64,000 nucleotides of DNA, from NCBI RefSeq assembly GCF_000017185.1, contig NC_009635.1, positions 62,001-126,000 on the forward strand. The letters are read 5' to 3'. The notes beneath the pieces are model-generated. The model was not told the DNA's origin. It searched no databases and saw nothing but the letters and a program-made list of their open reading frames with translations. Both the position numbers and the translations under genes were made by a program. Source of the stretch: Methanococcus aeolicus Nankai-3 (GTDB taxonomy: Archaea > AGJL01 > Methanococci > Methanococcales > Methanococcaceae). This document shows, piece after piece, positions 1 to 64,000 of this stretch. Each line of letters opens with the position of its first letter. Positions within the stretch are counted from its first letter, which is position 1.

Positions 1-438
1 ATTTAAAGAATAATTAAAAAAAAGATTTCCAACTGGATTTTTTGAAAGTTTTAAAACATCGCTTCCATGAAGAGTTAATATATTTGGTATATTATATTTT
101 TTAGATAATTTTGCCCCCAATACGCCTTGCGGGAAAGCATAATGGGGGTGTATTAAATCTATATTATGTTTTTCTATTATATTTTTTCCAATTTTATATC
201 CTTGTTTTAAATAGGATAATCCTCTAATTTTTTTAATATATGGCACATCTATAACTGTTATATTTAAATCGAGATTTTGGGAAATATTTGTATTTTTATT
301 TGGCATATCTGATTTGTAATTTAAAATATAAAATTCATAATTACTATCAATATCATTTAAATTTTTTATTAAATTATCTATATGTATAGTTATTCCCCCG
401 ATAAATGGGTGATATATTGTGGGCAATAATATTTTCAT
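1..438 (-). CDS. Glycosyltransferase, GT4-like (partial, C-terminus cut by window edge)
   Basis: The minus-strand frame is open from ATG at 436-438 to the window edge, giving 146 residues. I translated it by hand. The start MKILLPTIYHPFIGGITIH has the layout of the N-terminal Rossmann domain of GT-B fold, family 4 glycosyltransferases, with a Gly-Gly loop that contacts the acceptor or UDP. Further on come HPHYAFPQG and TLHGSDV, both typical of this family. It would transfer a sugar from a nucleotide-sugar to a surface glycan, glycolipid or S-layer glycan; the sugar and acceptor cannot be told. The donor-binding C-terminal half lies outside the window. The gene points away from DUF655, with about 100 AT-rich bases between them. 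Confidence 0.8.
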   Translation of the reverse strand, partial: MKILLPTIYHPFIGGITIHIDNLIKNLNDIDSNYEFYILNYKSDMPNKNTNISQNLDLNITVIDVPYIKKIRGLSYLKQGYKIGKNIIEKHNIDLIHPHYAFPQGVLGAKLSKKYNIPNILTLHGSDVLKLSKNPVGNLFFNYSLN

Positions 439-539
439 TAAATTACACCAGTGTATGATATATAATGTATATAACAATCATATAATATTGTATAGTTATA
501 TTTATTTATATTTATTTATAAATATTTAGTTATATATTA

Positions 540-1148
540 TTAATTGTAATCCAAATGGTGCTCTTTCCATTCTACAAATAAATAATATTTTTGAGGTTCT
601 TTTAATTCGGCTTCTATTCTTCTTGCTATTGCATCCATTACATTTCTATGAACTCTCCCCTCTATTTCTTCAAATGTTTTAAATGGTCGGAGCTCCCTTT
701 CTTCAATTATTTTCCACATTACTGTTTTACCTATTCCAGGGAGTAATTGTAGCATATGCATTCTGTTTGTTATCGGTCCGCAATTATTAATAAATTCTAC
801 AAATCTATTCTCATTTCTTTTAACTGCTTCTTTGATGACATAAAATAATTCTGTTTTTGCCGTTGGAGTTAATTCTTCGTATTTTATCATTTTTGCTACG
901 AAATCTACTTTATCTCTTTTATCTTTCCCAATATAAACTCTTTCTGCCAATTCAACTGGACAATCATCTTTTAATATTAATTCCATTAATACAAATTGTT
1001 TTTCTCCAAATGCCTGTGCCAATGGTTTTTTTTGGTGTGCCGGCCTTATATCGTCTGAATACCCATATTCGAGATAATCCAAAATATAGGCATAATCTTC
1101 AAATTTTCGTTTTTTATCCTTTTTATGTCCATAGTTGGTTTTTTTCAT
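540..1148 (-). CDS. DUF655 family protein, putative RNA/DNA-binding (HhH motif)
   Basis: This is a 202-residue basic protein. The N-terminus is lysine-rich (KKTNYGHKKDKKRKFEDYAY), as in the archaeal DUF655 family. A helix-hairpin-helix-like segment, LLPGIGKTVMWKIIEER, lies near residues 135-152, so nucleic-acid binding is likely. No enzymatic function is known to me. DUF655 genes commonly lie with rpl21e, rpoF and an rRNA dimethylase in archaea, and here the gene is downstream of rpl21e and rpoF on the same strand, which supports a link to ribosome biogenesis or RNA metabolism. Start: ATG at 1146-1148 behind a GGTGTC ribosome-binding site. One GGAGCTCC palindrome (689-696) lies inside the coding region. 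Confidence 0.8.
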   Translation of the reverse strand: MKKTNYGHKKDKKRKFEDYAYILDYLEYGYSDDIRPAHQKKPLAQAFGEKQFVLMELILKDDCPVELAERVYIGKDKRDKVDFVAKMIKYEELTPTAKTELFYVIKEAVKRNENRFVEFINNCGPITNRMHMLQLLPGIGKTVMWKIIEERELRPFKTFEEIEGRVHRNVMDAIARRIEAELKEPQKYYLFVEWKEHHLDYN

Positions 1149-1598
1149 AATGACACCATTTAAATTTATTAAAGTGGAATATTTATTTTATAATACTGAA
1201 TAGTGTAATTTTCTTAAAATATAGTCCGTTCGAGAACTCTTTGTAGAGATAATATCCCATAATAACAAATTCCTGTATGCCGAATAGTTCAAATATACTA
1301 AATTTTAAATATACTAATCTTTCACGCCCTCAGTATGAACAAATTTGGTAAAAACTTAGGTAATAACTTCGGTTTTTACTACTTTTTGTGATTTGGTAAT
1401 TTTTAATTGCTTAACCTGTTGTGTTTGGCAAATTTTATTGGCCCAACCTTTGGTTTAGCTAATCTATGATTAGCTTAACAAATTCATGTGGGATTCGACT
1501 TTAGAATTTGACTTTTTTGAACACAATATAATTGTAAATTGTAAAAATATAATAAAAAAATAGTATGTAATTATGGTATTTAATCATATTCAATAATA
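1149..1598. other. Intergenic stretch with degenerate repeat and a hairpin
   Basis: This is a 450-base gap between rpoF and DUF655 with no credible gene. At 1457-1475 is a perfect hairpin with stem AGCTAATC and loop TAT, one of the small-loop hairpins seen at many places in the window. The segment 1502-1530 (TAGAATTTGAC, then TTTTTTGAACACA) closely matches 15881-15907 near the DUF92 gene, so both look like right ends of one dispersed element (family C). A matching left end was not clear; the best candidate is near 1225. Confidence 0.45.
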
Positions 1599-1922
1599 TT
1601 ATCTAAATTTAGCACATAAATCCAATATATCTTCCGAGCATTTTGGAATATCGGATTTATAGAATATTAATTTTAAATCTTCGTTATCTTCTGGGAGTAT
1701 GTCTATTATCTTTACTATGGTTTTTTCGTCCAATTCAAGCTTTTTTAACTCCTCAGTGAGCTTTTCTACATCTTCGGCATTTAGTTTTGCAAATCTTTGA
1801 AGATAATCTAATGCACATCCATTTTCATAGGATAATTCATCATCACTTGATTTATTAGACATAAGTTCTTCTGCACTTGATAGTGTAATGTATTTTTGAG
1901 ATATTAACTCATTTCCAATCAT
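1599..1922 (-). CDS. rpoF: DNA-directed RNA polymerase subunit F (Rpb4 homologue)
   Basis: This 107-residue protein has the length and pattern of archaeal RpoF. The N-terminus (MIGNELISQKYITLSSAEELM) forms the tip that packs against RpoE, and the C-terminal HRDC-like helices (LTEELKKLELDEKTIVKIIDILPED) are well preserved. RpoF and RpoE form the stalk of archaeal RNA polymerase, which binds nascent RNA and helps open complex formation. The gene lies downstream of rpl21e, the usual archaeal order. Start: ATG at 1920-1922 behind a GGATGA site. The 450-base gap before DUF655 is longer than is usual in this cluster. Confidence 0.9.
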   Translation of the reverse strand: MIGNELISQKYITLSSAEELMSNKSSDDELSYENGCALDYLQRFAKLNAEDVEKLTEELKKLELDEKTIVKIIDILPEDNEDLKLIFYKSDIPKCSEDILDLCAKFR

Positions 1923-2089
1923 AATTTCATCCTAAAATAAAAATATAGTTAAAATAATATAGCGATAATTAAAATAAACAATATGTCAATCTAATTAATT
2001 TAATGTTAAATTAATAATTGTTTATTCGTATTAATAAATTAAACAAAATAAAAAAATTAAGATAAATTAATTTTAATGTGTTTCATCAT

Positions 2090-2383
2090 TTAGTTTTTAC
2101 ATTCTCTAAGATGTTGTGGTCTTGCAATTATCTCTTTTGTTGCATGTCCATCTTTAACTTCAACAATAAATGAACTTCCTCTCTGTCCGATAATTTTTCC
2201 AGTTTTTCCATGGAATTTTGGGTGAGGCATTCCTTTTTGCACTGATGGATCAAGAATTACATGCACTGTTTGCCCATTTTCGAACTGTTTTAAAGCTCTT
2301 GTAATTGGGTATAATCCTTTTGCTCTTGGGTGTTTTTTGAGCTTATATCTCGTTCCACTTCTAAATCCTTCACTTTTTTGCAT
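2090..2383 (-). CDS. rpl21e: Ribosomal protein L21e (eL21)
   Basis: This is a 97-residue basic large-subunit protein. The N-terminal FRSGTRYKLKKHPRAKG block and the central HPKFHGKTGKIIGQRG segment are diagnostic of eL21, an SH3-like barrel that binds 23S rRNA. Length matches the archaeal family. It appears to be the first gene of an rpl21e-rpoF-DUF655 cluster read leftward. Start: ATG at 2381-2383 after a GTGTGAT ribosome-binding site. The tRNA-Val gene lies about 110 bases upstream on the same strand. Confidence 0.95.
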   Translation of the reverse strand: MQKSEGFRSGTRYKLKKHPRAKGLYPITRALKQFENGQTVHVILDPSVQKGMPHPKFHGKTGKIIGQRGSSFIVEVKDGHATKEIIARPQHLRECKN

Positions 2384-2494
2384 AATATCACACTTTAATT
2401 TATATTTTAATCGTTATAAATAGCTAATGAATATTTATAAATACACATTAAAAATAGCATGTCTCTATATGTAATACTCATATATAAATATAAA

Positions 2495-2571
2495 TGGTGA
2501 GCTCGGAGAGATTTGAACTCCCGATCACTGCCGAGTCAAGGCGGTATCATAGCCAACTAGACCACGAGCTC
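2495..2571 (-). tRNA. tRNA-Val (anticodon GAC), CCA encoded
   Basis: Read on the minus strand, the gene folds into a cloverleaf. The acceptor stem is GAGCTCG paired with CGAGCTC, with discriminator A and an encoded CCA at 2495-2497. The D arm starts GTCTAGTTGGCTA, the anticodon arm is CCGCC, TTGACTC, GGCAG, and the T arm is GGGAG, TTCAAAT, CTCTC. The body resembles archaeal tRNA-Val. Aligning it that way puts GAC at positions 34-36. Two oddities: position 37 is T rather than a purine, and the anticodon stem has one C/A mismatch. A tRNAscan or covariance search would confirm the identity. Confidence 0.75.
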
Positions 2572-2812
2572 ATAATAATACCATAGTTAATACAATATTA
2601 TATCTATATTATAATTATTATATAACTAACATAACTATAACCAGTTAATAGAAAGAAGTATATATATTTTTCGGTATATGCTGTTATACTGTATGGCGTG
2701 GGATTATTTCGTTGTAGTGTTAAAAAATTATTTCACAATTTTTTTATCATATTATAAAAATTCCGAAGCTACCACAATAATATCTGACATAATATAACAA
2801 TTGGGTGAATCT

Positions 2813-3322
2813 ATGAAAAATTTGAAAAGAATGACTATGATATTATATAATTCATATGATAAAAATAAATGGCATGAGGCACATAAACGGGCAATAGCAA
2901 GGGCTGCCTCCATTTGTTATGCATTTGAATGTAATTTAGCTATAATGAATTTCCCCTGTAAAAGGGAGGATATAACTTCAATAGAAACTACAATTGGAAG
3001 TTCTGGCAAATATTTAAATGAATTGATTGAAAAAAATAGATTTATGATAGTAGATAAATACCAACCACAATTTGGAGTTCCCATAATAACAACATCTAAA
3101 CCAGAGCCAAAAAAAGCCATATCTCCAAAAGAGGTAGCACAAAGTTTATTAAAAAAATCTTGTGGAATATATGTTGGACTTGGAAGACATGGACTTCCTA
3201 AAAATATATTGAAATCTGGGGAGCTCCACTTAGATATAACTGAAAAAGGAATTTCGCTTGAAACATGCACAGCAATATCTGCCATACCTTCTACAATATA
3301 TACTCATTCAAAATATTTATAG
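2813..3322 (+). CDS. DUF531 family protein
   Basis: This is a conserved methanogen protein of about 169 residues and unknown function (DUF531 by sequence appearance). Recognisable stretches are MTMILYNSYDKNKWHEAHKR near the N-terminus, a middle KYLNELIEKNRF segment, and a C-terminal SCGIYVGLGRHGLPK block with a Gly-rich turn, which suggests a small alpha/beta fold. No catalytic motif is clear. Start: ATG at 2813, chosen because GGTGA lies 5 bases upstream; an in-frame TTG at 2801 would place that site inside the gene. It stands alone between tRNA-Val and the ATP synthase operon. Confidence 0.65.
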   Translation: MKNLKRMTMILYNSYDKNKWHEAHKRAIARAASICYAFECNLAIMNFPCKREDITSIETTIGSSGKYLNELIEKNRFMIVDKYQPQFGVPIITTSKPEPKKAISPKEVAQSLLKKSCGIYVGLGRHGLPKNILKSGELHLDITEKGISLETCTAISAIPSTIYTHSKYL

Positions 3323-3370
3323 ATAAATATTTATAAAATATGAGGTATATTCATTATTTGGTCAGTGCAT

Positions 3371-3467
3371 GTGAATCGACAATTAACTGCCTCCTCATAT
3401 GTTCTAAATAGTGATTAACTGTAATAAGTTAAATAAATAGAGTTTGTGAAACTGCCCGTCGATTTAC
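3371..3467. repeat. Family B short element with terminal inverted repeats, copy 1
   Basis: This 97-base spacer element starts GTGAATCGACAATTA and ends CTGCCCGTCGATTTAC. The outer 10 bases are inverted repeats (GTRAATCGAC). The same ends bound 18725-18886, and the left end recurs at 12476. There is no coding capacity, so it looks like a small non-autonomous mobile element. It lies between DUF531 and the ATP synthase promoter. Confidence 0.55.
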
Positions 3468-3660
3468 GATAATTGGTGGTTCTATTTTATTATTTGATAA
3501 TATATATTTATTAATAATTGTTAAATATTATAATAATATAAACTGTTCTTGAACATACAATAAATAATATAAATAATATATTATAACTATTATATTTAAA
3601 TTTCATTATCTATCATTTTCTTTAATCTATAATGATTATTCATTATAATTGAAATAAAAA

Positions 3661-3700
3661 GAAAATTATATATATAATATAGATTAAAGAATGGTTTAAC
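3661..3700 (+). promoter_or_regulatory. Putative promoter of the ATP synthase operon
   Basis: A long TATA-like tract (TTATATATATAATA, about 3667-3680) preceded by an A-rich BRE-like stretch lies about 40 bases before the GTG start of ahaH. A TATA box here would place the transcript start near 3700, with a short leader holding the GGAGGT ribosome-binding site at 3708-3713. No other strong promoter-like tract was noticed before the aha genes. This is inference from position and sequence only. Confidence 0.4.
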
Positions 3701-3719
3701 AATTTATGGAGGTAATCCT

Positions 3720-4028
3720 GTGGTTGCAATAGAAGCTATTAGGGAAATAAAATCTGCCGAAAATAAGGCAGTAGAAGTAGTAGAATCCGCTAAAAAAGAG
3801 GCGGAAGAAATAAAAATGAATGCAATAGTTGATGGTAAAAAAATCATAGCTGATGCTATAGCTGAAGCTGAAGAAATAGTTGAAAATAAAATAAAAGAAA
3901 TAGAAAGTAAAGCTAAAACAGAAGCAGAAAATATCATAACAACAGAAGAAAATAAAATAAAAGAAATGATATCCCTCGGGAAAGTAAAAATATTATCCAT
4001 TGTATTGGATGATATAGTAGAATTCTAA
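3720..4028 (+). CDS. ahaH: A-type ATP synthase subunit H
   Basis: This 102-residue, almost entirely helical coiled-coil protein has heptad-like Ala/Glu/Lys patterning (AEEIKMNAIVDGKKIIADAI and similar). In A-type ATP synthases, subunits H and E form the peripheral stalks that stop the A1 head from rotating. It is first in an ahaHIKECFABD operon, the standard methanogen order. Start: GTG at 3720, directly behind a strong GGAGGT site. It ends 25 bases before the proposed start of ahaI. Confidence 0.88.
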   Translation: MVAIEAIREIKSAENKAVEVVESAKKEAEEIKMNAIVDGKKIIADAIAEAEEIVENKIKEIESKAKTEAENIITTEENKIKEMISLGKVKILSIVLDDIVEF

Positions 4029-4053
4029 ATATGTAGTATAAAAGGTGGTTTTA

Positions 4054-6111
4054 GTGAAACCCGCAAGAATGAACAAAATTAGGGCGGTGGTTTTAGATGA
4101 AAAGATGGATTCCGTTGTAAGAGGACTTCACGAAAATGGATATGCCGAATTATGTGATTTAGCACCTAAACTCGAAGGCTCTGAATGGTCTGCAATTTTA
4201 TCTCACTCGTCTCCAGCTTCCTATGGAAGGGATGTTTCCTCTTTAATGATAAAAGTAGGAAGAACACTTGATTTATTTGATGGCGTAAAAGAAGACGAAA
4301 AAAAGGGAATTTCGGCACTACTTAATCCAATCACCCCTGAAAAAAAGAAAGTTAATTTTGCATCTACTAATGAGTTAATAGCACATGCTGAAAAAATACT
4401 ATCTGATGTAGAAAGAGATGTGAATGCTCCGTCCAATAAATTAAATGAATTGGAGACTAAGAAAAGCAGTTTAGAAGTGTTAAAAAAGCAATTAAATTAT
4501 TTATCTGATTTTGATATGGATTTAAGCTGTCTTGGAGAAGGCGAATATGCCTACATAATTTCAGGATTAGTTTCAAAAGAAAATGTATCCGGGCTTGAAT
4601 CTGGTTTATCCAATATAACAAATGATTATGTTGAAATTGTTAAAGGAAATCCGTTTAAAACAGAAAACGGCGAAGAAAAAGTTCCCGTTATTGTGGTTAC
4701 ATTAAAAGAATATGTAGATGTAGTTGGAGCGGAACTCCGAAAAGCTGGTTTTGAAAGATTTGATATATCGGGAGTTGAAGGAACTCCAAAAGAAAATATA
4801 TCAAAAATTGAGTCTGAATTATCCAGTATTGATTCTGAAACTACCAATATATTAAATAAACTTAACAGTTTGTCTAAAAAATGGTATGATGATTTATTGG
4901 TATTGCATGAAGTTCTTGAAATTGAAAAGGAAAGAGCAGAAGCATATGCATTATGTGGGAGCTCCGATAGGACTTATGTATTTGAAGCATGGGTTCCAGT
5001 AAAACATGCAAAGAATGTAAAGGAAGTAATTGAAAGCGCATCAGAAGGTTATGCTGTTGTTGAAATAGATAAACCTGATGAGCCAGAAGAAAAAATACCT
5101 GTTTTATTGGATAACCCAAAAGCAGTTAAACCTTTTGAAATGCTAACTCAAATGTTTGCCCCTCCAAAATACAACGAAGTAGATCCAACAATGATGATAG
5201 TTCCTGGATTTTTAATGTTCTACGGAATTATGCTAACTGATGCAGTTTATGGTCTTTTATTGGCCCTTGCAGGTCTTGTTATTTGGAAAAGATTAGGTAA
5301 AGCAAGTGAAGGAGCTCATGATTTAGGATATATATTAACTCTCGCAGGTATTTTTACAATGATTGCGGGAGTATTGACTGGTGGATACTTAGGAGACTTT
5401 GCCCTTCAATTCCTTAACTTTGATATATATAGCACACCATTGGCACTAATAAATCCATTGGGAAGTAGCTTTTATGTTGGAGAAACAAAACCATTAATTG
5501 ATTTAGGAATGATGTCCGTAAATAATGGGCCAATAGCCATATTATTATTCTCGGTAATAGTTGGTATTATTCATTTATTTATTGGATTATTGGCGGGATT
5601 CAAAGAAAATATTAAAAATAGATTTAAAAATGCATTTTTTGACCAAGGAATATGGATATTCTTAATATTGGCTCTTGTGATAGGCTTGGCCATTGGAATG
5701 CCTAATTTAATAATTGGTGCCACACTTCTTGTAGTTCTTCTCTGTATGATTAAAGGATTTATGAATGGAGGAGTTCTTGATGCAGGACTTGGAGCTATGG
5801 ACATAACCGGATTTTTAGGTAATGTATTATCATATGCAAGGCTTTTAGCTTTGTGTTTAGCTACCGGTGGTCTTGCTATGGCAGTAAATATTATGGCTAA
5901 CCTCTTAAACGATAGTATTCCAGTAATTGGAGTTTTAGTTGCTGTTGTAATGTTATTGGTTGGACATACATTTAACTTTGTGATGAATGGATTAGGTTCA
6001 TTTATACACTCCCTTAGGTTGCATTATGTGGAGTTCTTTGGTCAGTTCTATGAAGGTGGCGGTAAAAGATTCAAACCATTTAAATCTAAAAGAGATTATA
6101 CTACTGAATAA
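4054..6111 (+). CDS. ahaI: A-type ATP synthase subunit I (stator membrane subunit a)
   Basis: This is the large membrane stator subunit, about 685 residues. The N-terminal half is soluble and coiled-coil-rich (residues about 1-360) and anchors the peripheral stalks. The C-terminal half has about eight membrane segments and forms the ion half-channels against the K ring. The conserved stretch LGNVLSYARLLALCLATGGLA, with the Arg that is essential in V/A-type a subunits, is present, as is the final GLGSFIHSLRLHYVEFFGQFY block. Start: GTG at 4054, because AGGTGG lies just upstream. An upstream in-frame GTG at 4045 overlaps that site and is less likely. Contains one GGAGCTCC. Confidence 0.93.
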   Translation: MKPARMNKIRAVVLDEKMDSVVRGLHENGYAELCDLAPKLEGSEWSAILSHSSPASYGRDVSSLMIKVGRTLDLFDGVKEDEKKGISALLNPITPEKKKVNFASTNELIAHAEKILSDVERDVNAPSNKLNELETKKSSLEVLKKQLNYLSDFDMDLSCLGEGEYAYIISGLVSKENVSGLESGLSNITNDYVEIVKGNPFKTENGEEKVPVIVVTLKEYVDVVGAELRKAGFERFDISGVEGTPKENISKIESELSSIDSETTNILNKLNSLSKKWYDDLLVLHEVLEIEKERAEAYALCGSSDRTYVFEAWVPVKHAKNVKEVIESASEGYAVVEIDKPDEPEEKIPVLLDNPKAVKPFEMLTQMFAPPKYNEVDPTMMIVPGFLMFYGIMLTDAVYGLLLALAGLVIWKRLGKASEGAHDLGYILTLAGIFTMIAGVLTGGYLGDFALQFLNFDIYSTPLALINPLGSSFYVGETKPLIDLGMMSVNNGPIAILLFSVIVGIIHLFIGLLAGFKENIKNRFKNAFFDQGIWIFLILALVIGLAIGMPNLIIGATLLVVLLCMIKGFMNGGVLDAGLGAMDITGFLGNVLSYARLLALCLATGGLAMAVNIMANLLNDSIPVIGVLVAVVMLLVGHTFNFVMNGLGSFIHSLRLHYVEFFGQFYEGGGKRFKPFKSKRDYTTE

Positions 6112-6188
6112 TTTATCTAATATATTAATAAATATGTCTATACTATAAAATAAAAACAAACTATACATTTTTTAACAAGGTGATAAAA

Positions 6189-6860
6189 ATGGTTGTATTT
6201 GAAAACCCATTATTACTTGGAGCAATAGGGGCAGGTTTGGCAGTAGGTATTGCAGGATTAGGCTCTGGTATTGGAGCAGGTATTACAGGAGCAAGTGGTG
6301 CAGGAGTAATTGCAGAAGATTCCTCAAAATTCGGAACAGCAATTGTATTCCAGGCATTGCCACAAACACAAGGTCTTTATGGATTCTTAGTAGCAATTCT
6401 TATATTATTTGTATTTAAAACAGCACCAGAATGGGCTATGCTTGGTGCAGGATTGGCAACAGGATTAGCTGGATTATCAGCAATTGGTCAAGGTATCGCA
6501 TCATCAGCAGGTCTTGGAGCAGTTGCAGAAGACGACAGCATATTCGGTAAAGCTATGGTTTTCTCAGTTCTTCCAGAGACACAGGCAATTTATGGTTTGT
6601 TGGTATCTATCCTTTTATTGGTTGGCGTATTTAGTGGAGATGGAGTAGCTACAATTGCAGCATTGGGTGCTGGTTTAGCTGTTGGTTTCGCAGGCCTTTC
6701 AGGTATTGGTCAAGGTATCACAGCAGCAGGAGCTATTGGGGCTACAGCAAGAGACCCAGATGCTATGGGTAAAGGATTAGTTTTAGCAGTTATGCCGGAA
6801 ACATTCGCTATCTTCGGTTTATTAATAGCAATATTAATTATGCTTGGAATTATGTTTTAA
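6189..6860 (+). CDS. ahaK: A-type ATP synthase subunit K, triplicated proteolipid
   Basis: This 223-residue rotor proteolipid is made of three fused helical hairpins, as in Methanocaldococcus jannaschii. The repeated units start LLLGAIGAGLAVGIAG, MLGAGLATGLAG and AALGAGLAVGFAG. The ion-binding helices read QALPQTQGLYG, SVLPETQAIYG and AVMPETFAIFG. Hairpins 2 and 3 keep the carboxylate and a Thr, and their first helices carry the Gln (AIGQGI, GIGQGI) expected of Na+-binding sites. Hairpin 1 has Gln in place of Glu and lacks the helix-1 Gln, so it should be inactive. Start: ATG at 6189 behind AAGGTGA; an upstream GTG at 6180 lies inside that site. Confidence 0.95.
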   Translation: MVVFENPLLLGAIGAGLAVGIAGLGSGIGAGITGASGAGVIAEDSSKFGTAIVFQALPQTQGLYGFLVAILILFVFKTAPEWAMLGAGLATGLAGLSAIGQGIASSAGLGAVAEDDSIFGKAMVFSVLPETQAIYGLLVSILLLVGVFSGDGVATIAALGAGLAVGFAGLSGIGQGITAAGAIGATARDPDAMGKGLVLAVMPETFAIFGLLIAILIMLGIMF

Positions 6861-6954
6861 GTAGGTTAATGATTATTTAATCAATTAACCAATATTTTTT
6901 AGATTTTAGATTAATCCTTATTAAATTAATTATATTTACTGTAAGGTGGAAAAC

Positions 6955-7566
6955 ATGGGAGCAGATAAAATTACTTCCAAAATATTGGACGATGCCAACA
7001 ATACAGCAAGTAAAATTAAATCAGAAGCACAGAAAGAAGCTGATTTAATATTGGAAAAGGCAAAAATTGAAGCGGAAGAACAAACGCAGGACATTTTAAA
7101 AAGAGGAGATAAAGAAGCTGAAACGACATACAATAGAATTTTAGCAGAGGCTAGATTAAACTCCAAGAAAAAAATGCTTAAAGAAAGAGAAAATTTAATA
7201 AATATGGCAATTGAAAAATTAAAAGAAGATTTAAAAGAATTGCCTAAAAAAGACAGTTATAAAGATATTTTATTAAAGCTTATAATTGAAGGAGTAATGT
7301 CTTTGGATGGCAACGAATTAGTTGTTGTGTTAAACGAACAAGACATGGAATTAATTGAAGATTCAGCTCTTTGGGCTATTGAAAAAGAATTAGAATCCAA
7401 GGTAAAAAAAGTCATCATATTGAAGAAGGGAGCTCCCGCAAATATAATTGGTGGTTGCATAATAAAAACAGCTGATGGAACTAAATTCTGTGATAATAGT
7501 TTAGAATCAGTATTTGAAAGAAATATGGAATCTATTAGGGCAAATGTTGCATCATTATTGTTCTAA
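6955..7566 (+). CDS. ahaE: A-type ATP synthase subunit E
   Basis: This 203-residue peripheral-stalk subunit has a long N-terminal charged coiled coil (residues about 1-100, [18 protein letters not shown] and onward) that pairs with subunit H. Its globular C-terminal domain ([19 protein letters not shown]) docks on the top of the A/B head. Length and architecture are those of archaeal AhaE. Start: ATG at 6955 after AAGGTGG; the GTG at 6946 overlaps that site. Contains one GGAGCTCC, read as Gly-Ala-Pro. Confidence 0.9.
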
Positions 7567-7598
7567 GGATTTGATGGCATATAGTGAAGGTGATTATA

Positions 7599-8750
7599 AT
7601 GGATATTGGTGCATTAATTGCTGGATTGCCATCAAATATATTCCTAATATTGATGGTAATGGCAGGTATTGCCATATTTTTGGTAATAATTATATTTTTA
7701 ATAAAATACTTAATGGAAACAGCTCCATTTGCTTATGTTAATGCAAGAGTAAGAAGTATGGAATCCAGATTGTTGGATGAACAAAAATTCAATGAACTAA
7801 TTGAATCCGCTGGAATGTCGGAATTTATTGGATTTTTGGAAGATACAGACTATGGAGAATATATAAAAGATAGCTCCGATATGATGTCTATTGAAAAAGC
7901 ACTGAATACCCACTTGGCCCATGTTTATGGGGCTCTTGCAAATATGTCTCCTGAAAAATCAAGAAAGATATTGAAGCTATTTGAAAAGAAATTTGATGTT
8001 CAAAATATTAAAATTCTTTTAAGAGCTAAATATGTTGGATTAAATGCAGAGGAGACTTCAAAATTAATCATACCCCTTGGGACAATTTCCGAAAATAAAT
8101 TAAGAGAATTGTGTGAAACTAAGGCGGTTGAGGAAGTTGTAAGTGGATTAGAAGGAACAGAGTATTCGAAAATATTATCTAATGAAATAGCAACATATGA
8201 GCAAACAAAAAAACTTGGAGCATTTGAATTATCATTAGATAAATATGTTCTTGAAAATCTCTGGAAATCTGTTGGAATTGAAGGAACTGTTGAAGATATA
8301 TTCAAAGAGTTTGTTGGTGCCATAATTGACATTGAAAACTTAAAGATAATATTGAAGGGAAAAGCAGATGGATTACCTTCTGAAACAGTATTATCATATG
8401 TATTGGATGCAGGATATGAAATTGCACCTTGGAAATTAAAGGAATTAGCTGATGCTGAATCAATTGAAGGCGTAATTAGCTCACTTGAAGGCACCAAATA
8501 TGGTAGTATTATATCCGATAAACTTGAAGAATATGAAAAAGTAAATAGTGTTTTCATATTCGAACATGCTCTTGATAAATATCTCTCAGAAGTAGGTAAA
8601 AAATTATCTCTTAGACAGCCATTTGGTGTTGGTCCAATAATTGGTTTAATAATCTCAAAAGAGCAAGAGATAAAAAATTTAAAAATAATTACAAAGGGAA
8701 AAATGGAAGGATTAAATTCTTCTCAAATTAGGGAATTATTGAATGCATAA
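7599..8750 (+). CDS. ahaC: A-type ATP synthase subunit C (rotor-stalk socket)
   Basis: This 383-residue subunit caps the K ring and couples it to the D/F central shaft. Three repeated helical units are visible through the recurring motif E-G-T-x-Y/Y-x-x-I (GLEGTEYSKIL, SLEGTKYGSII). Before the soluble part is a hydrophobic segment at residues about 15-45 (FLILMVMAGIAIFLVIIIFL), which would anchor the subunit in the membrane; I believe this extension is common in Methanococcales but cannot check. Start: ATG at 7599 behind AAGGTGAT, with in-frame GTGs at 7584 and 7590 rejected because they precede or overlap this site. Confidence 0.9.
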   Translation: MDIGALIAGLPSNIFLILMVMAGIAIFLVIIIFLIKYLMETAPFAYVNARVRSMESRLLDEQKFNELIESAGMSEFIGFLEDTDYGEYIKDSSDMMSIEKALNTHLAHVYGALANMSPEKSRKILKLFEKKFDVQNIKILLRAKYVGLNAEETSKLIIPLGTISENKLRELCETKAVEEVVSGLEGTEYSKILSNEIATYEQTKKLGAFELSLDKYVLENLWKSVGIEGTVEDIFKEFVGAIIDIENLKIILKGKADGLPSETVLSYVLDAGYEIAPWKLKELADAESIEGVISSLEGTKYGSIISDKLEEYEKVNSVFIFEHALDKYLSEVGKKLSLRQPFGVGPIIGLIISKEQEIKNLKIITKGKMEGLNSSQIRELLNA

Positions 8751-8833
8751 TATTGACATGAATTATTGAATATATGCATATATATGCTTCAATAATGATA
8801 ACCCACATATAATAAAACCCAAAGTGTGATATT

Positions 8834-9133
8834 ATGAAAATTGCTGTTGTTGGAGACCTTGATATGACAATGGGGTTTAGATTGGCAGGTCTTGAAGATG
8901 TATATGAGGTCAAAAATGCAGAAGATGCATTAAACACCATTAGAGAGCTTGACAATAGAGCGGACATTGGTTTAATAATAACCACAGAAAGACTAGGGGA
9001 AGAAATAAGAGACAGTATATCTAACTTAAAAAAGTTTATTGTGGAAATCCCTGACAAAAATGGTGCAATAGTTAGAGAACACGACCCAGTTAAAACTCTT
9101 GTAAGAAAAGCCGTAGGTGTAGAACTCAAATAA
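8834..9133 (+). CDS. ahaF: A-type ATP synthase subunit F
   Basis: This is a small (99-residue) Rossmann-like protein that sits on the central stalk with subunit D. The N-terminus [19 protein letters not shown] and the middle [17 protein letters not shown] are characteristic. The C-terminal tail, which can extend along the D coiled coil, is present ([16 protein letters not shown]). It begins 83 bases after ahaC and ends 19 bases before ahaA. Start: ATG behind GTGTGAT. Confidence 0.93.
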
Positions 9134-9152
9134 TCAAATTACAGGTGAAAAT

Positions 9153-10913
9153 ATGGTATCAGGTAAAATTGTAAAAATAGCAGGTCCTGTTGTTGTTGCC
9201 GAAGGAATGAAAGGAGCTCAAATGTATGAAGTTGTTAAAGTAGGGAACGAAGGATTAACAGGAGAAATTATCCAGTTAGAATCAGATAAAGCAGTTATTC
9301 AGGTATATGAAGAAACCGCAGGTATTGTTCCAGGGGAGCCAGTTGAAGGGACAGGAGCTCCATTATCCGCAGAGCTTGGACCCGGTATGTTAAAGGCAAT
9401 GTATGATGGTATTCAAAGACCATTAACAGCTATTGAAGATGCTACAAAAAGTATTTACATCCCAAGAGGGGTTAGCGTTCCATCAATATCCCGAGAAGCA
9501 AAATGGGACTTTACACCAACTGTAAATGTTGGAGATAAAGTTGAGGCAGGAGACATCATTGGAACTGTTCCAGAAACAAAATCAATTGTTCATAAAATAA
9601 TGATTCCAAATGGGATAAGCGGAACAATTAAAGAAATAAAATCCGGTAGTTTCACAGTTGTAGAACCAATTGCAATAGTAGAAACAGAAAACGGGGAAGA
9701 AAAAGAAATCATAATGATGCAAAAATGGCCTGTTAGAAATCCAAGACCATACAAAGAAAAATTACCTCCTGAAATTCCATTAGTTACAGGACAAAGATTA
9801 GAAGATACATTCTTTGGTTTGGCAAAAGGTGGTGCATCTGCAATTCCAGGACCATTCGGAAGTGGTAAAACAGTTACACAACACCAGTTGGCAAAATGGT
9901 CAGATGCTGATATTGTTGTATATATTGGATGTGGAGAAAGAGGAAACGAGATGACGGAAGTTATTGAAGAATTCCCGCACCTTGATGACCTTAAAACAGG
10001 AAATAAATTAATGGACAGAACTGTATTAATTGCTAACACATCAAACATGCCTGTGGCTGCTAGGGAAGCATCAGTATATACTGGTATTACCATTGCAGAA
10101 TATTTCAGAGATATGGGATACGGTGTTTTATTAACTGCTGATTCCACATCAAGATGGGCAGAGGCAATGAGAGAGATTTCAGGAAGATTGGAGGAAATGC
10201 CAGGGGAAGAAGGATACCCAGCTTACTTGTCTTCAAGATTGGCTCAATTCTACGAAAGAGCAGGAAGAGTTGCATGTATGGGGCATGACGAAAAACAAGG
10301 ATTCGTATGTATTGTAGGTGCTGTATCTCCACCCGGAGGGGATTTCTCCGAGCCAGTTACATCAAACACATTAAGGATTGTAAAGGTGTTCTGGGCATTA
10401 GATGCTAATCTCGCAAGAAGAAGACATTTCCCAGCTATTAACTGGTTGCAAAGTTATTCATTATATCTTGACGATATAGAAGATTGGTGGAAAGAAAACA
10501 CAGCAGAAGATTGGAGAGAGATAAGAGACGAAGCTATGAACTTATTGCAAAAAGAAGCAGAATTACAAGAAATTGTTCAGTTAGTTGGTCCCGATGCACT
10601 TCCTGATAAAGAAAGAGTTATTTTGGAAGTATCAAGAATGCTCAGAGAGGATTTCTTACAACAAGATGCTTTCAGCGATATAGATAGCTACTGTTCTCCT
10701 ATGAAACAGTACACAATGTTAAAGACAATTATGACATTCTACAGTAAAGCTATATTGGCAGTTGAAAAAGGAGCTGACCCAGCAGATATTGCAAAAGTTT
10801 CAGTTAAACAGGATGTAGCGAAAATGAAATATACTCCTGAAGAAGAGTTCTTAAATAAATTAGCTCCTGCAATAGTTGAAAAAATTAGTAAAGAATTAGA
10901 CGCTTTAGTATAA
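9153..10913 (+). CDS. ahaA: A-type ATP synthase catalytic subunit A
   Basis: This 586-residue catalytic subunit hydrolyses or makes ATP at the A/B interfaces. The Walker A loop is GPFGSGKT at residues about 233-240, the form specific to A/V-type A subunits. The arginine-rich [20 protein letters not shown] block and the [12 protein letters not shown] segment follow as expected. The non-homologous insert of roughly 90 residues that distinguishes A from B subunits is present (residues about 110-210). There is no intein, although A subunits of some archaea carry one. Start: ATG behind AGGTGA. Contains one GGAGCTCC at 9354-9361. Confidence 0.97.
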
Positions 10914-11034
10914 TTAGATTTATATGAATTAATTATTTATTATAATTAATTTTTAAATTTTTAAAATATTATATTTTACCTATATATTATAAATGTTAAA
11001 ATCATACAAAAAATAAAAAATAAGGAGGGTTATT

Positions 11035-12429
11035 ATGTCTTCTTTGGAAAAAAATATTGAATATACATCAGTTTCAAGTATCGCTGGTCCATTGATAGTA
11101 GTTGAAGGAATTAAAGGAGTGGCATACGGGGAAATCGTAAGTATCACCTGCCCAAGTGGTGAAAAAAGAACAGGACAGGTTTTAGAGGCAAGAGAAGATG
11201 TTGCCGTTGTACAGGTGTTTGAAGGAACAACTGCATTAAACACAAGCGAAACAAAAATTAGATTTGTTGGAGAAACTGCTAAATTAGGAGTATCCACTGA
11301 TATGCTTGGTAGAATATTTAACGGAGCAGGAAAACCATTAGATGGCGGTCCAGACATTATAGCAGAAGATAAAATTGATATTAATGGATACCCATTAAAT
11401 CCAGTATCAAGACAAAGCCCAAATGATTTTGTTCAAACAGGTATATCCACAATAGATGGAACAAATACATTGGTTAGGGGTCAAAAAATACCTATATTTT
11501 CAGGTTCAGGTCTTCCTCACAACCTCTTAGCTGCTCAAATAGCAAGACAGGCAAAAGTTAGAGGTAGTGATGAGCAATTTGCTGTTGTATTCGCAGCCAT
11601 GGGAATTACAGCAGAGGAATCAAACTACTTTATGAACGAGTTTAAAAGAACAGGAGCTCTTGAAAATGCAGTGGTATTTATTAACCTTGCAGACGATCCA
11701 GCTATTGAAAGAATTCTTACACCAAGAATTGCTTTAACAACAGCAGAATACCTTGCTTATGAAAAAGGAATGCATGTTTTAGTTATTATGACAGATATTA
11801 CAAATTACTGTGAAGCTCTTAGGGAAATTGCAGCAGCAAGGAACGAGGTTCCAGGAAGAAGAGGATACCCTGGATACATGTATACAGACCTTGCTACGCT
11901 GTATGAAAGAGCTGGAAGAGTTAAAGGTAAATCTGGAACAGTTACACAGATTCCAATTTTAACAATGCCTCATGACGATATTACTCACCCAATTCCTGAT
12001 TTGACTGGATATATTACAGAAGGACAGATAGTTCTTTCAAGAGAATTAAACAGAAAAGGTATTTACCCGCCTGTTGATGTTCTTCCATCATTGTCAAGGT
12101 TGGCAGGTAATGGAGTTGGAGAAGGAAAAACAAGGGACGACCACTCAAAAGTTATTAGTCAGGTATATGCAGGATATGCAGAAGGTATTGGATTAAGAGA
12201 TTTGGTTGCTGTTGTTGGGGAAGAATCATTGTCTGAAAGAGACAGAGCATACTTAAAATTAGCTGATGTTTTCGAAAAGAAATTTGTTCAACAAGGAAAA
12301 GACGAGGACAGAAGCATTGAAGAAACCCTTGACATAGTTTGGGACATATTAACAATTCTTCCAGAAGAAGAATTAAAGAGAGTTTCCGAAGACCTTATTA
12401 AAAAATACCATCCAAACCATAAAAAATAA
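11035..12429 (+). CDS. ahaB: A-type ATP synthase regulatory subunit B
   Basis: This 464-residue subunit is homologous to A but lacks a Walker A loop; the equivalent region reads [20 protein letters not shown]. It alternates with A in the hexamer and supplies the catalytic-site arginine from its neighbour face. The conserved [17 protein letters not shown] and [20 protein letters not shown] blocks are intact. A strong AAGGAGGG site precedes the ATG. It is the last gene before a 364-base gap that separates it from ahaD. Confidence 0.97.
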
Positions 12430-12793
12430 AAATAAATATTTTTTATCTTCTATTTTTTTATTATGACATTTTACAGTAAATCGACAATTATTGTCCTTTA
12501 TACGGGGTAAAAATCAAAGATTTTTACCATATCTCAAAAGTGATTAATAAACTAAAACCTATATATTAATAAATTATTAATGTGTGGTAAGGTATTAGTT
12601 ATACTCTATTCGGAAAGTGTGTTAATCAACTGGTAAAAATAACTGTAAGTATCTTACTAGAACCGTTTTACTAATAGATATTCAACTGTCCATAAGTGCA
12701 AAAAGTTTTCGAATGGATTATATTGGATTTTATGTAAATGTTGTAATTAAGTATTATTATGTATAATTATCGCATTATATTTAGAGGGATACA
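12430..12793. repeat. Spacer between ahaB and ahaD with a family B end and a hairpin
   Basis: There is no gene in this 364-base gap. GTAAATCGACAATTA at 12476-12490 matches the left end of the family B elements, and a perfect 10-bp hairpin (stem GGTAAAAATC, loop AAA) lies at 12506-12528. I could not find a clean family B right end; the element may be decayed or extend to about 12720. It interrupts an otherwise compact ATP synthase operon, so ahaD may depend on read-through or on its own promoter near 12760 (TATA-like GTATAATTATCGC). Confidence 0.45.
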
Positions 12794-13432
12794 ATGGCAG
12801 ATATAAACCCTACAAGGATGGAGCTCCTAAAACTCAAAACCAAAATTAAACTTGCTCAAAAAGGGCATAAATTGTTAAAACAAAAGAGAGACGCCCTTAT
12901 TATGGAGTTTTTTGAGATTTTAGACCAAGCTTCTGGAATTAGAGATAAAGTAAATAATGCCCTTGAAAAGGCATACAAAGATTTAATAATGGCTCAGGCT
13001 GTAATGGGAACCCTTTCTGTTCAAGAGATATCATATGCATCCAAAAATGATAATATAGTATTGGATTTGGATACAAGAAATATTATGGGGGTTACTGTAC
13101 CTGTACTTGAAATTGAAAATGTAAAAAGAACCATGGCCGATAGGGGTTATGGTCCTTATGGAGTATCTTCAAAACTTGATGAGGCTGCAAAAGAATTTGA
13201 GGAAGCTTTGGAATTAATTATGGAGCTTGCTGAAATTGAAACTTCAATAAAATTGTTAGCTGAAGAAATTATCACCACAAAAAGAAGGGTAAATGCTCTT
13301 GAATATGTTGTAATTCCAAGAATGGCAGAGATGCAAAAATACATTGGAATGAGACTAGATGAAATGGAAAGAGAAAACTTCTTTAGATTAAAATTAATCA
13401 AAGCAAGAATTGATGCAAGAGAAGAAGCTTAA
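12794..13432 (+). CDS. ahaD: A-type ATP synthase subunit D (central shaft)
   Basis: This 212-residue protein is mostly a long antiparallel coiled coil, which is the rotating shaft inside the A3B3 head. The N-terminus [20 protein letters not shown] with downstream [14 protein letters not shown] is diagnostic, and the C-terminal helix [26 protein letters not shown] is conserved. Start: ATG behind GAGGGAT. It follows ahaB after a repeat-bearing spacer rather than the usual short gap. Confidence 0.95.
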
Positions 13433-13464
13433 ATAAGTATGGTGCTTTCTAGCTCCCAATATAT

Positions 13465-13528
13465 GGTGCGTTCAGGATATGGTCTTTATAGTAATAAAAT
13501 CTCCTCCTCCATAAATTTTGAGCACACC
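13465..13528. repeat. Family C short element, copy 1
   Basis: This 64-base spacer segment starts GGTGCGTTCA and ends TGAGCACACC, which are inverted repeats with two differences. Similar ends (GTGTGYTCA with CGAACACA or GAACACACC) bound 16760-16896, 46759-46853 and, more weakly, 20123-20175. It lies between ahaD and the DUF22 gene and is non-coding. Confidence 0.4.
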
Positions 13529-13572
13529 ATCATTTCCAATAATCTATAATTTTATATATGTGGTGAGATCCT

Positions 13573-13941
13573 ATGTTTAAAGTATCAGGTCGAATCGAGA
13601 AAATCGAAGAAGCCCTAAAAGAAAAAAAATATCCTGGAAAAATAATAATAGATGTTCAAGGGAAAAAAGAACCAATAATTGCTAGTGAAGCCGTTGAAGT
13701 AAAAGCTGGTGAAATTAAAAAGGTTGCAGTAAATAAAATAGAAATACACCCCAATAATATATTATTTATCTCAGCATATGCCAAACATCAATTGGGACAT
13801 ACATTATCGGTCGGAGAAGAAATTCCCATGCCGTTTGACTCAAAAAGAATAGTTGAACATGCAATATTTATAGCAATTAAAGATGGAATTGTTAAAAAAG
13901 GAGATATAATTGGTAATTTAATTATACTTCATGGAGAATAA
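13573..13941 (+). CDS. DUF22 family protein
   Basis: This is a 122-residue archaeal protein of unknown function that I assign to DUF22 from its general look; the assignment is not certain. The conserved-looking C-terminal half reads IEIHPNNILFISAYAKHQLG followed by GHTLSVGEEIPMPFD, with His residues that could bind metal. It is predicted to be soluble and beta-rich, with no signal peptide. Start: ATG behind GGTGAGAT. It is flanked by two short repeat elements (13465-13528 and 13964-14092). Confidence 0.5.
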   Translation: MFKVSGRIEKIEEALKEKKYPGKIIIDVQGKKEPIIASEAVEVKAGEIKKVAVNKIEIHPNNILFISAYAKHQLGHTLSVGEEIPMPFDSKRIVEHAIFIAIKDGIVKKGDIIGNLIILHGE

Positions 13942-13963
13942 TTAATATTAATATATTTTATTA

Positions 13964-14092
13964 TATAGTCAATCTTCGGTCTTTTTCACTAAACCGTCTC
14001 AAAATCGCAAAGCGATTTTTACGACCTCAAAATTCCAGAGGAATTTTTACGATAGGATAGATAAGGGACAGATATATTGAAGATTAACTATA
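13964..14092. repeat. Family A element (MITE-like), copy 1
   Basis: This 129-base element starts TATAGTCAATCTTCGGTC and ends TTGAAGATTAACTATA, giving imperfect terminal inverted repeats of about 15 bases. Inside are the family landmarks TTTCACTAAA near the left and GGGACAG near the right, plus two hairpins with 8-bp stems (AAAATCGC, loop AAA, at 14001-14019; AAAATTCC, loop AGA, at 14029-14047). It has no coding capacity and lies between DUF22 and DUF61. Confidence 0.65.
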
Positions 14093-14157
14093 TTTTATGT
14101 TTTTTTATTTATTATATGTGGAGCTCCCACAATAAACTTGTTATTTTTTGGGATAAT

Positions 14158-14550
14158 ATGGATGATAAAACCATAAAAGGATTTTTACATGGATTAAACA
14201 CTAATTTTAAAAGAAAAAAATTACATGAATTATTAAATGAGGACAAGCCATTTGTAATAATTGGCGGTAAAAGACATAGAATTAAAAAAAGAGAATTAAA
14301 TTTAATAAAAGAATTAAATGCTTCTGAAAATTTAAAAATACCCATACCTTTGGAAGTTGATGCCTCTCTTGGCGATGGAACTGTAATAATAAGTGGCATA
14401 GAGGAAGTAAAAATAATATCTAAAATATTAAATAAAGATATAAATTTATTTGAAGAAAACAAAATAATGTACATATATAAACCAGAATTAAGGATTTTAA
14501 GAAGGGAGCTCCCTACCACCACCAACTATTTATTTAGAATGGGATTATAA
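14158..14550 (+). CDS. DUF61 / UPF0216 family protein
   Basis: This is an archaeal protein of about 130 residues and unknown function, assigned to UPF0216 (DUF61). The N-terminus KTIKGFLHGLNTNFKRKKLH and the middle RHRIKKRELNLIKELN are basic; a hydrophilic IPIPLEVDASLGDGTVIISG segment follows, and the end RRELPTTTNYLFRMGL is conserved in appearance. Start: ATG at 14158 after GGGATAAT; the frame stays open upstream to 14077, but that part is AT-rich and lacks family similarity. It overlaps closely with the next small gene, suggesting cotranscription. Contains one GGAGCTCC. Confidence 0.65.
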   Translation: MDDKTIKGFLHGLNTNFKRKKLHELLNEDKPFVIIGGKRHRIKKRELNLIKELNASENLKIPIPLEVDASLGDGTVIISGIEEVKIISKILNKDINLFEENKIMYIYKPELRILRRELPTTTNYLFRMGL

Positions 14551-14551
14551 T

Positions 14552-14737
14552 ATGATGAAAAGAAGAAAGAAATATAGGGGAACAGACCCAATTAAAAAAA
14601 TGATGGATAATCCAAAAAATATGGAAAAATTATTTAAAATATATTATATTGTAAGTATGTGGGTATGGTTTGCCATGTTGTTGGGTTCTATTATTTTTAT
14701 AGTTTGGGCAGTTAAATATTTAAGTTCCATTACCTAA
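14552..14737 (+). CDS. Small membrane protein of unknown function
   Basis: This is a 61-residue protein. A basic N-terminal half (MMKRRKKYRGTDPIKKMM) is followed by one strongly hydrophobic helix at residues about 33-55 (VSMWVWFAMLLGSIIFIVWA), so it should have its basic end in the cytoplasm. It begins one base after the DUF61 stop codon, which argues for a real, translationally coupled gene. I do not recognise the family. Confidence 0.55.
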   Translation: MMKRRKKYRGTDPIKKMMDNPKNMEKLFKIYYIVSMWVWFAMLLGSIIFIVWAVKYLSSIT

Positions 14738-14812
14738 ATTATATATAGTATATTTTATTTATTATATGTATAATTTTATATCTAATGTATTATCTAATTA
14801 TTGGGCGATATT

Positions 14813-15079
14813 ATGAATATATATGTTTTATATTTTGTCATGTTTGCTTTATTGGTGGGGGCCCTATCCTCATTAAAATTATGCTTTCATAAAAATACAT
14901 CAAATGTCCTAATTGGCGAAGGATTAATGGCAATAATAATAGCTACATTTTTAATAGTAATATCTAAACTGGGAGTTTCATTTGCTGAAACTGTGGCTTT
15001 ATTTATATTGGTGGCCGGTCCAGTTGGAACAATAGCATTTTCAAAAGTTATGAGAAAAAATACAGAAGTTATTGAATAA
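14813..15079 (+). CDS. Small three-helix membrane protein, MrpF/Ehb-like
   Basis: This 88-residue protein has three predicted membrane helices: MNIYVLYFVMFALLVGALSS, LIGEGLMAIIIATFLIVISK and ETVALFILVAGPVGTIAFSK. The layout and the final G-x-I-A-F/L-x-K segment resemble MrpF-type subunits of cation/proton antiporters, which also occur in energy-converting hydrogenases of methanogens. In Methanococcus some ehb subunits lie apart from the main cluster, so it may be such an orphan subunit; this is inference. Start: ATG at 14813 behind GGGCGAT. It converges on the TrmJ-like gene. Confidence 0.5.
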   Translation: MNIYVLYFVMFALLVGALSSLKLCFHKNTSNVLIGEGLMAIIIATFLIVISKLGVSFAETVALFILVAGPVGTIAFSKVMRKNTEVIE

Positions 15080-15105
15080 TTATTTTTTTATTTTTTATTA
15101 TAGTT

Positions 15106-15801
15106 TTATTTTTTGACATGTTTAAAAGCCCCCATTAATGTATGGGCCTCTTTTCCACTTATAAATGCTCTGCTTATTAACCGTTTAAATATGGTTTTGC
15201 ATAATTCTTTTCTATATTCTGGAATGGTATCATTTTTATTTACAAATTCACCAAATAAATTTAATAACACAGTTTTTTCTATTTTTGAAGCTTTATTAGT
15301 ATTTATATTGTATGATTTTTCAAGAGATGAATTATATATTTCATAAAGTATGATGGAAACGGCATGAGATAAATTCATTATAGGATAATCCTCAGAAGTA
15401 GGGATTGATACAAATAAATCACATAATTCTAGTTCATCATTATATAATCCATAGTCTTCCCGACCAAATACAAGCCCTAATCTTCCATCTATAGTTTTAT
15501 GCTTTTCCGCCAATTCTTTTGGTGTTATCGGTATTCTTTTTATATTTTTATCTCCTGAGACTGCACCAGAAGTGCCCACAGCAAAATCAATATCTTCCAG
15601 AGCTTCCTGCAATGTACCATAAAATTTTGCATTATTCAATATTTTTTTTGAATGAACTGCCCTAATTTCCGCTTCTTTATCTATTATTGAATTATTTCCC
15701 ACTATTTTTAATTCATTTACTCCAAAATTCATCATGCAACGAGATATTGCTCCAACATTGCCACCATATTTTGGATTTACTAATATAATTACTGGTTTCA
15801 T
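15106..15801 (-). CDS. TrmJ-like tRNA/rRNA 2'-O-methyltransferase (SPOUT)
   Basis: This 231-residue SPOUT-class RNA ribose methyltransferase is closest to TrmJ, which methylates position 32 of tRNA. The N-terminal PKYGGNVGAISRCMMNFGV carries the conserved NxGA/SR signature. The knot-forming motifs LGLVFGREDYGLYNDEL and IPTSEDYPIMNLSHAVSIIL supply the S-adenosylmethionine site. A C-terminal helical part of about 70 residues follows, as in TrmJ. Start: ATG at 15799-15801. It converges with the MrpF-like gene. Confidence 0.85.
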   Translation of the reverse strand: MKPVIILVNPKYGGNVGAISRCMMNFGVNELKIVGNNSIIDKEAEIRAVHSKKILNNAKFYGTLQEALEDIDFAVGTSGAVSGDKNIKRIPITPKELAEKHKTIDGRLGLVFGREDYGLYNDELELCDLFVSIPTSEDYPIMNLSHAVSIILYEIYNSSLEKSYNINTNKASKIEKTVLLNLFGEFVNKNDTIPEYRKELCKTIFKRLISRAFISGKEAHTLMGAFKHVKK

Positions 15802-15914
15802 TTAATCACGGTTAATTATTTTTTATTGATATTATTATATTATTATAATATATAGAGTATCTTTAATTAGTCTAACATTCAGAATTTGATTTTCCGAACA
15901 CATAATATATGTTA

Positions 15915-16625
15915 TTAAATAAGTCCATACAAAAGGACAGCACATATACATCCAGCAATCGTGCAAGTGAAATTAACAATTTCATTATTTATAATTCCTT
16001 TTCGCTCAAATAATGCACCCATTAAACTATCCACTATATTTCCTACCATTCCTGATATTGTGGCTATCCATATTAGATTAATGTTATTAAACATAATACC
16101 TGCCATAACTCCAATCAATAAAGAACCCATCAACCCTGCAATTGTTCCTTTTATAGTAATACCACCATCTTCGCCATTTTTTACCTTTTTAAAAGTTGTA
16201 ATTAATCTTGGTGTTTCATTGGATAATATTCCAATTTCGGACGAAAAAGTATCGGAAGTAGCCGCCGCAATAGCACCAATATACCCTACCAACGCAACAA
16301 TATATTCAATAACACCAAACATGTTTAATAATACAACTAAAACAGCAATTAGGCCATTTGCGAGCACATTTTTTATGGTTCTTCTGGATTCTCCCATCCC
16401 CATACTATGTTTTTTAGCATATCCAATTTTGCTAACAATACTTCCAAAAACTAAAAACAATACCATTAGTATTAGCCAATATATGTTGGCACCAATAAGG
16501 ATTATAAATGACATTAGTGAAGATACTAAAATACCACTATTGTCTAAATATCCTCTTTTTTTTATTATGTATGCAAGTATTATTGTGATAATTATCGAAT
16601 AAATAAATTTTAAATAAATGTTCAT
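15915..16625 (-). CDS. DUF92 family membrane protein (VTE6-like)
   Basis: This is a 236-residue integral membrane protein with about seven helices. The family motifs AATSDTFSSEIG and GGITIKGTIAGLMGS, then GNIVDSLMGALFERKG, are intact and include conserved polar residues in the membrane. Plant VTE6 in this family is a phytyl-phosphate kinase; archaeal members may phosphorylate isoprenyl phosphates, but this is not shown here. Start: ATG at 16623-16625 behind GGTGG. Just downstream (15881-15907) is a family C-like right end. Confidence 0.75.
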   Translation of the reverse strand: MNIYLKFIYSIIITIILAYIIKKRGYLDNSGILVSSLMSFIILIGANIYWLILMVLFLVFGSIVSKIGYAKKHSMGMGESRRTIKNVLANGLIAVLVVLLNMFGVIEYIVALVGYIGAIAAATSDTFSSEIGILSNETPRLITTFKKVKNGEDGGITIKGTIAGLMGSLLIGVMAGIMFNNINLIWIATISGMVGNIVDSLMGALFERKGIINNEIVNFTCTIAGCICAVLLYGLI

Positions 16626-16759
16626 TTTTCCACCGAAGATATAAAAATATCAATATACCGAAGATTATTGTCGATTGAGAAAAGTTCGTCCTTAAAGTTT
16701 CATAACATTCCACATATGAGTTGAAAATATTGGCCAAATAAATCAAGAATCTTTTTTTT

Positions 16760-16896
16760 GTGTGCTCAAAAAGTAAAATTCCAAAGGAATTTTTTCATTT
16801 GTTTATAATCGTTTAAACCGGTTGATTACAAAACTCGTACATACACATAACACCGATATATATGTTATTATGGTGATGAGCGTTTCTGAACACACC
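16760..16896. repeat. Family C element, copy 2
   Basis: This 137-base spacer element begins GTGTGCTCAAAAAG and ends TTTCTGAACACACC, which are inverted repeats (GGTGTGTTCAGAAA against GTGTGCTCAAAAA). It contains a perfect hairpin with stem AAAATTCC and loop AAA at 16775-16793. It lies in the 367-base gap between DUF92 and pyrF. The rest of that gap shows only a weak family B-like TTGTCGATT near 16669 and a TATA-rich pyrF promoter region at 16930-16970. Confidence 0.5.
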
Positions 16897-16992
16897 TCTA
16901 TATATTAATAGCATATATTATATAAAAAGAACAATATAATATATATGTATATTGTTATTATAATCGTATTAAATTAATATTGGAGGGATAAT

Positions 16993-17652
16993 ATGAAACT
17001 AATGCTTGCCTTAGATGTAATGAGTAAAAATGAAGCTTTAAAAATAGCTGAGGAAACTAAGGATTTCGTAGATATAATTAAAATAGGATATCCGCTTGTG
17101 CTTAGCACTGGCATAGAGATAGTAAAAGAAATAAAAAATAAAACAAATAAGGAGGTAGTATGTGATTTTAAAGTTGCAGATATACCTGCCACAAATGAAA
17201 AAATTGCAAAAACAACTTTAAAATATGCCGACGCCATAATTTGTCAAGGATTTGTTGGAAAAGATAGTGTTATGGCAATTCAAAAAGTTGCAGAAGAATA
17301 TGGTAATAAGGGAGCTCCCAAAAAAGTAATAATGGTTACAGAGATGTCTCACCTAAGTGCTGTTGAATTTTTGCAACCTGTTGCCGATGACCTTGCAAAA
17401 ATGGCAAAAGAATTATCCGTTGATGGGGTGGTTGCACCATCTACTAGACCCGAACGATTAAAAGAAATAAAAGAAATTGTTGGAGATATTCCAATCATAT
17501 CCCCTGGGGTAGGGGCACAGGGCGGAGATTTGGATAAGGTATTGGAAATATTGGGCGATAATGATTATGTTATTGTTGGAAGGGGAATATACGAGCACAA
17601 TAATCCAAAGGAAAGTGCTAAACATTATAAAAAATTGATATCTAAAAATTGA
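16993..17652 (+). CDS. pyrF: Orotidine 5'-phosphate decarboxylase
   Basis: This 219-residue TIM-barrel enzyme makes UMP from OMP, the last step of pyrimidine synthesis. The N-terminal LALDV holds the first active-site Asp. The catalytic array appears as CDFKVADIPATN (D-x-K-x-x-D), and the phosphate-binding end reads SPGVGAQGGD and IVGRGIY. Length is that of archaeal short-form PyrF. Start: ATG behind a strong GGAGGGAT. It begins a three-gene run, pyrF, an unknown gene and hemD, with 19-base gaps. Contains one GGAGCTCC. Confidence 0.96.
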   Translation: MKLMLALDVMSKNEALKIAEETKDFVDIIKIGYPLVLSTGIEIVKEIKNKTNKEVVCDFKVADIPATNEKIAKTTLKYADAIICQGFVGKDSVMAIQKVAEEYGNKGAPKKVIMVTEMSHLSAVEFLQPVADDLAKMAKELSVDGVVAPSTRPERLKEIKEIVGDIPIISPGVGAQGGDLDKVLEILGDNDYVIVGRGIYEHNNPKESAKHYKKLISKN

Positions 17653-17671
17653 TATCTATAACGGCGATATT

Positions 17672-17941
17672 ATGAACTCTGCAAAAATATATGGCGTAGA
17701 TGATGGAGTAATAGTAAATTCTATGAAAAAAGTGTTTGAAGAGGAAATTGATGAAATAAAACAGGAATTAGATGCATTATATAAAAAATACAATGTTCGT
17801 AATGTAGGGGAGCTCCAACTATTTTTGGAAACCAACCCTTCCGAAGAAGTTAAAATGGATTTTGAGAAAGTTGTAGAGTTAGAGAATGAATTAGAAAGAA
17901 TAAGTTCTTATTTAAGAGAAGTAAATTTAAAAACTATATAG
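17672..17941 (+). CDS. Hypothetical coiled-coil protein
   Basis: This is an 89-residue, acidic, helical protein. Segments such as FEEEIDEIKQELDALYKKY and VVELENELERISSYLREVN predict coiled coils; there are no cysteines or membrane segments. It sits 19 bases after pyrF and 19 bases before hemD, each with a GGNGAT/GAGGAT site, so it is very probably expressed with them. I do not recognise a family. Confidence 0.6.
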   Translation: MNSAKIYGVDDGVIVNSMKKVFEEEIDEIKQELDALYKKYNVRNVGELQLFLETNPSEEVKMDFEKVVELENELERISSYLREVNLKTI

Positions 17942-17960
17942 ATATAAAATAGAGGATATA

Positions 17961-18701
17961 ATGAAGGTAATTATCACACGACCTACTGAAACAGGGCTTC
18001 AATTTGCCAATTTATTAGATGATGATTTTGAACCAATTCTTATTCCAACCTTGGAGCTCCGATTTAAAAAAATAGACACCGATTTAAAAAAATATAATTG
18101 GATAGTATTTACAAGTCCCAGGGGTGTAATGGGATTATATAAAAATAAAAATAACATTAAAAATTTTGACCTGGCCAATAAAAAAATAGGAGTAATTGGG
18201 GTAGAAACCGAAAAAGAGGTTAAAAAACTATTCGGCAGGGGTGCAGATATTATTCCTAAAAAATACACTGCGGAACGACTATTGGAGGAATTAAAAAAGC
18301 ATATAAACGAACAGGATAAAATATTAATACCAACCACACCATCGGCAAGAGATATATTACATAAAAATTTAAATGCTGATTTGGAATTTGTGTATTGTTC
18401 AGAAGAACCTTCAAATATAGCTCAAAAATTAAAAGACTTAAAAGAAATAATAAAATATGAAGAATTAAAAAATAATAAAATAATTTTGACTTTCACAAGT
18501 GGTTTAACGGCAAAAAATTTCTTTAAAAATGCAGATTCTGAACTTAGGGAGTTATTAAAAAATCATTACATTGTTTCTATTGGGGAAATAACTAAAAAAA
18601 CAGTTGATTCATATGGGGAGGAATATAATTCAATAATTCCTAAAAAATACACAATTAATGGTATGGTGGAAATCATTAAAAAATTGAGGAATAAAAATTA
18701 A
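17961..18701 (+). CDS. hemD: Uroporphyrinogen-III synthase
   Basis: This 246-residue protein has the two-domain HemD pattern: MKVIITRPTETGLQFANLL at the start, NWIVFTSPRGVMGLYK in the first domain, and ILTFTSGLTAKNFFK in the second, with IVSIGEITKKTVDSYG near the end. It closes hydroxymethylbilane to uroporphyrinogen III, the precursor of cobalamin, F430 and heme-like tetrapyrroles. HemD sequences are weakly conserved, but the order of motifs supports the call. Start: ATG behind GAGGATAT. Confidence 0.85.
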   Translation: MKVIITRPTETGLQFANLLDDDFEPILIPTLELRFKKIDTDLKKYNWIVFTSPRGVMGLYKNKNNIKNFDLANKKIGVIGVETEKEVKKLFGRGADIIPKKYTAERLLEELKKHINEQDKILIPTTPSARDILHKNLNADLEFVYCSEEPSNIAQKLKDLKEIIKYEELKNNKIILTFTSGLTAKNFFKNADSELRELLKNHYIVSIGEITKKTVDSYGEEYNSIIPKKYTINGMVEIIKKLRNKN

Positions 18702-18724
18702 TAAAGATTAATAAATAAGCCTAA

Positions 18725-18886
18725 GTGAATCGACAATTAAATTAGGCTAATCAAAGATTAGCCAAACCAAGATGTCTTTTAGGGGTTCTAAATATCTCTA
18801 TGCATACAATGGGCTTTTTGACATATATCCTCATAATTAACCTACCTTTAACAGTCTAATAAAATGTCAAAAGTCTGTCGATTTAC
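18725..18886. repeat. Family B element, copy 2
   Basis: This 162-base spacer element begins GTGAATCGACAATTA and ends CTGTCGATTTAC; the outer 11 bases are inverted repeats. It carries a perfect 8-bp hairpin (stem GGCTAATC, loop AAA) at 18745-18763. It lies between hemD and the PAC2 gene and has the same ends as 3371-3467, but a different and longer middle. Confidence 0.55.
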
Positions 18887-18927
18887 TATGCATAAATAGA
18901 TTATGTAAACGCATGAGGTGGTATCTT

Positions 18928-19635
18928 ATGAAATATATTCCTAAAAAAGAAATGGATTTTAAAGAACCAATCGTAATTACTGGTTTTCCTGGTATGGGGC
19001 TTGTAGGAAATATAGCGGCACATAAAATTGCCAAAGATTTAAATCTCGATTTTGTGGGATATTTTGACTCCCCCGAAGTCCCTCCAATTATGGCTGTGGA
19101 AGAGGGGATATTATACCCTCCAATAAGAGTATATGCCAATGAAAATATGATAGTAATTTATTCTGAAGTTTTGATACCTCAAAAATCAGTCTATGAATTG
19201 GCCGACGAAATAATGAATTATATAGGGACAAAAAATCCAAAGATATTAATTAATTTAGATGGGATAACTTCATTAAATCCTAAAAAGACTTATATGGTTT
19301 CTGCATCTGAAAATATGTTAAAATCCATGGAGCATGAAAATATAGAAATTCTTGATTTTGGAATGGCAGGAGGCTTAGCAGGAATTATTACAGTAAGGTG
19401 TGGGGATAAAGATATACCTTCTGTATGTTTAATGGCAGAAACTAATGGATTAAGACCTGACCCAAAGGGAGCATCTAATCTTATTACTATTTTAAACGAG
19501 ATATATAATTTAGATGTGAATACAGAGGATTTATTAAAAGAAGATAAAGCAATAAAAGAAAAATTGAAAAAACTTGCAGAAGAGCAGATGAAATTATTAT
19601 CTAAACAAAAGGTTGAAAATCCAATGTATATGTAA
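18928..19635 (+). CDS. PAC2 family protein (proteasome assembly chaperone-like)
   Basis: This 235-residue protein belongs to the PAC2/DUF75 family. The opening PIVITGFPGMGLVGNIAAHK is characteristic, as are the later DSPEVPPIMAVEEG and LMAETNGLRPDPKGASNLI. Archaeal PAC2 proteins (PbaA/PbaB type) relate to eukaryotic proteasome assembly chaperones, but not every member acts there. The C-terminus is a charged helix (KLKKLAEEQMKLLSKQK). Start: ATG at 18928 behind GAGGTGG; the upstream ATG at 18913 precedes that site. Confidence 0.85.
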   Translation: MKYIPKKEMDFKEPIVITGFPGMGLVGNIAAHKIAKDLNLDFVGYFDSPEVPPIMAVEEGILYPPIRVYANENMIVIYSEVLIPQKSVYELADEIMNYIGTKNPKILINLDGITSLNPKKTYMVSASENMLKSMEHENIEILDFGMAGGLAGIITVRCGDKDIPSVCLMAETNGLRPDPKGASNLITILNEIYNLDVNTEDLLKEDKAIKEKLKKLAEEQMKLLSKQKVENPMYM

Positions 19636-19683
19636 ATTTATTTATGAAATATATACTTTCTATATGTATTATGGTGATAATGG

Positions 19684-20061
19684 ATGAAAGTTGTAGTTTT
19701 AACGGGAATCGCCCCTGAGGGAATTTCCAAACTTGTTAATAATCATTTATATACATTTAACTTAAAGAATTTTACAAATATTATCGCCATTACTTCTTCA
19801 CTAGATATTGGGGATTTTGTATTTTTAACTGAAATGCCAAAAGAAGATACTATCCCAGGAACAGAAGGAGTTATTGCCCAAATAAAGAGCTTAAAAATAG
19901 TAACTCAAAAGGAAAAATTACCTTATAATGAAGAAACAGAATATGTAATTGCAAAAATTCAGTTGGAGGTTGTTGGGTATGGTGCCTGTGTAGAGATAAT
20001 GGATTCCAAGGAGCTCCTACCAATAACGGCAACTGTAAAAATAAATTCAATATATAATTAA
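19684..20061 (+). CDS. DUF473 family protein
   Basis: This 125-residue archaeal protein of unknown function opens MKVVVLTGIAPEGISKLVNN. The middle DIGDFVFLTEMPKEDTIPGT, then EGVIAQIKSLKIV, looks like a beta-rich domain, matching my memory of DUF473. Start: ATG at 19684, about 5 bases after a GGTGAT site and 48 bases after the PAC2 gene, so the two may be cotranscribed. Contains one GGAGCTCC. Confidence 0.55.
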   Translation: MKVVVLTGIAPEGISKLVNNHLYTFNLKNFTNIIAITSSLDIGDFVFLTEMPKEDTIPGTEGVIAQIKSLKIVTQKEKLPYNEETEYVIAKIQLEVVGYGACVEIMDSKELLPITATVKINSIYN

Positions 20062-20122
20062 AACAAATAAATAATAAAAAGAATAAATAAAAATGGAAAT
20101 TATATATAATATATAATTTTAC

Positions 20123-20175
20123 GGCGTGTTCATAGGGAGTTATGATATATAATTAAAGGAGCTCCCGGGCACACC
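20123..20175. repeat. Possible family C element, copy 3
   Basis: This 53-base spacer segment starts GGCGTGTTCA and ends CGGGCACACC, an imperfect inverted pair like other family C ends. A GGAGCTCC palindrome lies inside its right arm. It sits directly upstream of the flavoprotein gene, where it could also act on transcription. The small size and two mismatches make this weaker than the other copies. Confidence 0.3.
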
Positions 20176-20207
20176 ATATGAACAAACATAATAATACAGG
20201 TGATATG

Positions 20208-20789
20208 ATGAAAATAGTAGGAATATGTGGCTCTCCAAGAGCGGAAGGAAATTCTTCTTTTTTGGTTAATGAAGCGTTGAACGCTGCAAAAGAAGAAGGG
20301 GAAGAAGTTGAATTTATAAGTTTATCAGGTTTGGAGTTAAATCCATGTATTGCATGTAATGTATGTAAAGAAGAAGATGAATGTATAATAATGGACGATT
20401 TAAATGATGTATGGAAAAAAATAGAGGGGGCAGATGGAATAATAATAGGCTCTCCCGTATATTTTGGTGGAGTTTCAGCCCAAACAAAAATGTTAATTGA
20501 TAGGTCAAGACCTTCAAGAAAAGGATTTAAATTAAAAAATAAAGTTGGTGGAGCAATATCTGTAGGGGCTTCTAGAAATGGAGGGCAGGAAACAACAATA
20601 AGACAGATACATGATTTTATGTTTATACATTCTATGATTGTAGTAGGGGATAGCGAACCATCAGCACATTATGGGGGAACTGGTGTAGGCGGTGCTTCAA
20701 ATGATTGCGAAAATGATGAATTTGGTATAAGTACGGCAAGAAATTTAGGTAAAAAAGTTGTAGAAGTTGTAAAGTTAATTAAAAAATAA
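20208..20789 (+). CDS. Flavodoxin-family iron-sulfur flavoprotein (Isf-like)
   Basis: This flavodoxin-like protein of about 193 residues has the FMN loop GICGSPRAEGNSSFLV at the N-terminus and the second FMN-binding stretch GSPVYFGGVSAQTK. A cysteine cluster, CIACNVCKEEDEC, at residues about 47-59 is placed as in iron-sulfur flavoproteins of methanogens, which bind a [4Fe-4S] cluster and FMN and act in electron transfer or oxygen/peroxide defence. Start: ATG at 20208 behind AGGTGAT; the frame extends to an ATG at 20178 inside non-conserved sequence. Confidence 0.8.
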   Translation: MKIVGICGSPRAEGNSSFLVNEALNAAKEEGEEVEFISLSGLELNPCIACNVCKEEDECIIMDDLNDVWKKIEGADGIIIGSPVYFGGVSAQTKMLIDRSRPSRKGFKLKNKVGGAISVGASRNGGQETTIRQIHDFMFIHSMIVVGDSEPSAHYGGTGVGGASNDCENDEFGISTARNLGKKVVEVVKLIKK

Positions 20790-20989
20790 TTTAAATTATT
20801 TATTTTTTTTCATTTTTAGATTTTCATTATTATATTGTATATAATGCCACATTTAATTTATTATAATATTATTTATATATTTTTATGTATAAATATTACC
20901 ACATATAAAATAATCATGAAAAAGAACAAATTTTAATTAAAAATATAAAAATAAAGCTATAAAAAAGAATAATTATTTATTATTCAATT

Positions 20990-21184
20990 TTATTTTTTAT
21001 TACTATGTTTATTATTGTAATAAATTGGAGTCCATCTTAATTTTCTTGCGACTCTCTTTAATTTATAGTTTTTCTCACATTTTGAGGAACAAATAAACAT
21101 AACTGAACCATCTTTTTTTACGAACTTTTTACCAGTTCCTGGTTCTATGCTTTTTCCACAAAAATTGCAGGTTTTCCATTCCAT
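20990..21184 (-). CDS. rpl24e: Ribosomal protein L24e (eL24)
   Basis: This is a 64-residue zinc-ribbon ribosomal protein. CNFCGKSIEPGTG and ICSSKCEKNYKLKR supply the four cysteines (CX2C and CX3C) that bind zinc, and the basic tail contacts rRNA. It is third in rpl7ae-rps28e-rpl24e, the normal archaeal order. In several methanogens ndk follows next; here ndk is elsewhere, at 47610-48005. Start: ATG behind AGGTGAG. Confidence 0.93.
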   Translation of the reverse strand: MEWKTCNFCGKSIEPGTGKKFVKKDGSVMFICSSKCEKNYKLKRVARKLRWTPIYYNNKHSNKK

Positions 21185-21194
21185 CTAATCTCAC

Positions 21195-21422
21195 CTATCT
21201 TCTCCTTCCGAGAGCTTTCGCTTCTCTTTCGGTTTCTCTGAGCATAATAATGTCTCCTACTTTGATAGGACCTTTTATATTTCTTGTCAATATTCTTCCT
21301 GTGTCTTTTCCTCCTAAGATTTTACATCTTACTTGGAAAATTTCCCCAGTCACACCAGTTCTTCCTGTTACTTGAAGAACTTCTGCGGCTATTGCTTCTT
21401 TATAAATCATGTCATCAGACAT
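21195..21422 (-). CDS. rps28e: Ribosomal protein S28e (eS28)
   Basis: This 75-residue protein folds as an OB barrel of the small subunit. The conserved GRTGVTGEIFQVRCKIL and the C-terminal MLRETEREAKALGRRR are diagnostic. It lies 12 bases downstream of rpl7ae and 10 bases before rpl24e. Start: ATG behind AGGTGAT. Confidence 0.95.
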   Translation of the reverse strand: MSDDMIYKEAIAAEVLQVTGRTGVTGEIFQVRCKILGGKDTGRILTRNIKGPIKVGDIIMLRETEREAKALGRRR

Positions 21423-21434
21423 TCAATCACCTAA

Positions 21435-21788
21435 TTATGCCTTTAAACCGTTTATTTTTTCTACTAAGTCTTTTAAAGCATTTGCATCTTTTTCTGCGAT
21501 AATTGCTACTGCTGCTGTTGAAACTTCTAATCCAATAGCTTTACCTAAATCTTCTTTTGTTGCTATGTATGTGTATGGGATACCTTTTTCTTCACAGATT
21601 ATAGGTATGTGCGCAACAATTTCTTCTGGTTGAACATCTTTTGCTAAAACTACTAATTTTGCAGTTCCTCTTTCTACTGCTTTTGTTACTTCGTTTGCTC
21701 CTTTTTTAACTTTTTCGCTTTTTGAGAGCACTTCTGCTGTTTTTTCTTCCATTTCTTGTGGAACATCAAATTTTACATATACTGCCAT
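21435..21788 (-). CDS. rpl7ae: Ribosomal protein L7Ae (eL8), kink-turn binder
   Basis: This 117-residue protein binds kink-turns in rRNA, in C/D and H/ACA guide RNAs, and in RNase P. The core [27 protein letters not shown] is canonical. Start: ATG at 21786-21788 ([10 protein letters not shown]), because the strong ribosome-binding site GGAGG lies just before it; an ATG at 21806 would contain that site. It is the first gene of its operon. A structured leader lies upstream (21838-21960), which is notable because L7Ae can regulate its own mRNA in archaea. Confidence 0.96.
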
Positions 21789-21837
21789 AATAATGACCTC
21801 CTTCATTTTTTAAAAAAGATATTTTATCCGGATACCT

Positions 21838-21960
21838 ACACCATTATTACCATTTTATTATTGGTTTTAATAGTGTAGCCATGCCCACTCATATCATCGT
21901 GGTTATTCACTAATTTTTGGGCGAATGGGCCCAATTGTAATTAATGAATTAAAAGAGTGG
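21838..21960 (-). ncRNA. Structured 5' leader or small RNA upstream of rpl7ae
   Basis: On the minus strand this stretch folds into a long hairpin with three nested stems: CCACTC with GAGTGG (21955-21960 and 21885-21890), ATTCATTAATT with AATTAGTGAAT (21939-21949 and 21905-21915, one G-U pair), and TTGGGC with GCCCAA (21929-21934 and 21917-21922). A second imperfect stem-loop follows (21838-21876). A TATA box, CTATATATATGAC, at 21981-21993 would start a transcript close to the hairpin's 5' end, about 170 bases before the rpl7ae start codon. The strand is inferred from that promoter. No clear kink-turn was proven. Confidence 0.45.
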
Positions 21961-22163
21961 CTACTTCTGTATTATTTGAAGTCATATATATAGTTATGGT
22001 TCTTAGTGTTAAGTAGAAATTTATATATATGGCAACAATATTAATTATAATATATTACAATATATTTTAAATGTAATTATATTGTATTAATTATATAACT
22101 CTATAAAATAAAATACTCCCACTACTGTTGTCCATTTAATGGCGGTAATAATTTGGTGGTCCT

Positions 22164-22748
22164 ATGGATTATGAAGCAATATATAGTAAATTGCAAAATC
22201 CAGAATTGAAAAAACAAGTTGAAAAGGTTGTAGATTTTCATACTTATCTAAGTTCTGGGGCACTTATAGGCGTATATATGTTCAATATTGCCAAAAAACT
22301 ACTGGATTTTGACACAGATAATGGAGATATTATCTATGCCACCAGCGAAACTTATGCATGTCTTCCAGACGCTTTTCAGGCTTTGGGAAAATGTACAATC
22401 GGCAATGGTAAATTAAAAGTAAATAACACCGGAAAGATGGCAATTACGGTAAATATGAAGCAAAAAGAAGAAGGAGAAAATACAAAAGGGGTTCGAATAA
22501 TATTGGACCCAACTAAAACTATTAACTATCCTCGACTTCATGCATGGTATATGAATTTAGAAAGAATTCCCCATGAGGAAATTATTCCAATACTAATAGA
22601 TGCAGGAGATTCTGTTTATTCATATGAATTTGTGGATATCGATGTGCCTACAAAATCCAAAAAGAAAGTAATATTATGTGAAATTTGTAAAGAACCTTTT
22701 GTTAAGAAAAGTAAGGATAATATATGCGTAAATTGTGCAAATGGGTGA
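22164..22748 (+). CDS. FmdE-like protein (formylmethanofuran dehydrogenase subunit E family)
   Basis: This 194-residue protein has an FmdE-like N-terminal domain (VDFHTYLSSGALIGVYM, then ATSETYACLPDAFQALGKCT) and a C-terminal zinc ribbon (CEICKEPF and CVNC, residues about 172-192). It lies 111 bases upstream of fwdA on the same strand. In typical FmdE the N-terminal metal site reads like FHGHLCPG; here the second His and the Cys are replaced by Tyr and Ser. A role in assembling or metallating formylmethanofuran dehydrogenase is inferred from position only. Start: ATG behind GGTGGT. Confidence 0.7.
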   Translation: MDYEAIYSKLQNPELKKQVEKVVDFHTYLSSGALIGVYMFNIAKKLLDFDTDNGDIIYATSETYACLPDAFQALGKCTIGNGKLKVNNTGKMAITVNMKQKEEGENTKGVRIILDPTKTINYPRLHAWYMNLERIPHEEIIPILIDAGDSVYSYEFVDIDVPTKSKKKVILCEICKEPFVKKSKDNICVNCANG

Positions 22749-22859
22749 ATTAATTAGTTGTATTATTTAATAAATTATATGATTTGAATTATGTGTATTT
22801 TTATATCGGTATATGTTAATATAAATTAATATGTATTGGTATATCGTGTAGGTGATGTT

Positions 22860-24653
22860 ATGAACCTTATTATAAAGAATGGATTCGTTTTTGACCCATT
22901 AAATAAAATAGACGGGGAAAAAATGGATATATTTGTAAAAAATGGAAAAATCGTTCAATCGCTTTCCCCGGGCGAAAAAAAGAAAGCAAAAATAATAGAT
23001 GCGACCAATAAAACCATAATGCCGGGGGGCGTAGATTCTCACACACATATTGCAGGGGCAAAAGTAACCACTGGAAGAATGATGTGCCCGGAGCTCCAAT
23101 ATGATACCCCAATAAGTAAAACAGAAAATACTCATTGTGGTAGTGGAAATATCGTTCCATCGTCATATATTATAGGATATAAATATGCCTCTATGGGATA
23201 TACTTCACTTTTTGAACCAGCCATACCTCCAATGTTGGCCAGACATACCCACGAAGAGCTATACCACATTCCAATAGTTGACAAAGCGGGCTACCTATTA
23301 CTTGGAAACAACTGGTTTGTAATGAAATATTTAAAAGAAGGGGACATCGATAAAGCAGCAGCTTATGTTGGTTGGATGTTAAACACCCATAAAGCATATG
23401 GTATTAAATGTGTAAATCCTGCAGGAGTAGAAAACTGGGGTTGGGGTATGGATGTGAGCTCTCTAGACGAAGCAAATATTCATTTTGAAGTAACCCCAAG
23501 GGAAGTAATTGAAGGACTTTGTGAAGTTAATGAAATATTGGGTTGCCCAATGTCAATGCATCTTCATGCCAACAATCTTGGACACCCCGGAAACTGGGAA
23601 ATAACAAGAGATTCATTAGAAATTCCAAAAAATGTGGGGGTAACTTCAAAGAAGCATAATTCAAAAAAGAATATGGTTAATTTGGATAGTAAAAATAATG
23701 AAATTGAATTGGAAAAAACAAAAATAGAATGGGAAAGAAATCAAAGCATATATATGACACATGTTCAATTCAATGCATTTGGGGGAACTTCGTGGAAGGA
23801 TTTTGAATCTGGAACAAAAGGAATCATTGACTATGTAAATAAATCAAAACATGCCATTATTGATAGTGGCTGTGTAGTATTTGGTCAAACTATTTGTATG
23901 ACTGGGGATGGTCCGTCAATATATGGATTAGGGGCATTAACAGGAGGAAAATGGACAAACTGTGATGTAGAATTAGAATGTGGTTCTGGTATTGCGCCCA
24001 TGAATTATAAAAAGAAAAATGGAGTTCATGCAACCCAATGGGCAATGGGATTGGAATTAATATTGGGTATAGATGACCCATGGAAAGTTATAATGACAAC
24101 AGATAGTCCAAATGGTGGTTGTTTTGTTCATTATCCCAAAATTATAGCTTGGTTAATGTCTAAAAAAGGAAGGGAAAACACATTAAATGAAGTCCATAAA
24201 TGGGCATCAGATAGAACAGACCTTCCGGGAATGGATAGGGAAATGTCATTATATGATATAGCCACAGTTACAAGGGCAACAGCCGCAAAATGTGTTGGAC
24301 TTGCACATAAAAAAGGACATCTTGGAGTTGGAGCCGATGCAGATATTGCAATATATGACATAAATCCAAATACACTTGATGTAAATGATTATGATGGCAT
24401 TGTAAATAAATTCTCATGCACAGAATATACCATAAAAGGCGGTGTAATTGTATCCAAAGGAGATAAAATTGTAGATGCTTCAAATGGAACAACAAGATTT
24501 TGTAATGTGTCGTTGCCTGATGAACAGGTATATCAAGATGTATTTAAGGACATAGAATCTTGGTTTAAGAAATACTACTCACTTAGGCTAAAAAACTATC
24601 CTACAACGAATAAATATCTTACAAATCCAGAAGCTGTAAATATAGGTGAATAA
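22860..24653 (+). CDS. fwdA: Formylmethanofuran dehydrogenase subunit A
   Basis: This 597-residue amidohydrolase-family subunit carries the binuclear zinc centre that joins formate to methanofuran in the first step of CO2 reduction. The N-terminal metal motif is DSHTHIAGAK; SMHLHANNLGHPGNW and THVQFNAFGGT supply further His ligands, and TTDSPNGGCF the late Asp. A Lys/Glu-rich segment at residues about 260-297 (after IPKNVGVT) looks like an insertion relative to my memory of the family. Start: ATG at 22860 behind AGGTGAT; the frame runs upstream to 22836. It is directly followed by fwdC. Confidence 0.93.
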   Translation: MNLIIKNGFVFDPLNKIDGEKMDIFVKNGKIVQSLSPGEKKKAKIIDATNKTIMPGGVDSHTHIAGAKVTTGRMMCPELQYDTPISKTENTHCGSGNIVPSSYIIGYKYASMGYTSLFEPAIPPMLARHTHEELYHIPIVDKAGYLLLGNNWFVMKYLKEGDIDKAAAYVGWMLNTHKAYGIKCVNPAGVENWGWGMDVSSLDEANIHFEVTPREVIEGLCEVNEILGCPMSMHLHANNLGHPGNWEITRDSLEIPKNVGVTSKKHNSKKNMVNLDSKNNEIELEKTKIEWERNQSIYMTHVQFNAFGGTSWKDFESGTKGIIDYVNKSKHAIIDSGCVVFGQTICMTGDGPSIYGLGALTGGKWTNCDVELECGSGIAPMNYKKKNGVHATQWAMGLELILGIDDPWKVIMTTDSPNGGCFVHYPKIIAWLMSKKGRENTLNEVHKWASDRTDLPGMDREMSLYDIATVTRATAAKCVGLAHKKGHLGVGADADIAIYDINPNTLDVNDYDGIVNKFSCTEYTIKGGVIVSKGDKIVDASNGTTRFCNVSLPDEQVYQDVFKDIESWFKKYYSLRLKNYPTTNKYLTNPEAVNIGE

Positions 24654-24654
24654 T

Positions 24655-25932
24655 ATGGATATAATATTAACTCCAACCAAAAAACCAGACATATCAATTG
24701 AGGCAGATGTTATTTCTCCCGATTATTTTGCAGGTAAAACCATAGACGAAATTAAATCATTAGAGGTATGGCAAGGCCCTATTAAATTACCACTTTCAGA
24801 TTTCTTTGATGTAAAAATTGAAAATAATGAAAAAGATAAAGCAGATGGAAGGGGGGGAGCTCCCAAAGATATCAACGAAATTAATATAATAATTAATGGA
24901 GATGTCGATAGAATAAAATATATAGGAACTGAAATGACCGGTGGAACCATTACAATTAATGGAAATACTGGAATAAGAATTGGTTCATCAATGAAGGGAG
25001 GAAGCATAACCATAAATGGAAATGCAGGCTCATGGACTGGAATGGAAATGAAAGGAGGAAGCATAACCATAAATGGAAATGCAGGAGACTATATTGGCTG
25101 TGCATATAGGGGTAGCTGGGAAGGAATGACTGGCGGAACAATAACCATAAATGGAAATGCAGGAAAAAATGTTGCAACTGGATTAAAAGGGGGAACCATT
25201 ACAATTAATGGTGATGTTGATGAGTTTTGTGGAATAAGACAAAACGGGGGACTTATTGTAATAAATGGAAATGTCACAAGAACCGTAGGAGTTGAAATGA
25301 CAAAAGGAACATTGGTGGTTTGCGGAAATATTAGGGGTTTTGCCCCTGGTTTCGAGCAAATCGGAGTAGAAAAAGATATAGTTTTAAAAGACGGCACAAA
25401 AATCAACGGTAAATTCCTTAAATTCAAAGGAGATATAGCAATTGTGCCAAAACCAAAAGGAATTTTGTATGTTTCCGAAGAAAATAACATTGGGCTTGCA
25501 GACCCTTCAAAATATACGACCTTCAAAGAATACCACTACAAAGGAGGCATGGAAGCTCTTTTAAACACTGGAAGTACTGTGGAGCAAGGGGCCATTATTA
25601 AAGGCGGTGAAAAATACACAAAAGAATATGTTGAAGAATGTGCTGTCTGCCATATTCATCCAGAAGATTACAGAATACTTGGAGCTCCGACATATGTAAA
25701 AATAATAAGTAATGATAAAAAATCCGAAGTAGCTGTAAAGGCAGTTTCAGACGATGGATTGCATAAAGGAACTATATTTATGCCAAGGTCTATATGGGCT
25801 AACGCAATTACTGGTTCCCATACTGATTCGTGTGGTTCTCCCCTGTATAAAGGAAATAGTGTATTTGTTGAACCGATTGAAAAAGGAAATATAATCGATG
25901 CAGAACAGATGATAAAAAGTATGTATTGGTGA
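24655..25932 (+). CDS. fwdC: Formylmethanofuran dehydrogenase subunit C
   Basis: This protein of about 425 residues is built from GXXGXXXG-like beta-helix repeats (GGTITINGNTG, KGGSITINGNAG and similar, at least seven copies at residues about 80-220), as in FwdC and the glutamate synthase C-terminal domain. A further C-terminal part of about 170 residues (VEECAVCHIHPEDYR and onward) is longer than the shortest FwdC forms. The repeats are also visible in the DNA. Start: ATG at 24655, one base after the fwdA stop, so the two are coupled. Confidence 0.93.
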   Translation: MDIILTPTKKPDISIEADVISPDYFAGKTIDEIKSLEVWQGPIKLPLSDFFDVKIENNEKDKADGRGGAPKDINEINIIINGDVDRIKYIGTEMTGGTITINGNTGIRIGSSMKGGSITINGNAGSWTGMEMKGGSITINGNAGDYIGCAYRGSWEGMTGGTITINGNAGKNVATGLKGGTITINGDVDEFCGIRQNGGLIVINGNVTRTVGVEMTKGTLVVCGNIRGFAPGFEQIGVEKDIVLKDGTKINGKFLKFKGDIAIVPKPKGILYVSEENNIGLADPSKYTTFKEYHYKGGMEALLNTGSTVEQGAIIKGGEKYTKEYVEECAVCHIHPEDYRILGAPTYVKIISNDKKSEVAVKAVSDDGLHKGTIFMPRSIWANAITGSHTDSCGSPLYKGNSVFVEPIEKGNIIDAEQMIKSMYW

Positions 25933-25936
25933 GATA

Positions 25937-27280
25937 ATGAAAAAAGTATATAGGGATATCAACTGTCCCGTATGTGGTATGGGATGTGATGATATCGTAG
26001 TAATCTACGATAAAGAAAACAATACGATAGAGACAGAAAATGTATGTAAAGAGGGAGCTCCTAAATTCATGGAAGTTGTAAGTTCCCACAGATTAAGAAA
26101 ACCATTAATTAAAAAAGATAAAGACTTTGAAGAAGTAGAATGGGAAAAGGCAATAGACGAAGCTGCTAAGGTTTTGGCTAAGGCTAAAAGACCTTTATTG
26201 TTCCTTGGTGCTGAAACCTCCTCAGAGGCACAAATTGTAGGATTGCATATGGCAGAATATTTGGGAGGAATAGCAGATTCAAATTCAACAATATGACACG
26301 GTCCAACATTAATGGGTGTGCAAGAGGCTGGGCTACCTACTTGTACAGCAGGTGAAGTTAAAAATAGGGCAGATTTACTAATATATTGGGGCTGTAATCC
26401 AATGCACTCTCACCCAAGACAGATAAGTAGATACTCTGGATTTGCCAGAGGATACTTTACTGAAAGGGGTATGAAAGATAGAAAAATGGTTGTTGCCGAT
26501 CCAAGGGTAACAGATACGGCAAAATTGGCTGATGTGCATTTCCAATTAAAACCAAATAGTGATTATGAGTTATTCTCGGCACTGTTGATAGTGTTAAGAG
26601 GAAAAAAACCACATCCAAGTGTGGAGGAAATCACTGGTATTACAATAGAACAGATGGAAGCAGCCATAGAACTCATAAAAGAATCAAAATATGTAATGAT
26701 TTATGGCGGATTGGGGCTTCCAGCATCAAAAGGTAGCCACAGGAATATTGAAATGGTTTTAAGATTGACAAATGAAATAAACAAATATACAAAATGTAAT
26801 ATTGGAGCTCTTAGAGGGCACTGTAATGTAAATGGATTTAACCAGATTGCTTCATATATGTATGGTTATCCATATGGTTTGGATTTTTCAAGAGGTTATC
26901 CAAGATATAACCCAGGAGAATTCACGGCTACAGATGTGCTGAGAGATGGGGAAGTAGATGCCATATTTTTAATGGCTGCTGATCTTGGTGCCCATATGCC
27001 GAGAGATTGCGTTAAAAAAATAAATGATATCCCCATGGTATGTATTGATATTGCCCCTGGGCCATCTACGACCTCCGCCGATGTGGTATTGCCCGGAGTT
27101 ATAGATGCTATGGAGTGTGATGCTACATTTTATAGGTTTGATGGTTTGACACAATATGCTCAGCCATTTACAGAATCACCATTTTCATTTACCAAAAGTA
27201 ATGAGGATACTGTAAAACAGTTATTCGAAAAAGTAAAAGAATACAAAGAAAAAATGAAAAATGGCGAAGAAATAGAATAA
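25937..27280 (+). CDS. fwdB: Formylmethanofuran dehydrogenase subunit B, selenocysteine form
   Basis: The frame runs from ATG at 25937 to the stop at 27280, with one internal TGA at 26294-26296 (codon 120). The surrounding residues, NSTI-U-HGPT, align with AAVCHGPS of the second FwdB in this window, so TGA sits exactly where Cys binds the Mo/W-pterin and is read as selenocysteine. The 447-residue product keeps the N-terminal [4Fe-4S] motif [10 protein letters not shown] and downstream [14 protein letters not shown]. It catalyses CO2 reduction to formate inside the complex. A SECIS hairpin follows at 27442-27473. It starts 4 bases after fwdC. Confidence 0.93.
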
Positions 27281-27441
27281 ATAAAATAGAACAAATAAGA
27301 AATAAAATAATAATAACAATAAAAAGGATTACAAAAGCCCAAGCCCTTAAATATATATTAAATTACATATAATGATACCCATTACATTTAATATAGGTCT
27401 TCACAAAATAAATTAAGCTTAGCCCAAACAGCTTAAAACAT

Positions 27442-27473
27442 AAATACGCCGAACCCTTTTGGGAGGCGTATTT
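27442..27473 (+). promoter_or_regulatory. SECIS element (archaeal type) for fwdB
   Basis: A hairpin lies about 160 bases after the fwdB stop. The lower stem is AAATACGCC with GGCGTATTT, the internal loop is GAA on the 5' side and a single A on the 3' side, and the upper stem is CCC with GGG around a TTTT loop. The GAA/A bulge over a GC-rich stem is the archaeal SECIS signature, and in archaea the element lies in the 3' untranslated region. A T-rich tract follows, so it may also mark the transcript end. Confidence 0.9.
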
Positions 27474-27535
27474 TATTTTTTTATATTTTTTAAGATTTTA
27501 TTTGAGTTACAAAAATATTTTTTTCGATTTAAAAT

Positions 27536-27671
27536 TATAGTCAATCTTCGAACAATTTCACTAAATCCTCCTATGCTAAAATGCAAAATCGTCATATAAA
27601 TTAGCAAAAATAAAATAATATTATAAAATGCATTGGGACAGATTAGGGACAGTTTTTGAAGATTAACTATA
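27536..27671. repeat. Family A element, copy 2
   Basis: This 136-base element starts TATAGTCAATCTTCGAAC and ends TTTGAAGATTAACTATA. Family landmarks TTTCACTAAA and GGGACAG are present. It lies between the fwdB SECIS and moeA (convergent genes), and is non-coding. Confidence 0.65.
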
Positions 27672-27712
27672 TTCCAACTAAAATTAAATTAAAAAAATAA
27701 TTTTATAATAAA

Positions 27713-28861
27713 TTATTCAAACAGCCAAACATCTACAACATCGTCTTTATTTTTTTGCAATTCATTTTCATTTAATTTAATAAACCCATCAGCATATACA
27801 ATGGAAGTAATTAAACCAGAGCCTTTAAATGTTAGATGTGCTATCCCATTTTCTAATTTAACGGGACGATAATATACAAAATCAGGCTCAGAACATACTT
27901 TTCCCCCCAATTTTGCTTTAACTATTTTTTTTGTGGTTTGCATTTTTTTAGTTATGTTTTCCAAAAATGGAAGCAAATAAACATAACTACACACTATACA
28001 GGATACCACATTACCGGGCATACCAAATATAGGAATACTATCTATTTCCCCAAATAGCATAGGTTTCCCCGGTCTCATTTTAACTTTATGGAATAATATA
28101 TTTCCCCTATTTAATACAATATTTGGAATTAAATCTTTCTTCCCTTCTGATACCCCTCCCGAAGTTATAATAATATCACAATTTAATTTAATTGCTTTAT
28201 TTATCATGTTTTCAATATCTTCCATATTATCTCGGGCATTTCCAATATGCACAGGAATACAATTTGCCATTTTTATAATGGAATACAAAGTTTTTGAATT
28301 TACCTCATTGATAACCGATAGCTCATTACCTGTGGATATTATGCCTATTTTAGGAACATAATTAACTTTTACCTTTTCAATCCCCACCGATGCAAGTAAT
28401 CCAATAGTTCTTTCATTTAATTTTGCTCCTCTCTTCAAAACCTTTTCTCCATATTTTATATCTGTTCCTATTTTTGAAATATATTTTTCGGTGATTTTCT
28501 CAATTGGTTCTATAATTTCATTGTCTATTATATTGACCAATTCAATAGGTATTACGAAATTTGCATTATTTGGAATTTTTGAACCCGTGGCAACATAAAC
28601 ACATTCATTTTGTTTAATTATCAAATCTCTCATATCTCCCGCAAAAATCTCATCTATTATTTTATACTGTTTTAAATTTAAATCTACAACGGCATAACCG
28701 TCCATATTCGACCGATTATATAGTGGAATATCCACTTTTGAAATAATATCTTCTGCTATAATCCTACCCTGTGAGTTATATATATCCACATATTCAGCAG
28801 GATATTTTTTATTTAATGAATAATTATTTAATATGTTGAGTGCTTCGTTCAATGAAATCAT
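27713..28861 (-). CDS. moeA: Molybdopterin molybdenumtransferase MoeA
   Basis: This 382-residue enzyme inserts molybdate (or tungstate) into adenylylated molybdopterin. The MoeA hallmarks are in order: PLYNRSNMDGYAVV (domain 1), VATGSKIPNNANFVIPIE, GIISTGNELS, TSGGVSEGKKDLIP, MRPGKPMLFG and FGMPGNVVSCIV. A C-terminal beta domain completes it. Its convergent placement next to the fwd genes fits, since formylmethanofuran dehydrogenase needs Mo- or W-pterin. Start: ATG at 28859-28861. Confidence 0.94.
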   Translation of the reverse strand: MISLNEALNILNNYSLNKKYPAEYVDIYNSQGRIIAEDIISKVDIPLYNRSNMDGYAVVDLNLKQYKIIDEIFAGDMRDLIIKQNECVYVATGSKIPNNANFVIPIELVNIIDNEIIEPIEKITEKYISKIGTDIKYGEKVLKRGAKLNERTIGLLASVGIEKVKVNYVPKIGIISTGNELSVINEVNSKTLYSIIKMANCIPVHIGNARDNMEDIENMINKAIKLNCDIIITSGGVSEGKKDLIPNIVLNRGNILFHKVKMRPGKPMLFGEIDSIPIFGMPGNVVSCIVCSYVYLLPFLENITKKMQTTKKIVKAKLGGKVCSEPDFVYYRPVKLENGIAHLTFKGSGLITSIVYADGFIKLNENELQKNKDDVVDVWLFE

Positions 28862-29148
28862 AATTTCCCCAATATTTTTTATTGTATATAATTAAATAAT
28901 TATTATGGTGTTATTGATATAATATATTTATAATTATATGTAATTACTATTATTAATTAACAGTAATATATATTAGTATCTAAATTTATGATATATAAAT
29001 CTTATAAAATTAATTAATAAAGAAAGTTAAATATAATAGATAAACGATTAAATATAAAAGATTAAAATAGATAAAAGTAGATAAAAATTAATGATACAAT
29101 AAATATAATAAAATAAGCTACAAAAATTTAACAAAAATCGTGAAAGAA
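28862..29148. other. AT-rich divergent promoter region
   Basis: This is nearly 290 bases between the divergent moeA and AIR-synthase-like genes. It is very AT-rich, with many TATA-like tracts on both strands, so exact promoters cannot be picked. I see no RNA gene or repeat family here. Confidence 0.4.
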
Positions 29149-30033
29149 ATGGAAAATATAGAATATGAAATAAAACGAGCAATAAACCACATGATGGAAA
29201 CTAATTACCCTAGAAAAGAGTTTTGGAATATGGATTCGAAGCTTCCAAATTTAATTAGTGGAATACGAGCAGGAGATGATGCCGTAGTAGTGGGCAATAC
29301 AGTAATTAATATGGAGGGACCATATCCATTAGTTTTAGGCTCTAAAACAGCACTAATACATACAACTTGTGATATTGTGGCAATGGGAGCTCCCCCAAAA
29401 TATGCCATGAATGCCATTCAGGCAAAAGACGAACAGGAAATAAAAATGGCAATTGATGGATTAAAAAAACAATCTTTGGGGCTAAATATTCCAATAGTAG
29501 GGGGAAATACCCAAACTCTTGAAGAATTAAAATCCTGCATGTCTGTGGTTGTATTTGGGGAGCTCCCCGACAATAGAAAAATAATAAAAGATGGCGGAGC
29601 AAAACCTGATGACATAATAGCTATGGTGGGTCATCCAGTAGAGGGAGATACAGGAACAAGAATTCAAAAGGCAAAAAATAAATTTGATACCTTTTTAGAG
29701 CTATTAAATCAAGGTGTGGAAGTAAATGCCTGTAAAGACGCCTCACGAGGAGGTTGGCTTTGTAATTTACTTGAAATGCTTGTAAAAGCTAAAAAAGGAA
29801 TAGAAATAAATTCAATACCTTATCCAAGAGCTACACGATATTTGGGAACATATTTAGTTTCAATGAGTGAGGATAGTTTAAAAGAAGCCGTTAATATATG
29901 TATGGATAATAGATGCCCCATAATACCATTTGGAAAAATAACAACAGATAGTTGTTTATCTATTGGCAATAAATCGTATATCGATAATGAGCAAATGAGG
30001 GAGCTCCGAAAACAATTTCCATATAAATATTAA
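29149..30033 (+). CDS. AIR synthase-related protein (PurM/SelD/ThiL/HypE superfamily)
   Basis: This protein of about 294 residues has the AIR-synthase fold pattern. GIRAGDDAVVV is the N-terminal Asp-rich ATP/Mg loop, TTCDIVAMGAPPKYAMNAI matches the typical D-I-x-A-M-G-A motif, IPIVGGNTQT is the next conserved loop, and KDASRGGWLCNLLEM is the C-terminal domain signature. Members phosphorylate or activate small substrates with ATP; the substrate here is unknown. It is not SelD by sequence length or N-terminus. Start: ATG at 29149; the GTG at 29140 is also possible as no strong ribosome-binding site is seen. Contains three GGAGCTCC palindromes. Confidence 0.7.
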   Translation: MENIEYEIKRAINHMMETNYPRKEFWNMDSKLPNLISGIRAGDDAVVVGNTVINMEGPYPLVLGSKTALIHTTCDIVAMGAPPKYAMNAIQAKDEQEIKMAIDGLKKQSLGLNIPIVGGNTQTLEELKSCMSVVVFGELPDNRKIIKDGGAKPDDIIAMVGHPVEGDTGTRIQKAKNKFDTFLELLNQGVEVNACKDASRGGWLCNLLEMLVKAKKGIEINSIPYPRATRYLGTYLVSMSEDSLKEAVNICMDNRCPIIPFGKITTDSCLSIGNKSYIDNEQMRELRKQFPYKY

Positions 30034-30035
30034 AT

Positions 30036-30400
30036 GGGAGCTCCGGGAGCTCCCAAAATATTTTTTTAACTTATTTCGGCGAGAAGTCCCCTTCCGTAAG
30101 GGATTAAACAAAATCCTTCGGATTTCGCTTACGAAGTAAGCGAGCAACAAAATCGAAATCTCCGATTTCGAGCTACAAAACTCGAAGAGTTTTGTTCAAA
30201 CCGAAGGTTTTTGTCTAATTGTAGCCCTCCGCTTCGCTACGGGGGGATGAAAGCCGAAAATTATTTATATAACTATTCTCACAATATTTATTGCTACCGA
30301 AAAGAAAAGGTAGCCTAGGGCTGGGACAGTCCGAAGTGACGCCTGTGGAGACTACGGGTCGGAAGCAGGAAGCTCCGTCCGTAAGGTCGGAGTAGTTCAC
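30036..30400 (+). mobile_element. Decayed IS200/IS605-type element with omega-RNA-like right end
   Basis: This 365-base spacer starts with two GGAGCTCC palindromes (30036-30054). Then come paired blocks GGCGAGAAGTCCCC (30078-30091) and GGGGATGAAAGCC (30243-30255), split by five tandem hairpins with 3-base loops (30111-30210). Last comes a 3' part (30312-30400) that encodes the TnpB C-terminal tail and ends with a GC hairpin (CTCCG with CGGAG, 30372-30391) and TTCAC. In IS605-type elements this right end is also the omega RNA used by TnpB. The transposase genes are gone. The left boundary is uncertain. Confidence 0.6.
30315..30395 (+). pseudogene. TnpB C-terminal remnant
   Basis: In frame with the TAG at 30393-30395, this translates to LGLGQSEVTPVETTGRKQEA and then PSVRSE. 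The run with S-E-V-x-P-V-E-T and K-Q-E-A-P is the typical C-terminal tail of archaeal and bacterial TnpB proteins, whose DNA doubles as the omega RNA. The RuvC and zinc-finger parts are absent. It is therefore a remnant, or a non-autonomous derivative that keeps only the right end. Confidence 0.65.
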
Positions 30401-30423
30401 AATCCTATCAAATATATTAACAA

Positions 30424-31200
30424 TTAATTTAAAAATTGTAAGATTAATAAAGTTATCAAAAATATCGCTGTAATAGCTAAAAATAATATGTCATTTTTTT
30501 TTATTTTACTTCCAAATGACATTATATTTGAATTTTCACTATATCCCCGCGAAGTCATAGCTAGATATGTTCTTTCCCCCTGTTCATACGACCTAATAAA
30601 CAGCGAACCTATACTATATCCAAATATATTTAATAAGCTTTTATATGATATGTTTTTTCTGCTTAAACATCGCGATTTTTGAGAATTTAAAGTATTTTCT
30701 AATATATCATACATAATAAATAAATATCTGACCATTAGTCCCAACATTGTAGCCATAATGGGAGGTAGTCCTAATCTTCTACCTGCTATTATTACCTCGT
30801 GCATAGGGGTCGTAGAGGATAGAAACACAATTGCCGTTATTGATACAAGAAACTTTGAAAACAGCAATGCCCCAAATAATATTCCTTCGTAATATATGGG
30901 AGCCCCTAATATTGTATATATTACAGTGTCTCCTTTTATAAATGGCTGAAAAAATGCCAAAAACATACCAAACGGCAATATTAATATTATTCTTTTAATT
31001 GTATTGATTATTGATATTCTTGAAATTAATATAATAAATATAATATATAACCAAATTAAAAGCACGAATTGAATATTATTTAGAATTGCAGAAGTTATGA
31101 CCAACATTAATACAAATATCAATTTTACTCGCGAATCTAAATTATGAATAATACTATTTTTAGGGAGCTCCCTTTCTATTGATCGTAATGAATGATGCAA
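30424..31200 (-). CDS. cbiQ: Cobalt/nickel ECF transporter permease CbiQ
   Basis: This is a transmembrane T component of about 258 residues. The N-terminus has the DSRVKLIFVLMLVITSA motif, and the coupling helix with LGLPPIMATMLGLMVRYLF and RSYEQGERTYLAMTSRGY (A-x-x-x-R-G type) contacts the ATPases. It should work with CbiM and the CbiN-like protein upstream to import Co2+ or Ni2+. No ATPase gene (cbiO) is in the window. Start: TTG at 31198-31200, placed just after GGTGAT; a GTG at 31209 overlaps that site. A family A element separates it from the CbiN-like gene. Confidence 0.88.
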   Translation of the reverse strand: MHHSLRSIERELPKNSIIHNLDSRVKLIFVLMLVITSAILNNIQFVLLIWLYIIFIILISRISIINTIKRIILILPFGMFLAFFQPFIKGDTVIYTILGAPIYYEGILFGALLFSKFLVSITAIVFLSSTTPMHEVIIAGRRLGLPPIMATMLGLMVRYLFIMYDILENTLNSQKSRCLSRKNISYKSLLNIFGYSIGSLFIRSYEQGERTYLAMTSRGYSENSNIMSFGSKIKKNDILFLAITAIFLITLLILQFLN

Positions 31201-31306
31201 AAAAATCACCGAAATAAGAAAATATAACTTTTAAAATTATTTAATAATATTTATTTTAAATTAATATTATTAATATATAAATAGTATATAGTCTTACCTA
31301 ATTTAT

Positions 31307-31524
31307 TATAGTCAATCTTCGGTCTTTTTCAATAAATCGCCCCCTCATTAAAGCTAAAATCTCGCCATATTACCAATAAATGAAGAAATTCATTTACAAA
31401 AGCTATGCTTTTGTACAAAATCCTAAAAGGATTTTTTTTACAAAATCTTCGATTTTGTACAAAATCTCGAAGAGATTTTATTTAATAATAAGCCGGATAA
31501 AGGACAGTTATTGAACTTACTATA
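31307..31524. repeat. Family A element, copy 3 (long form with hairpin array)
   Basis: This 218-base element starts TATAGTCAATCTTCGGTC and ends TTATTGAACTTACTATA. It is longer than its sisters because of four tandem hairpins with 3-base loops: stem ACAAAAGC/loop TAT (31396-31414), AAAATCCT/AAA (31417-31435), ACAAAATC/TTC (31440-31458) and AAAATCTC/GAA (31461-31479). It lies between cbiQ and the CbiN-like gene, inside what should be one operon. The rest of the 450-base spacer is AT-rich. Confidence 0.65.
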
Positions 31525-31653
31525 TTGTAGGAAACGCCTGAACGAACTACCTACATAAATAGATTATAAAAATAACTTAAAAAAGCAAAGTATGAAGACA
31601 ATACATAATAAAATAATATAAATAAAAAATTATTAATTGTATAATAAATATAC

Positions 31654-31956
31654 TTATTTTTTAAACATCATTCCAACGCCATAGGCTAAAACAGCCATAA
31701 TTAATATTCCTACGACCATTGCTATTATTTCTCCTATTTTGCCCATTCCTTCTATTGCGTAGTCAGGCATTGGTGAAGGTGCAACTGTTCCTTCTTCTTT
31801 AAGTCCAACTTCATGTAGATTTTGTTCAAGTGTATGCTCATTTACTATTTTTTCTGCTGCACTTTCCAATCCATCAGGGTTTCCTGATGCTAAAAAAGGA
31901 GCTAATAACCCAATAATTAATGCAACGGCAAGTCCTGAAATTAATATTTTATTCAT
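31654..31956 (-). CDS. CbiN-like PDGLE-domain protein
   Basis: This 100-residue protein has an N-terminal membrane helix ([19 protein letters not shown]), a short outside loop with the [13 protein letters not shown] motif typical of PDGLE/CbiN-like subunits, and a C-terminal membrane helix ([20 protein letters not shown]). Such proteins pair with CbiM to form the substrate-binding unit for Co2+ or Ni2+. Start: ATG at 31954-31956, overlapping the cbiM stop codon, so translation is coupled; the upstream in-frame GTG overlaps the ribosome-binding site. Confidence 0.85.
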
Positions 31957-32581
31957 TATTACCACCCAATCCTTTTATTAAATCAGGTCTAACTGAGGAT
32001 ATATATTGAATTACTACTGCCGTTATACCTCCTTCAATAAATCCTATTGCTGCATGGTATAATCCCATGAACTGTAATCCTTTATCTAATGGGAATGTTC
32101 CAGCAACTGCCATTTCAATAGCACAAACAATAGCACCTAGGAATAAAGCAAACCAACCGGCACCAAATGCTGCAACGGCAATATTTACCTTTTTAAGTGA
32201 TTTAAATACATAATATCCAACAAATGCACTAATTATACCCATATTGAATACATTTGCACCCATTGCCAATATTCCTCCATCTGCAAAGAATAAACCTTGA
32301 ACAATTAACACAAGAGCTAACATTAACACACCAGCCCAGGGACTATCAAATATGATAGATGCTAATGCCGCACCGCCCATATGTCCGCTGGTTCCCCATG
32401 GTATTGGTATATTCATAGCTTGAATAGCAAATATACCTGCTGCCACTGCTGCAAAAAGAGGGACTGTTTTTTCATTCATTTCTTTTGATGCCCATTTAAG
32501 GGACAAACCAATACATACCAATGAAACAAGCCATAATAATCCGGCTTCCCATATCGGTAAAAATCCATCAGGAATATGCAA
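31949..32581 (-). CDS. cbiM: Cobalt/nickel transport substrate-binding membrane protein CbiM
   Basis: This 210-residue protein has about six membrane helices. The N-terminus MHIPDGFLP, with His2 at the metal site, is the CbiM signature; after the start Met is removed it forms the Co2+/Ni2+ ligand site. [16 protein letters not shown] carries the second conserved His region. Start: TTG at 32579-32581, which must be used because the signature His is the next codon. A GGTGAAAA site precedes it. It is the first gene of a cbiM, cbiN-like, cbiQ operon. Confidence 0.93.
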
Positions 32582-32762
32582 ATTTTCACCTTTTTTTACA
32601 TTTTGTAATATTTATTTTATATTTGGTATTACAATAATATTATATTAAAAATAGTATTATTTATAGTTTTTTATTTGATTTTTTGTATTACAAATAATTT
32701 AATTTTTTAAAAATTGTAATATTCATTAATTTTTTTTAGGGGATTTTTTGATTTTTGATTTT

Positions 32763-32924
32763 TTGGGAGCTCCACCATCAAGCCATCAAAAGCCATAATC
32801 AAAAGCCATCAAAAGCTAAAATCTATATATGTTAAACACATAAAGAAATTCATCAATAATTTTTCAAAACTCCGAAGGAATTTTTACAATAGGACAAATA
32901 AGGACGGTTATTGAACTTACTATA
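32763..32924. repeat. Direct repeats and a partial family A element
   Basis: This lies in the 355-base gap between cbiM and hel308. At 32777-32816 the phrase ATCAAAAGCC recurs in near-tandem copies. The right part (32860-32924) is the right half of a family A element, with GGACGGTTATTGAAC and TTACTATA and a near-perfect hairpin (AAAACTCC, loop GAA) at 32866-32884. The usual TATAGTCAATCTTCG left end was not found, so this copy is truncated. One GGAGCTCC lies at about 32766. The left 180 bases are AT-rich promoter-like sequence for cbiM. Confidence 0.5.
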
Positions 32925-32936
32925 AACGGTGAATAA

Positions 32937-35900
32937 ATGGAAAACAAAAATCTGCCAAATAATTTCCAAAGGAAAAATGAAACAAAAGTTATGAATATAC
33001 TTAATGAAAACGGCATAAAATCTCTTAGACCACCACAACAAAAAGTATTAAATAATAATTTGCTTGATAAAAATAAAAATTTTTTAATTTGTATTCCTAC
33101 GGCATCGGGAAAAACACTTATTGGAGAGATGGCTTTTATAAACCACCTGTTGGATGAAAACAAACAACCGACAGGGAAAAAGGGACTATTTATAGTTCCA
33201 TTAAAAGCCCTTGCAAATGAAAAATACGACGAGTTTAAAGAAAAATATGAAAAATATGGTTTAAAAGTGGCTTTGTCCATTGGAGATTTTGATGAAAAAG
33301 AGAATTTATCGAGCTACGATCTAATCATAACTACTGCTGAAAAACTTGATTCTTTAATGAGACATAGGATCGATTGGATAGATAAGGTTTCTGTTGTAGT
33401 GGTAGATGAAATCCATTTAATAGGGGATGATGAAAGAGGAGGAACCCTTGAGATCATTTTAACGAAATTAAAGAATTTAAATAATATCCAATTAATCGGT
33501 TTGTCTGCAACTGTTGGGAATCCAGAGGAACTTGCAAACTGGCTAAATGCAACACTTGTAATTGATGATTGGAGACCTGTGGAATTAAAAAAAGGAATAT
33601 TCTATAAAAACAAAATAGAATACATTGATGAAAATAATTCATTAGACGAAATCACGAAGAGTGATTTCGTTGCTCTCCGTTCGCTTCGCTCACTCCAAAA
33701 ACCCCTAAACGATAGTTATAAAAATGACATTATGAATTTGGTTGTAGATTGTATCGATGAAGATGGTTCATGTTTAATTTTTTGTAATTCTAAGAGAGGA
33801 GCGGTTAGTGAAGCAAAAAAATTGAATTTAAAGAAATACTTATCCCACAGTGAAAAACACGAACTTCAAAAACTGAAAGACGAAGTTTTAAGCATATTCG
33901 ATCCACCAACTGAAACCTGTAGAGCTCTTGCAGAATGTATTGAAAAAGGGGTGGCATTTCACCATGCAGGTCTTACCTATGAACAGAGGAAAATAGTTGA
34001 AGAAGGATTCAGAAAGAAACTGATAAAGGTTATATGCTGTACTCCGACACTCTGTTTAAATGCAAATACCGAGATATTGCAAGAAAGTGGATTTAAAAAG
34101 ATTACAGAATTGAATAAAAATGAAAAGGTATTTGCATTGTGTGGAAATAAAATAAGACCAGTGGATTGTTGGAAAGTTCATAAAACCCCGCAACATGAAT
34201 ATAATATTGTTGTAAAAACCGCAAATGGGCTAAAAATTACCACAACCCCCAATCATTTGTTCTTAGTTAAAAAAGGAAAAGAGACCTGTGAAAAAGAAGC
34301 AAAGGATTTAAAAGTGGGGGACTATGTGGCTACTGCTGATAAAATAGTGGTTGAAGAAAGAGATATTGATTTATCCTATGGGGACCTTTATTTCATTGGA
34401 TATTTTATAGGAGATGGCTATACCGGTGTTATCGAAAAAAATGTATTTAGAGGTAGTCCCGATATTACGTTTAATCCAAAATACCCGCCAAATTTTGATG
34501 ACTCTAAACTTCACAAAAAATACTTTTTAAAAATTAAAGAGGAAGGAAATGTTTCTCATTATGTATATTCAAAAAGACTAAGGGAAGTATTTAATGAATT
34601 AAATATGCTCACTAAGGATAACAAAAATATTGATGTATTTTACATTCTTCCATTGGAAAAGTTATCACACTTTATTGCAGGGTTGTTTGATAGTGATGGA
34701 TACATTAATGCCAACAGAAAGAAAATAGGATTCTCTTCGATATCAGAAAATCTAATCAAAAAACTACAATTAGCATTATTGAGGTTTGGAATACATAGCA
34801 CCATTAGAAAAAGAAAAGGAAAAGTTATGAAGCTTAACAAAACCTTCAGGTTTTGTAAGTCTCGACGAAACCGAAGGTTTCGTGAGTCAGCAAATCTTCG
34901 ATTTGCTTCGACAGCGAATCCAAAGGATTCGCTTCGATCGCCAACAAATAATAAAGAATACAAAAGTAGAGATATTTATGAACTAATAATTGGTGATTTT
35001 GTAAGTGTAAAAAGATTTTATGAAAATATTCCACTGAGACACAAGGAAAAAAGAAGAAAATTGGAAGAAATCGTAAAAAGTAAGGAAATTGCTAAAATGT
35101 GGTGTGATTGCGGATTTAGCATTGATTTAACTATGTTTAAGCCAAGAACAAAAAGTCAGAATGAATTAAATAAAGAGCGTGTAAAATTACTTTTTGAACT
35201 ATTAAATGGAAAAAAATTGGTTATGAACTACAATAACTACTATTCAAAGAGAAAGAATCCCCATTTTGAGTTTATCATAAGAGAAAAGATAGGTGGAAAT
35301 AAAAAAGGAGTATATTATTCTCTAAATGATAAAGGAAAAATTTTAATGAATCTTCTTAATAAAAATATAAAAGATAAAGAGAACTTAGAAGAAATGTATG
35401 ACTTCTTAGTAAATCTTGAAAAATGCCCAATTTGTGGCAAGCCACTCTACAAAGAAATGAGACATAGTTGGAAAAAAGAATATTATGATGGAGATATTTA
35501 TTGGAGCATGATCAAAGAAATTAAAAAAATAAAGGTAAATGACAAATATGCTTATGACATAGAACTACCAGATGATGGGACAAATGACCATTATGTTGTG
35601 GCAAATGGATTTATAGTACATAACTCTGCTGGACTAAATTTACCTTGTAGAAGAGCAATTGTAAGGGATTTAAAGAGATTTTCCGGTAGAGGTATGGCTC
35701 CAATTTCAAAAATGGAAATTCAGCAATGTATTGGAAGAGCCGGGAGACCTGGTTTAGATCCTTATGGTGAAGGAATAGTCTATATAAAAAATCCAAACGA
35801 TGTTGAAAAAGGTTTTGAATACTTAACTGGAAAGGTGGAGGACATATACTCAAAACTTTCCAATCAAAAAGTTCTTAGAACCCATATCCTTGGATTGATA

Positions 35901-36734
35901 TCCACGAGGGAAGTTGAAAATGAAATGGATTTAAAAAACTTTATAAAAAACACATTTTATGCTCACCAGTATGGAAGTCTCCAAGGAGTTTTGAGGAATG
36001 TAAAAGAAGTCGTTGATTTTTTAGAGGATTATGATTTTATCGTTGCATTTACACCAACAAAACTTGGGAAAAGAGTTTCAGAACTGTATATTGATCCATA
36101 TAGTGCAAAAATAATTATAGATGGATTAAAAAAGATCAACAAATCCTCTGAGTTAAATACAAATCTAGAGCTCTATATGTTATATGTACTGTCAATGACC
36201 ACGGAAATGAGGCCCCCTTTAAGAGTAAGAAATCATGAAGAAGAAGATTTAATTTTAGAAATGATGGACTTAAATATTGATGATTATTCCTGGGAAAATT
36301 TAGAAAGCTTTAAAACTGCAAAGATGTTCTACGACTGGATTAATGAGGTTCCAGAGGAGGATATATTAAAAAGGTATGGAATTGAACCTGGGATTTTAAA
36401 GTACAAAGTTGAACAGGTTAAATGGATGGCATATTCTGCAAAAGAAATATTTAATCAATTAAATTTAAAAAATGAACAAATCAAAGACTGTTTATCTGAA
36501 TTGGAGATAAGACTCGAGTATGGTGCTAAAAAAGATATCATTGAGTTACTCAAAATTAAACACGTTGGAAGAGTTAGGGCCAGAAAACTATACGACGCTG
36601 GAATAAGGAGCAAAAATGATATTGTAACGAACCGCTCAAAAGTCATCAGTTTGCTTGGAGATAAGATCGGAAAAAAAGTCTTAGAAGGATTTGGTTTGAA
36701 ATATGGTCAGCAGACACTACTTAGCTTCCAATAG
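32937..36734 (+). CDS. hel308: Hel308-type DNA helicase with an intein
   Basis: This 1265-codon frame encodes a superfamily 2 DNA helicase for stalled forks and recombination repair. Walker A is PTASGKT, the DEAH-type box is VVVDEIHLIGDDERGG, and SATVGNPEELANWLNA is motif III. QQCIGRAGRPGLDPYGEG is motif VI, and a C-terminal HhH region (HVGRVRARKLYDAG) follows. An intein at 34053-35624 (524 residues) splits VICCTPTL from SAGLNLPCRRA. The extein is 741 residues, slightly long because of a palindromic insert at residues about 237-252. Start: ATG at 32937 after AACGGTGAAT. No GGAGCTCC occurs in this gene. Confidence 0.95.
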   Translation: MENKNLPNNFQRKNETKVMNILNENGIKSLRPPQQKVLNNNLLDKNKNFLICIPTASGKTLIGEMAFINHLLDENKQPTGKKGLFIVPLKALANEKYDEFKEKYEKYGLKVALSIGDFDEKENLSSYDLIITTAEKLDSLMRHRIDWIDKVSVVVVDEIHLIGDDERGGTLEIILTKLKNLNNIQLIGLSATVGNPEELANWLNATLVIDDWRPVELKKGIFYKNKIEYIDENNSLDEITKSDFVALRSLRSLQKPLNDSYKNDIMNLVVDCIDEDGSCLIFCNSKRGAVSEAKKLNLKKYLSHSEKHELQKLKDEVLSIFDPPTETCRALAECIEKGVAFHHAGLTYEQRKIVEEGFRKKLIKVICCTPTLCLNANTEILQESGFKKITELNKNEKVFALCGNKIRPVDCWKVHKTPQHEYNIVVKTANGLKITTTPNHLFLVKKGKETCEKEAKDLKVGDYVATADKIVVEERDIDLSYGDLYFIGYFIGDGYTGVIEKNVFRGSPDITFNPKYPPNFDDSKLHKKYFLKIKEEGNVSHYVYSKRLREVFNELNMLTKDNKNIDVFYILPLEKLSHFIAGLFDSDGYINANRKKIGFSSISENLIKKLQLALLRFGIHSTIRKRKGKVMKLNKTFRFCKSRRNRRFRESANLRFASTANPKDSLRSPTNNKEYKSRDIYELIIGDFVSVKRFYENIPLRHKEKRRKLEEIVKSKEIAKMWCDCGFSIDLTMFKPRTKSQNELNKERVKLLFELLNGKKLVMNYNNYYSKRKNPHFEFIIREKIGGNKKGVYYSLNDKGKILMNLLNKNIKDKENLEEMYDFLVNLEKCPICGKPLYKEMRHSWKKEYYDGDIYWSMIKEIKKIKVNDKYAYDIELPDDGTNDHYVVANGFIVHNSAGLNLPCRRAIVRDLKRFSGRGMAPISKMEIQQCIGRAGRPGLDPYGEGIVYIKNPNDVEKGFEYLTGKVEDIYSKLSNQKVLRTHILGLISTREVENEMDLKNFIKNTFYAHQYGSLQGVLRNVKEVVDFLEDYDFIVAFTPTKLGKRVSELYIDPYSAKIIIDGLKKINKSSELNTNLELYMLYVLSMTTEMRPPLRVRNHEEEDLILEMMDLNIDDYSWENLESFKTAKMFYDWINEVPEEDILKRYGIEPGILKYKVEQVKWMAYSAKEIFNQLNLKNEQIKDCLSELEIRLEYGAKKDIIELLKIKHVGRVRARKLYDAGIRSKNDIVTNRSKVISLLGDKIGKKVLEGFGLKYGQQTLLSFQ
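33646..33694 (+). repeat. Palindromic insert inside the Hel308 extein
   Basis: A hairpin with stem ACGAAATCAC and loop GAAGA (33646-33670) is followed by an imperfect palindrome rich in CTTCGCT (33675-33694). Together they encode TKSDFVALRSLRSLQ, a run that looks unlike the flanking helicase sequence and that I would not expect in Hel308. The reading frame is kept. It resembles the hairpins in the spacers and in the intein. Confidence 0.6.
34053..35624 (+). other. Hel308 intein with LAGLIDADG homing endonuclease
   Basis: This 524-residue intein has Cys1 (CLNANTEILQESGF), block B TTTPNHLFLV, and the C-terminal end VVANGFIVHN with the penultimate His and terminal Asn; the +1 residue is Ser. 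Two endonuclease motifs are visible: YFIGYFIGDGYTG at intein residues about 112-124 and FIAGLFDSDGYIN at about 206-218. Both keep the acidic residue, so it may be active. It sits in the conserved TPTL/SAGLN motif of the helicase, within a conserved helicase motif. A four-hairpin insert occupies intein residues about 262-297. Confidence 0.92.
34837..34942 (+). repeat. Tandem hairpin array inside the intein coding sequence
   Basis: Four hairpins stand in a row: stem ACAAAACC with loop TTCA (34837-34856), ACGAAACC with GAA (34865-34883), AGCAAATC with TTC (34889-34907) and AGCGAATCC with AAA (34913-34933). Linkers are short and CTTCGA-like. In frame they encode NKTFRFCKSRRNRRFRES and ANLRFASTANPKDSLRSP, an Arg/Ser-rich run between the endonuclease part and conserved-looking NNKEYKSRDIYELIIGDF. 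The length keeps the frame open. Confidence 0.75.
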
Positions 36735-36737
36735 TGG

Positions 36738-37487
36738 CTACTTGTCTAGGGACATATAAAGCTTTGAAATGGTATTTACTGTATCATAACCTTTTTTCGT
36801 TATCATATAGTCCCCCCTTTCGCTTCTTTGAATAATCATGTTTGATTCTTGAAGCTTTTTTATGTGAAATAGTAAATTTCCCCCTCTTAAATTGGTTATC
36901 TTTGATAGGTCTGAAAAAGTTCTTGTTTGGCTTGATAGTGCCTTTAATATCATAAATCTGTGTTTATTTGCGATTGGCTCAAGTAGATTTTTAATTAGAT
37001 CTTCTTCAGAAATTTCAGAAAGGGAATATTCCAAATTTTCTTCTTTTTTATAAATTCCCAGAGCTTTCATCAATTCGATTTGCTTTTCAAATAACCTACC
37101 TGCTTCTAAAAAACACGTATCGCACTCAATTTTAGGACTATTTTTATGCAATTCTTTTAATTTATCCCGGTAAGAGTTTACTATCGATTCAGAAATCTCC
37201 CCCTCTTTTATATATTTTGCAATGTTCTTTAAAAAATCCAAAAATACACTATAACATTGGTCCTTCATCGGGCAGTTTTCTACCATGTTGTTCTTCAAGC
37301 TTGATTTTGCATTATCGAGCTCTTTGTTATAGAAAATTTCAGAATATTTTTCTTTAAGTTCGCTAAATATTAAATCAACGTGTTTTTGATTTGATTTCTC
37401 AATAAAACTTCTTAATTCATTTCTTAATTTAAAGATTTCTTCTTTTAATTCTTTAAGTTCTAAATTTGTAGTTATATCTTCTTTCAT
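36738..37487 (-). CDS. ArsR-like winged-helix transcriptional regulator with cysteine pairs
   Basis: This protein of about 249 residues has a C-terminal winged-helix domain (residues about 165-245: IANKHRFMILKALSSQTRTF and NLRGGNLLFHIKKLQESNMI), which is the ArsR/HTH_20 pattern. The N-terminal 160 residues are helical and carry CPMKDQC and CDTC, pairs that could sense redox state or a metal. Start: ATG at 37485-37487 behind GAGTGGT. It is divergent from an MTH865-like gene and a flavoprotein gene, with an inverted repeat between, so it likely controls them and itself. It ends 3 bases after the hel308 stop. Confidence 0.75.
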   Translation of the reverse strand: MKEDITTNLELKELKEEIFKLRNELRSFIEKSNQKHVDLIFSELKEKYSEIFYNKELDNAKSSLKNNMVENCPMKDQCYSVFLDFLKNIAKYIKEGEISESIVNSYRDKLKELHKNSPKIECDTCFLEAGRLFEKQIELMKALGIYKKEENLEYSLSEISEEDLIKNLLEPIANKHRFMILKALSSQTRTFSDLSKITNLRGGNLLFHIKKLQESNMIIQRSERGDYMITKKGYDTVNTISKLYMSLDK

Positions 37488-37497
37488 AAAAACCACT

Positions 37498-37560
37498 CAG
37501 TTACTGAACTGTACAAAATAATTTTTAGTACATTTTAATGACGATTAAGTATATATACAT
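37498..37560. promoter_or_regulatory. Divergent promoter with inverted-repeat operator
   Basis: At 37510-37532 TGTAC and GTACA flank an AT core to form an inverted repeat (TGTACWAAAA half-sites). A smaller palindrome, CAGTT-ACTG-AACTG, overlaps its left end at 37498-37511. A rightward TATA box, AAGTATATATACAT, lies at about 37547-37560; the leftward TATA-like tract is the AT core of the operator itself. Binding there would block the regulator's own promoter and could affect the right-hand genes. Confidence 0.5.
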
Positions 37561-37601
37561 TACCTTACATTGTTTTACTTGTAAAAAGCGAGGTGGGATA
37601 T

Positions 37602-37841
37602 ATGAACGTAAAAGAAGAAATAAAAGCACAGATTATGGGAGCGTTAGAAGGCGCAAATTTTCCAATCGAAACTCCAGAAGAGTTATTGGCTGCATTTCCA
37701 AAGGGAGCTGAAACAACGTGTAAAGCTGGAAATATTGAAATGACTGCAGGAGAGGCTGGAAAATTATTGAAAGCAGGGGATTTTCCATTTAAAAGTGCTG
37801 AAGAAGTAGCGGACACAATAATTTCAAGGGCTGGATTATAA
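37602..37841 (+). CDS. MTH865-like small protein
   Basis: This 79-residue acidic protein resembles the MTH865 family of methanogens, a small helical, EF-hand-like fold. Key stretches are [20 protein letters not shown] and [20 protein letters not shown], ending [17 protein letters not shown]. Its role is unknown. Start: ATG at 37602 behind GAGGTGG; the GTG at 37593 overlaps that site. It is followed 62 bases later by a flavodoxin-like gene and is divergent from a Cys-containing regulator, which suggests a redox role. Confidence 0.7.
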
Positions 37842-37903
37842 GCCCTTTTTAGTCATATTTTATTTTTTAGATAGTTTTTAGCCACAATTTAAACGGTGAT
37901 ATC

Positions 37904-38581
37904 ATGAAGGTTTTAGGGTTTTCGGGTTCCCCAATAAAAAATAGCAACACAGACAGAGTAATTTTGGAAGTTCTAAAAGCAACAGGTCTTAAATACGAGT
38001 TTATAAAATTGGCAGATTATAAAATCGAACCCTGCAAGGCCTGTCTTGGATGCGTTAAAACTAACGAATGCGTAATAAAAGATGACGGAATCAAACTGGC
38101 AAAAAAGGTAAAAGAAGCTGACGCCATTGTAATTGGTGGATATACATCATATTCATCACTTGATGCAAGAACAAAAGCTTTTATTGAAAGGCTATATCCT
38201 TTAAGACACAATTTTGGTTTTATGGCAGGGAAAGTCGGTGCTGCAGTAATTACCTCGGCAGTTCCTGAAGAGAATAAAATGCTTCCTCCTGCAGCGGAAA
38301 TGGGTGTAAATTCAATAATGTTTTATATGATGGAAGAAGGGATGAAGTTTTTAGGATCAGTGAAAGTTTTAGGAAATGTGCCATGTGTAAGTTGTAGAGT
38401 GGAAGAAGACTGTGAAGTTTCAGGCTTAAAAATGATACATGGACCAGACGCCACGATCGATTCTGTTGGAATTAAATCCTTTGAAGAACAGGAAACTGCA
38501 ATCAAAGGTGCAAGAGAATTGGGAGAAAAAATTGCACAGGCACTAAAATCAAAAGTGAATAGAGAAGAATACTATGTTTAA
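37904..38581 (+). CDS. Flavodoxin-family iron-sulfur flavoprotein
   Basis: This 225-residue NADPH-dependent FMN reductase-like protein has FMN loop GFSGSPIKNSNTDRVILEVL, a Cys cluster CKACLGCVKTNEC at residues about 45-57, and YTSYSSLDARTKAFIERLYP at the second flavin loop. A second Cys set, CVSCRVEEDC, lies at about 164-173. It is related to, but clearly different from, the flavoprotein at 20208. It probably transfers electrons, perhaps for oxidative or metal stress, under the adjacent regulator. Start: ATG behind GGTGATAT. Confidence 0.8.
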   Translation: MKVLGFSGSPIKNSNTDRVILEVLKATGLKYEFIKLADYKIEPCKACLGCVKTNECVIKDDGIKLAKKVKEADAIVIGGYTSYSSLDARTKAFIERLYPLRHNFGFMAGKVGAAVITSAVPEENKMLPPAAEMGVNSIMFYMMEEGMKFLGSVKVLGNVPCVSCRVEEDCEVSGLKMIHGPDATIDSVGIKSFEEQETAIKGARELGEKIAQALKSKVNREEYYV

Positions 38582-38620
38582 AAATAATTTAAAAAAATAT
38601 TATTTCTTTTTTGATTAGAA

Positions 38621-38686
38621 GTTGTGCTCAGCTGTCCCCGTTGTCATCATATACACTATCAGTGAAGTCAGCACTCATCATCACAG
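38621..38686 (-). ncRNA. C/D box guide sRNA
   Basis: On the minus strand all four boxes occur at correct spacing: box C ATGATGA (38675-38681), a 12-base guide GTGCTGACTTCA, box D' CTGA (38659-38662), spacer, box C' ATGATGA (38644-38650), a 12-base guide CAACGGGGACAG, and box D CTGA (38628-38631). The ends TGTG and CACA can form the terminal stem. By the N+5 rule it should direct 2'-O-methylation at a G within TGAAGTCAGCAC and a C within CTGTCCCCGTTG of target RNAs. An upstream TATA-like tract (38688-38702) fits a promoter. Confidence 0.88.
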
Positions 38687-38802
38687 TAAATATATATTAT
38701 AACTTCCTATTATATAAATACACCACCTAAATTGGGGAGCTCCAAGGCCATAAAATGATTTTTATCATAAAAAGAAAAAAATAATATATTATTATTTCAA
38801 TA

Positions 38803-40767
38803 TTATTTGGTAATGTTAAATGCTCCTTCAATTTGGTTGTATAGTTGATTAGTTTTAAAATGATTTTGCTCCATTGCTCCACTTGGGCATCCACCTATAC
38901 AGGTTCCACAACCTTTACAAAGTGCCGAAAGAACTTCCAGGCTACAAGTGCCATCTTTTTCAACTAATCTGGGAGCTCCATAAGGACATTGTTTTACACA
39001 TATCCCACATACTCCACATATTTCCTCATTTACTTCGGCTACTATTGGTTCAACATTTACTCTTCCTTTGGACATGGGTATTGCAGCTCTTGCAGCAGCA
39101 GCGGAACCTTGTGCAACTGATGCAGGTATGTCCTTAGGACCTTGACAGGCACCGGCTAAATAAATACCATCTGTGGCAGTATCAACAGGTTTGAGTTTTG
39201 GATGTGCTTCCATAAAAAAGCCGTCCGCAGATTTTGAAATACTCAAAGTCTTCTGAACATCGTCCATAGATTCTGTTGGTACCATTCCAACTGAAAGAAC
39301 AACCATATCATATTCTTGTTCAAGAATTTCACCCATTAAGGTGTCTTCTGACATAATGATTAAGTTTTTAGTTTCTGGATTTTCTATAATTTGTGCTGGT
39401 CTTCCCCTTATGAAGTTAATACCATACTGTCTGGCACTTCTTTCATAAAATTCTTCATATCCTTTACTAAATGCCCTAATATCCATATAATATATATCTA
39501 TCTTAGTATCGGGCTCATGCTCCTTTATCAATTGGGAGTTTTTCATTGCATACATACAACAAACATTTGAACAATATTTGTTTCCCGTTTTTGCATCTCT
39601 TGAACCCACACACTGAATAAATGCTATTCTTTTAGGATGTTTGCTATCACTTAATCTTAGGACATGTCCCATTGTCGGTCCTGATGCATTTATTAATCTT
39701 TCAAGTTCAAGTCCTGTTAAGACATTATCATAAATCCCATATCCATATTCTTGTTTAACTGTTGGGTCAAATGCATCATATCCTATTGCAGTAATTATTG
39801 TTCCTACTTTTTCCTCAATAATTTCAGGTTCTTGACTGTAATTAATTGCCCCTGGACCACAGACCTTTGAACATAATTCACAACCTATGCAATGTTCTTT
39901 ATCAATTGTATATTTTGCAGGAACCGCCTGTGGGAATGGTTTATATATGGCTTTTCTTATTCCAAGCCCCATATCAAATTCATTTGGAACTTCAATTGGA
40001 CATACTTCGGCACATTGGCCGCATCCAGTACATTTTGCTTCATCAAGATATCTTGCTTTTTTCAGAATATCGACTGTAAAGTTCCCAATAAATCCTTTAA
40101 TCTCATTAACTTCCGAATAAGAATATAGTTTAACATTGGGGTGTTTTGCTACATCCACCATTTTTGGAGCCAAAATACAGATTGAACAATCATTTGTTGG
40201 GAATGTTTTATCCAGCTGTGCCATTCTACCCCCCACAGAGGGTGTTTTTTCTACCAGTATAGTTTCAAATCCCATATCTCCTAAATCCAATGCAGCTTGA
40301 ATGCCTGAAACACCAGCTCCAATTACTAGGGCCCTTTTAGTAACATCCACTTCAATGAAGTCCAATGGTTCCAACAATCGTGCTTTTGCAACTCCCATAC
40401 TTACTAAATCCATGGCCTTTTCCGTGGCTTTTTCTGGTTCGTGCATATGTACCCAAGAATCATGTTCCCTAATATTTACAAATTCAAATAAGAACGGATT
40501 TAATCCAGCTTCTTCAACACATCTTCTAAATGTCGGTTCGTGCATTCTTGGGGAGCAGGCTGCAACAACAACCCTATTTAAGTTGTATTCTTTAATGTCC
40601 TTTTTAATTATCTCTTGCCCTGGGTCTGCACAGAAATATTTATAATCTCTTGCTATGGTAACATTATCTAATTCTCCAGCAAATTTAGCAAGTTCTGGGC
40701 AATCGACTACTCCACCAATATTAATCCCACAGTGGCAGACATAAACACCAATTCTTGGTTCTTCCAT
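38803..40767 (-). CDS. hdrA: Heterodisulfide reductase subunit A (cysteine form)
   Basis: This protein of about 654 residues bifurcates electrons with FAD in the Hdr/hydrogenase complex. It has an N-terminal Cys motif [16 protein letters not shown], the FAD fingerprint [19 protein letters not shown], and four ferredoxin motifs ([44 protein letters not shown]). No in-frame TGA occurs, so this is the Cys version; many Methanococcus strains also have a Sec version. It is last in vhcD-vhcG-vhcA-vhcB-hdrA. Start: ATG at 40765-40767 behind GGGTGAAT. Contains one GGAGCTCC. Confidence 0.95.
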
Positions 40768-40863
40768 ATTATTCACCCTATAAATATATTGTATTATTAA
40801 TATCTATATTTATATTAGTTATATCCACATTACATTTCTTAATACCATATTTTAAAAAATAAA

Positions 40864-42015
40864 TCATTTCAATCTCAAAATGTCTTTATCTTTTTTTAGA
40901 CTTTCTGCACATGAAAGACAGAGCAGACACATAACACAATATCCTTTTAATGATATTTTATCATCAGTTAATCTTAAAGTCTTCATTGGACATGTAGATA
41001 CACATTTTCCACATTTATCGCATAGGTGGGGCCCATATTCTATCCTATTATATTCTTTTCCATTGTGATTTATCGTGCCAATTTTTAATGCTCCTGTGGG
41101 ACAAGCTGTAACACATGCTCCGCATACAATGCACATTTTTACGGATTTTGATTCACTCTCGGCAATTATGGCATCAGTAGGACAAACATTTGCACATTTT
41201 TCTAATATATCATAATCGTCTTCAATTATTACAATGCCTTCATCAGTTATTGGGTGGGCCGATTCATACTTAACATCAAGTGATAAAGCATCAACTGGAC
41301 AAACCTCAACACATAAGCCACATGCAGGACATACTTTTGGCAGTTCTACTTTTAAATTATCGACATCTGGTGATATCATACTTCCAGGGCATATTTCGGC
41401 GCATGCCATACATCCAATACATTTATCTTCTGCCATAGTAAATATCTGCTCTTTATGTCTTTTCTTAGGAATTTCGCCTGCTACATATATGGCATTCCAT
41501 GGGCATGTTTGGGCACATATTGAGCAATACATACATTTATTTTTATCCACAACTGCTCTGTCATTCTCAATATTTATGGCTTCTACGGGACATACTGGAA
41601 CACATACTCCACACCCAACACAGGCATCAACTACGGCTATTGGGTCCTTTGGAATAATAATTTCTTTTTTAGGTTTATCAATAATTGTTGGAATTGATAT
41701 GATTTCAATTGGGCATACTTCCACACACATTTCGCATAAAATACAATGTCCTTTTGAATATGGGAATATATTATCTACTTTTTTAATTTTTGTCGGACAT
41801 GCAGTAGCACATGCTCCGCATTTTTTACATATTGAGGAGTTATATGATATCTTACCTGCCACCTCAGATAATGCCTTGGTTGGACATACTTTTACACATT
41901 GCATGCATAGATTACAACTATTAAATGGTGATATTTCTATGGCGTCAGTTGGACACACGGCTTTACATGCATCACATACTAAACATGCATCTTCTTGAAT
42001 CTTAATTCCTTCCAA
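40864..42015 (-). CDS. vhcB: Polyferredoxin VhcB
   Basis: This 383-residue protein is made almost wholly of ferredoxin repeats. I count ten full CX2CX2CX3C motifs, such as [11 protein letters not shown] and [12 protein letters not shown] degenerate repeat (residues about 267-275, CANVC only) and a final [10 protein letters not shown] bring it to twelve, as in six fused 2[4Fe-4S] units. It follows vhcA, as in other Vhc/Vhu/Mvh clusters. Start: TTG at 42013-42015 behind GGTGTG; no ATG is present before the first Cys motif. Confidence 0.93.
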
Positions 42016-42118
42016 TTTAACACACCGTTTGATTTTTTTAGAGATGAATTAATCCCTACGGACACACATTTATATTTATATATTATTTTTACTAATTTTT
42101 TTATTTTATTAATTTTAA

Positions 42119-43546
42119 TTAATTTCGAACTGATTTAATTAATTTATTTTCTTCATATGTTTCCAATATAAGGCCACTACCACCAGAATCTCCTATAACA
42201 TGTGTGGCACAAGATAAACAGGGGTCATAAGCTCTAATTACCATTTCCATATAATTTAAAATATTTGGTGTTGCATCTTCGGGTGTTTTTATATATTTTT
42301 CAGCTACTTTTTTTACTCCGATGTCCATTGCAGGATTATTCTGAGTTGTTGCCACAATTAAGTTTGTGTCGGTAATAACTCCTTTATCATCTGTTTTGAA
42401 GTGGTGGAATAATGTCCCCCTTGGTGCTTCAACACATCCGACACCTTCGCCAACTACATCTCCACTAGGTTCTGCCTTTATATCGGTATCAACGATTTTA
42501 TCATTTTCTAATAATTTTTTCGTTAGTTCAGCACTTGAAAGCATTTCTATTAATCTTGCATAATTAAATAGCACCGGATAATGGCATGGTTCTCCATATT
42601 CTTCGATAAATTCTTTATAATATTTTTGTGCAAGGGGTGTTGCCATTCTGTCCGCTACATTGAGCCTTGATAGGGTATTTACCCTATAAACGCCTTCTTC
42701 TTCCCCGAGGTCTTTTAAGTATGGGAATTTTAAATAAGAATATGGTTTAACTCCTTCGGCAATATAGTTTAAATATTCTGATGGATTATATTCATAAGCT
42801 GTTTTTCCTTTTGAATCGCATACTCTAATTTTTCCATCATATAATTCATGTGTGCCATCATTTACCATTCCGGCATGATAGGATTCAAAGTATCCGATAT
42901 CCAATAAATCATTATTTTTTATATTTTCAATTAATTTTTTTCCAATTTCGATCGATTTTTCAGATAACTCAACCGCCCTATCTGATAATTTTAATAATTC
43001 ATCCCTTTTAGTTTCACTTAATGATATGGACTGCCCTCCAACAACTGCTGTGCAGGGGTGAATTGCTCTTCCACCGACGACTCTAACAATAGTTTGGCCT
43101 ATTTTTCTTAATTCAATTGCTTCTTTAACAACTTCGGGATGTTCTTTTGCCATGCCCATTAAATTTCTTTTTAATATATCGTCCGTTGTAGGAAACATTA
43201 AATCAGGTGCCGCAAGAGCATAAAAATGAAGGGCATGACTATGAACTGTTGAACTTTGATGCATCAAATTTCTTAAAAGCATTGCGGTTTCTGGAATCTT
43301 TACTCCATATATTTCATCCACGGCTTTTGCACTTGCTAAATGGTGAGAAACTTGACATATACCGCAGATTCTCGGGGTCAATATTGGTGCATCTTCCACA
43401 TATCTTCCTTCCATAAATTTTTCAAAACCTCTTACTTCCACCACATTAAAATGAACTGTATCCAAAGCTCCACTTTCGTCAAAAGACACAGTTATTTTGC
43501 CATGTCCTTCAACTCGTGTAACAGGCTCAACTGATAATTTTACCAT
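42119..43546 (-). CDS. vhcA: F420-non-reducing [NiFe] hydrogenase large subunit VhcA
   Basis: This is the 475-residue large subunit of methyl-viologen/Hdr-linked hydrogenase. The Ni-Fe ligands are the N-terminal RICGICQVSHH and the C-terminal DPCLSCATHVIG. The C-terminal site uses Cys rather than Sec, so this is the Vhc type rather than Vhu. A short extension follows the His after which maturation proteases cut (VIGDSGGSGLI). It oxidises H2 and passes electrons through VhcG and VhcD to HdrA. Start: ATG at 43544-43546. Confidence 0.95.
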   Translation of the reverse strand: MVKLSVEPVTRVEGHGKITVSFDESGALDTVHFNVVEVRGFEKFMEGRYVEDAPILTPRICGICQVSHHLASAKAVDEIYGVKIPETAMLLRNLMHQSSTVHSHALHFYALAAPDLMFPTTDDILKRNLMGMAKEHPEVVKEAIELRKIGQTIVRVVGGRAIHPCTAVVGGQSISLSETKRDELLKLSDRAVELSEKSIEIGKKLIENIKNNDLLDIGYFESYHAGMVNDGTHELYDGKIRVCDSKGKTAYEYNPSEYLNYIAEGVKPYSYLKFPYLKDLGEEEGVYRVNTLSRLNVADRMATPLAQKYYKEFIEEYGEPCHYPVLFNYARLIEMLSSAELTKKLLENDKIVDTDIKAEPSGDVVGEGVGCVEAPRGTLFHHFKTDDKGVITDTNLIVATTQNNPAMDIGVKKVAEKYIKTPEDATPNILNYMEMVIRAYDPCLSCATHVIGDSGGSGLILETYEENKLIKSVRN

Positions 43547-43595
43547 TTTATGTCACCACATATTATTTATTTTATTTATTTTATAATTTTACCAT

Positions 43596-44498
43596 TTATC
43601 TTTTTAATTTAATTGGAATTAAAGCACTAGGTAATGTAAATTTGTAAAAACATCCCATTTTATCGCTTATTGATTTGGGGAGTATTGTAGGGTCTGTTTC
43701 CTTATCATTGTCAATTCCAAAGTCAGAACATAATGCTGAAATCATTTTTGCACCTTGGTCTACAACAACATCCGTGGGCCCATAACATCCCGAACAAGGC
43801 ACACCTACACCCGGACAGGTTGCGCCACAGCTGGACCTTGTAGCAGGCCCCATACATAAATACCCCTGTTCCAACAAACATTTTTCTGGTTCGGGAGCTC
43901 CCTTAACATTTCGTTTTAATGTATCAATTGAAACTCCTTCCTCACTTTTCTTTCTTGAACATAATTCGCACAAGTTTGTTGTTTCCAGTTCTGGTGTTTT
44001 TCCCTCCACCAATGCAATTAATATTTTTGCAATTAGTTCAGGTTCTGGCGGACATCCCGGAATAATATAATCCACATCAATTACATCAGGTAGAGGCCTA
44101 ACTCTTGATGTTAATTCAGGGATTTCTTCATTAGGAATTATGCCTTTTTCATTTTCTGTTGAGGGTGTTGTTTTATATGCCTTGTCCAATATCTCTTCAT
44201 TAGAATGTAGGTTCCCCAAACCTGGGACGCCCCCATATACTGCACAAGTTCCAAATGCTACAACAATTTTCGCCTTTTTTCTCATTTCTATTGCAATTTC
44301 TTCATTTTCTTTATTTCTAATCCCACCTTCAATTAAGGCAATATCTATATTGTCTGGAATCTCCTTAACATCCATTAAAACTGGACAACAGACGAGCTCA
44401 ACCATGTCCAATACTTCTAAAAGTTTTTCATGTAAATCTAAAAAACTTATATGGCATCCAGAACAACATCCAAGCCATGTTGTTGCTAATTTTACCAT
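43596..44498 (-). CDS. vhcG: F420-non-reducing hydrogenase small subunit VhcG
   Basis: This 300-residue small subunit carries three iron-sulfur clusters. The proximal-cluster motif is [14 protein letters not shown]; the later cysteines occur in [18 protein letters not shown] and [17 protein letters not shown]. It pairs with VhcA. Start: ATG at 44496-44498 behind GGTGGT. Contains one GGAGCTCC read as Gly-Ala-Pro. Confidence 0.95.
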
Positions 44499-44563
44499 TT
44501 TACCACCAATTATGACTATTTTTATTTTAGTTTATTATCTATTATTATTCGGTTTTCTAACAA

Positions 44564-44989
44564 TTATTCTTTATTTAATTCATCTTTTAATTTTAAAGGG
44601 CCTAATGATTTTACGGTATTATATACTTCAGCCATGGTTTTTTGGAATTTTTCTCCTTCTGATGCTGAAATCCATTCAAATTTAAATCGGTCTGGTTCAA
44701 TACCCAGTTCGGGAAGTAATTCTTCTAAAAATATCGCTCTTCTTCTCCATTTGTAATTTCCAGAATCATAATGACAATCTGCTAAATGGCAACCACCTAC
44801 AAAAACACCATCAGCACCCTCATGAAATGCTTTTAAAATTAAAGAGGGTTCAATTCTTCCGGAACACATCACTCTAATTATTCTAATGCTTGGAGGGTAT
44901 TGCATTCTACCTACTCCTGCGGTGTCTGCTCCACCGTATGTGCACCAGTTACAGCAAAACCCTATTATTTTTGGTTCCCAATCTGTCAC
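44564..44989 (-). CDS. vhcD: Hydrogenase-Hdr linking subunit VhcD (MvhD type)
   Basis: This 141-residue [2Fe-2S] protein links the hydrogenase to HdrA. The motif [16 protein letters not shown] has Cys where Sec-type VhuD has Sec; VMCSGRIEP and [14 protein letters not shown] supply the remaining ligands. It is the first gene of the vhc operon. Start: GTG at 44987-44989 behind AGGTGAT. A selenium-responsive promoter would be expected upstream by analogy with M. maripaludis, but no operator was identified here. Confidence 0.94.
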
Positions 44990-45409
44990 TTAATCACCTA
45001 TTAATATTATTGGTATGTATATTATATATTTTAATATATAATATAAATATTATATGTGATATATATAATATTATAGTTAAAATTAAATCATAACCTATAT
45101 ATACCACTTAAAACCAAATTGTGGGATATAATTTAAATGACAAAATTTCCTCAATTGAGTATATAGTTAATATTCAATAACTGTCTCTTATCCGTTCCAA
45201 TTATTATGAATATATTTTCGTTTTTTAATAATATCGTAGTGATTTTAGCTTTTAATCATAATTTGGTTTAGTGAAAACGACCGAAGATTAACTATAATTC
45301 TAAAAAAAATAATATATATAAAAAATTAAAAATATTTTAGGAGCTCCCTAAAAATCAAGTATAAAAAAATAAATATATGTTCTATATCTGGCATCCCCTT
45401 ACCATATTA
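44990..45409. other. vhc promoter region and spacer before fwdB (Cys)
   Basis: This 420-base gap holds an AT-rich stretch with many TATA-like tracts (45000-45080), presumably the vhc promoter read leftward. It also holds a family A element (45162-45296) and a near-palindrome around GGAGCTCC (TTTTAGGAGCTCCCTAAAA, about 45336-45354) that could end transcription. No RNA gene is seen. Confidence 0.4.
45162..45296. repeat. Family A element, copy 5 (reverse orientation)
   Basis: This 135-base element reads TATAGTTAATATTCAATAAC at the left and CGACCGAAGATTAACTATA at the right, that is, the family A ends in inverted order. GGTTTAGTGAAAA and CTGTCTCTTATCC are the reversed landmarks. It lies between vhcD and the Cys-type fwdB. 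Confidence 0.65.
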
Positions 45410-46714
45410 TTATAACATTTGTTTAACATTTAAAATTATTTTTTTAAGTATTTCTGTATCGCTTATTATTCCTTCAGGGGGGCTTACTACTTCTTTTAAT
45501 CTCATGGGCATACAGTCCATTCTATAGCCTGTTCCTGCATGTTCTACTCCGCCGAATGCACAAGGTATTATTATATCACATACGGGGTCGGTGGGATTAA
45601 TCACTGGATTTATATTTATCACTGGCATTTTTGCCATACTGGCCACGGCTTTGTTAGGGAATGAATGACCTGGGTCGGCACCACAAACAAGCATGGCATC
45701 AGCAGATTCACTTGTGAGCATATCTATTGTTGAACTTTCTCCTGGATTATATGTCGGATATCCTTTTGAGAAATCAACACAAAATGGATAACCTGTTTCA
45801 TAAGCTGCCACAATGTTACAACCTGCAACATTATAGTGACCTCGCATAGGCACAAGAACTGATTTTATATGTTTATTTAAATCCGCAATTAATGTAATTG
45901 CATTATCAATATTCCTATGTTTGCCTCTGCTTTGAGTAAGTCCCATGCCAAAAAATACCACTGAAAATTGGTGTTTCCCAACAATATCAACTAATTCATA
46001 TAATTGCTCTTTTGGAACTCCTGCAATTACATCTTGTTGTGGTTCTACTCCATTTAATATCATTTTCAAAGCACTAATTAGAATGTGGTCAGTACCTGGA
46101 TATGGTTGTATATGAATATCTGCCATTTTCGCAGAGTCGGTTTTTCTCGGGTCCACTACAATCATAGTTCTGTCATGTATTCCTTTTTCCCTAAAAAACC
46201 CTCTTGCATGTATTGAATACCTGCTCATATGTCTTGGGTGGGCATGAACTGGATTACACCCCCAATAAAATACTAAATCCGCATAATTTTTAGCTTCATC
46301 CAATGAACATGTTGGGTATCCCCTATCTTGAACCGCTAAAAGTGAAGGTCCATGACAGACTGCCGCGGTATTGTCAAATACGCCCCCTACAAGTTCTGTT
46401 AATTCTATTCCTTTTTGCTGGGATTCACATAATGTAGCACTCCACCCGTATAATATGGGCCAGTTTGCCTCAACAAGAATTCTTGCAGATTCTTCAATTG
46501 CTGTATCCATATCAACTTTTTTTAATTCTCCATTTTCTTGCCTAATATGTGGGTCTAAATGCCTGCTACTTTTATGGGCTGAATGCATAAATTTTGCATG
46601 GCCAATTCTGCATAAATTTTTTGTTCCGGTTACGCCCCCATTTTCTACCATCACTTCTCCATCGTCACATAGGCACCCACAAAATGGACATACAACATCT
46701 TTAACTATCTCCAT
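45410..46714 (-). CDS. fwdB: Formylmethanofuran dehydrogenase subunit B, cysteine form
   Basis: This 434-residue catalytic subunit has the [4Fe-4S] motif CPFCGCLCDD at the N-terminus and AAVCHGPSLLAVQD, with Cys as pterin-metal ligand where the gene at 25937 uses Sec. FYWGCNPVHAHPRHMSRYS and GADPGHSFPNKA follow as in the family. It is a selenium-independent isoform. It is read in the same direction as fwdD upstream, and both lie beside the Cys-type vhc/hdrA cluster. Whether it is the W (fwd) or Mo (fmd) form cannot be told. Start: ATG behind TTGGTGAAA. Confidence 0.92.
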   Translation of the reverse strand: MEIVKDVVCPFCGCLCDDGEVMVENGGVTGTKNLCRIGHAKFMHSAHKSSRHLDPHIRQENGELKKVDMDTAIEESARILVEANWPILYGWSATLCESQQKGIELTELVGGVFDNTAAVCHGPSLLAVQDRGYPTCSLDEAKNYADLVFYWGCNPVHAHPRHMSRYSIHARGFFREKGIHDRTMIVVDPRKTDSAKMADIHIQPYPGTDHILISALKMILNGVEPQQDVIAGVPKEQLYELVDIVGKHQFSVVFFGMGLTQSRGKHRNIDNAITLIADLNKHIKSVLVPMRGHYNVAGCNIVAAYETGYPFCVDFSKGYPTYNPGESSTIDMLTSESADAMLVCGADPGHSFPNKAVASMAKMPVININPVINPTDPVCDIIIPCAFGGVEHAGTGYRMDCMPMRLKEVVSPPEGIISDTEILKKIILNVKQML

Positions 46715-46758
46715 TTTTTCACCAATTTATATAGTTATAAACTTTAAGAGTTTTTACA

Positions 46759-46853
46759 GTGCGTTCGAAAAATATATTATATATGCCATGATTAATTGGG
46801 CAATATATAAAAAATCCCACAATATATGCATTGCAAGGAATTCTCGAACATAC
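46759..46853. repeat. Family C element, copy 4
   Basis: This 95-base segment starts GTGCGTTCGAAAAAT and ends GAATTCTCGAACATAC, inverted repeats of about 10 bases. It lies between fwdD and the Cys-type fwdB, which should be cotranscribed. Just beyond it (46861-46895) the phrase AAAAATCCCA is repeated with similar flanks. Confidence 0.45.
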
Positions 46854-46948
46854 CATACTTTCGGACGGAAAAAATCCCAGATATTTGCTTTACAAATATA
46901 TAATTATTTTTATGCCGGGCATAAGATTCATCTGAAAGAATTTAGCTT

Positions 46949-47341
46949 TTATAAATATGCCTGTTCCATCACTTCAAGGGAATTTTCTATTATTTCTTTA
47001 TCTGTGGGTTCAATAGTTACTTTGGTCCCCTTAAAAGATGGCATTCCTGTACCTTCGGTTCTTGGATTAACTATTACATTTACCCAGGTTCCATATGCCA
47101 CATATGCCATTCCTTCGAGGAGCTCCTCCTTAGCAGTCACTGCCTCCATAACTATTTCCCCATATTTGCTAGATAACAATACTTTGTCGTGGTCTTTCAA
47201 CCCCAATTTAGCCATATCTGCTGGATTCATATCCAATTTTGTGCAGGCTTCTTTATATTTTTGCCCTTCTTTCCCTGATTCCATTCCCTCTCCCTGCCAG
47301 ACGGAACGACCAGTTAATAAAAGAACTTCTAGTTTTTTCAT
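46949..47341 (-). CDS. fwdD: Formylmethanofuran dehydrogenase subunit D
   Basis: This 130-residue molydopterin dinucleotide-binding beta-barrel domain corresponds to the C-terminal domain of formate dehydrogenases. LLTGRSVWQGEGMESGK and CTKLDMNPADMAKLGLKDHD are typical of FwdD/FmdD; VAYGTWVNVIVNPRTEGTGM contacts the pterin. It precedes the Cys-type fwdB after about 230 bases that contain a family C element. Start: ATG behind GGTGGTAT. Contains one GGAGCTCC. Confidence 0.93.
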   Translation of the reverse strand: MKKLEVLLLTGRSVWQGEGMESGKEGQKYKEACTKLDMNPADMAKLGLKDHDKVLLSSKYGEIVMEAVTAKEELLEGMAYVAYGTWVNVIVNPRTEGTGMPSFKGTKVTIEPTDKEIIENSLEVMEQAYL

Positions 47342-47609
47342 AATACCACCATATGGCAGATAAATTATTTAAAAATGCTTATCATTTAATTTTAATTCAT
47401 TGTGAATTAATATCACACTGAATATATATTAAAAAATACATAATATATAAAATTTTCTATTATCATTATTAAAATAATTAATACCAAGTTAATGATATGT
47501 ATTCAATAAGTTTATTCTAATATGCCAAAAGAATATATTTATAGACTTTAGCGGACAACTGTTTATCCATGAGTAAGATTCTAAAAAAATAATATATAAA
47601 ATTAATTTT

Positions 47610-48005
47610 CTAAAAAAATAAATTTATTTCCCTTTTAGCACTTTCTTCCGAATCTGAAGAATGTATTAAATTTGCCGGTGTGGTATATCCATAATCTCCC
47701 CTTATAGTTCCTGCTTCTGCTTCCAATGGATTGGTTTTTCCCACCATTTTTCTAACAGATTTTATAACTCCTTCTCCCTCTATTACCATTGCCACAATTC
47801 TTCCAGAACACATAAATGATACAATTTTATCAAAATAATCTCTTCCACGATGTTCCTCATAATGTTTTTCCGCGAGTTCCCGATTCATAGTAATCATTTT
47901 TAAATTTGTAATATTAAAGTTTTTATTCTCAAATCGTTGAATGATTTTACCTATTAGTTTTCTTTCGACTGAATCTGGTTTTAGTAATACCAATGTTTGT
48001 TCCAT
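47610..48005 (-). CDS. ndk: Nucleoside diphosphate kinase
   Basis: This 131-residue enzyme balances NTP pools by a phospho-His intermediate. MEQTLVLLKPDSVERKLIGK and the active-site IRGDYGYTTPANLIHSSDS are diagnostic; the catalytic His is in ANLIHSSD. Start: ATG at 48003-48005 behind AGGGGT; the frame extends to 48071 but that part is not conserved in NDK. In several methanogens ndk follows rpl24e; here it stands alone. Confidence 0.95.
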   Translation of the reverse strand: MEQTLVLLKPDSVERKLIGKIIQRFENKNFNITNLKMITMNRELAEKHYEEHRGRDYFDKIVSFMCSGRIVAMVIEGEGVIKSVRKMVGKTNPLEAEAGTIRGDYGYTTPANLIHSSDSEESAKREINLFF

Positions 48006-48237
48006 ATTAACCCCTGTTAATATTTGATAATTTTCTTTAATTTTTTTTGAAATTGGTAGGTATTTTTCCATTTAATATTTGTATTTTATTTATCTAATAT
48101 TATATACTTTTAGCATATACTTTATTATATAATTTTATTTTTATATTATATATGGGTATCAGTTTATCAAACATTTATATATTAAAAAAGTATATATTAT
48201 GAATTAATATGGTAAAAAAATATGGAGTCGTGATAAT

Positions 48238-48708
48238 ATGATTACAATAATTATGGGTAGTGAAAGCGATTTAAAAATAGCAGAAAAGGGAGCTCCCCTA
48301 TTAAAAGAATTTGGAATTCCATTTGAAGTGAGAGTGGCGTCAGCACATAGAACACCAGAATTAGTTGAAGAAATTATGAAAAATAGCCAGGCAAAAGTAT
48401 TTATAGCAATTGCAGGACTTGCAGCACATCTCCCCGGAGTTGTAGCGGCTTTAACAACAAAACCAGTAATAGCTGTTCCAGTTGAAAGTAAATTGGATGG
48501 AATGGATGCTCTTTTAAGTTGCGTTCAAATGCCACCAGGAATACCAACAGCAACCGTTGGAATCGATAGAGGAGACAATGCAGCAATATTGGCAGCTGAA
48601 ATAATTGCCATAAGTGATGAGGAAGTAAGTAAAAAATTAGTAGAATTTAGAGAAAAACAGAAAGAAAAAGTTATTAAATCAGACGAAAAAGTAAGAAATT
48701 TGTTTTAA
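48238..48708 (+). CDS. purE: N5-carboxyaminoimidazole ribonucleotide mutase (PurE)
   Basis: This 156-residue purine synthesis enzyme carries the PurE signatures [30 protein letters not shown] and [18 protein letters not shown], with the active-site His in [26 protein letters not shown] is the substrate loop. Length is normal for the short PurE form. Start: ATG behind GTCGTGAT. Contains one GGAGCTCC. Purine biosynthesis places it next to ThiC metabolically, since both draw on AIR. Confidence 0.96.
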
Positions 48709-48871
48709 AGAATATATTAATAATTGATATATACGAATATATTCAATTTATTTTTTAATAATCTAATAACTTTTTATAGGATATATTTTTTAAATATTAG
48801 TATGATGGATTATCAATTTTGTTTAATTTTATAATTGTAATTTATAATAATGTAATTTACGGTGTTTAATA

Positions 48872-50152
48872 ATGACTCAAATGACAGATGCAAAAAACAA
48901 TATAATTACAAAAGAAATGGAATTTGTAGCAAAAGAAGAAAATATTGCCGTAGAAAAAATAAGAAAATGGGTGGCAAAAGGATTCGTAGTAATCCCCAAA
49001 AATATACATAGAAACACAAAACCAGTTGGAATAGGGGACAATTTAAAAACTAAGGTAAATGTAAATCTCGGAACATCAACGGATTGTATAGATATAGATA
49101 TGGAAATTAGAAAGGCCATCATCTCGGAAGAATACGGTGCCGATGCTATTATGGATTTAAGCACAGGCGGGGAGCTCCCAGAAATTAGAAAGCAAATATT
49201 AAAAAATACTACACTACCAGTAGGAACTGTGCCAATGTATGAAATAGGAATAGAATCAAAAAATAAATATGGTAGAGTAATTGATTTTGATGAGGATATT
49301 ATATTTAACACAATAGAGAGACAGGCAAAAGAAGGAGTAGATTTTATGACTCTCCACTGTGGAATTACCAAACATACCATAGATACATTAAATAATGATG
49401 ATAGAATTATGGGTGTTGTTAGTAGGGGAGGAGCATATATTACGGCATATATAATGCACCACCAAAAAGAAAATCCACTATATAGTCAATTTGATTACCT
49501 TCTTGAAATGTTAAAAGAGCATGATGTTACACTTAGTTTAGGGGACGGAATGAGACCGGGCTGTTTATGTGACCACACAGACAGACCACAAATCCAAGAA
49601 CTTATAGTATTGGGAGAGTTAGTAGATAGATGTAGAGAAGCGGGAGTTCAAGTAATGGTAGAAGGTCCGGGACATGTGCCATTAAATAATGTGGAAACAA
49701 ATATGAAGATTCAAAAAACCCTATGTAAAAATGCTCCATTTTATGTATTGGGGCCACTTCCAACAGATTTGGCAATGGGATATGACCATATAACTTCTGC
49801 AATTGGTGGAGCTCTTGCAGCATATAGTGGAGCTAACTTTTTATGTTATGTAACTCCTGCGGAGCATGTTAGACTAATGAATGAAGACGATGTAAGAGAA
49901 GGATTAATTGCATCAAAAATTGCCGCACAGGTTGCAGATGTTGCAAAAGGCAATAAACAGGCATGGGCAAAAGAAAAAGAAATGGCAATTGCTCGAAAAA
50001 ATCACGATTGGGAAAAACAATTTGAGTTATCTATTGATAGCGATAAACCTAAAAAAATGAGAGAGGAGCTCCCGCCAAAAGAAGAAGATGCTTGTAGTGT
50101 ATGTGGAGAATATTGTGCTCTTTTAATGGTGGAAGAAGCAGGAAAAAGATAA
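48872..50152 (+). CDS. thiC: Phosphomethylpyrimidine synthase ThiC
   Basis: This 426-residue radical SAM enzyme converts AIR to the thiamine pyrimidine. NLGTSTDCIDIDMEIRKA, TLHCGITKHTI and SRGGAYITAYIMHHQKENPL are conserved ThiC segments, and GDGMRPGCLCDHTDRPQ and EGPGHVPLNN form the active site. The C-terminal cluster motif is CSVCGEYC, one residue shorter than the bacterial CX2CX4C. No TPP riboswitch was recognised upstream. Start: ATG at 48872 after ACGGTG. Contains two GGAGCTCC copies. Confidence 0.95.
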   Translation: MTQMTDAKNNIITKEMEFVAKEENIAVEKIRKWVAKGFVVIPKNIHRNTKPVGIGDNLKTKVNVNLGTSTDCIDIDMEIRKAIISEEYGADAIMDLSTGGELPEIRKQILKNTTLPVGTVPMYEIGIESKNKYGRVIDFDEDIIFNTIERQAKEGVDFMTLHCGITKHTIDTLNNDDRIMGVVSRGGAYITAYIMHHQKENPLYSQFDYLLEMLKEHDVTLSLGDGMRPGCLCDHTDRPQIQELIVLGELVDRCREAGVQVMVEGPGHVPLNNVETNMKIQKTLCKNAPFYVLGPLPTDLAMGYDHITSAIGGALAAYSGANFLCYVTPAEHVRLMNEDDVREGLIASKIAAQVADVAKGNKQAWAKEKEMAIARKNHDWEKQFELSIDSDKPKKMREELPPKEEDACSVCGEYCALLMVEEAGKR

Positions 50153-50162
50153 AAATAATTTT

Positions 50163-51035
50163 TTAAAATTTTTTTATCAAATATTCTCTTGCAAAACATT
50201 TATTATTTTTAACTTCAAATTTTTTTATATTTTTTTTTATATTATTTTCATTATCTTTATTTATATTTCCCATATAAAAATAGCCTTCCATCGTAGGGCA
50301 TGGGTAAATATCCCCAAATTCATTAACAAATAACAAATCCCCAGTATTTAAAAAACAATATTTGCCTTTTGGTCTTTTTTGGAGATTTTTTATGTAAATG
50401 GGATAGTTTTTTAATTCTTTTAAAATTTTATTGAATTCTTCTTCATTTGGCATTAAATTTAAATGTTCTTTTTGCTTTGGCTTTAATAAATCAAAACTAA
50501 TACTTTTAATCCCTAACGCAATTAAATATTGAATAAATTCAACCATATGGGGCAAATTTTTGTTTGTAATTACTGTTGTAATTCCAAAAGGAACGCTGTT
50601 ATTTTTTAATAAATATATTCCTTTTAAAGTATCCAATGTGGATGGTCTCCCATTTTTATATGGTCTTAAAGTATCATTAATATCCATTCCATCGATACTA
50701 ATACCTATTTTTATGTTTAACTCTTTAATTTTTTTAATTAATTCATTATTTAATAATGTTCCGTTTGTTTGAACTGCATAGGAAATATTTTTAGTTTTAT
50801 ATTCTTTTTTACAGTATGATATTACCTTTTCTATTAGCTCAAAATTTAAAAGTGGTTCGCCACCTGTAAATTGAATTTTTAGGAGCTCCGTTCCATCATT
50901 TAAAATATAATCTATTGAATTTTTTGCAGTCGTAAAATCCATGTTTTTATTTATCTTATGTCCCATATTATAACAATAAATACAATCTAAATTACATCTG
51001 TTGGTTATTTTTAATATTAAATATTTTTTCCTCAT
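50163..51035 (-). CDS. Radical SAM protein, SPASM-like
   Basis: This 290-residue radical SAM enzyme has the cluster motif ITNRCNLDCIYCYNMG (CX3CX2C), IQFTGGEPLL for SAM binding, and the barrel motifs VQTNGTLLN and GISIDGMD. The C-terminal part has KYCFLNTGDLLFVNEFGDIY followed by PCPTMEGYFYMGNIN, resembling a short SPASM/twitch domain with an auxiliary cluster. It is last of the run chlI-chlD-Gate protein-radical SAM, so it may modify a tetrapyrrole or a peptide linked to that locus; this is inference. It converges with thiC 10 bases away. Confidence 0.8.
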   Translation of the reverse strand: MRKKYLILKITNRCNLDCIYCYNMGHKINKNMDFTTAKNSIDYILNDGTELLKIQFTGGEPLLNFELIEKVISYCKKEYKTKNISYAVQTNGTLLNNELIKKIKELNIKIGISIDGMDINDTLRPYKNGRPSTLDTLKGIYLLKNNSVPFGITTVITNKNLPHMVEFIQYLIALGIKSISFDLLKPKQKEHLNLMPNEEEFNKILKELKNYPIYIKNLQKRPKGKYCFLNTGDLLFVNEFGDIYPCPTMEGYFYMGNINKDNENNIKKNIKKFEVKNNKCFAREYLIKKF

Positions 51036-51163
51036 TTCTACACCAAATATGGTCAGTCCAGATTTCTGTATTATTATTATTATATTTTATTATGGCATAT
51101 TATTTCTATTATGTATTATATAGGAGCTATATTTGTGTTAATTACTAAAATACAAAATATGGA

Positions 51164-52135
51164 TTATGGATATATCATAATACCAATTATTATTAAAATA
51201 TCAATTAACAAAGTAATCATGGCATTTATCATGACAATTTTAGTTCCAAATTTAGCTCCAAATAATGAAACATGTAATGGTAATGAATGTTTGGCATATT
51301 TAGAAGATAGCGTTATAACATTTCCAATTACAAGCCCAATCAAAACTTCCTTTGTCGTTAATATACTTTCTTTCAAAAATCCTCCTGCCATAATAATAGC
51401 ACTTTGAACATTTACTGTTTCAGTTAATGCCACCAAGCCAACATTGGGATTTAATTCTAATTGGTCTGTTAATGGACTAATAAATATGGTTATCAAGTCA
51501 AAAAATCCAATTTTAGATAAATACATTACAAGAAACATTGTTATAAACATTATTGGAATTAATTTTTTTGAGAATTTTAAAGTGCTGTTAAATGATTTAT
51601 TTATATTTTCTTTTTTATTTAATTTATCTGTTTTAGGTATGTCAAAATCCACATTTTGCGAAACCAACCTTAAATAAACCAATCCTATGATACTTTTTAT
51701 AAATGCCACGCCCAGCCTAATCAAGATATAAAATACCCCAGTTAATCCAAGTATTGGTATTACAACAGGTACAAAAAAAGTAATTGTGTGAGACAATACC
51801 GATGGAAATGAATTTGCAAGGGAGCTCCCAATTATTTCCTTTTTAGTTAGTTTTTCATCTTTTAATCCTTCCGCTAAAATGGAATATCCCACAGTTGGAC
51901 TAAAAAAACATATAGAAATAGAATATAATGAAAGAGGATTTATCTTTAAATTCTTCAACGGTTTCATTAATTCTAAAAATTTTTTCATTATGCCTGTGTT
52001 TATAATATAATTTAAAATAAACATTGATGATAATACAATTATGCCTATTTTTATTGTATATATCAGAGATATATTTAGGGAATTTAAAATAATTGATATA
52101 TCAAATATTTTAGATGCGATAGAATTATCTATCAA
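51164..52135 (-). CDS. Gate-domain (nucleoside recognition) membrane protein 1
   Basis: This is an integral membrane protein of about 323 residues with two Gate repeats of the nucleoside-recognition family, also found in FeoB and spore proteins SpmA/SpmB. FFSPTVGYSILAEGLKDEKL in the first half and NPNVGLVALTETVNVQSAII in the second are the paired re-entrant motifs. Its substrate is unknown; metal ions are plausible from the neighbouring chelatase genes. Start: TTG at 52133-52135 behind AGGTGGT; a GTG at 52144 overlaps that site. The first codons overlap the chlD stop, so the two are coupled. Confidence 0.75.
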   Translation of the reverse strand: MIDNSIASKIFDISIILNSLNISLIYTIKIGIIVLSSMFILNYIINTGIMKKFLELMKPLKNLKINPLSLYSISICFFSPTVGYSILAEGLKDEKLTKKEIIGSSLANSFPSVLSHTITFFVPVVIPILGLTGVFYILIRLGVAFIKSIIGLVYLRLVSQNVDFDIPKTDKLNKKENINKSFNSTLKFSKKLIPIMFITMFLVMYLSKIGFFDLITIFISPLTDQLELNPNVGLVALTETVNVQSAIIMAGGFLKESILTTKEVLIGLVIGNVITLSSKYAKHSLPLHVSLFGAKFGTKIVMINAMITLLIDILIIIGIMIYP

Positions 52136-53182
52136 TATTACCACCTATCGCCAAATTATTTACTATTCCAACAATATCACCCACATTTAAATCGTCTATT
52201 TTATAATATTCGAAACCATATTTTTTAGCAAGATTTTCCCCAATTCCTATTTTTATAAATGATTTTGGTTCAGTATCCACCAATATAACGGTTATTTCAT
52301 CTTCTGCGAACTTTTCGCAAATATCAAAAACTTCTTTTATATAATCGTCTTTCATAGCAACATTTGGCTTAAAATCACTTATAAATAGGGCTATTGGAAT
52401 AATATTTGGATTTTTTCTTATCTCATTTTTAATTGCTTCATAAGAGTTAAAAAATGCCTTTGAAAGTGGTGTTTTCCCGCCCGTCGGTAAATTTCTTAGT
52501 AGTTTTTCTCCCAATTCAACCGATGAAGTAAATGGAAGAATAAGCTCAGCTTCTTCTTTTCTAAATGAAATCATTCCAATTTTATTTCTTTTTTGATATG
52601 CATCCATTAATAAAGATGAAATTGCCCCCTTAGAAACTTCCATTCTTTTCATTGCCCCCATGGAACCACTTGCATCTACGGCAAAAAGTATATTTGTTGA
52701 AATTTTCTTTTCTCTAACTTTCTCCCTTAAATCTTCCTTTTTAATATGTATTAATATATTTTTATTGTCGGATTTTTCTTTTCTATCCTTTTGATATAAT
52801 GCACTGGCCCTAAAAGTAGCATCAAAAGCTATATCGGAGGTTTTTCCTCTTGGGATTTTGTATTTTATATATCTCCCCTTTTTGCTAATACTTTTTACCT
52901 GCCTTCCGCTTGAATATCTATTTATATTATCTTTCTTTTTTATTTTTATTATATTTGGATTTATATTTCCATTTGCATTAAATATCTGTTCTTGATTGCC
53001 TTTACTGTTTTTATTATCGTTATTATCGTTATTGTTGCTATCACTGTTTTTATTATCGTTATTTTGATTATTCGGTTCATTCTCGGGTTTTTCTTGTTCT
53101 TCTGTTTTTTCGTCTTTTTCGTTTTCCTCGCTTTCTTCATCACCATTATCCTGTTCTGTTTCATTATTATTTAGTTTTTTTT
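52125..53182 (-). CDS. chlD: Chelatase D-type VWA subunit (chlD), reached by -1 frameshift from chlI
   Basis: In the frame one base back from chlI, codons are open from just after a TGA (53187-53189) to the stop at 52125-52127. The product has an acidic, Asn-rich linker, then [20 protein letters not shown] (typical of BchD/ChlD), then a VWA domain with the MIDAS motif [11 protein letters not shown] and the later TGGKTPLS. No ATG, GTG or TTG precedes the linker. The A9 run at 53175-53183 where the frames meet is a classic A-AAA-AAA slippery site, so a chlI-chlD fusion of about 705 residues is predicted. Confidence 0.8.
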
Positions 53183-54241
53183 TAAATCATTCTCCTTATC
53201 ATTTTGTTCTTTTTCATTTTCCTCATTTTCAAAATTATTTATCATTTCCTCTATTTTTTCATTATTTAATTGTGGAGGCTCAAAAGGCTTTCTTCTCATT
53301 CTATGGGGTAGTGCTAAATCACATGCCTCTTTAATATCCTCGATACTAACATAATCCTTGCTGTTAAATGAGGCTATGGTTTTTGCAGTCCTTGCCACAG
53401 TAATATCTGCCCTATTTGTAGGAATATTTAACTCAATACAAATTTTTGAAATTAATTCCAATAAATCATCACTAATATTTACACTGTCTAAATTTTTTCT
53501 CGCATTTTCTATTTTTTCCCTTAAATTAATATTTTCTTCTTCACTTTGTTTATAAACTTCCTCTGGATTTTTGTTAAATTCTTCAACCATTTTTATAACT
53601 TCAACCCTTTGTTTAACATCATCTAATCCCTCTACATCAACCATTAAACCAAATCTATCCAATATTTGAGGTCTTAATTCTCCCTCTTCTGGGTTCATTG
53701 TTCCAACCAGTATAAATTTAGATGGATGTTTGATATTTATTCCCTCTCTTTCAATAGTATTCCAACCCATGGCCGCCGCATCTAAAAGAATATCTATAAT
53801 ATGGTCATCTAATAAATTTATTTCGTCTATATACAGTATATTTCTATTGGCATCTGCCAATATTCCTGATTCCAGTGCCTTTACTCCTTCTTTAATGGCT
53901 TTTTCTATGTCAAGCGTTCCAATTACTCTATCCTCTGTGCTTCCTATTGGTAAATCTACAACTTTCATTTTTCTTTTAATTGTTTTTAGCATTCCATTTT
54001 TCCGTTTATCTTTACATATATCGCACATATCTCCATATGGATTACAGTTAAATGAACATCCTTTTACAATTTCAATTTCAGGTAGGAGCTCCGCCAATGC
54101 CCTAACTGCTGTGGATTTTGCTGTTCCCTTTTCTCCTCTAATCAATACTCCGCCTATTTTTGGATTAATAGCATTCAAAATTAGTGCCTTTTTCATTTTT
54201 TGCTGTCCTACTATTGCCGTAAATGGAAATACCATTGTCAT
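53171..54241 (-). CDS. chlI: Chelatase AAA+ subunit (ChlI/BchI type)
   Basis: This 356-residue AAA+ ATPase drives metal insertion with a CobN/ChlH-type subunit. It begins [18 protein letters not shown]; Walker A is [10 protein letters not shown] at residues about 35-44, Walker B is [12 protein letters not shown], and [20 protein letters not shown] gives sensor 1 and the Arg finger. Zero-frame translation stops at TAA 53171-53173 straight after the slippery A run, yielding the I subunit alone. Start: ATG at 54241 behind GAGGTAAT. It is divergent from cobN. Contains one GGAGCTCC. Confidence 0.9.
53175..53183 (-). promoter_or_regulatory. Predicted -1 frameshift slippery site
   Basis: Nine A residues in the mRNA span the chlI/chlD junction. 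In the chlI frame they read TTA-AAA-AAA-AAC-TAA; slipping back one base gives AAA-AAA-AAA-CTA and enters the chlD frame. The zero-frame stop is immediately downstream. No clear stimulatory stem-loop or internal ribosome-binding site was identified by eye. Confidence 0.7.
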
Positions 54242-54455
54242 AAAATTACCTCTTTTTAAATTATGTTTTCCATATATTAAATATAATTTTAATTATTTAT
54301 TTTATTTTTTATTGCCTTTTATTATTTTTATAATTATGCATGATTTTTATAATTCATCATTATTAATCATTATAATAATGATAACATATATATAATATTA
54401 ACTGTTATTTTTTAATAATGTTATAATAATTATATTAATATATTATGGTGATAGT

Positions 54456-57400
54456 ATGAAAAATAATAAAAAAAGTATTATTAAATATAAAAAACAGGAT
54501 ATTAATATAACAATAATAATGTGGGCATCATATTGTTCCATAATAAATAACTCATACAATTTATTAAAAAAAGAACTTAAAGATAAATATGGTATAAATA
54601 TTAATCTAAATCTTTACTCCACAAGAGATATATCTGACAGATTTGATGATTTTTCAAATGATGCTAAAAACTCCGATATTGTTTTTATGTATCGAACTTC
54701 CGCCGATGATTTTTACGATGATAACATTGAATTTAATTTTAAAAATTTAATAATAACAGGTCAAGACCCATCTTATTGGAATTCTAAATTATCTTCAAAT
54801 GCCTACATATATACAACATATGGAGGTATTGAAAACTTTAAAAATTTAATATTATATTTAATATCAAATAGTAATTTGGGAGTAGATATTGAATATAATG
54901 AACCAAATAAACTGCCATTTCAAGGTATTTATTATAAAGAAAAAATTTATGAAGATTTAAACGATTATCTAAAAAATAATAAAAATATTGTTTCTAATAA
55001 AAATACTGTTGGCATTTTATTTTCAAGGCACTATCTTGTAAATGAAGATTTGGAAGTTATAGATGAGCTAATAAATAGACTAAACAAATATTTTAATATT
55101 ATTCCAGTATTTACCTATGGGGCAAAAGATGAATATATAGGGGCATTGGGAAGTGGGCAGTGTATTTTAAATTATTTTTTTAAAGAAGATAAACCTATAA
55201 TAGATGCAATGGTAAATTTATTGTCGTTTCCATTGGGTACAGTTAAGAATAAATCTACATTAAAGAAAATAACAGGAGTAAATATATTAAAAAAATTAAA
55301 TATTCCTGTTTTCCACCCTATAATGAGTTATTATAAATCATACGATGAATGGAAGGAAAATATACAAGGATTATCTTCCGAAATTGGATGGAATGTGGCT
55401 TTACCTGAATTTGAAGGAGTAATTGAACCAATAATTATTGGGACAACAGAGAAAAATGGAAGTTTAGAAAAAAAGAAACCGATTGAAGATAGAATTGATA
55501 AAGTTGTCAATAGAATAAAAAAATGGATTGATTTAAAAAATGTGCAGAACAAGGATAAAAAAGTAATATTTGTATTACATAATGCTGCATGTGCTTCTGT
55601 TGAGGCAACAGTTGGAAGTGCTGCACATTTAGATACATTTCAAAGTATGATAAATATTATGAACAAAATGAAGGAAGAAGGATATTGTATTGAGAATATT
55701 CCAAAAGATGGAGATGAATTAGTTAAAATGATTTTAGATAAAAAGGCAATATCAGAATTTAGATGGACTACTGTAAATGAGATAATTTCCAAAGGGGGAG
55801 CTCTGCATTTAATGGACGAAATGGAATATATGGATTATTTTAACACACTTCCAAAAAAGGTTAAAAATAAAATATTGGATACTTGGGGAGATTTAAATGG
55901 AAAAGATATTCCTGCATCTATGGTTTATAAAGATGAGAACAATAAAAATAAAATTGTAATCACTGGTTTAAAATTTGGAAATATATATTTATGTGTTCAG
56001 CCAAAAAGGGGCTGTGCTGGTGCAAGATGCGATGGAAATGTATGTAAAATACTTCATGACCCAGAATGTCCTCCAACTCACCAATATATGGCCACATATA
56101 AGTATTTTAATGAGATTGGAGATGTAATTGTTCATGTGGGGACCCATGGAAGTTTAGAATTTTTGCCCGGGAAAAATATAGCACTATCTAATGAATGCTA
56201 TCCAGATATATGTATAAATGATACACCTCATTTGTATATTTATAATTCGGACAATCCGCCAGAAGGAACCATTGCAAAAAGAAGGAGCTCCGCAACATTA
56301 ATTAGTCATATGCAAACCGTTATGATTGATGCTTTTTATAGTGAATTGGAAACGCTGGATAATTATGTAAATGAATATTTAAAAGAGATGGATATTTCAA
56401 AAAGGCATCAATTAGAGCACTTAATTATCGAAGAGGTTAAAAAAACCAATTTATTAAAAATTAAGGAAATAATAGAAAGCATTGAAAATGATGCCAATAA
56501 ATCATTGCACAATAATTTTAATGAAATATATTCTGATTTAAGGAATACTTTGGAAATGATAAAAACCTCTAAATGCAACGATGGAATGCATATTTTTGGG
56601 GAGCTCCCACAGGACGATAAAAGAATCGAATTTATAAACTCTATTTTGGAGTTTGACCATAGGAATAATAAAAATCTAAAAGAAAATATAGGCAAAATAC
56701 TAAACAATGAAGATATTGAAGATAAATATATAGAAGATAAAGAACTAAAAGATAGAATAATTGACCTAAACAAAAGAATTGAAGATTCAAAAGAGATAGA
56801 AAGTCTGTTAAATGGATTTGATGCAAAATATATTGAGCCAGGACCATCTGGATTAATTACACGGGGAAGAGACGATATATTGCCAACTGGAAGGAATTTT
56901 TATTCATTGGACCCATACAAAGTTCCAACAAAATCAGCATATAGAATTGGAGTTTTACTTGCCGAACATATTATTGATAAATATTTAACTGAAAATAATT
57001 CTTATCCCGAAAATGTGGCAATATATTGGATGTGTTCCGATATTATGTGGGCTGATGGGGAAGGCATGGCTCAAATACTTCATTTAATGGGAACAAAACC
57101 AAAATGGAAGCATGGAAAGGTTGTTGGAGTTGAAATAATTCCATTAGAAGAGCTAAATAGACCAAGAATTGATATCACTATGAGAGTAAGTGGAATTTTA
57201 AGGGATAACTTTCCGAACTGCATGGACATTGTAGATGAGGCAATATCAAAGGTTGCAAAGCTTGACGAACCCAGTGAGATGAATTTTGTTAAAAAACATG
57301 TTATGGAAGGTTTAGATAATGGTTTATCATTTAGAGAGGCGACATATAGAATATTTTCTTCAAAACCCGGAACTTATGGAAATGGTGTTAAATATGCCAT

Positions 57401-58145
57401 ATATTCAAGTGCATGGGAAAATGAAGAGGATTTAAAAGATGCCTTTATGATGTGGAATTCTTATGCCTATGGAAAAGGCATATTTGGGGATAATGCAAAG
57501 AAATCATTTGAAAATATATTAAAAAGTGTTGATTTAACATTTAATAAAACTGTTAGCGATGAATATGATTTATTTGGGTGTTGCGGTTATTTTGGAACCC
57601 ACGGAGGATTAACAAATGCTGCAAAGGTTATATCAAAGAAAGAGGTTAAATCATATTATGGAGATACAAGAAACCCCGATAAAGTAGGCATTAGAACTTT
57701 AAATGAAGAGATAGAAAGGGTTTCATTAACAAAATTATTAAATCCAAATTGGATTGAAGGCATGAAAAAACACGGATATAAAGGAGCGGGAGATATATCA
57801 AAAAGAGTTGGGCGAGTATTTGGTTGGAGTGCTACAACAAAAGAAGTTGATAATTGGATTTTTGAAGAAATATATAATACATTTGTAAAAAATGAAGAAA
57901 ATAAAGAGTTTTTTAGAGAAAATAATCCATATGCAATGGAGGAAATTGGAAGAAGATTGTTAGAGGCATATCAAAGAGGACTTTGGAAAACTGATGAAAA
58001 TAACATTGATGATTTGAAAATGATATATATGGAAATTGAAGGAGATATTGAAGACACCTATGGAGATATTGATATTGGAGAATTTCAAGGTGGCAGCATA
58101 GATATTGACATGAGTTGGAAGAAAAAATTAAAAGAAAAATATTAA
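54456..58145 (+). CDS. cobN: CobN/ChlH-family chelatase large subunit
   Basis: This 1229-residue protein has the length and motifs of CobN, the large subunit of aerobic-type cobaltochelatase. VQPKRGCAGARCDGNVCKIL and GDVIVHVGTHGSLEFLPGKN are conserved CobN segments; GPSGLITRGRDDILPTGRNF and ALYWMCSD-like IYWMCSDIMWADGEGMAQIL follow. GWSATTKEVDNWIFEE and AYQRGLWKTDEN end it. It would bind the tetrapyrrole and metal while ChlI/ChlD supply energy. Methanogens insert cobalt and nickel with small CbiX/CfbA chelatases, so the substrate here is open. Start: ATG behind GGTGAT. Divergent from chlI. Confidence 0.9.
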   Translation: MKNNKKSIIKYKKQDINITIIMWASYCSIINNSYNLLKKELKDKYGININLNLYSTRDISDRFDDFSNDAKNSDIVFMYRTSADDFYDDNIEFNFKNLIITGQDPSYWNSKLSSNAYIYTTYGGIENFKNLILYLISNSNLGVDIEYNEPNKLPFQGIYYKEKIYEDLNDYLKNNKNIVSNKNTVGILFSRHYLVNEDLEVIDELINRLNKYFNIIPVFTYGAKDEYIGALGSGQCILNYFFKEDKPIIDAMVNLLSFPLGTVKNKSTLKKITGVNILKKLNIPVFHPIMSYYKSYDEWKENIQGLSSEIGWNVALPEFEGVIEPIIIGTTEKNGSLEKKKPIEDRIDKVVNRIKKWIDLKNVQNKDKKVIFVLHNAACASVEATVGSAAHLDTFQSMINIMNKMKEEGYCIENIPKDGDELVKMILDKKAISEFRWTTVNEIISKGGALHLMDEMEYMDYFNTLPKKVKNKILDTWGDLNGKDIPASMVYKDENNKNKIVITGLKFGNIYLCVQPKRGCAGARCDGNVCKILHDPECPPTHQYMATYKYFNEIGDVIVHVGTHGSLEFLPGKNIALSNECYPDICINDTPHLYIYNSDNPPEGTIAKRRSSATLISHMQTVMIDAFYSELETLDNYVNEYLKEMDISKRHQLEHLIIEEVKKTNLLKIKEIIESIENDANKSLHNNFNEIYSDLRNTLEMIKTSKCNDGMHIFGELPQDDKRIEFINSILEFDHRNNKNLKENIGKILNNEDIEDKYIEDKELKDRIIDLNKRIEDSKEIESLLNGFDAKYIEPGPSGLITRGRDDILPTGRNFYSLDPYKVPTKSAYRIGVLLAEHIIDKYLTENNSYPENVAIYWMCSDIMWADGEGMAQILHLMGTKPKWKHGKVVGVEIIPLEELNRPRIDITMRVSGILRDNFPNCMDIVDEAISKVAKLDEPSEMNFVKKHVMEGLDNGLSFREATYRIFSSKPGTYGNGVKYAIYSSAWENEEDLKDAFMMWNSYAYGKGIFGDNAKKSFENILKSVDLTFNKTVSDEYDLFGCCGYFGTHGGLTNAAKVISKKEVKSYYGDTRNPDKVGIRTLNEEIERVSLTKLLNPNWIEGMKKHGYKGAGDISKRVGRVFGWSATTKEVDNWIFEEIYNTFVKNEENKEFFRENNPYAMEEIGRRLLEAYQRGLWKTDENNIDDLKMIYMEIEGDIEDTYGDIDIGEFQGGSIDIDMSWKKKLKEKY

Positions 58146-58170
58146 AATATTAAAATTTGGAGTAAAGAAC

Positions 58171-59130
58171 ATGGATTTTTTAAACATATATACTGTATCT
58201 ATTTTATCCATATCATTTGGATATATTTTGGCGGAGCTCCTAAATCAAACAAATTTAATAAAACTTATCGGAAAAAAGACATCAAAAATTTCAAAAATAG
58301 GAATACATCCTTCATTATCTACTGTACCAGCACTATATTTAGTTAGTCCAAGATTAGCACATAGTATGGCAAGTTCTTTATTAAAAAACAGCGATATTAA
58401 AGAATTTGATTTATTTATCGCAGTTTTAGCCTCAAATTTTCCACTTAGATTAATGTATGTATATAAATATTATTTACCTGTGCTTGTTCCTCTTTTGGGG
58501 ATTGTTGCACTGTATTTTATTGGTTTAAGAATTATATTTGACATCTTTTTATTATTTATTGTAATGATTATCGGTAGAAAAAATTATGCCAATATCAATT
58601 ACAACAATATTGGTGGAGGTAGTATTAACACCAATAATATGCCCAATGGCAACAATAATAATAACATAAATATTATTTTTTCAAAACAAATTATAAAAGA
58701 TGCAGTATTTAAAGGTTTAAAGTCTTCCTTAAATTTTGCAAAGACATTTACTCCTGTATTTTTAATTGTTGTTTTTCTGATAAAATTTGGAATTATGGAT
58801 AAATTATCTATTTTAATGACTCCTATTTTAAATCATTTAGGTTTAGATTCTATGGGAATAACCTATATTACAACTGCAATATTGACTCCAAGAGTTGCCT
58901 ATGGAATGGCAAATGTTATGCTTAATTATAATTACCCCATAATGACAGTTTTAGGCTGCATGTTTATAGGAAATGGATTATTTGTTTTAGTTTATGAATG
59001 GTGGTCAAGACTTTTGCCATATTATTATGGATTATATCCCAAAAAAACAGCTTTAAAATTAATTTTTATTCAGGCATTTATGCCTGCATTATATAATTTA
59101 TTGCTGGGAATTTTGTTGTTAAAATTTTAA
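58171..59130 (+). CDS. Gate-domain (nucleoside recognition) membrane protein 2
   Basis: This 319-residue integral membrane protein follows cobN after 25 bases, behind a GGAG site. It resembles the protein at 51164 in layout: two Gate-like halves (IGIHPSLSTVPALYLVSPRL and AILTPRVAYGMANVMLNYNY) linked by a low-complexity Asn/Gly loop (residues about 148-172). Its position mirrors the Gate gene after chlD, so each arm of the divergent chelatase locus carries one. A metal or tetrapyrrole transport role is inferred. Contains one GGAGCTCC. Confidence 0.7.
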   Translation: MDFLNIYTVSILSISFGYILAELLNQTNLIKLIGKKTSKISKIGIHPSLSTVPALYLVSPRLAHSMASSLLKNSDIKEFDLFIAVLASNFPLRLMYVYKYYLPVLVPLLGIVALYFIGLRIIFDIFLLFIVMIIGRKNYANINYNNIGGGSINTNNMPNGNNNNNINIIFSKQIIKDAVFKGLKSSLNFAKTFTPVFLIVVFLIKFGIMDKLSILMTPILNHLGLDSMGITYITTAILTPRVAYGMANVMLNYNYPIMTVLGCMFIGNGLFVLVYEWWSRLLPYYYGLYPKKTALKLIFIQAFMPALYNLLLGILLLKF

Positions 59131-59246
59131 AATGTTGGGCACGGAGCTCCGAGATTTGAAATTGTAAAAATTGAGAAGCAAGTTTTAGATTCACGGAAAT
59201 AAAAAATAAAATAATATATAAAAATATATAATAATAAATAAATTTA

Positions 59247-60512
59247 TTATTGTATTTTATTGTGGTATTTCAAATCATCATCTCCACCAAATAATTCTGG
59301 GTGAAGCATTTTAGCATAATCCATCATATATCCTGCTGGGTCTATGGCTTCATATACATAATATTTTGGTTTTGTTATATAGAATCTTCCATTTTGAAGT
59401 GACTTAAATTTATCAAAATTAGCTGTGCTGTAATTACCAAATAATTCTTCTTTTGTAGTTATCTCATTACTGTAATAATGTCTCATTATACAAACATCTG
59501 AATCCATGGCTCTTTCATAAAATGTTTCTTTATCAAGATACTGGAAAGATGTTCCGGGAATATCGTTAAATACATATTCTCCTTTGAAGTTATTTGCCAT
59601 TTTATTGTAGTAATGTGCCGAACCATAAACTCCCGGTGCATCTTTATATTTTGACCAGCTAAATAAAGTAACTGATGGGTAATCATTTTCAGCATATACT
59701 TTTCTCAGTATGTCATTTCTAGCTTTCCATGCATCTTGGAAATAATTTTCTGTTTTATTATATTTGTCTTCTCCCCAGAATGCAGCGGAAAATTTTATCC
59801 ATTCTATTCTTCCCATATATGTTGGTTCATCATAGGTGTAAAATCTTGAAACTGTCAAACCATTTTTTACCAACTGTTCTTCCATTGTATCGTGCGAAGA
59901 CCAATCCCCTAAAAATACAATATCGGGAGATATATTTAGCACAGTTTCATAATTGATACTACTAGATTTTCCAATATCTGCAATTTTTCCTTCATTATAT
60001 CTGGTTGTAAGTTCAGGCGAATAACCTATAACATAACCAGTAGTTCCTTTTATTGAGTCATAACATGAAGCATCTTTTAATATATCTGCTGTTGAAACAG
60101 TCGGACAATAAAATATTGTAGCAATTTTTCCCACCGGAGCATTTATTACCTTTGCGTCGGGAATATTTGGATTTGTTCCGCCATCTTCCAATAATACAAA
60201 TTTATTATCTTCTGAATCAATAACCACACAGTAACCATTATCCCAGTGAGGTTCTAATTTAAAATGTTCTGCAAATACTATAGGTTCTCTCATTTGGTCA
60301 TAATGTTTGAATAGATATACAACATCTATAATATTTATTGAATTATCACAGTTAATGTCTCCAACCTCATAATCAAGGTTTCTATTTTTGAATAGATATA
60401 CAACATCTATAATATTTATTGAACCATCTTCATTCACATCCCCAAACTTCTCGCCGACAATTGAAGGCATTAGAATTAGGGATAATATAGATAATAATAT
60501 TAATTTCTTCAT
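59247..60512 (-). CDS. FecB/BtuF-like ABC substrate-binding protein with N-terminal dockerin repeats
   Basis: This is a secreted protein of about 421 residues. The signal peptide is MKKLILLSILSLILMPSIVG. Two dockerin-like calcium-binding repeats follow at once (GDVNEDGSINIIDVVYLFK and GDINCDNSINIIDVVYLFK, residues about 23-65). The rest is a two-lobed periplasmic-binding-protein domain for iron chelates or corrinoids (VGKIATIFYCPTVSTADIL, SPDIVFLGDWSSHDTMEEQL, PSVTLFSWSKYKDAPGVYGS). The dockerin may pair with a cohesin at the cell surface. Start: ATG at 60510-60512 behind GGTGAT; an in-frame GTG at 60521 overlaps that site. Confidence 0.82.
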   Translation of the reverse strand: MKKLILLSILSLILMPSIVGEKFGDVNEDGSINIIDVVYLFKNRNLDYEVGDINCDNSINIIDVVYLFKHYDQMREPIVFAEHFKLEPHWDNGYCVVIDSEDNKFVLLEDGGTNPNIPDAKVINAPVGKIATIFYCPTVSTADILKDASCYDSIKGTTGYVIGYSPELTTRYNEGKIADIGKSSSINYETVLNISPDIVFLGDWSSHDTMEEQLVKNGLTVSRFYTYDEPTYMGRIEWIKFSAAFWGEDKYNKTENYFQDAWKARNDILRKVYAENDYPSVTLFSWSKYKDAPGVYGSAHYYNKMANNFKGEYVFNDIPGTSFQYLDKETFYERAMDSDVCIMRHYYSNEITTKEELFGNYSTANFDKFKSLQNGRFYITKPKYYVYEAIDPAGYMMDYAKMLHPELFGGDDDLKYHNKIQ

Positions 60513-60521
60513 ATATATCAC

Positions 60522-60969
60522 CCATTAGTAAGTTAGTAATAATAATTTATTGAATATAATTATTACTAAATAGGTATAATATATACATCATATATAAAAA
60601 TTACGATTAATATAATAAATAATATGATAAACTTCTTTTGAAAATATTTATATATATGTTGATAAATATTTCAAAACATAAAAAACACATGATACATTCA
60701 AAGTCTGTTCCCTAATTTTAATAATTCAAAATTTTCTTTTAGAAATTTTGCAGTATCGGAGCTCCAAGGTATAGCCAATCTTCGAACTGTTTAACACGGA
60801 GGACATAAAGATAAGACTGTTATGCGTAATACCTAAATTAAACCCATAATTATTTAATTATTAATTATTAATTATTTTGGACTAATATGGGACAGTTTTT
60901 GAAAATTGACTATAATTGGATATAACTTCATAAATACATTACAATAAAATATAATTTATAGGCGGTATA
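60522..60969. other. Spacer between binding protein and ABC ATPase
   Basis: This 448-base divergent spacer is AT-rich at 60522-60700 (promoter for the binding-protein gene), holds one GGAGCTCC near 60758, and then a family A element at 60770-60914. The ABC ATPase ribosome-binding site (GGCGGT) is at 60961-60966. No RNA gene is evident. Confidence 0.4.
60770..60914. repeat. Family A element, copy 6
   Basis: This 145-base element starts TATAGCCAATCTTCGAAC and ends TTTGAAAATTGACTATA, with GGGACAG just inside the right end. The middle is less like the other copies and contains a run of TTAATTATTAATTATT. It lies upstream of the ABC ATPase gene and could influence its promoter. Confidence 0.6.
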
Positions 60970-62097
60970 ATGTTAAAAACAGAAAATTTATCAGTAGGAT
61001 ATGGAAATAATATCATTGTTAAAAATATAAATTTGGACATGAAAGAAGGGGAAATTTTATGTATAATAGGTCCCAATGGTGCTGGGAAATCCACACTTTT
61101 AAAAACAATAGCAACCTATTTAAAACCAAAAAATGGTGCCGTATATTTAGACGGAAAGAAAATCCATGAACTAACTCCCTCGCAACTTGCAAAAGAAATG
61201 GCAATAGTGCTAACTGAAAGAGTAAATCCCGGAAATATGACAGGATTTGATATTATTGCTATTGGGAGACATCCCTATACGGATTTATTTGGTAGATTAT
61301 CGAAAGAGGATAAAGATATTGTTGTTGATTCTGCAAAATCCGTAAATGCCGAATATTTATTGCATAAAAATTTTTTTGAAATGAGTGATGGAGAAAGACA
61401 GAAAATAATGATAGCTCGGGCACTTGCACAAGAACCTGAAATTTTAATTCTTGACGAACCTACAAGCTACTTAGACGCAAAACATAAAATTGAATTAACC
61501 CTGCTGTTAAGGGAGCTCTCCTCACAAAATAACCTTGCCATAATTGTAACCCTGCACGATATAGAACTTGCTTTAAGAATTGCCGATAAAATGGCACTTA
61601 TAAAAAACCATGAAATTTTAGCTTTTGGCTACCCTGAAAATGTTATGAGTAGGGAAGTAGTAAATAATCTTTATGATTTAGATAATGCAAATTATGGTGA
61701 ATATATAGGATATTTTGAATTAAAAAATAAAATAAAAATAAAAAATAAAAAAGTGTTTATAGTATGTGGTGGTGGAACGGGAGCTCCCGTTTTAAGATAT
61801 TTGGTAAAAAATGGATATGAGCCTGTTGTAGGAGTATTACATAAAAATGATGCCGATTATTTTATTGCCGAAAATATGGGCATAGATATAATTGCTGAAG
61901 AGGCATATGACCCAATATCTTATGAAAAATTTGAGAAGGCAAAAAAAGAAATAGACCATGCCGATGCCGTGGTTTATACTAAATTTCCATCTGGTAAAAC
62001 CAACATATTAAATAATGAATTGGTAGAATATGCAAAAAATAAATATATGAAATCTATTTTTTATGAATCTGATATTTCTGTATTAAAAGATATTTAA
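60970..62097 (+). CDS. FecE/BtuD-like ABC transporter ATPase with extra C-terminal domain
   Basis: The first 255 residues form a standard importer ATPase: Walker A GPNGAGKST, Q-loop region around VLTERVNPGNM, signature MSDGERQKIMIARAL, Walker B ILILDEPTSYLD, and H-loop VTLHDIELALR. The remaining 115 or so residues (about 258-375) start KVFIVCGGGTGAPVLRYLVK, a Gly-rich Rossmann-like loop, and end in a hydrophilic part. It should power the FecCD permeases encoded on the other strand downstream. Start: ATG behind GGCGGTAT. Contains one GGAGCTCC. Confidence 0.88.
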   Translation: MLKTENLSVGYGNNIIVKNINLDMKEGEILCIIGPNGAGKSTLLKTIATYLKPKNGAVYLDGKKIHELTPSQLAKEMAIVLTERVNPGNMTGFDIIAIGRHPYTDLFGRLSKEDKDIVVDSAKSVNAEYLLHKNFFEMSDGERQKIMIARALAQEPEILILDEPTSYLDAKHKIELTLLLRELSSQNNLAIIVTLHDIELALRIADKMALIKNHEILAFGYPENVMSREVVNNLYDLDNANYGEYIGYFELKNKIKIKNKKVFIVCGGGTGAPVLRYLVKNGYEPVVGVLHKNDADYFIAENMGIDIIAEEAYDPISYEKFEKAKKEIDHADAVVYTKFPSGKTNILNNELVEYAKNKYMKSIFYESDISVLKDI

Positions 62098-62110
62098 TTA
62101 TATTATTATA

Positions 62111-62140
62111 TTTTGGGAGCTCCGCGGAGCTCCCAAATAT
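62111..62140. terminator. Perfect palindrome between convergent genes
   Basis: Two GGAGCTCC units joined by a GC pair make a 26-base perfect palindrome (about 62112-62137), starting TTTGGGAGCTCC and ending GGAGCTCCCAAA, between the convergent ABC ATPase and permease genes and flanked by AT-rich sequence. It could end transcription from both sides, or be a cruciform-forming site. Function is inferred from position only. Confidence 0.45.
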
Positions 62141-63220
62141 TTATATTCTTATTTTTTTTTCTCCCCTATATACCATATATATTACCAACAAACCGCCCAA
62201 AATATCTAAAACAGAACCTATGGGGAGTGGTGAAGCTGGTCGAGATATTTCATAAATATAATATATTGGAACAAAATATTTCAATGAAATTATATGGCAT
62301 AACAGCATCAAAACCACCCCCAACAACATTGTTGTTGGCATTAACCATCTATGGTCAGAAGTTTTTATGAGTGGTCTTGCCAAGTAAGGACTGGCTATAC
62401 CTACAAAGGCTATTAATCCAACATATGGGATTATTGCCCCTACTATAAACGAAGTTGTTAATAGTATCAATATCCTAGTTTTTTTTACATTTAATCCAAA
62501 ACTTTTAGCATATTTCTCTCCAAATAGTAGGGCATTTAATGGTTTTATTAAAAATATTGATAACAATATAAATATTATTGTGCATATTAGCATATTGGTT
62601 ATATCGGGGATATGGATTTTAGTTATCGTTCCCACCATAAACTCCCAATACTCTTGAACTTGAATATTTTGAGCATTTGCTATTAAATAAGACCTTATCC
62701 CTCCAAACAGATAACTTAATAGAAGGGCAACAATTATTACTCCATTGGATTCTTTAACTCTTAAAGCAATTATTATAAGCATAGTCATTGAAAGTAATCC
62801 GCCACACCATCCCGCTATTAATATTTTATCTGTTCCAAAAGTATCTAATAAAGAGGACACACTGTTTATAAATATAACTAGTGCAACTATTAATAAAACA
62901 CCCGAGGATATTCCTGTAGTATATGGTGAGGCTAAAAGGTTTCTAAACAGAGTTTGAAGCATTAACCCAGCACCAGACAAAGTTAATCCTATAAGAATTG
63001 CTCCCAATATCGGAGGAAGACGAACTTCTTTTAGCATAAAATCTTTAAATTCATCGCCTGTTGATTGTAGCATTACAAAATTTGTTACATCTTCACAACA
63101 TATTGTTTTTGCATTTCCTCCATAATATATGCCAACTATTGGAAGAACAGCAGATAAAAAAACCAATAGCAATATAACTAAATATCTATAACTTTTTTTG
63201 TGCTTATTTCCGTTTTTCAT
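62141..63220 (-). CDS. FecCD-family ABC permease 1
   Basis: This 359-residue, roughly ten-helix permease has LRLPPILGAILIGLTLSGAG and LFRNLLASPYTTGISSGVLL, the standard FecCD/BtuC motifs, and the late GLIAFVGIASPYLARPL segment that faces the ATPase. Its ATG shares the A of the TAA stop codon of the upstream permease (TAATG), so translation is coupled. With the partner it could form a heterodimeric channel for an iron chelate or corrinoid. Confidence 0.9.
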   Translation of the reverse strand: MKNGNKHKKSYRYLVILLLVFLSAVLPIVGIYYGGNAKTICCEDVTNFVMLQSTGDEFKDFMLKEVRLPPILGAILIGLTLSGAGLMLQTLFRNLLASPYTTGISSGVLLIVALVIFINSVSSLLDTFGTDKILIAGWCGGLLSMTMLIIIALRVKESNGVIIVALLLSYLFGGIRSYLIANAQNIQVQEYWEFMVGTITKIHIPDITNMLICTIIFILLSIFLIKPLNALLFGEKYAKSFGLNVKKTRILILLTTSFIVGAIIPYVGLIAFVGIASPYLARPLIKTSDHRWLMPTTMLLGVVLMLLCHIISLKYFVPIYYIYEISRPASPLPIGSVLDILGGLLVIYMVYRGEKKIRI

Positions 63221-64000
63221 TATATCCCCATCTTTTTAATTTTTAAATAAATTACAATGGCTATGGGAGCTCCGATTAAAGATAATGGACATAGCAACGG
63301 TAAATTATTTGATGTTGTGGGAATTATTACGCCAGGTCTTGTAATAATATCTGCAACTATTAAAAATATTCCTCCTAACAACGCTGTTATTGGCATCACA
63401 TACAGATGTTTTGAGGTTTTACAAATCATTCTTGCAATAATTGGACAGGTAAGTCCAACAAAGGCAATAGGTCCCGTAAATGCTACAATGGTGGCTGTTA
63501 GAATACAGGACAATATTATTAACCAAGTTCTCAAATTTTTTATATTTACTCCCACACTTATAGCATAATTTTCGCCCAATAAATTTGCATCAAGTTTTTT
63601 TGATAAAAATACATAACAAATAATTGAAACTGGAATAACTACAATAGCCATCAATATAATTTGCTCCCAAGTTAAATTATTTACCGACCCCATACCCCAC
63701 AATAAAAACCCAGAAAGTTGGTCTTCTTCTTCTCCAATATATTCGCCTAAATATATTATGGCTGTTGTTAATCCCGAGGCTATTGCCCCAATCATAAGAC
63801 CACAAATCAACAGCGTAGATGTTTGTTTGACAATTCTTGCTATATTTATTACTACAAACATTGTGATAAATGAGCCCAAATATGCCGATAAAATAAATCC
63901 GTAAATTGAATGGGGAAACCCATGTTTAACCAACACCGATGTAAATATATACAATACTACCCCCAATGAAGCACCACTTGCAATTCCCATTAAATATGGG
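63220..64000 (-). CDS. FecCD-family ABC permease 2 (partial, N-terminus cut by window edge)
   Basis: The frame is open to the window edge. The first visible residues are [19 protein letters not shown], which corresponds to the middle of the standard FecCD motif, so about 80-100 residues are missing. [20 protein letters not shown] is the conserved C-terminal cytoplasmic segment. It differs clearly from permease 1, so the transporter may use two different permeases. Contains one GGAGCTCC. Confidence 0.88.

Follow-up and report, generated by a model that had tools for sequence, protein, structure and literature searches.

A conserved kink-turn core in the l7ae leaders of Methanococcales: a candidate two-state feedback switch

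The locus considered here raises the question of whether the long, structured leader of a ribosomal protein gene is a device by which the encoded protein controls its own synthesis and, if so, which part of that leader does the controlling. The gene is l7ae of Methanococcus aeolicus Nankai-3, situated within a window of 64,000 nucleotides (contig NC_009635.1, positions 62,001 to 126,000, forward strand), to which all coordinates below refer. A first-pass annotation of this DNA had described, between a TATA box and the l7ae start codon, a three-stem hairpin of about 75 bases and a second stem-loop, and had proposed that these make up either an autoregulatory leader or a separate small RNA. Kink-turns and kink-loops are the motifs bound by L7Ae. 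To our knowledge, few cis-regulatory RNAs have been recognized in Archaea, and fewer still are understood as alternative folds.

The leader precedes three genes, all on the minus strand, that probably form one operon, l7ae-rps28e-rpl24e. These genes and the promoter elements are as follows.

21435-21788, minus strand: l7ae (rpl7ae, eL8), NCBIfam TIGR03677, 157.2 bits against a cut-off of 134.6; the regulated gene and the predicted regulator
21195-21422, minus strand: rps28e, next after l7ae (NCBIfam NF003080, 122.7 bits)
20990-21184, minus strand: rpl24e, after rps28e (NCBIfam NF034186, 88.5 bits)
21985-21992, minus strand: TATA box TATATATA of the l7ae promoter, recognized by sequence
21960-21967, minus strand: predicted transcription start zone, placed about 25-32 nt past the first T of the TATA box

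The window leader is AT-rich. An in-frame ATG (21804-21806, minus strand) overlaps the Shine-Dalgarno (SD) sequence of l7ae, with the longest open reading frame beginning at 21806, and an automatic annotation could choose this ATG as the l7ae start. Upstream of the TATA box, an ACCAYAA-like stretch (21994-22000, minus strand), present as a loose pattern in all 20 l7ae promoters of the window's family, is perhaps a BRE.

As to the presence of structure, the first-pass annotation was right: the predicted folding energy of the leader on the minus strand (21792-21972) is -49.2 kcal/mol, while shuffled sequences average -31.1 (sd 3.8; z -4.75, 0 of 200 shuffles equal). The conserved core, however, is not made of the hairpins that it had noted, and its interval, otherwise correct in strand and coordinates, ended before element C and the SD sequence listed below. 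This became apparent from a comparison of genomes, all from the window's order. A protein search of 36 of these gave an l7ae match in 34, one of them only a distant paralogue, and the DNA upstream of l7ae was compared at 33 loci, 20 in the window's family and 13 in the sister family; the three genomes outside this set (two without a match and the one with the distant paralogue) are all incomplete (54-86%). Throughout the 20 loci of the window's family the leader follows one order, with diverged flanks: CCACUCUUUU, a link, ACCAYGAUGAUAYGAGUGGG, a second link, AUCCGGAU in most cases, then an A/U stretch, the SD sequence and the ATG. The respective features of the window are the following.

21951-21960, minus strand: element A, CCACUCUUUU, the putative 5'-terminal strand, whose CCACUC complements GAGUGG and whose CUCUUUU complements GAAGGAG of the SD
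21905-21949, minus strand: insert hairpin 1, species-specific, seen in folds, separating element A from the kink-loop
21885-21902, minus strand: kink-turn/kink-loop core (site 1), CCAC-GAU-GA-UAU-GA-GUGG, a predicted L7Ae binding site
21836-21878, minus strand: insert hairpin 2, species-specific, seen in folds, between the kink-loop and element C
21826-21833, minus strand: element C, AUCCGGAU, which may be the non-bulged strand (Kt-n UCC-G-GA) of another k-turn close to the SD
21812-21817, minus strand: U6 run, by sequence, downstream of element C and upstream of the SD; a possible termination or attenuation tract
21797-21804, minus strand: SD sequence GAAGGAGG, by sequence and folds, the pairing partner of CUCUUUU

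The core has the sequence features of a kink-turn, namely a C-stem, a 3-nt bulge, tandem GA pairs and a loop (consensus CCAY-GAU-GA-UAY-GA-GUGG), and it is carried by 27 of the 33 l7ae leaders of the order, 20/20 in the window's family and 7/13 in the sister family. Searched genome-wide in the 36 genomes, a pattern for the motif matched at 26 places in 25 genomes, and 25 of these places lie upstream of l7ae; the reversed pattern, used as a control, matched at two places in the same 36. Two sister-family leaders (L023 and L024), whose inserts exceed the length of the pattern, were found in the comparison of the leaders and stand outside these 26 places. The single match away from l7ae (G035:C1:617504-617542) may be due to chance or may be another L7Ae target. 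Site 1 is unique in the window and in the window genome (a single contig of 1,569,500 bases), where a search allowing up to 3 mismatches gave no second copy that would point to a regulon sharing the element. A motif scan of genome contigs gave nine matches, of which six are Methanothermococcus l7ae leaders, probably of the same species as some of the compared genomes and not counted twice, and three are unrelated bacterial stretches. The register of the kink-turn is fixed by two kinds of variation in the sister family: one locus (L033) has the bulge AAU instead of GAU, and four (L021-L024) have the loop replaced by an NC helix, in which 36 of 36 cells are paired, with two-sided changes at four of nine pairs. 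In this register, 3b:3n of the upstream kink-loop is U:U. Model R1 aligned the window only partly (43.5 bits, in a wrong register across the inserts), missed most of the sister-family leaders and produced weak additional matches in some genomes (E 0.08-0.78).

The two large hairpins of the window species are species inserts in the links of this small core common to the order, and thus the first-pass annotation had picked out the insertions, with the conserved part lying between them. The second stem-loop (about 21836-21878) is real in the window species. The three-stem hairpin can form (closing stem GUAGCC/GGCUAC, 21875-21964, about 90 nt) but is not favoured in the full leader, and the three-way junction was rejected as a conserved structure: when forced, it gives -49.1 kcal/mol, 6.6 kcal/mol above the unconstrained ensemble (-55.7), and the two nearest relatives (L002 and L003) lack its closing stem, having CUAGCC but not GGCUAC in their leaders. 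The link between element A and the kink-loop measures 48 nt in the window, 47 nt in L004, which has its own, different hairpin, and 4-7 nt in the other 18 family loci, while the distance from the end of the kink-loop to the l7ae ATG is 96 nt in the window, 192 nt in L020, which has another insert, and 45-60 nt in 25 of the 27 motif loci; comparably long links are thus found elsewhere in L004 only (first link) and in L020 only (second link). Searched with short-word blastn against the other 32 upstream stretches, both inserts gave, among the matches listed, only stretches of 8-14 nt (best E 0.084). Their origin as copies of a genomic repeat was likewise rejected, as a search of the window genome (41 matches at E<=10) found, besides self, only short matches of at most 31 bases (best E 0.004). 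In the mechanism proposed below they would be tolerated loop inserts. The insert of L020 (L020:1310-1455, genome G034), which shifts the kink-loop upstream to the position given above, contains pieces that match 18 places in the sister genome G035, resembling a small mobile or dispersed repeat.

Element A is found in 20/20 loci of the window's family, as CCACTCTTTT (16), CCGCTCTTTT (three) or CCAACTCTTTT (one), and in 0/13 loci of the sister family. Its CCACUC begins 31-34 nt past the start of the TATA-like box in all 20, which probably makes it the extreme 5' terminus of the transcript. As CCACUC complements GAGUGG, the 3' strand of the kink-loop (with one G-U variant in three loci and one bulged A in L007), the element A fold and the kink-loop are mutually exclusive, and the leader therefore holds two conserved stems that share the GAGUGG strand, one with CCACUC and one with the 5' strand of the kink-loop. 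The motif, its conservation, its place and these complementarities are read directly from the DNA. Alignment A2 comprises 15 family loci out of 20, with L001, L004 and L020 omitted because they carry inserts and L012 and L015 because they closely duplicate others. Within it, 98.9% and 100% of the cells pair in the two stems, respectively; no pair has changed on both sides and there is one G-U variant, the competing stems being too invariant for covariation within the family to be informative.

Predicted folds of the free RNA favour the first of these stems: pairing of element A with GAGUGG has a mean probability above 0.5 in 17/20 loci (18/20 with two more 3' nucleotides), and the probability of the kink-loop stem is at most 0.27 in 19/20, with 0.83 in the window species. 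The bound state was represented by a folding constraint that forces the kink-loop and carries no L7Ae energy term. With the kink-loop so forced, pairing of element A with the SD increases in 20/20 loci (by at least 0.05 in 18; mean 0.13 to 0.63), and pairing of the SD increases in 18/20 (by at least 0.05 in 15; mean 0.63 to 0.85; Wilcoxon p 0.0003, which, the species being related, is not a test of independent cases). The SD pairing shows no appreciable change in L001, L003, L018 and L020 and a slight fall in L007. Shuffling the 10 nt of element A destroys its pairing with GAGUGG (shuffled means 0.00-0.17) and leaves its pairing with the SD in the forced state about equal (means 0.05-0.82), and from locus to locus between 0 and 42 of 100 shuffles match the rise in the latter upon forcing; this half of the proposal thus rests largely on composition, together with the conservation of UUUU. 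The combined behaviour, in 18 loci with 100 shuffles each, is reached by 0-4 shuffles in 17 and by 10 in L018, and, with 40 shuffles, by one in L001 and three in L020. In the window species, before the SD is transcribed, pairing of element A with GAGUGG stands at -44.7 versus -43.6 for the kink-loop, with the same order at 45 C. In the full leader, the kink-loop with element A on the SD (-55.4 kcal/mol) is favoured without protein by about 2 kcal/mol over CCACUC:GAGUGG (-53.4), and so the switch in this species would have to be kinetic, chosen during transcription.

We conclude that this is very probably a leader for feedback by L7Ae. The autoregulatory proposal of the first-pass annotation is thus upheld through the kink-turn in 27 of 33 leaders and the published autoregulation of l7ae in other Archaea, and not through the hairpins on which it was built. 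The mechanism that, on the fold predictions, we judge the best, at a probability of roughly 0.55, is a switch in which the leader of the l7ae-rps28e-rpl24e mRNA would take two alternative states and be sensed by L7Ae itself. In the ON state, the 5'-terminal CCACUC of the emerging mRNA would pair with GAGUGG. This would engage the kink-loop's 3' strand together with part of the anti-SD strand, and would leave the SD more accessible. In the OFF state, free L7Ae, in excess of its ribosomal and guide-RNA partners, would capture CCAC-GAU-GA...GA-GUGG as a kink-turn or kink-loop; CCACUCUUUU would be displaced, and its CUCUUUU would pair with GAAGGAG, blocking ribosome binding. L7Ae binding, the transcript start, the direction of switching and the effect on translation are what we infer from the patterns above, and excess L7Ae would in this manner probably shut off its own production through the leader.

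Judging from modelled folds, a different anti-SD may serve the same purpose in the sister family. In the free fold of its seven kink-turn loci, a downstream GCCC(AUUU) takes up the GAGUGGG strand, wholly or in part. When the kink-turn is forced at 70 C, the loop CCUCC moves onto the SD in 7/7 (0.00-0.01 to 0.34-0.69), an effect matched by 1/60 to 11/60 loop shuffles, or, with the smaller number of shuffles, by 1/25 and 4/25. Little of it is seen at 37 C (bound 0.00-0.25), and in L030 the SD pairing then falls from 0.90 to 0.78. The kink-turn is absent from 6/13 sister-family loci. In four of these (L025, L027, L028 and L029), ACCUUCUU:AAGGAGGU forms an 8-bp hairpin covering the SD, and the other two (L031 and L032) keep only the CCUCC hairpin. 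We suggest tentatively, at somewhat less than even odds, a riboswitch-like switch sensing a protein, in which the 5'-terminal nucleotides of the mRNA would by turns disrupt the kink-turn and cover the SD, and which would have been rewired within one order: the kink-turn kept, the anti-SD swapped (CUCUUUU upstream versus CCUCC in the loop of a downstream hairpin), and, in one group of loci, a simple hairpin over the SD substituted for the kink-turn.

How does this compare with known systems? In archaeal C/D guide RNAs, box C'/D' forms a kink-loop, and AUGAUGA...UGA of the leader resembles box C plus box D; unlike the former, the element has no guide sequence and no second box pair, and it sits in an mRNA leader. 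We take L014 to be the M. maripaludis-like locus, and its kink-loop, at -67 to -50, is to be set against a tested fragment of about 50 bp. That fragment was among the l7ae leaders found to be repressed by Sulfolobus L7Ae in Escherichia coli (Daume et al., 2017; PMC5539422), and a leader k-turn by which L7Ae represses its own mRNA has been described (PMC5539422, PMC6298567). With the l7ae 5'-UTR k-turn element of these papers, as described in the available text, the leaders considered here share an L7Ae-type kink-turn with the GAU bulge and tandem GA pairs; they may also share the expected unfolded state without protein and the shut-off of translation when bound. The published k-turns, however, lie very close to the SD, with direct occlusion proposed, whereas the most conserved kink-loop here lies 45-60 nt before the start in 25/27 loci, is near-invariant and overlaps a competing stem; high leader conservation is reported, in the accessible part of Daume et al., only for Sulfolobales (PMC5539422). 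The r-leaders of Eckert et al. (2020; PMC7247131), newly described for S15, eL15 and L4 of Archaea, are similar in being cis leaders of ribosomal protein operons predicted to bind the respective protein; the available text of that paper does not contain the term L7Ae and names no Methanococcales motif. Likewise, 'l7ae' does not occur in the main text, as available, of two M. maripaludis transcriptome papers (PMC10450193, PMC6705878). Among the literature matches listed, judged by title and abstract and chiefly from non-subscription sources, no description of an upstream, remote kink-loop or of a two-state layout was found. Autoregulation through the l7ae leader is thus already known, and the two-fold layout appears to be a new version of it.

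Of the alternatives to the two-state switch, the most serious, even if we hold it to be unlikely, is direct occlusion, in which element C (UCC-G-GA) would combine with the SD strand (GA-A-GGAGG) into a second k-turn as the regulatory site, and the upstream kink-loop would only recruit or concentrate L7Ae. Site 1 is remote from the SD, while the SD-proximal candidate, of doubtful bulge geometry, is present in 24/33 loci: TCCGGAT is accompanied by TGAAGG at the SD in 24/24, five loci lack both, and four have TGAAGG without TCCGGAT, the last of these counts speaking against this alternative. The M. maripaludis experiment also fits direct occlusion, as about 50 bp upstream of l7ae conferred repression in E. 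coli (PMC5539422), and so does the M. maripaludis element of Huang et al. (2019; PMC6298567), who explained direct SD occlusion, since its 3b=C or 3n=G, as given in the text available, suits element C and not the upstream kink-loop, an assignment that is ours. Yet the five loci that have lost element C, perhaps one clade, have kept the upstream kink-loop, the bulge would by inspection exceed 3 nt in several species if the flanking A/U stem forms, and conservation is higher at site 1. These five loci (L008, L010, L016, L017 and L019) have neither AUCCGGAU nor the UGA that precedes the SD, perhaps through a joint loss.

We consider it improbable that the leader acts by transcription attenuation, the kink-turn state deciding whether the polymerase stops at the U-run before the SD. 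A run of at least five U between element C and the SD region is present in 22/33 loci and, in the sister family, the hairpin GGGCAAU/AUUGCCC precedes it; however, the run is shorter in 11/33 loci, with only two U in L022 and L033, both of which carry the kink-turn, and in the sister family it is the fold without protein that resembles a terminator, the reverse of what repression by feedback would require. Still less probable is an effect on mRNA stability, in which a 5'-terminal CCACUC:GAGUGG hairpin would guard the 5' end until L7Ae binding exposed it to exonucleases: the position of element A at the predicted 5' end and its strong pairing in free RNA agree with this, but this would account neither for the UUUU conserved next to CCACUC nor for the loop CCUCC in the sister family. 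The other proposal of the first-pass annotation, a free-standing small RNA from the l7ae promoter (a guide RNA or an L7Ae sponge), has the long stable hairpins of the window species in its favour, and we give it hardly any credence, as these hairpins are not shared, the core keeps a constant spacing from the TATA box, is linked to the SD of l7ae and has a single genomic copy, and no Rfam family matches the leader on the minus strand. At the gathering threshold, Rfam identifies in the window only a tRNA, and on the minus strand the leader is empty even at E<=10, a result that bears on an H/ACA guide RNA (pseudouridylation pocket and ANA box) as well. A box C/D guide RNA was rejected by inspection, there being no paired C/D plus C'/D' guide layout and one kink-loop only, joined to the l7ae SD.

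The two-state switch, if true, would mean that L7Ae can control translation at a distance, by refolding the leader, and not only by sitting on the SD, and a better conserved site would be added for Methanococcus, upstream of the fragment so far tested there. The leader is short, it belongs to a group that includes genetically tractable methanogens, its protein ligand is well studied, and the model makes sharp predictions at the level of single bases.

Follow-up and report, generated by a model that had tools for sequence, protein, structure and literature searches.

The hel308 gene of Methanococcus aeolicus Nankai-3 carries two palindromic inserts, one in the helicase extein and one in its intein, and both keep the reading frame. 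This claim of the initial annotation was confirmed by inspection of the sequence and its open reading frames. Both inserts lie in a 3.3-kb tract that is common to a genome of another genus (G033), which the annotation had overlooked; they are therefore probably not two local insertion events. We propose, with a probability of roughly 70%, that the inserts arose in the G033 lineage and then came together into this genome by intein homing with co-conversion. According to this proposal, short palindromic repeats of the Methanococcales would have inserted in frame into hel308 and its intein, presumably in the lineage of G033. The intein endonuclease, whose LAGLIDADG_3 domain is present (Pfam), would then have cut an intein-less hel308, as the centred tract of 100% identity suggests, and repair would have copied the intein together with roughly 0.9 kb of each flanking extein part, bringing both palindromes. 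We lean slightly towards the wider reading that intein homing carries selfish palindromes, in the intein and the adjacent extein, across genera into a housekeeping gene, and that the endonuclease homed despite an insert of 35 residues.

Palindromic inserts in hel308

The window, the whole stretch of 64,000 nt analysed here, belongs to a genome that consists of a single contig of 1,569,500 bp. It contains the following features:

30081-30250, unstranded: intergenic array of similar short hairpins (spacer copy)
32937-36734, plus strand: hel308 (ski2-type helicase) open reading frame, 1265 aa, interrupted by the intein, open throughout (Pfam DEAD, Helicase_C, Helicase_dom4_arc)
33150-36593, plus strand: tract common to the window and G033, 100% identical over 33150-36417 (3,268 nt), with mismatches at 36418 and then 36594
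33641-33698, plus strand: two-part palindromic element of the extein (hairpin and GCTCTCCGTTCGCTTCGCTCACTCC tail), in frame, residues ~236-255 (R1 match)
33646-33670, unstranded: hairpin of the extein element, perfect 10-bp stem, 25 nt (folding)
34053-35624, plus strand: Hel308 intein, 524 aa (CLNANTEIL...VHN, +1 Ser), with LAGLIDADG endonuclease (Pfam Intein_splicing, LAGLIDADG_3)
34833-34937, plus strand: intein insert of exactly 35 codons, four-hairpin array in the endonuclease region (from comparison with other Hel308 inteins)
34837-34856, unstranded: intein array hairpin 1, ACAAAACC/GGTTTTGT
34865-34883, unstranded: intein array hairpin 2, ACGAAACC/GGTTTCGT
34889-34907, unstranded: intein array hairpin 3, AGCAAATC/GATTTGCT
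34913-34933, unstranded: intein array hairpin 4, AGCGAATCC/GGATTCGCT

The extein hairpin reads ACGAAATCAC-GAAGA-GTGATTTCGT and is followed by the tail GCTCTCCGTTCGCTTCGCTCACTCC. It had been placed at 33646-33694; the hairpin is indeed present but ends at 33670, and what follows, as far as about 33696, belongs to the element as its conserved tail. The whole element adds about 20 residues (LDEITKSDFVALRSLRSLQK) instead of the 16 assumed before, and its edges are blurred because loop length is naturally variable at this site in the Hel308 alignment. For the intein, an array of four hairpins at 34837-34942 with about 36 residues had been described. The four hairpins were found again, whereas the borders of the insert and the number of codons had to be corrected as listed. 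The two inserts were also taken for one hairpin type, but they represent two repeat types, a hairpin with a tail and an array.

The intein array has a predicted folding energy of -48.3 kcal/mol compared with -24.1 +/- 3.3 for shuffled sequences (z -7.4, reached by 0 of 200 shuffles). Taken by itself, the extein hairpin gives a weaker fold signal (z -2.5, 2 of 200 shuffles). For its tail, 0 chance matches are expected in the window, and two spacers elsewhere in this genome have the tail as well, preceded in both cases by a hairpin whose stem is different. The recurrence of the tail and the strong covariation within the repeat family (see below) argue against a chance origin of the extein hairpin.

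Comparison with other Methanococcales

For comparison, 36 Methanococcales genomes were used, which are also the whole phylum-wide set. A helicase match was found in all 36 of them. Among the Hel308 exteins that were recovered and aligned, the insert of 20 residues occurs only in the window genome and in G033 (L013), and the insertion site is a loop that differs in length in other species too. Where other Hel308 inteins extend over the site, they lack the 35-aa insert, and the other genomes of the same genus (g1) align without a Hel308 intein. The expectation that both inserts would be absent from other Methanococcales thus held for all relatives compared except G033. In G004, the Hel308 intein has an independent insert of 45 nt at a different position. 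This insert has ATTG at both ends, and its empty site reads AAAGAA/ATTGCC in G006 and AAGGAA/ATTGCT in the window (the slash marks the insertion point).

A dispersed family of two-part repeats

The extein insert is a member of a dispersed family of two-part repeats. A covariance model (R1) was built from nine copies and searched in the 36 genomes (E <= 0.001); the hel308 extein element matches it with 62.6 bits (E 4.6e-17). Since 150 candidates were scored per genome, the counts are lower bounds: at least 100 copies in G033, at least 40 in G029, at least 25 in the window genome, at least 14-20 in G034 and G035, at least 11 in G004 (those in its hel308 intein and in an ATPase gene among them) and up to at least 11 in the genomes of g5. 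No copy was found among the scored candidates of the seven g2 genomes at the same threshold. Hairpin density follows a similar line, G033 being much richer than the window genome and G023 being poor. The typical unit has the order ATTRAAC-stem-loop-stem-TAGCTC-second hairpin-CTCCGATT. In the first stem of R1, 98.9% of the cells are paired, and 152 double changes were counted compared with 44.5 +/- 4.5 after shuffling, which is also far above slid controls. In the window genome itself, two related arrays lie in spacers, and two-part copies are numerous. No Rfam family matches the repeats.

The way in which the repeats spread was approached through their ends and through a search for Y1 transposases. 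No sign of a target-site duplication was seen: among 77 copies, the hexamers at the 5' and 3' ends showed no covariation, with an imperfect pattern for the 3' end. The repeats resemble REP/REPIN elements with their RAYT (Y1) transposases in forming tandem short hairpins that lie mostly in spacers. A REP/RAYT mechanism was rejected: a Y1 transposase was not found in G033, the richest genome, stem sequences are not conserved and copies within genes are recurrent.

A tract common to two genera

The tract diverges abruptly at both ends, inside hel308, in two single-contig genomes with native gene ends. The intein lies near its centre, with 903 identical nt before it and 793-969 nt after it, and a tract of this shape, centred on the intein and ending abruptly within the extein, is what homing with co-conversion would leave behind. 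Other matches between the window genome and G033 are mostly 60-75% identical, and the tract is the sole common segment longer than 1 kb with at least 96% identity (431 kb x 478 kb sampled).

The main alternative is that the hel308 segment crossed the genera by ordinary homologous recombination or DNA uptake, with the intein merely along; we regard this as rather unlikely. Such recombination would yield the same tract, and two segments without a known intein have moved between the two lineages too, a stretch of 721 nt (95.7%) and a DUF4445-like gene (90.8% over 2,050 nt). The hel308 tract, however, is the longest one sampled and the only one with 100% identity, and it has the intein in a central position between flanks of similar length, as in endonuclease-driven co-conversion. 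Homing therefore remains the preferred reading.

Both of the other exchanged segments have features of their own. The DUF4445-like gene is a 2Fe-2S/ASKHA gene (L163:1-2042 in the window genome, L082:902-2949 in G033), and the pair carries a common palindromic insert in which the second hairpin was replaced by a different, still perfect hairpin. The 721-nt stretch (L154:5399-6117 in G033, L064:15464-16182 in the window genome) may represent a recent exchange or a mobile element. The KlbA intein of G033 was considered as a second case of homing and discarded, since the window genome is intein-less there; the KlbA exteins, used as a control, are 78% identical.

The donor is tentatively assigned to the lineage of G033, mainly because the intein array is written in the repeat dialect of that genome. 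It agrees with one dispersed G033 array over 57 nt without a mismatch; in the remaining 409 kb sampled from the window genome, the longest match is no more than 18 nt. The combination of the linker and AGCNAAT stems occurs 7.3 times per 100 kb in G033 and 1.2 times in the window genome. In a tree of the tract, the remaining g1 genomes, which lack it, fall into one clade (support 100/96) and the window groups with G033 outside g1; the tree alone gives no direction. A transfer in reverse, from the lineage of the window to G033, would leave the same symmetric identity, and two-part elements native to the window genome exist, the tail being the same in two of these. This direction is improbable in view of the dialect of the array and of the missing intein in the other g1 genomes.

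In-frame copies in other genes

In the stretches of G033, 79 R1 matches were found, of which about a dozen lie in frame within or at the end of plausible genes. The host genes, several of them named by eye, are Hel308, Hef (between the helicase and ERCC4 domains), a 2Fe-2S/ASKHA protein, a HepT-like RNase, a metallo-beta-lactamase-fold protein, a membrane protein, BioF, HemC, the intein of a KlbA-like ATPase, TfrB, a YgiQ-like radical SAM protein and the end of an fdhD-like gene. Two further matches within open reading frames (L132:2057 and L141:1848) were left out, as these frames are not gene-like. About 84.5% of the sampled G033 genome is coding and R1 copies are strongly under-represented in genes, as expected if most insertions into genes get lost. 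TfrB is longer by 19 aa only in G033 among 14 orthologues compared, and YgiQ by 15 aa only in G033 among six, both with clean empty sites. The elements are read forward in Hel308, HepT and HemC and in reverse in Hef, BioF, YgiQ and TfrB. The insert peptides vary with frame and strand, so that the common feature is the DNA. A palindrome dispersed in many copies, inserted in frame where orthologues lack it and read in several frames and both orientations is what characterizes RPE-like elements.

BioF and an ATPase gene have inserts in more than one genome. In BioF, elements with different stems occupy one site in G033 (L145) and G007 (L220), which belong to two archaeal families; this reflects either repeated insertion at this site or an old insertion with turnover of the stems. 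The ATPase gene has one insert common to G004 (L209) and G006 (L216). Its stem is compensated, it is more conserved than its flanks and its loop is inverted (C-TTC-G versus T-GAA-A), as if the centre of the palindrome had flipped. Compensatory changes that keep stems paired even within genes, as in this insert, could point to functional RNA or regulatory structures selected in the hel308 mRNA. We consider such a function very improbable, because the same elements lie for the most part in spacers, turn up in unrelated genes, are read there in several frames and both orientations, and have no Rfam match; moreover, perfect pairing can also result from recency or from correction by template switching.

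The insert in the HepT-like RNase of G033 (L137:3399-3450) is located right at the end of the Pfam match (residue 98, profile position 87/120). By eye, it lies between the Arg and the His of the HEPN motif R-x4-6-H (LYNGLR/insert/AIVHKY), and its position in the sequence suggests that the protein may be inactivated. For HemC, the alignment to PDB entries stopped short of the insert.

Tolerance of the inserts

The inserts had been expected to form surface loops. In the AlphaFold model of the N-terminal extein (mean pLDDT 73.8), residues 237-262 have pLDDT values below 50 and are placed between a strand (226-230) and a helix (264-274), which agrees with a disordered loop at the extein site; alignments to solved Hel308 structures break at the insert. 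The intein model, with a mean pLDDT of 46, is too poor for placing its insert. Tolerance may be explained by repeat DNA that is open in several frames, and the model suggests that the extein copy adds a flexible loop. That the inserts are simply native variable loops of Hel308, or the product of contamination or misassembly, is hardly credible: the extein site does vary in length in relatives, but the insert DNA is part of a family of dispersed repeats and the breakpoints lie inside a gene with native ends in two single-contig genomes.

Relation to known systems

Rickettsia palindromic elements (RPE) are said to have been described by Ogata et al. in 2000. The parallel to them drawn in the initial annotation is sound, as both are dispersed palindromes which lie in frame in unrelated conserved genes and are apparently tolerated. 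RPE have a length of 105-146 bp (PMC2229807), whereas the elements described here are two-part units of 45-57 bp or multi-hairpin arrays, with highly variable stems. According to PMC2996958 and PMC2229807, in-frame palindromes occur in Rickettsia, Wolbachia and M. jannaschii (Suyama, Lathe and Bork 2005). The assumption that coding palindromes had never been reported for methanogens was thus mistaken. The M. jannaschii elements likewise come from the Methanococcales and are dispersed palindromes, some of them in frame in protein genes. They reportedly bear the names MJRE1-3. Compared with MJRE, as far as these are known from citation and topic, the present family has expanded far more, in G033, occupies an extein and its intein at the same time, and probably moved between genera together with the intein.

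The tract also resembles cases of homing and co-conversion by LAGLIDADG inteins, with a centred, very recent stretch of identity in a conserved gene and intein-less relatives. It differs from these cases in its extein cargo, which includes an unrelated palindromic repeat. In the literature consulted we found none of the following: such elements in Hel308, in an extein together with its intein, or carried by intein homing. What is new is therefore how these copies reached the genome, as coding palindromes were already known from M. jannaschii.

These findings extend protein-coding palindromes from Rickettsia, Wolbachia and one report on M. jannaschii to much of an archaeal order, and the transfer tract points to a route that such repeats can take across genera. 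G033 is rich enough for studying insertion, frame use and tolerance. Pairs of filled and empty sites, and an insert-bearing intein that was apparently mobile recently, make translation, tolerance and mobility directly testable; a test of translation would concern the peptide LDEITKSDFVALR and the inserts of TfrB, YgiQ and BioF.

Other repeats in the window

A GC-rich, structured-looking spacer lies at 30318-30410, for which the Rfam search gave no match. A portion of this spacer is also present in G023 (L087:4003-4028), close to a similar TCGCTTAC hairpin. The palindrome GGGAGCTCC / GGAGCTCC is hugely over-represented in the window, with 45 strand matches per 64 kb compared with 0.08 expected. 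Its sites (e.g., 7428, 14504, 24855, 29385 and 48288) are found in genes and spacers and resemble the cyanobacterial HIP1. GGAGCTCC also terminates some of the two-part elements in G033.
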